From the NCBI GenBank assembly GCA_001871075.1, contig MNUP01000067.1, forward strand, positions 1 through 10,362: a DNA stretch of 10,362 nucleotides. The letters are read 5' to 3'. The translations under genes were made by a program, and so were the position numbers. The stretch is from Candidatus Desantisbacteria bacterium CG1_02_49_89 (GTDB lineage Bacteria > Desantisbacteria > UBA1551). Below are positions 1-10,362 of this stretch, piece by piece. A model generated the notes under the pieces. It was not told where the DNA came from, did not search any database, and saw only the letters and a program-made list of their open reading frames with translations. Position 1 is the stretch's first letter. Every line of letters begins with the position of its first letter.

Positions 1-442
1 CCTCCTCGTAAACAGTCCCGTCGCTTGACTTGACAACAACGGAATTTGGCACAAGACAACCTGGCACGCCATGGTACACCCGCCTCGGTACAACGCCTTT
101 CAAACGGGTGCCCGCGGCCCACTGGTTCGGGCGCTCGTCCCCTATCTGCACCTTTTCGTTCTCAACGCTGACAACCGTGCTGGGATCGATCTTAAATTCA
201 GATGCCTTTATTCGTATAATCGCCCGCCCCAAAGGGGCGAGGTCTCGCCCCAACTTTGCGTCGGGGCGGATAACATCGCCCTTCTTTCCAATCACTTTCC
301 ATTCCCCTGCCGATACCTTCACGGTCATTCCGGACGCCGTTATTTTCACTTCTTTCGCCTCCGCAAGTATTAAAGTAGGGCAAACCTTCAGGTTTGCTGT
401 CAGTATAAAAGCAAAAACAATTATGCTTAATATTTTCCTCAT
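1..442 (-). CDS. N-terminal part of a secreted protein of unknown function (runs off left edge)
   Basis: An open frame begins with ATG at 442 and stays open for 147 codons to the left edge, so only the N-terminus is visible. AGGAG lies 7 bases upstream of the ATG. Residues 1-28 form a signal peptide (basic MRK, hydrophobic LSIIVFAFIL, likely cleavage after LAEA). The mature part has beta-rich, valine-rich character (EVKITASGMTVKVSAG) and a later segment NSVVVKSSDGTVYEEG. I have a weak impression of similarity to N-terminal regions attached to secreted SGNH-type esterases, but nothing catalytic is in the window and I do not claim that function. Two dispersed palindromic repeats are embedded in frame: one in the signal peptide (ANLKVC) and one encoding residues 59-73. 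The gene follows the 476-1261 gene by 33 bp and is probably cotranscribed with it. Confidence 0.75.
   Translation of the reverse strand, partial: MRKILSIIVFAFILTANLKVCPTLILAEAKEVKITASGMTVKVSAGEWKVIGKKGDVIRPDAKLGRDLAPLGRAIIRIKASEFKIDPSTVVSVENEKVQIGDERPNQWAAGTRLKGVVPRRVYHGVPGCLVPNSVVVKSSDGTVYEE
225..268 (-). repeat. Double-hairpin palindromic repeat inserted in frame in a coding sequence
   Basis: On the plus strand this is CGCCCC-AAA-GGGGCG, a short spacer, then CGCCCC with an 11-base loop and GGGGCG, forming two GC-rich hairpins. Read on the coding strand it encodes residues 59-73 of the leftmost gene (RPDAKLGRDLAPLGR) without breaking the frame. A 31-base core matches the intergenic element at 4679-4709 at 27 positions, in the opposite orientation, so this is a dispersed element and not ordinary coding sequence. 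Confidence 0.75.
380..397. repeat. Perfect palindrome with CTTCAG core inside a signal peptide
   Basis: GCAAACCTTCAGGTTTGC has 8-base arms around a 2-base loop. It encodes ANLKVC at the end of the hydrophobic part of the signal peptide of the leftmost gene. It shares the central CTTCAG with the palindromes at 4802-4817 and 9802-9819, while its arm sequence is different. Confidence 0.7.
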
Positions 443-475
443 TGAACAGCTCCTCTTGAATTTGATTAATTTCAT

Positions 476-1261
476 TTATTTTTTTCCAAGATTAATTCCT
501 ATGAAATAGTCGATTCCGGAAGTGTATATATTGGTAAAATCTGGATCATCATCCCATTTAGCTTGAAAACCATTAGGATAGTAATGCTGCATAACTCCGA
601 TAGAAAGCGACATTTCTAAATCAGGTGTGAAATTTAACGGGATCTCAATTCCTCCCATTAATGAATAATATAAACCATCGGCTTTGGTTTCAAAACGATA
701 GCTTCCTAAATCTATTGCGCCTACTTTAGATTCAGAATCAAAATATCCTACGGAGGAAGAAAAAAACAAGCATATCCCTTGATACTCTTTTGAAGAGAAT
801 AATCTTTTACTTATCCCTGGAGTAAGATATAAATATTTTGCATAGCTCTCTTCATCCCCGAAAAGGAAAAACATGCCCGAAGTTCCACCGCCGAAAATTA
901 TCGAACAGGCTGGAACAATTTTACCTTCTAAAACAATTTGCTTTTTTATATTTAAACCTATACCGATCAAGGGAAATTGTAGTCCTATTTCCCATTTATT
1001 CTTAAAACCCCATCTCAAATCCATATAAATTGGTACAGATAACCGATAAAAAACCCTGGGATCAATGTAGTCACTATTTTCACCTGTTAAGGGGAACCAA
1101 ACCAAAACCTTGAATTCTTCTGCTATTTCCCCAGTTTGAAGTAACCAAGGATGACCGTTCCAAACCGGAGCTTTTCCAAGAGAACTGCTGGAGCCGTAAC
1201 CATTATTTTGAAAAATCATTACTATAGAAAAGAAAATGAGTAATTTTACTATTTTTTTCAT
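476..1261 (-). CDS. Probable outer-membrane beta-barrel protein, hypothetical
   Basis: The predicted protein has 261 residues from ATG at 1261; AAGGA sits 6 bases upstream. A TTG one codon earlier (1264) would be only 3 bases from that site, so ATG is preferred. Residues 1-23 look like a signal peptide (KKIVKLLIFFSIVMIF then NNGYG). The rest is rich in alternating hydrophobic/polar strands with aromatic residues, for example FYRLSVPIYMDLRWGF, WEIGLQFPLIGIGLNI and LYYSLMGGIEIPLNF, and it ends in YFIGINLGKK. This pattern suits a small outer-membrane barrel, though I recognise no named family. The gene is clearly more AT-rich than the giant LamG gene and the glycosyltransferase. Its stop is 33 bp from the next start, so it likely leads a two-gene transcript. 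I found no convincing promoter in 1262-1402. A lipid-linked or periplasmic function cannot be excluded. Confidence 0.8.
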   Translation of the reverse strand: MKKIVKLLIFFSIVMIFQNNGYGSSSSLGKAPVWNGHPWLLQTGEIAEEFKVLVWFPLTGENSDYIDPRVFYRLSVPIYMDLRWGFKNKWEIGLQFPLIGIGLNIKKQIVLEGKIVPACSIIFGGGTSGMFFLFGDEESYAKYLYLTPGISKRLFSSKEYQGICLFFSSSVGYFDSESKVGAIDLGSYRFETKADGLYYSLMGGIEIPLNFTPDLEMSLSIGVMQHYYPNGFQAKWDDDPDFTNIYTSGIDYFIGINLGKK

Positions 1262-1358
1262 CAAACATCCTTTTTTAGATAGGGACAGGCACTAATTTTA
1301 AAATCCTTATTTTAAAAGGCTATTCATGGTACTTTTAAAAAAATCAGCAAACAGAAAT

Positions 1359-1389
1359 AATGGTAACCATTCCCAACCTACGCGGTTGG
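1359..1389. repeat. Two adjacent palindromes in the spacer after the RhuM-Fic gene
   Basis: The first, AATGGTAACCATT (1359-1371), has 6-base arms and a 1-base loop. The second, CCAACC-TACGC-GGTTGG (1373-1389), has 6-base arms and a 5-base loop and belongs to the same design as the hairpins at 2589-2603 and 2614-2648. They lie 14 bp downstream of the RhuM-Fic stop. Without a following U-tract they do not look like an intrinsic terminator. Confidence 0.6.
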
Positions 1390-1402
1390 TAATAGGTTCC
1401 TT

Positions 1403-2425
1403 TCAATCTTTCAGAAGATTAGAGATAATTTTTATCATTATATCCTTCTCCCTCGGCTGGCTGTTCGCGACAAGCAAAGCAAGGGCAACCATGGTATTGT
1501 TCTCGATTTTTCTCGTGCCGCTTTCCCTGCGCAAATACCTGTTCTTTTCAAGAAAATAAATAAACAAAAGGGAGCCGATCCTCTTGTTGCCGTCAACGAA
1601 AGGATGGTCTTTTATTATAAGGTAAAGAAGGTTTGCAGCTTTTCCAGCTACTCCTGCATACAGTTCCTTCCTGTCAAAAGTCTGGTATACGGCGCCAATT
1701 ATGCTTTTTAGCTTGCTGCCGGTTTCCTGCCCGAAATAGCTTGTTGCCTCGCCCTTTTTCAACAGATCTGATTTTATCTGCCTTATAAGCTGCTGGCTGT
1801 TCTCGTAATATAATTTGAACTGTGGCTTTTTAATTCTTGGGCTTGCGAGCGTTCCCTTATCATACTGATGCAAGATAGTCAGTGAGCTGGAATATTCATT
1901 GATTATATTTAAAAGCTCCTGCGCCCGGCCTGACAGCTCGGGACGCCCGGATTTATCCCTTATAAATCTTATCGTATCCTGCAGTTCCTTGAATTTTTCT
2001 GACTGCTGCGAAAGCCTTTTTTGGTTAATGGCATAACCCTGGATCAAATAATCTTTCAAGGTCTTTGTCGCCCAGATGCGAAACTGGGTAGCGCGCCGGG
2101 AATTAACGCGGTAACCTACAGAAATAACGGCATCAAGGTTATAAAACCTTGTGTTATATTTTTTCCCATCAGAAGCAGTATGTTCCAAAATGGAACCAAC
2201 TGATTCCTCTCTTAATTCTCCACTTTTAAATATATTACTAAGGTGTTTAGTTATAGCAGGTCTTTGTGTGCCAAAAAGATAAGCAATCTGCTTTTGGGTA
2301 AGCCATAAAGTATCCCGCTCAAATTTAACGTCCAGGTTTATTTTTCCGTCTTTTGCGCGATAAATTACAATGCTGCTCTTGCCGGGACTCGCACTATTAT
2401 TTGTCTGCTTGGCTCCTGAACTCAT
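1403..2425 (-). CDS. RhuM family protein with C-terminal Fic/Doc domain
   Basis: The protein has 340 residues. The frame is open for 27 codons further upstream, but ATG at 2425 has AAGGAG 6 bases before it and the upstream codons fall in a repeat. Residues 41-71 (LWLTQKQIAYLFG to FKSGEL) resemble a helix-turn-helix. Residues 95-137 carry the RhuM hallmark (YNLDAVISVGYRVNS, QFRIWATKTLKDYLIQGY). The C-terminal third is a Fic/Doc fold with the active loop HPFVDGNKR at 274-282; H274 is the predicted base. Fic proteins usually transfer AMP to a hydroxyl of a target protein and Doc phosphorylates EF-Tu. The NKR ending is Doc-like, so the chemistry is open. RhuM was named from a Salmonella pathogenicity island, but the family is widespread and often tied to mobile or defence loci. 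It lies downstream of a MazEF-like pair across a repeat-filled spacer. A stand-alone toxin or a DNA-binding regulator are both possible. Confidence 0.88.
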   Translation of the reverse strand: MSSGAKQTNNSASPGKSSIVIYRAKDGKINLDVKFERDTLWLTQKQIAYLFGTQRPAITKHLSNIFKSGELREESVGSILEHTASDGKKYNTRFYNLDAVISVGYRVNSRRATQFRIWATKTLKDYLIQGYAINQKRLSQQSEKFKELQDTIRFIRDKSGRPELSGRAQELLNIINEYSSSLTILHQYDKGTLASPRIKKPQFKLYYENSQQLIRQIKSDLLKKGEATSYFGQETGSKLKSIIGAVYQTFDRKELYAGVAGKAANLLYLIIKDHPFVDGNKRIGSLLFIYFLEKNRYLRRESGTRKIENNTMVALALLVANSQPREKDIMIKIISNLLKD

Positions 2426-2431
2426 CAACTT

Positions 2432-2437
2432 CTCCTT
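2432..2437 (-). promoter_or_regulatory. Shine-Dalgarno site deciding the RhuM-Fic start
   Basis: AAGGAG on the minus strand lies 6 bases upstream of ATG at 2425. It favours this start over the open upstream codons, which overlap the MITE-like repeat at 2446-2489. Confidence 0.8.
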
Positions 2438-2445
2438 GATTTGAA

Positions 2446-2489
2446 AGATTGCTTCCCCGCCACGAATATTGGCGGGTCGCAATGACAGC
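2446..2489. repeat. Partial or divergent copy of the MITE-like repeat
   Basis: It begins AGATTGCTTC and ends TCGCAATGACAGC, both also found in the right half of the MITE-like element at 10189-10271. Between them is a local inverted repeat CCCGCCA...TGGCGGG that the right-hand copy lacks. It ends about 8 bp upstream of the ribosome binding site of the RhuM-Fic gene, so that gene's promoter must lie in or beyond repeat DNA. Next to it, 2491-2511 is a degenerate relative of the GATAAATC hairpins at 3372 and 4773. Confidence 0.7.
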
Positions 2490-2530
2490 AGTGCGATAAA
2501 TCCCACCCGCTACAATACATCAAATACCTT

Positions 2531-2568
2531 TGTCTGTTTTTCCAGACAAATGTCTGGGAAAACAGACA
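2531..2568. repeat. Near-perfect 38-bp palindrome
   Basis: The arms are 18 bases each (2531-2548 and 2551-2568) with one mismatch, separated by AA. Each arm itself starts TGTCTG and ends CAGACA, so the element is also two tandem small hairpins. It lies in the spacer between the RhuM-Fic and MazF-like genes. No U-tract follows in either direction. Confidence 0.75.
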
Positions 2569-2580
2569 TCCAAAACGCGC

Positions 2581-2656
2581 AACCGTATCCACCTACGAGG
2601 TGGGACAGGCTGGCACCCATTTCCAACCTCGCAGGTTGGAAATGGGTGGAACGGTT
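2581..2656. repeat. Compound inverted repeat able to fold as a three-way junction
   Basis: An outer stem AACCGT (2581-2586) pairs with ACGGTT (2651-2656). Inside are two hairpins: CCACC-TACGA-GGTGG (2589-2603), and a perfect 16-bp stem (2614-2629 with 2633-2648) with loop CGC. The right outer arm overlaps the stop codon of the MazF-like toxin (2655-2657), so the structure sits at the very 3' end of the toxin transcript. It could protect or end that message, though it lacks a U-tract, or it may be an inserted mobile repeat. Confidence 0.7.
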
Positions 2657-3008
2657 AAAGTTCGCGGGGATCTATCAGGAGATGGATACCTTTTATAATT
2701 TCAATTACGCGCTGCCTGGACAGGGTCCCTATCTTCTCAATAAGCATTGATTTGTCAACAGTAACAATCTGGGATATATTTACTACACTGCTTTTTGGCA
2801 GGTTAGCTTCGCCTTTAGTAAGCAATACGTTCCCGGGAGAACCTGCCCTCTGAAGTTTTGACGTCAGAAGACAGGCAACAACCGTATTAATGGGACTGTG
2901 GTTGAATATATCACTTTGGATGATAGTGATTGGGTGGCGATAGCCTGGCTCTGAACCTATGGGCCTTCCAAGAAAAGCCCAAAAGACATCGCCCTGATTA
3001 ATTACCAT
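2655..3008 (-). CDS. MazF/PemK-like endoribonuclease toxin
   Basis: The protein has 117 residues, typical of MazF. This family cuts mRNA and sometimes rRNA or tRNA at short single-stranded motifs and stops growth unless bound by its antitoxin. Family features visible are the N-terminal GDVFWAFLG, the GSEPGYRHP segment with the conserved Arg (R24), the strand NTVVACLLTS ending in T49/S50, and the later hydrophobic strand SSVVNISQIVTVDK before a C-terminal helix. ATG at 3008 overlaps the end of the antitoxin gene by 7 bases (ATGGTAA), with a purine-rich GGAGGGG immediately upstream as ribosome binding site. This is classic translational coupling in a type II toxin-antitoxin operon. The catalytic Arg and Ser/Thr are intact, so the toxin looks functional. 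Target specificity cannot be read from the sequence. Confidence 0.92.
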   Translation of the reverse strand: MVINQGDVFWAFLGRPIGSEPGYRHPITIIQSDIFNHSPINTVVACLLTSKLQRAGSPGNVLLTKGEANLPKSSVVNISQIVTVDKSMLIEKIGTLSRQRVIEIIKGIHLLIDPREL

Positions 3009-3256
3009 TCCCCCTCCGCTATTTTTCTGCTTTGTTCGGTTATTATCCTTAACAATTTCTTCTCCTTAGCGGTGGGAGGAGTGCTGTAAACGGCATTGAG
3101 CTGGTTCACGATCTGTTTATTCTTCTGCCTTTCCAGGAAATCCTCTATCGCCTTTTCAAAAAGGTTGCTTCTCGGCATACGCCTTTTTCTGGCGATGGAA
3201 TCCATCTCCTCCAAAAGATCTTCCTTAATAGATATCGCGGTTTTTACCTTAGCCAT
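3002..3256 (-). CDS. Ribbon-helix-helix (CopG/MazE-like) antitoxin
   Basis: The protein has 84 residues. Residues 1-45 form a ribbon-helix-helix DNA-binding domain: a short beta strand (KVKTAISI), helix A (KEDLLEEMDSIARKR), a turn at MPRSN and helix B (LFEKAIEDFLERQK). The C-terminal part (46-84), with KEKKLLRIITEQSRKIAEGEW, is probably the flexible toxin-binding tail. ATG at 3256 has a full AAAGGAGGT site 7 bases upstream. It is the first gene of a two-gene operon with the overlapping MazF-like toxin. Antitoxins of this kind bind their own promoter as dimers, and an inverted repeat suitable for this overlaps the -10 box. Its role as antitoxin is inferred from the fold, the order and the overlap. 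Confidence 0.9.
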   Translation of the reverse strand: MAKVKTAISIKEDLLEEMDSIARKRRMPRSNLFEKAIEDFLERQKNKQIVNQLNAVYSTPPTAKEKKLLRIITEQSRKIAEGEW

Positions 3257-3257
3257 T

Positions 3258-3290
3258 TGTTATACCTCCTTTCATACCAATAGTATAACA
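3258..3290. promoter_or_regulatory. Candidate operator of the antitoxin
   Basis: TGTTATAC (3258-3265) and GTATAACA (3283-3290) are perfect 8-base inverted repeats separated by 17 bp. One arm covers the -10 box and the other lies between the ribosome binding site and the start codon. Binding of the RHH antitoxin here would block transcription. A further half-site-like ATAC is at 3274-3277. The inverted repeat is seen; its use as an operator is inferred. Confidence 0.6.
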
Positions 3291-3310
3291 TATTTGACTG
3301 CTTTTGTCAA
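3282..3310 (-). promoter_or_regulatory. Sigma-70-type promoter of the toxin-antitoxin operon
   Basis: On the minus strand, TTGACA (3305-3310) is a perfect -35 box, followed by a 17-bp spacer and TATACT (3282-3287) as -10 box. It sits about 26 bp upstream of the antitoxin ATG and reads into it. It is the clearest promoter in the window. Confidence 0.85.
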
Positions 3311-3357
3311 GCGTAAAAAGAAAAACCAAGGGGAAAGACTGGGCGACCATCCGCCCT

Positions 3358-4617
3358 CTACACAGTTTTTCGGGCGTGATAAATCACGCCCCTGCTCTGA
3401 CTCTCTGAATCTGTGACTCTTTGACTCTGAACTTCTTTTGTGTATGCGAGGATCTCGTCCGCGGCTTTCTTAAACCCGCCGGCCTCGCGGAAACTGTCCC
3501 CTATTTTCTTCGCACCATTCCTGTAATTTTCGTCTGACATGATCCTTAATGAAGCCTCAAGCAAATTACGCGGGCTGACCTTTTTCGGCATAATGTAAAC
3601 CCCTGCTTTCAGCTGCACAAGCCGCTTTGCTATCATAAGATTTTCTATCTGCTGGGGTATTATAAGCAGCGGAACCCCGTAGAACAGGGATTCGTTCACG
3701 CTATTCATCCCGCCGTGCGATATGAAAAGGCCTGCCTTCTGCAGGATCTCCAGCTGCGGCACGAAATTGCGGACGATGAAGTTATCCGGGATCGCGCCGA
3801 GGTCCGATATGTTCACCATGTCGCCTGCTGAAAGCACAACGAGAAGATCTTTTCCGCCGAACGCCTGGAAGCATTTGCAATAGAAATCAGGATCGTCAAG
3901 CACCGAGCCCAGCGAAATATATATTACCTTTTTGCCTTCCAGTTCCTGGTACGGGAAACCCGGGTCCTTTTCCCTTTCAGAGATAGATGTGCCTACGAAC
4001 TTGAACGCGTCCCCTAATTTTTTACTGCCCGGCTGGAAATACCTGGAATTGAAGATCACGTTCAGGCCCTCGAAATTCATGAGCGTGTCCTGCAATTCCA
4101 TCCGGATGCCGTATTTCCTGCTGAACAGCCGCGCGTATTTCAAATATTGAAGGTAGTAACTGAACCCTTTCAGCACGAGCAAAGGGAAGGTAAAAACAAA
4201 ATCAGGTGACATAAACAGTATTTCATTATTCAGCACGAACGTGGACATCGTGTTAACTGCTTTCTTCTTCAGCTGGCCGGCTATTATCCTGCCCCATATA
4301 GCTACCGAGTCATGTATTATATAATCGGGATCGTCGCGCCTTACCTCGTCAATATTCCGCAGCACCAGCTCTTCAGACGCCTCAGCCACAAGCCCTATGA
4401 CCTTTACCGGATTTTTCGCTATCTGGCGCAGGTCTTTTTTCGCGAACGAGAATTGATACTGCCTGAACTCGGCGCCGGTTGCCTCAACAGCTCTGCGGAA
4501 CGGCTCGTCGCTGTAATAGATGATCTTCTCTCCCCTGCTCTTCAGTTCCTTAACGAGCGGCAGAGTGGGGTTTGTGTGGCCGTGCTCTGGCATGCTCAGG
4601 TAAACAACCTTAGCCAA
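3358..4617 (-). CDS. GT1 family (MGT/YjiC-like) glycosyltransferase
   Basis: This is a 419-residue GT-B fold enzyme that would move a sugar from a nucleotide donor to a small hydrophobic acceptor such as a lipid, polyketide or flavonoid-like compound, in the cytoplasm. The N-terminal acceptor domain starts MAKVVYLSMPEHGHTNPTLP, in which one of H12/H14 is the expected catalytic base. The C-terminal donor domain has YISLGSV, then PQLEILQKAGLFISHGG (H301) and MNSVNESLFYGVPLLIIPQQ, the usual nucleotide-sugar site. The start is TTG: AAGGAG lies 5 bases upstream and the family N-terminus begins exactly here. The natural fold probably ends near EILAYTKE; the last 25 or so residues (VQSQRVTDSES...IYHARKTV) are encoded by two repeats. 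The substrate is unknown; no biosynthetic cluster is adjacent. Its neighbour upstream is the giant secreted protein, across 260 bp of repeats. Confidence 0.9.
   Translation of the reverse strand: MAKVVYLSMPEHGHTNPTLPLVKELKSRGEKIIYYSDEPFRRAVEATGAEFRQYQFSFAKKDLRQIAKNPVKVIGLVAEASEELVLRNIDEVRRDDPDYIIHDSVAIWGRIIAGQLKKKAVNTMSTFVLNNEILFMSPDFVFTFPLLVLKGFSYYLQYLKYARLFSRKYGIRMELQDTLMNFEGLNVIFNSRYFQPGSKKLGDAFKFVGTSISEREKDPGFPYQELEGKKVIYISLGSVLDDPDFYCKCFQAFGGKDLLVVLSAGDMVNISDLGAIPDNFIVRNFVPQLEILQKAGLFISHGGMNSVNESLFYGVPLLIIPQQIENLMIAKRLVQLKAGVYIMPKKVSPRNLLEASLRIMSDENYRNGAKKIGDSFREAGGFKKAADEILAYTKEVQSQRVTDSESQSRGVIYHARKTV
3372..3391. repeat. GGGCGTGA-TAAA-TCACGCCC palindrome inside a gene's 3' end
   Basis: The arms are 8 bases with loop TAAA. 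A near-identical copy is at 4773-4790 and a degenerate relative at 2491-2511. Here it is coding and gives part of the glycosyltransferase tail (GVIYHA). Confidence 0.75.
3395..3435. repeat. GACTCT-type imperfect short tandem repeat in coding sequence
   Basis: About 40 bp are built from units near GACTCT/GACTCTG with a 7-8 base spacing. The tract encodes the VQSQRVTDSESQS part of the glycosyltransferase C-terminus and directly adjoins the palindrome at 3372-3391. It has the same low-complexity style as the AACTTTC repeats in the LamG gene. Confidence 0.6.
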
Positions 4618-4622
4618 GTGGA

Positions 4623-4628
4623 CTCCTT
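4623..4628 (-). promoter_or_regulatory. Shine-Dalgarno site deciding the glycosyltransferase TTG start
   Basis: AAGGAG on the minus strand lies 5 bases upstream of TTG at 4617-4615. There is no in-frame ATG nearby that would preserve the conserved N-terminal strand, so TTG is the likely start. Confidence 0.75.
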
Positions 4629-4631
4629 AAT

Positions 4632-4669
4632 GCAGAGCCCCAAAGGGATCCCTTCGGGACAAGCTCTGC
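4632..4669. repeat. Inverted repeat in the 260-bp spacer (GCAGAGC arms)
   Basis: GCAGAGC (4632-4638) pairs with GCTCTGC (4663-4669), and the interior also folds partly (CCCAAAGGGATCCC and its surroundings). It begins 4 bp from the Shine-Dalgarno site of the glycosyltransferase and would form in its mRNA leader. Confidence 0.55.
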
Positions 4670-4678
4670 CACTATCCA

Positions 4679-4717
4679 CCCCGATGCAACGTCGGGGCGA
4701 GACTTCGCCAAAGGCGA
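4679..4717 (+). repeat. Intergenic copy of the double-hairpin repeat
   Basis: CCCCGAT-GCAAC-GTCGGGG is followed by GAGACT and TCGCC-AAA-GGCGA. It matches the in-gene element at 225-268 at 27 of 31 core positions, in the opposite orientation. The differences fall partly in paired positions. Confidence 0.7.
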
Positions 4718-4737
4718 GCGCGTAAATCCCCCTCAAT

Positions 4738-4756
4738 CCCCCTTTTTCAAAGGGGG
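4738..4756. repeat. CCCCCTTT...AAAGGGGG hairpin
   Basis: 8-base arms flank a 3-base loop, within an ATCCCCCTCAATCCCCC context. Translated, this gives the SPFEKGGLRGI string that I recognise as a common spurious peptide from a widely dispersed bacterial repeat. It lies 122 bp past the LamG gene stop. There is no U-tract in the minus direction, so a terminator role is doubtful. Confidence 0.65.
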
Positions 4757-4772
4757 AGTAAATGGAATTTTT

Positions 4773-4790
4773 GGCGTGATAAATCACGCC
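4773..4790. repeat. GGCGTGA-TAAA-TCACGCC palindrome, intergenic copy
   Basis: 7-base arms with loop TAAA. Including flanking bases it is nearly identical to 3372-3391 and is likewise followed by CCCCT. Confidence 0.7.
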
Positions 4791-4801
4791 CCTACATACA
4801 C

Positions 4802-4817
4802 GCAGGCTGAAGCCTGC
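4802..4817. repeat. GCAGGCT-GA-AGCCTGC palindrome
   Basis: 7-base arms with a 2-base loop. Its reverse complement has the same CTTCAG core as 380-397 and 9802-9819, with different arms. Confidence 0.7.
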
Positions 4818-4826
4818 GGCTACCTA

Positions 4827-4861
4827 CCCCTCACCTCAATCCTCTCCCACAAGGGGCGAGG
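4827..4861. repeat. CCCCTCACC...GGGGCGAGG dispersed-repeat remnant
   Basis: The tract includes an imperfect hairpin CCTCTCCC-ACAA-GGGGCGAGG (4841-4861). It lies 16-50 bp downstream of the LamG gene stop. It resembles a repeat common in many bacterial genomes; this is recognition from memory only. Confidence 0.45.
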
Positions 4862-4877
4862 AAATTGCTGGTACAAA

Positions 4878-7800
4878 TTATTTTTCTGAGAGCTTAATAT
4901 AATCAACTTCAATGGAAACGTCAGGCTCGGAGCAGGGATCAAAACGCAGGCCGATTATAGTGCCGGCCCAAAGCTCGTTCTCCCGCACATTAAGTTTTAT
5001 CTCGTGGAATTTATTGTCTCCAGGAATGTCAAATTGTATGCTCGCGGGCTCGTTCATATCAGGGGTCTGCTTGGTCGCCCAGAATATCTGGGATTTGGCG
5101 TCCTTGCTTGCCTTAGCGCTTAGTATCATGAAAGGATATTTCTTCGCGGCCGTTTCCATCGGAGGCCCGTTGAACGCGGGGTCGTTGTCCACGGAAAGAC
5201 CCTTCAAACACCCGCTCTCTATTCTTACGTCTGCAAGGCCCATCATTCCGCCCCAACCGTCATCCGCGGTATTGAATTCCCAGACTATCCCGTCCCTCGC
5301 CTTCTGCGGCCCGGGGGAATCATATGGCCCAAGCCCCACATCCACAGGCGCGACGTCAATATGTTCTTTCGGAGCTTTCGTGAACACGTCCCTTATCGCG
5401 TCTAAGTAACCAAACCCGAATTCCTTGTGCGGCTCAATATACGAGCCTTCACCGAACTCGTTCCACGCCTCTATGAACACCATTTTAAGCTTCGGGGATC
5501 TCTCGCTTTTGTCAAGAAGGTCTTTCGCGTCCTGCAGATGCTTCTTGAAATTCTGCGGTGTCCTTCCGCTTAAAACCGTTGTGGCAGGCCCGTGCCACGG
5601 CCGGGCGTCCCACCCGCCGCACACAGGCACGATGAACTTTATCCTGTCGTCTCCCATATAACCTGCCCAGCTCTCAGCGAACCTTTTCGTATTCTCCTCA
5701 TAAGGCATCATGCCGAAAACCCAGTTATAAGCCGAGACCGCGTCATAGCCTTCATTTACAAGATTGGTAACCTCGCCTTCGTTATAACCGCCTGAGCACG
5801 CGACCATATACAGCCCGTTAAAACCGTTCTCTTTACACAGGTCGCGCATCTTATCGAACGCGGCATTCACTTTCTCCGAGCCCATATCCTCCCTGAACCT
5901 CCAGGGGCTGAATATGACCATAACCGGCTTATTGTCCACTTTCAGGTAGTTATCCCTTTTGAAATAATTGTCGATCCAGAACTTCGTCACATTTCGAAGA
6001 TCTTTTTCAGACGAAGTGCCTTTCGGGTTATGGTTCGCCCAGAGCAGGCAGAACTTGAGCTGGTTGCCGTATTTTGATTTGAAAAGCCCGTCCAGGGCGT
6101 GCTCAAGAGACCTTGAACCCCTTGACCAGTACCAGTCGTAAATAAAGAAGGTAACCCCGTGCTCAACGCACCACTTAACATGCCAGTCCGCTACCTCAGG
6201 CTCTCCTTCCCTGTACCAGCCAAGCACCGGCTCCCTTTCAGGATACGGCATTATTTTCTGCCAGCCGTAGTGCACGCCCGGTTTCCAGCCGGGGAAATAA
6301 TACACCCCGACCTGATAATCGGTTTTCACTGCCTGCGGCGCAGGCACGTAATCAGCTTTCGGAAGGTTTAAGGAAGGCAGAAATTCAATGACCGCGTCCC
6401 CCTTGATCTCCGGAACACCCGCTCCTTTTACTGAAACAGACACAGTGTCTTTGATGGGAGAATCAGCCCTGACCTTCCACTCAAACTTTTCCTCATCGTT
6501 GAATTCAAGGCCTGAGATCTTCTGGGCCGGGCCTGAATCAAGCAGCTGGATGCCTTTGGGCAGAGCGATCTTCGCTTCCACATTCTTGACAAACCCGCCC
6601 CTGTTATTCACAAGCGCGATGACCTTGCCGTTGATCCCGGCACGGTTCACCGCTCCGGTAAGCCCGATATATTTCAGTTCCATTTCCGCTGCCTGCGGAA
6701 CTTCGGGGCAGACCTTTATGTAGTCAACCTGCACCGACGCGTCCTTTGCGTCGGTAGGAGTGAAATTCATAAGGTAAAGGCTGCCTGTCCACTTCTGCGC
6801 TGCCATCGGAATATTATAAAGGTGCATTTTTCCATCCGCTTTAAGCGGAATGGAAATCCTGTCCGAACCTGTGCTTGTCACGTAGAACATGGAGCCGTTC
6901 GTCCCCTTGTCAACAGCCATCCTGATCGCGAGATAACCGTTCCCCTTTGTGGCTACATTCAAAGACTGGTTCATAAGCAGAGGGCTTGCTGAAACGGTCT
7001 TGAACGAAAGTATCCCGTCCTTCAGCGTAAGCTTGTCTATGCCTTCTGAGATCTGCCAGTCTCCGGTATCCTTGGTGAAATCGAAGTCCGCCTTCGTGTT
7101 CTTGCCAGGAGCTATCTGCACTATCTTTATGTAATCAACTTCGTATTCGCACTTGTCGTGAGAATCAAAGCGCATAAGTATTATTTTCTTCTCGTCCTTC
7201 CACGCCGGGAAGATCCTGTAGATATGGAACTCTTTATCCCCTATAACTGAAAAAGGAGTTTCCTTGCCGGGAGTAAAACCGCCGTATTGCGTTTCAAAGG
7301 TATTGGACCAGAAGAACTCGTCGCCCCCGTCCGAGCTTGCCTTCATCCTGATCTCAATGAACTGCATTGAATTCGCGGGGAATTCAAACCCCGAGCCTGT
7401 CAGGAACGGATCCCAGTCCACGGTCTTGAATTTCAGCATGCCGCCTGACACCTCAACGTCGCTCATATGCCCGTTCGCTGACCATCCTTCCAGATCGCCT
7501 TCTTTGTTAAAATTCCATTCAACCAGAGTTCCGGGTTTTGCCTCTATCACGGGTTTTTCCTCCTTTTTCTCAACTTTCAACTTTGAACTTTCAACTTTTA
7601 ACTGCGAAGCAGGAGGAGCAGCAGACTTGTATCGCTCCTCGATCTCCTGCGGAGTAAGGGCGCGGCTGTATATCCTCAGTTCATCCATCAAGCCAGTGAA
7701 CGCGGGCGTTCCGGCTCCCGGCGCGAAATCGCCGATTATCAGGTCACGCTGGGACTGAAAGATCTCGCCTGTTCTGGGCATAGAGCCGGCTTCCTTCCCG

Positions 7801-9731
7801 TTAATGTAAACGCGCATTGTCTTACCGTCATATGTGCCGGCTATGTAGGACCACTCACCGAAATTATAACCTGTTGCGCTGCCCATCCCGCCTGACCATT
7901 CTTTTTCCTCAGTAGGGATCTGCCATGCTATTATATTATCCCCGCCGCATGTAAGCCTGTACCCCTCTTTGCCGCCTGCTACCTTGTTCACTATCTGCTT
8001 ATCTCCCTGCGGCACGTCTCCCTTTATCCATACTTCAACCGAGATCTGCGCGGTTGGATTCAGGTCATCCGCGTCAGGGATGATAACGCATGTCTTATTT
8101 TCCGCGTTGAATGCGAGAGCCGATCCGGAAATCCCCTTTGCCCACTCGCCATTCATAACTTCCCCGTCGTGCCCGTTCCCGGACGCATCCCCAGCACTCT
8201 CACCGCTTCCCTCGTCAAACTTCCAGTAACCTACAAGACCTTTATTTGACACTGATTCACGCTGTTCCTTCTTTTCTTCTTTTTTCTCACTTTTGCCTTT
8301 TACATTTTGCACTTTGACTTTTGACTTGTCCTCTGCTATCGGAACCCCATCTTTCTTGAACAGCTCCACGATCTCCGTGTTACCCAATGCGTAATTATAA
8401 ATTTTAACCTCATCAATAATGCCGATAAATCCCTGGCCTATATGGACCGGCGCTTCGCCCGGGCTCGAACTTCCTTTTCTTTCCGCTTCTTTCATCTCGC
8501 CGTTTACCCACATCTGCAGCTTTGCCCCGTCCCATACCGCGAGGACATGCGACCATCTCTCGACCTGAGGTACGATGTTGGCGGTGCGCGGCTCCCAGGA
8601 ACCATCAAGGAATACGAAAATGCTGAAAGGATTACCTTCCTCAGGAGGGTTCACGCGCAGCTGGTATTCTTTTTCCTTCACCACTATCATGCGCCAGCCG
8701 TTTATATCCGTGGGAAAAACCCAGGCTTCTATGGAGATCTCCGCGCCTAACTGCAAGTCCTCAGAGCTGGGTATCTCTACGAATTGTTCTCCTGACACTG
8801 AAATGGCTTTGCCGGATTTCCCGTTGACCCACTCAGCTCCTGCTACAGCTCCGTCATTCCCCCTGCCTGACGAATCCTTAGCTTCTTCCCCGGCTCCCTC
8901 GTCAAACTTCCAATACCCAACCAGTTCCTTTTTAGACACAGATTTACGCTGTTCCTTCTTTTCTTCTTTCTTTTCAACTTTCAACTTTGAACTTTCAACT
9001 TTCAACTGCGAAGCAGGAGGTGCAATCTTCTTGTATTGTTCCATAAGCTCCTGCTGAGTAAGCGCGCGGTTATATATCTTAACCTCATCAACTATTCCCT
9101 CAAAGAATGCCCTTTCGTGCCCTTTAGTAAAAGTCCCTATGTAAAGGCTATCCGGGGAAGGATTGGCAGCTCCGGGCCTGTCTCCGACCGCTTTTTCCTC
9201 GCCGTTAACGAATATATGCATTTTCTTGCCGTCAAAAGTACCCGCGACAAACACCCACTGGCCCATAGGAACAATATAGCCGTTTGTGGCAATTGAATGG
9301 CTCCAGGAAGTGACAGGGACCTGCCATACAATAGAGCCCCCGGCAAGCCCAAGCCTGTACCCGTAGGTTGCTTCGCCGAATATGTTATTTATCATATACT
9401 TATCGTTCTGGCCCGGAACGTCTGTCCAGAACCATAGCTCAACCGTGAACTGGTCTGTCGGCGTGAGCGCTTCATTGCCCTGCACCTCAACCGCGCCGCC
9501 TTTGAACGAGAGCGCGTTCCCTGAAACACCCTTCACCTCTTCCGCGTCAAGCACTGTCCCGTCAAACCCGTTGCCTGACAGGTCAGACACCTGTTCCCCG
9601 TCTACCTTGTCGAAGGACCAGTACGCAACCAGGCCTTTTTCGGCGGCCTGGCAGTTAAAAGTTGAAAGTTGAAAGTTGAAAGTTAATACCAATACCAAAA
9701 CTAAATAATACCACAGACTGGATTTTTTCAT
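4878..9731 (-). CDS. Giant secreted LamG / WbsX (GH99-like) modular protein
   Basis: The protein has 1617 residues. ATG at 9731 is preceded by AAGGGGGG. A signal peptide covers about residues 1-29. Three LamG-type beta-sandwich domains follow at about 31-235, 270-460 and 498-703; each starts near LVxYWxFD and ends near DEVKIYNRALT. Two lysine/glutamate-rich linkers join the LamG domains and a third follows the last one. Then come two beta-sandwich modules ending in VDYIKI/V (about 734-873 and 880-1010), a CARDB/NEW3-like module (about 1017-1125) and a WbsX/GH99-like TIM barrel from about 1139 to 1450. The barrel has YYFPGW, FFIYDWYW (D1199) and the hallmark EAWNEFGEGSYIEP (acidic residues E1421, E1425, E1428). 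A third VDYIKL module ends the chain. The role is probably binding and cleavage of an external or cell-surface glycan; the substrate is unknown. No lipobox or sortase-type anchor is seen. LamG1 and LamG3 resemble each other more than LamG2. Confidence 0.88.
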   Translation of the reverse strand: MKKSSLWYYLVLVLVLTFNFQLSTFNCQAAEKGLVAYWSFDKVDGEQVSDLSGNGFDGTVLDAEEVKGVSGNALSFKGGAVEVQGNEALTPTDQFTVELWFWTDVPGQNDKYMINNIFGEATYGYRLGLAGGSIVWQVPVTSWSHSIATNGYIVPMGQWVFVAGTFDGKKMHIFVNGEEKAVGDRPGAANPSPDSLYIGTFTKGHERAFFEGIVDEVKIYNRALTQQELMEQYKKIAPPASQLKVESSKLKVEKKEEKKEQRKSVSKKELVGYWKFDEGAGEEAKDSSGRGNDGAVAGAEWVNGKSGKAISVSGEQFVEIPSSEDLQLGAEISIEAWVFPTDINGWRMIVVKEKEYQLRVNPPEEGNPFSIFVFLDGSWEPRTANIVPQVERWSHVLAVWDGAKLQMWVNGEMKEAERKGSSSPGEAPVHIGQGFIGIIDEVKIYNYALGNTEIVELFKKDGVPIAEDKSKVKVQNVKGKSEKKEEKKEQRESVSNKGLVGYWKFDEGSGESAGDASGNGHDGEVMNGEWAKGISGSALAFNAENKTCVIIPDADDLNPTAQISVEVWIKGDVPQGDKQIVNKVAGGKEGYRLTCGGDNIIAWQIPTEEKEWSGGMGSATGYNFGEWSYIAGTYDGKTMRVYINGKEAGSMPRTGEIFQSQRDLIIGDFAPGAGTPAFTGLMDELRIYSRALTPQEIEERYKSAAPPASQLKVESSKLKVEKKEEKPVIEAKPGTLVEWNFNKEGDLEGWSANGHMSDVEVSGGMLKFKTVDWDPFLTGSGFEFPANSMQFIEIRMKASSDGGDEFFWSNTFETQYGGFTPGKETPFSVIGDKEFHIYRIFPAWKDEKKIILMRFDSHDKCEYEVDYIKIVQIAPGKNTKADFDFTKDTGDWQISEGIDKLTLKDGILSFKTVSASPLLMNQSLNVATKGNGYLAIRMAVDKGTNGSMFYVTSTGSDRISIPLKADGKMHLYNIPMAAQKWTGSLYLMNFTPTDAKDASVQVDYIKVCPEVPQAAEMELKYIGLTGAVNRAGINGKVIALVNNRGGFVKNVEAKIALPKGIQLLDSGPAQKISGLEFNDEEKFEWKVRADSPIKDTVSVSVKGAGVPEIKGDAVIEFLPSLNLPKADYVPAPQAVKTDYQVGVYYFPGWKPGVHYGWQKIMPYPEREPVLGWYREGEPEVADWHVKWCVEHGVTFFIYDWYWSRGSRSLEHALDGLFKSKYGNQLKFCLLWANHNPKGTSSEKDLRNVTKFWIDNYFKRDNYLKVDNKPVMVIFSPWRFREDMGSEKVNAAFDKMRDLCKENGFNGLYMVACSGGYNEGEVTNLVNEGYDAVSAYNWVFGMMPYEENTKRFAESWAGYMGDDRIKFIVPVCGGWDARPWHGPATTVLSGRTPQNFKKHLQDAKDLLDKSERSPKLKMVFIEAWNEFGEGSYIEPHKEFGFGYLDAIRDVFTKAPKEHIDVAPVDVGLGPYDSPGPQKARDGIVWEFNTADDGWGGMMGLADVRIESGCLKGLSVDNDPAFNGPPMETAAKKYPFMILSAKASKDAKSQIFWATKQTPDMNEPASIQFDIPGDNKFHEIKLNVRENELWAGTIIGLRFDPCSEPDVSIEVDYIKLSEK
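7571..7604 (-). repeat. 34-bp AACTTTC-type repeat encoding linker 3
   Basis: On the coding strand it gives QLKVESSKLKVE after the third LamG domain. It differs from the 8975-9008 copy at one base of 34, much closer than the LamG domains around them. Confidence 0.8.
8291..8327 (-). repeat. TTTTGACTTT-type low-complexity repeat encoding linker 2
   Basis: It encodes KSKVKVQNVKGKS between LamG2 and LamG3. It is similar in style to the AACTTTC repeat but different in sequence, and sits at the equivalent linker position. It is followed by the KKEEKKEQR segment shared with linker 1. Confidence 0.6.
8975..9008 (-). repeat. 34-bp AACTTTC-type repeat encoding linker 1
   Basis: It encodes QLKVESSKLKVE between LamG1 and LamG2. 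It matches 7571-7604 at 33 of 34 bases. Confidence 0.8.
9652..9686 (+). repeat. Same AACTTTC-type repeat, inverted, encoding the signal peptide end
   Basis: The coding strand reads AACTTTC units and encodes TFNFQLSTFNC of the signal peptide. Its reverse complement matches the linker-3 copy at 32 of 34 positions, so the repeat lies in the opposite orientation to the linker copies of the same gene. Confidence 0.8.
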
Positions 9732-9750
9732 TGAACCCCCCTTTAAATAT

Positions 9751-9784
9751 GATTGCAGCGATTTTGAAACACGATTGCAGCGAT
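9751..9784. repeat. Tandem GATTGCAGCGAT repeat
   Basis: The 12-mer occurs at 9751-9762 and 9773-9784, a 22-bp period. It lies just upstream of the ribosome binding site of the LamG gene, where a promoter or operator would be expected. No good -10/-35 pair is visible. It could be a regulator site or another dispersed repeat. Confidence 0.6.
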
Positions 9785-9786
9785 AC

Positions 9787-9819
9787 AGTTACTTACGTAA
9801 CTCAGGGCTTCAGCCCTGA
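9787..9819. repeat. Two adjoining hairpins between the SUMF1 remnant and the LamG gene
   Basis: AGTTAC-TTAC-GTAACT (9787-9802) is followed by TCAGGGCT-TC-AGCCCTGA (9802-9819). The second has the CTTCAG core seen at 380-397 and 4802-4817. No U-tract follows, so an intrinsic terminator is not supported. Confidence 0.65.
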
Positions 9820-9841
9820 AATAATGTTAAATTGTTTATTT

Positions 9842-10156
9842 TTATTTTGAAACTACACAACGAAATCCTTCGCATGTCGTAGGTTCTTTATATACTGTTT
9901 TATACCAAGGTCGCATTTTAAATCTTATTGCGGAACGGCAATTGTCTGCATTATCTTTCCAACCACCCCCACGCTGAACATATAAACTACCCTGTATTGG
10001 TCCCAATGGATTTTGGGCAGGTGAATATTTATAATAATCATCATCATAATTATCAGAACAAAATTCTCTAACATTCCCATGCATATCATATATACCCCAA
10101 GCATTGGGTTTTTTCTGCCCGACAGGATGTGTCATATCTCTAGTATGGTGTCGCAT
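9842..10156 (-). pseudogene. 5'-truncated SUMF1/FGE-like (formylglycine-generating enzyme family) gene
   Basis: Only the C-terminal portion of a SUMF1-fold protein remains, about 95 residues where the full domain is 200 or more. Family signatures are HPVGQKKPNAWGIYDMHGNV, then VQRGGGWKDNADNCRSAIRF and the end CEGFRCVV. Of the two active-site cysteines of true formylglycine-generating enzymes, only the second has an equivalent (NCRSA), so even the intact gene was probably a generic SUMF1-like protein. The first nine residues, MRHHTRDMT, are mostly not family sequence: homology stops near 10140, exactly where a repeat array starts. Upstream in the same frame a stop occurs at 10190-10192 inside the repeat. 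The gene is AT-rich compared with the LamG gene. The missing 5' half may lie beyond the right edge, interrupted by the array. Expression of the remnant is doubtful, since no clear ribosome binding site precedes the ATG. Confidence 0.8.
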
Positions 10157-10196
10157 AAATCCCTTGACATTTGATTCTGCTTTGAGTTGTCATTGC
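10140..10196. repeat. 57-bp direct repeat, copy 1
   Basis: It is identical to 10306-10362 except for one base (10153 G versus 10319 A), with a period of 166 bp. It contains the right half of the dyad element and the first 8 bases of the MITE-like element. It abuts the truncated SUMF1-like gene. Confidence 0.9.
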
Positions 10197-10271
10197 GAGC
10201 GACCAAAGGGAGCGTGGCAATCTCGATTTTTAGGTCGAGATTGCTTCGTCGTTAACACTCCTCGCAATGAC
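10189..10271. mobile_element. MITE-like element with GTCATTGCGAG terminal inverted repeats
   Basis: Its 83 bp run from GTCATTGCGAG to CTCGCAATGAC (perfect 11-base terminal inverted repeats), with an inner inverted repeat GCAATCTCGA / TCGAGATTGC (10217-10226, 10235-10244). It has no coding capacity. I recognise this sequence type as a very widespread non-autonomous bacterial repeat. A partial relative is at 2446-2489, and another copy seems to begin at 10355. Confidence 0.8.
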
Positions 10272-10275
10272 AGCC

Positions 10276-10339
10276 CAAATGTAAAGAACTGTTAGAGACA
10301 CCACACTAGTATGGTGTCACATAAATCCCTTGACATTTG
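10276..10339. repeat. 64-bp dyad-symmetric element between two MITE-like copies
   Basis: Two nested inverted repeats share one axis at 10307/10308. The outer arms CAAATGTAAAG (10276-10286) and CTTGACATTTG (10329-10339) match at 10 of 11. The inner 22 bases 10297-10318 (GACACCA...TGGTGTC around ACTAGT) match except for one pair. Copy 1 at 10140 keeps only the right half. Confidence 0.75.
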
Positions 10340-10362
10340 ATTCTGCTTTGAGTTGTCATTGC
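10306..10362. repeat. 57-bp direct repeat, copy 2 (to right edge)
   Basis: Second copy of 10140-10196. It ends at the window edge inside GTCATTGC, so a second MITE-like element probably starts here and the 166-bp unit probably continues. Confidence 0.85.

Follow-up and report, generated by a model that had tools for sequence, protein, structure and literature searches.

Dispersed heptad and octad arrays, and their proposed survival as parts of proteins, in a Desantisbacteria genome

INTRODUCTION

Short heptad repeats are known from several bacterial groups, their origin unexplained. Xanthomonas and Nostoc carry four-unit heptads of the sequence GGGNATC (PMC4692102). TAACTGA repeats, whose unit closes every frame of one strand with stops, occur in Beggiatoaceae and cyanobacteria, some of them in open reading frames (PMC4679880). 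In Geobacter metallireducens, which has GGACCGG and GTTGCTYN repeats, heptads are both intragenic and intergenic, and octad sites form pairs on opposing strands (PMC2700814).

Here we analyse a 10,362-bp stretch of DNA from Candidatus Desantisbacteria bacterium CG1_02_49_89 ('the window') together with other parts of its genome. The arrays found resemble those of Xanthomonas and Nostoc, Beggiatoaceae and Geobacter in having 7–8-bp units, about four units per array and a dispersed, mostly intergenic distribution with some copies in genes; in this genome they are dense enough in signal peptides and enzyme loops to be counted. A preliminary description of the window had noted a 34-bp repeat used in both orientations within one gene. 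Our reading, to which we assign a probability of about 0.78, is that this repeat belongs, as one family, to a dispersed class of heptad and octad arrays, and that copies surviving selection have become parts of proteins.

RESULTS

The window gene carries period-7 arrays in its putative signal peptide and linkers

The gene lies on the reverse strand (start 9731, end 4878) and encodes a predicted secreted modular protein of 1617 residues. Its product comprises, in order, a putative signal peptide, three LamG_3 domains, an unassigned region and a WbsX/GH99-like domain. PF13385 matches in three stretches (3e-76) and WbsX (PF14307) scores 124 bits (1.3e-35), above the cut-off of 25.1, whilst GH99 (PF16317), at 20.5 bits, falls below its cut-off of 33. 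The LamG_3 domains are joined by linkers rich in lysine and glutamate. The N-terminus, MKKSSLWYYLVLVLVLTFNFQLSTFNCQA followed by AEK, reads by eye as a Sec signal peptide, and related LamG proteins begin similarly.

Tandem Repeats Finder (TRF) detected arrays at four places in the gene, all read on the reverse strand. At 9653–9684, (AACTTTC)4-5 (period 7, 96% matches) encodes LTFNFQLSTFN at the end of the signal peptide, giving the N-terminus MKKSSLWYYLVLVLV-LTFNFQLSTFN-CQAAEK. In linker 1 (8972–9007, period 7) the A-rich strand is read and encodes QLKVESSKLKVE, as does the array of linker 3 (7570–7603, period 7), which has the same unit variant and matches that of linker 1 at 33/34 bases. Linker 2 holds a degenerate 7/14-bp array encoding KSKVKVQNVKGKSE (8289–8327, with a second TRF row at 8290–8327) of a different unit, of the CTTTTGC type. 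An octad member of the in-gene array class, (CTCTGACT)4, lies on the same strand at 3395–3428, where it encodes QSQRVTDSESQS close to the C-terminal end of the adjacent glycosyltransferase.

The three tracts of the preliminary description are thus where it placed them. The linker copies (7571–7604 and 8975–9008) agree at 33 of 34 bases, and the signal-peptide copy (9652–9686), reverse-complemented and shifted by one base, agrees at 32/34 with the first and 31/34 with the second; the translations, LTFNFQLSTFNC in the signal peptide and QLKVESSKLKVE in both linkers, also hold. A unique 34-mer was, however, ruled out: the tracts are an approximately 32-bp tandem array of a 7-bp unit, (AACTTTN)n, one heptad family among many, so that much of their likeness is the likeness of the unit.

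Several other elements lie in the window. A PemK/MazF-type toxin gene (2655–3256, reverse strand), with a ribbon-helix-helix antitoxin-type gene upstream, adjoins a RhuM/Fic fusion (1403–2506). At the contig end a 57-bp direct repeat, 98% identical, occupies 10140–10196 and 10306–10362, with dispersed-repeat-like sequence (CATTGCGAGCGACCAAAGGGAGCGTGGCAATCTC...) between its copies.

The two strands of the unit are not equivalent

Because translation runs through a 7-bp unit in every phase, the three frames of a given strand yield the same cyclic heptapeptide. For AACTTTC this is NFQLSTF, and the other strand has TGA in every frame. From this and from the composition of the in-gene arrays (below) we infer that the arrays are filtered by orientation, the T-rich sense being open and mildly hydrophobic and the A-rich sense polar and closed unless a unit varies. 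The earlier proposal that the repeat is open in both directions therefore applies to part of the set. The linker copies are open on the opposite strand because one of their units reads AACTTTG, which turns TGA into TCA; the signal-peptide copy, like a perfect (AACTTTC)n array, is closed there by stops in all three frames.

Arrays of many different units populate the genome

The assembly is in 150 contigs, from which a sample of 443,681 bases (∼444 kb) was chosen arbitrarily, and further contigs were chosen separately. TRF found 125 period-7 arrays in the 443,681 bases, against none in three dinucleotide shuffles, and 39 period-8 arrays, against 0.3 in shuffles. A search of the genome with the pattern AACTTTNAACTTTNAACT gave 26 matches (four for the reversed control), which collapse into 17 loci; three of these lie in the window and 14 elsewhere. 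Given these numbers the window repeat is not a chance occurrence, and the suggestion that it is dispersed is borne out genome-wide, on both strands and in both intergenic and coding DNA.

Dozens of units coexist, among them ACGACGT, AACTCAT, AAAGGTT, AAATTGT and AACAAGT, together with AATTATG (20 arrays in the sample) and the octad AACGTGTC (16 arrays). The period-7 arrays have a modal length of 31 bp, four units plus 3 bp, which is the exact length of 32 of the 125; in 49/125 the length is 3 modulo 7, the pattern to be expected if four units were bounded on both sides by a 3-bp core. Members of the window family share the body AGTT(RAAAGTT)4, about 32 bp long, as a direct, non-palindromic tandem array between unrelated flanks. 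The analysis turned up neither an enzyme that could disperse the arrays nor a target-site signature.

The density in this lineage is approximately one array per 3.5 kb. In G001, a distant relative from the same order, one period-7 array was present in the 156 kb sampled, and the expansion therefore appears to be specific to this lineage.

The best-surviving alternative is that nothing is dispersed and each array grew in place by slippage. The high diversity of units fits this, as does the finding, described below, that some in-gene arrays cause no net change in length relative to homologues. However, identical units are found at numerous sites, sharing body and length between unrelated flanks; AATTATG and an octad are repeated 20 and 16 times in the sample, and the lengths peak at 31 bp where slippage predicts a decay. 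We consider local expansion unlikely as the general explanation and prefer a dispersed class of arrays.

Most arrays lie outside genes, many of them close to gene ends

With genes called by a home-made codon-usage caller, which missed some starts, genes contain 30 of the 141 merged arrays and the other 111 lie outside, although called genes cover 80% of the sample. Among 103 intergenic arrays, 26 have a stop codon no more than 12 bp away, and eight have a start at that distance or less. The in-gene arrays occur mainly in two kinds of place, signal peptides and the surface loops of ordinary enzymes.

The proximity to gene ends raises the possibility that the arrays are protein- or RNA-binding regulatory sites whose coding copies are incidental, and such roles have been proposed for the TAACTGA repeats (PMC4679880) and the Geobacter heptads (PMC2700814). 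The very many unit sequences in one genome are ill-suited to a single binding protein, and we regard a primarily regulatory class as improbable, and less likely than local expansion.

Two arrangements of arrays may be recorded here. Arrays of the window unit lie exactly 4 bp past a stop codon, in one orientation, at L102:4945, L103:7765, L105:9837 and L108:6732. AATTATG-type arrays form inverted pairs ∼35–45 bp apart (L033:7681-7781, L034:3309-3406, L057:442-544 and L065:14937-15034), neighbouring pairs in the sample being inverted in 11 cases and direct in one; these are potential hairpins, comparable to the paired sites of Geobacter metallireducens.

In-gene arrays favour signal-peptide-like N-termini

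Complete genes of at least 120 codons from the arbitrary sample were divided into signal-peptide-like and other genes by a hydropathy rule rather than by SignalP. Strong 7-bp periodicity at codons 4–40 was present in 8/84 signal-peptide-like genes, with units that differ between genes, and in 3/223 other genes; two of these three appear to have a signal peptide downstream of a miscalled start. No 7-bp array was found at codons 60–96 or before the stop in any of the 307 genes, and periods of 5, 6 and 8–11 were absent from the N-termini of the 84 signal-peptide-like genes. Besides that of the window protein, the signal-peptide arrays, with units that differ, include MKKILLLIF-YFQLSAFSFQL-CRAE, MKKALLLLLVV-TFQLSALSFEL-ACAQ, MKKILLLLLVF-TLHVTRDTLHV-VYAES, SFV-LSPFTFHLSPS-LCEAS and MNKNIKIYLILGIL-TCNLSLVTCHC.

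In a set that includes contigs picked for carrying the window unit, signal-peptide arrays were more hydrophobic than other in-gene arrays (mean 0.42 versus −0.41, p = 0.001) and richer in T in the sense strand (0.38 versus 0.24, p = 0.0002). Use of the repeats in both signal peptides and linkers, as first proposed for the window gene, is real and far commoner than that gene shows. Orthologues of two of the signal-peptide-array genes were searched for in G001 and not found. Those of a thioredoxin-like gene, ApbE and the L049 gene aligned poorly in the signal peptide, and the ApbE and thioredoxin-like genes gave no clean case of presence or absence there.

Signal peptides of the TTTCAAC type also occur in Bacteroidota, for example MKHTRLLFVILFSTFNFQLSTFNALSAQ, MKRLIFLLLTFNFQLSTFNSLRAQ and MKNRLLLLVILSTFNFQLSTVSSQ. 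GTDB genomes were scanned for ATGAAR directly ahead of the array, a search that shows existence and not frequency. Among the 80 loci listed, 22 stay open for 20 codons past the array, and approximately 10 read as signal peptides of mostly unrelated Bacteroidota proteins. A literature search found no mention of TFNFQLS-like peptide strings.

Arrays in enzymes vary between lineages

In-frame arrays were also found in LeuRS, CarA, CarB, MurF, a phosphomannomutase and LeuC, and in proteins reading as HypF, PyrK, ThiL and TsaB (names assigned by eye). Compared with homologues in the PDB, the first LeuRS array and those of CarA, CarB and MurF are net insertions, whereas the second LeuRS array, that of LeuC and one in the phosphomannomutase add no net length; some arrays may therefore represent overwriting or local mutation rather than insertion.

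The LeuRS of G001 (564/807 identical, 70%) is without exactly the nine residues of the array, SVQCPVSSV, and its CarB (919/1070 identical, 86%) is ∼7 residues shorter at the array. Presence of the array class thus differs between lineages at LeuRS and CarB, among the few genes compared. The CarB gene (L112:9893-13183, reverse strand) has a second insertion of ∼20 residues, in the RLSTFQSSNKVLSKTGS region, which is not an obvious heptad array and is missing from the 86%-identical G001 orthologue (L290).

The signal-peptide arrays could instead be phase-variable contingency loci, slippage of a 7-bp unit shifting the frame and switching the secreted protein on or off. The unit is not a multiple of three and sits in signal-peptide codons, and the CTCTT repeats of the Neisseria opa leader are a precedent (PMC3960869). 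Arrays also occur, however, in LeuRS, CarB, CarA and MurF, whose loss of expression would be expected to be costly or lethal, and so are not confined to dispensable surface or modification genes. Most arrays are intergenic, and most have a fixed short length and imperfect units. We judge phase variation improbable, more so than a regulatory role, and retain the reading of dispersed arrays filtered by selection.

Arrays and a duplicated module in the LamG family

Among five related LamG proteins of the same genome, one has a signal peptide free of arrays, while the signal peptides of the other four carry arrays of differing heptads at a single position. The array-free member begins MKKTIIFIILILSAFSCFAAEE followed by GLVAHWRFD; in the array-bearing members MKKSSLWYYLVLVLVLTFNFQLSTFNCQAAEK and MKKFNPIFFICLLLVLTLHLTPCTLHCYAAER are each followed by GLVAYWSFD, MKKTFVFLAVVLTFNVQLLTFNCFSEVK by GLVGYWSFD and MKKEFGLVAVLVVCCLVSGVWCLAAEKEK by GLVGWWKFD. 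The signal peptides with an array are 6–10 residues longer. The related LamG protein L097 has an array-free signal peptide of 22 residues, compared with 32 in the window protein. A sixth relative (L256) has the fragment LTFNF only, without a full array, adjoining an element of the GGATCCCTTTGGG type.

This second dispersed element, GGATCCCTTTGGG/CCCAAAGGGATCC, has 16 copies in 764 kb and occurs inside or beside heptad arrays in coding sequence at L100:678-734, in the L256 signal peptide and at L106:7796-7870, once as two tandem copies, so that signal peptides and a linker contain repeats nested in one another. Similar sequence is present at 4639–4660 of the window.

Within the window gene, linkers 1 and 3 belong to a 131-nt direct repeat that is 81% identical, and their arrays occupy homologous positions of a duplicated LamG-linker module with shared flanks (APPAS...KKEEK). 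One insertion followed by duplication of the module would account for that pair, and the two copies may descend from a single insertion that preceded the duplication, although their arrays are better conserved than the flank. The preliminary description had favoured recent insertion or conversion over shared domain ancestry for the copies. Purely shared module ancestry was rejected for the signal-peptide copy, which is inverted and outside the duplicated module, but may apply to linkers 1 and 3. That the window arrays are simply inherited parts of the module, with no dispersal, fits the duplicated segment and a LamG-side flank matching at 46/60 bases, but is the least probable of the alternatives given the inverted signal-peptide copy, the window unit at 14 loci elsewhere and arrays matching at 33/34.

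An orthologue of the whole window protein was sought in G001 and not found, and presence or absence was therefore examined in other genes, as above. Regions matching the C-terminal half of the window protein occur in L047:5563-18366, an open reading frame of 4268 residues with many repeated extracellular-type domains, and at C72, C49, C143, C2 and C135. Two arrays in related repeat domains of L047 and L096 suggested at first that one unit had replaced another at a single site, but array-free sibling repeats of equal length make this ambiguous.

DISCUSSION

The class comprises 7-bp, and also 8-bp, units, typically four with a 3–4-bp core, in arrays of ∼31–32 bp. On the reading we prefer, arrays would enter many sites by some copy or expansion process and selection would remove those that break genes, so that the in-gene survivors would be in-frame, stop-free arrays at positions where sequence change is tolerated. 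A T-rich sense would supply a mildly hydrophobic NFQLSTF, acceptable in a signal peptide after its hydrophobic core and ahead of the cleavage region. An A-rich sense would supply the polar KLKVESS, acceptable in linkers or surface loops if a variant unit removes TGA. The window gene would have gathered arrays of both kinds.

On this reading arrays have come to lie in genes many times, above all where secretion signals are encoded, and dispersed repeats have time and again been turned into protein sequence. More speculatively, a process that writes many four-unit heptads across bacterial genomes could be a recurrent source of signal-peptide segments and linkers, acting independently in Bacteroidota; we hold this possible rather than likely. 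If true, repeat insertion would be a recurrent way for proteins to gain or rebuild secretion signals. The density of arrays here, set beside a same-order genome that is nearly array-free where sampled, opens two questions to testing: by what means four-unit arrays spread, and how frequently repeats from noncoding DNA turn into a working part of a protein. In genomes of this kind, near-identical signal peptides or linkers need not imply homology.

In the limited literature searched (PMC4692102, PMC4679880 and PMC2700814) we found no report of many different heptads concentrated in signal peptides. Those papers each follow one or a few units per genome, whereas dozens coexist here, and the in-gene copies here fall mostly in signal peptides and enzyme loops. 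Rickettsia palindromic elements are likewise dispersed, in frame in unrelated metabolic protein genes and variable between species, but are palindromes of ∼150 bp (PMC10969869), unlike the ∼31-bp direct tandem arrays of many units with a preference for signal peptides. The Neisseria opa CTCTT repeat is also a short tandem repeat not divisible by three that encodes part of a leader peptide (PMC3960869); its number varies and expression is switched, whereas the arrays here are short, imperfect and present in many unrelated genes, including those of essential enzymes. The tandem repeats of Borgs similarly are lineage-specific, create new protein segments and are enriched in extracellular proteins. 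Their coding units, however, are multiples of three that form disordered regions (PMC9879509), whilst the 7–8-bp units described here contribute pieces of ∼9–12 residues.
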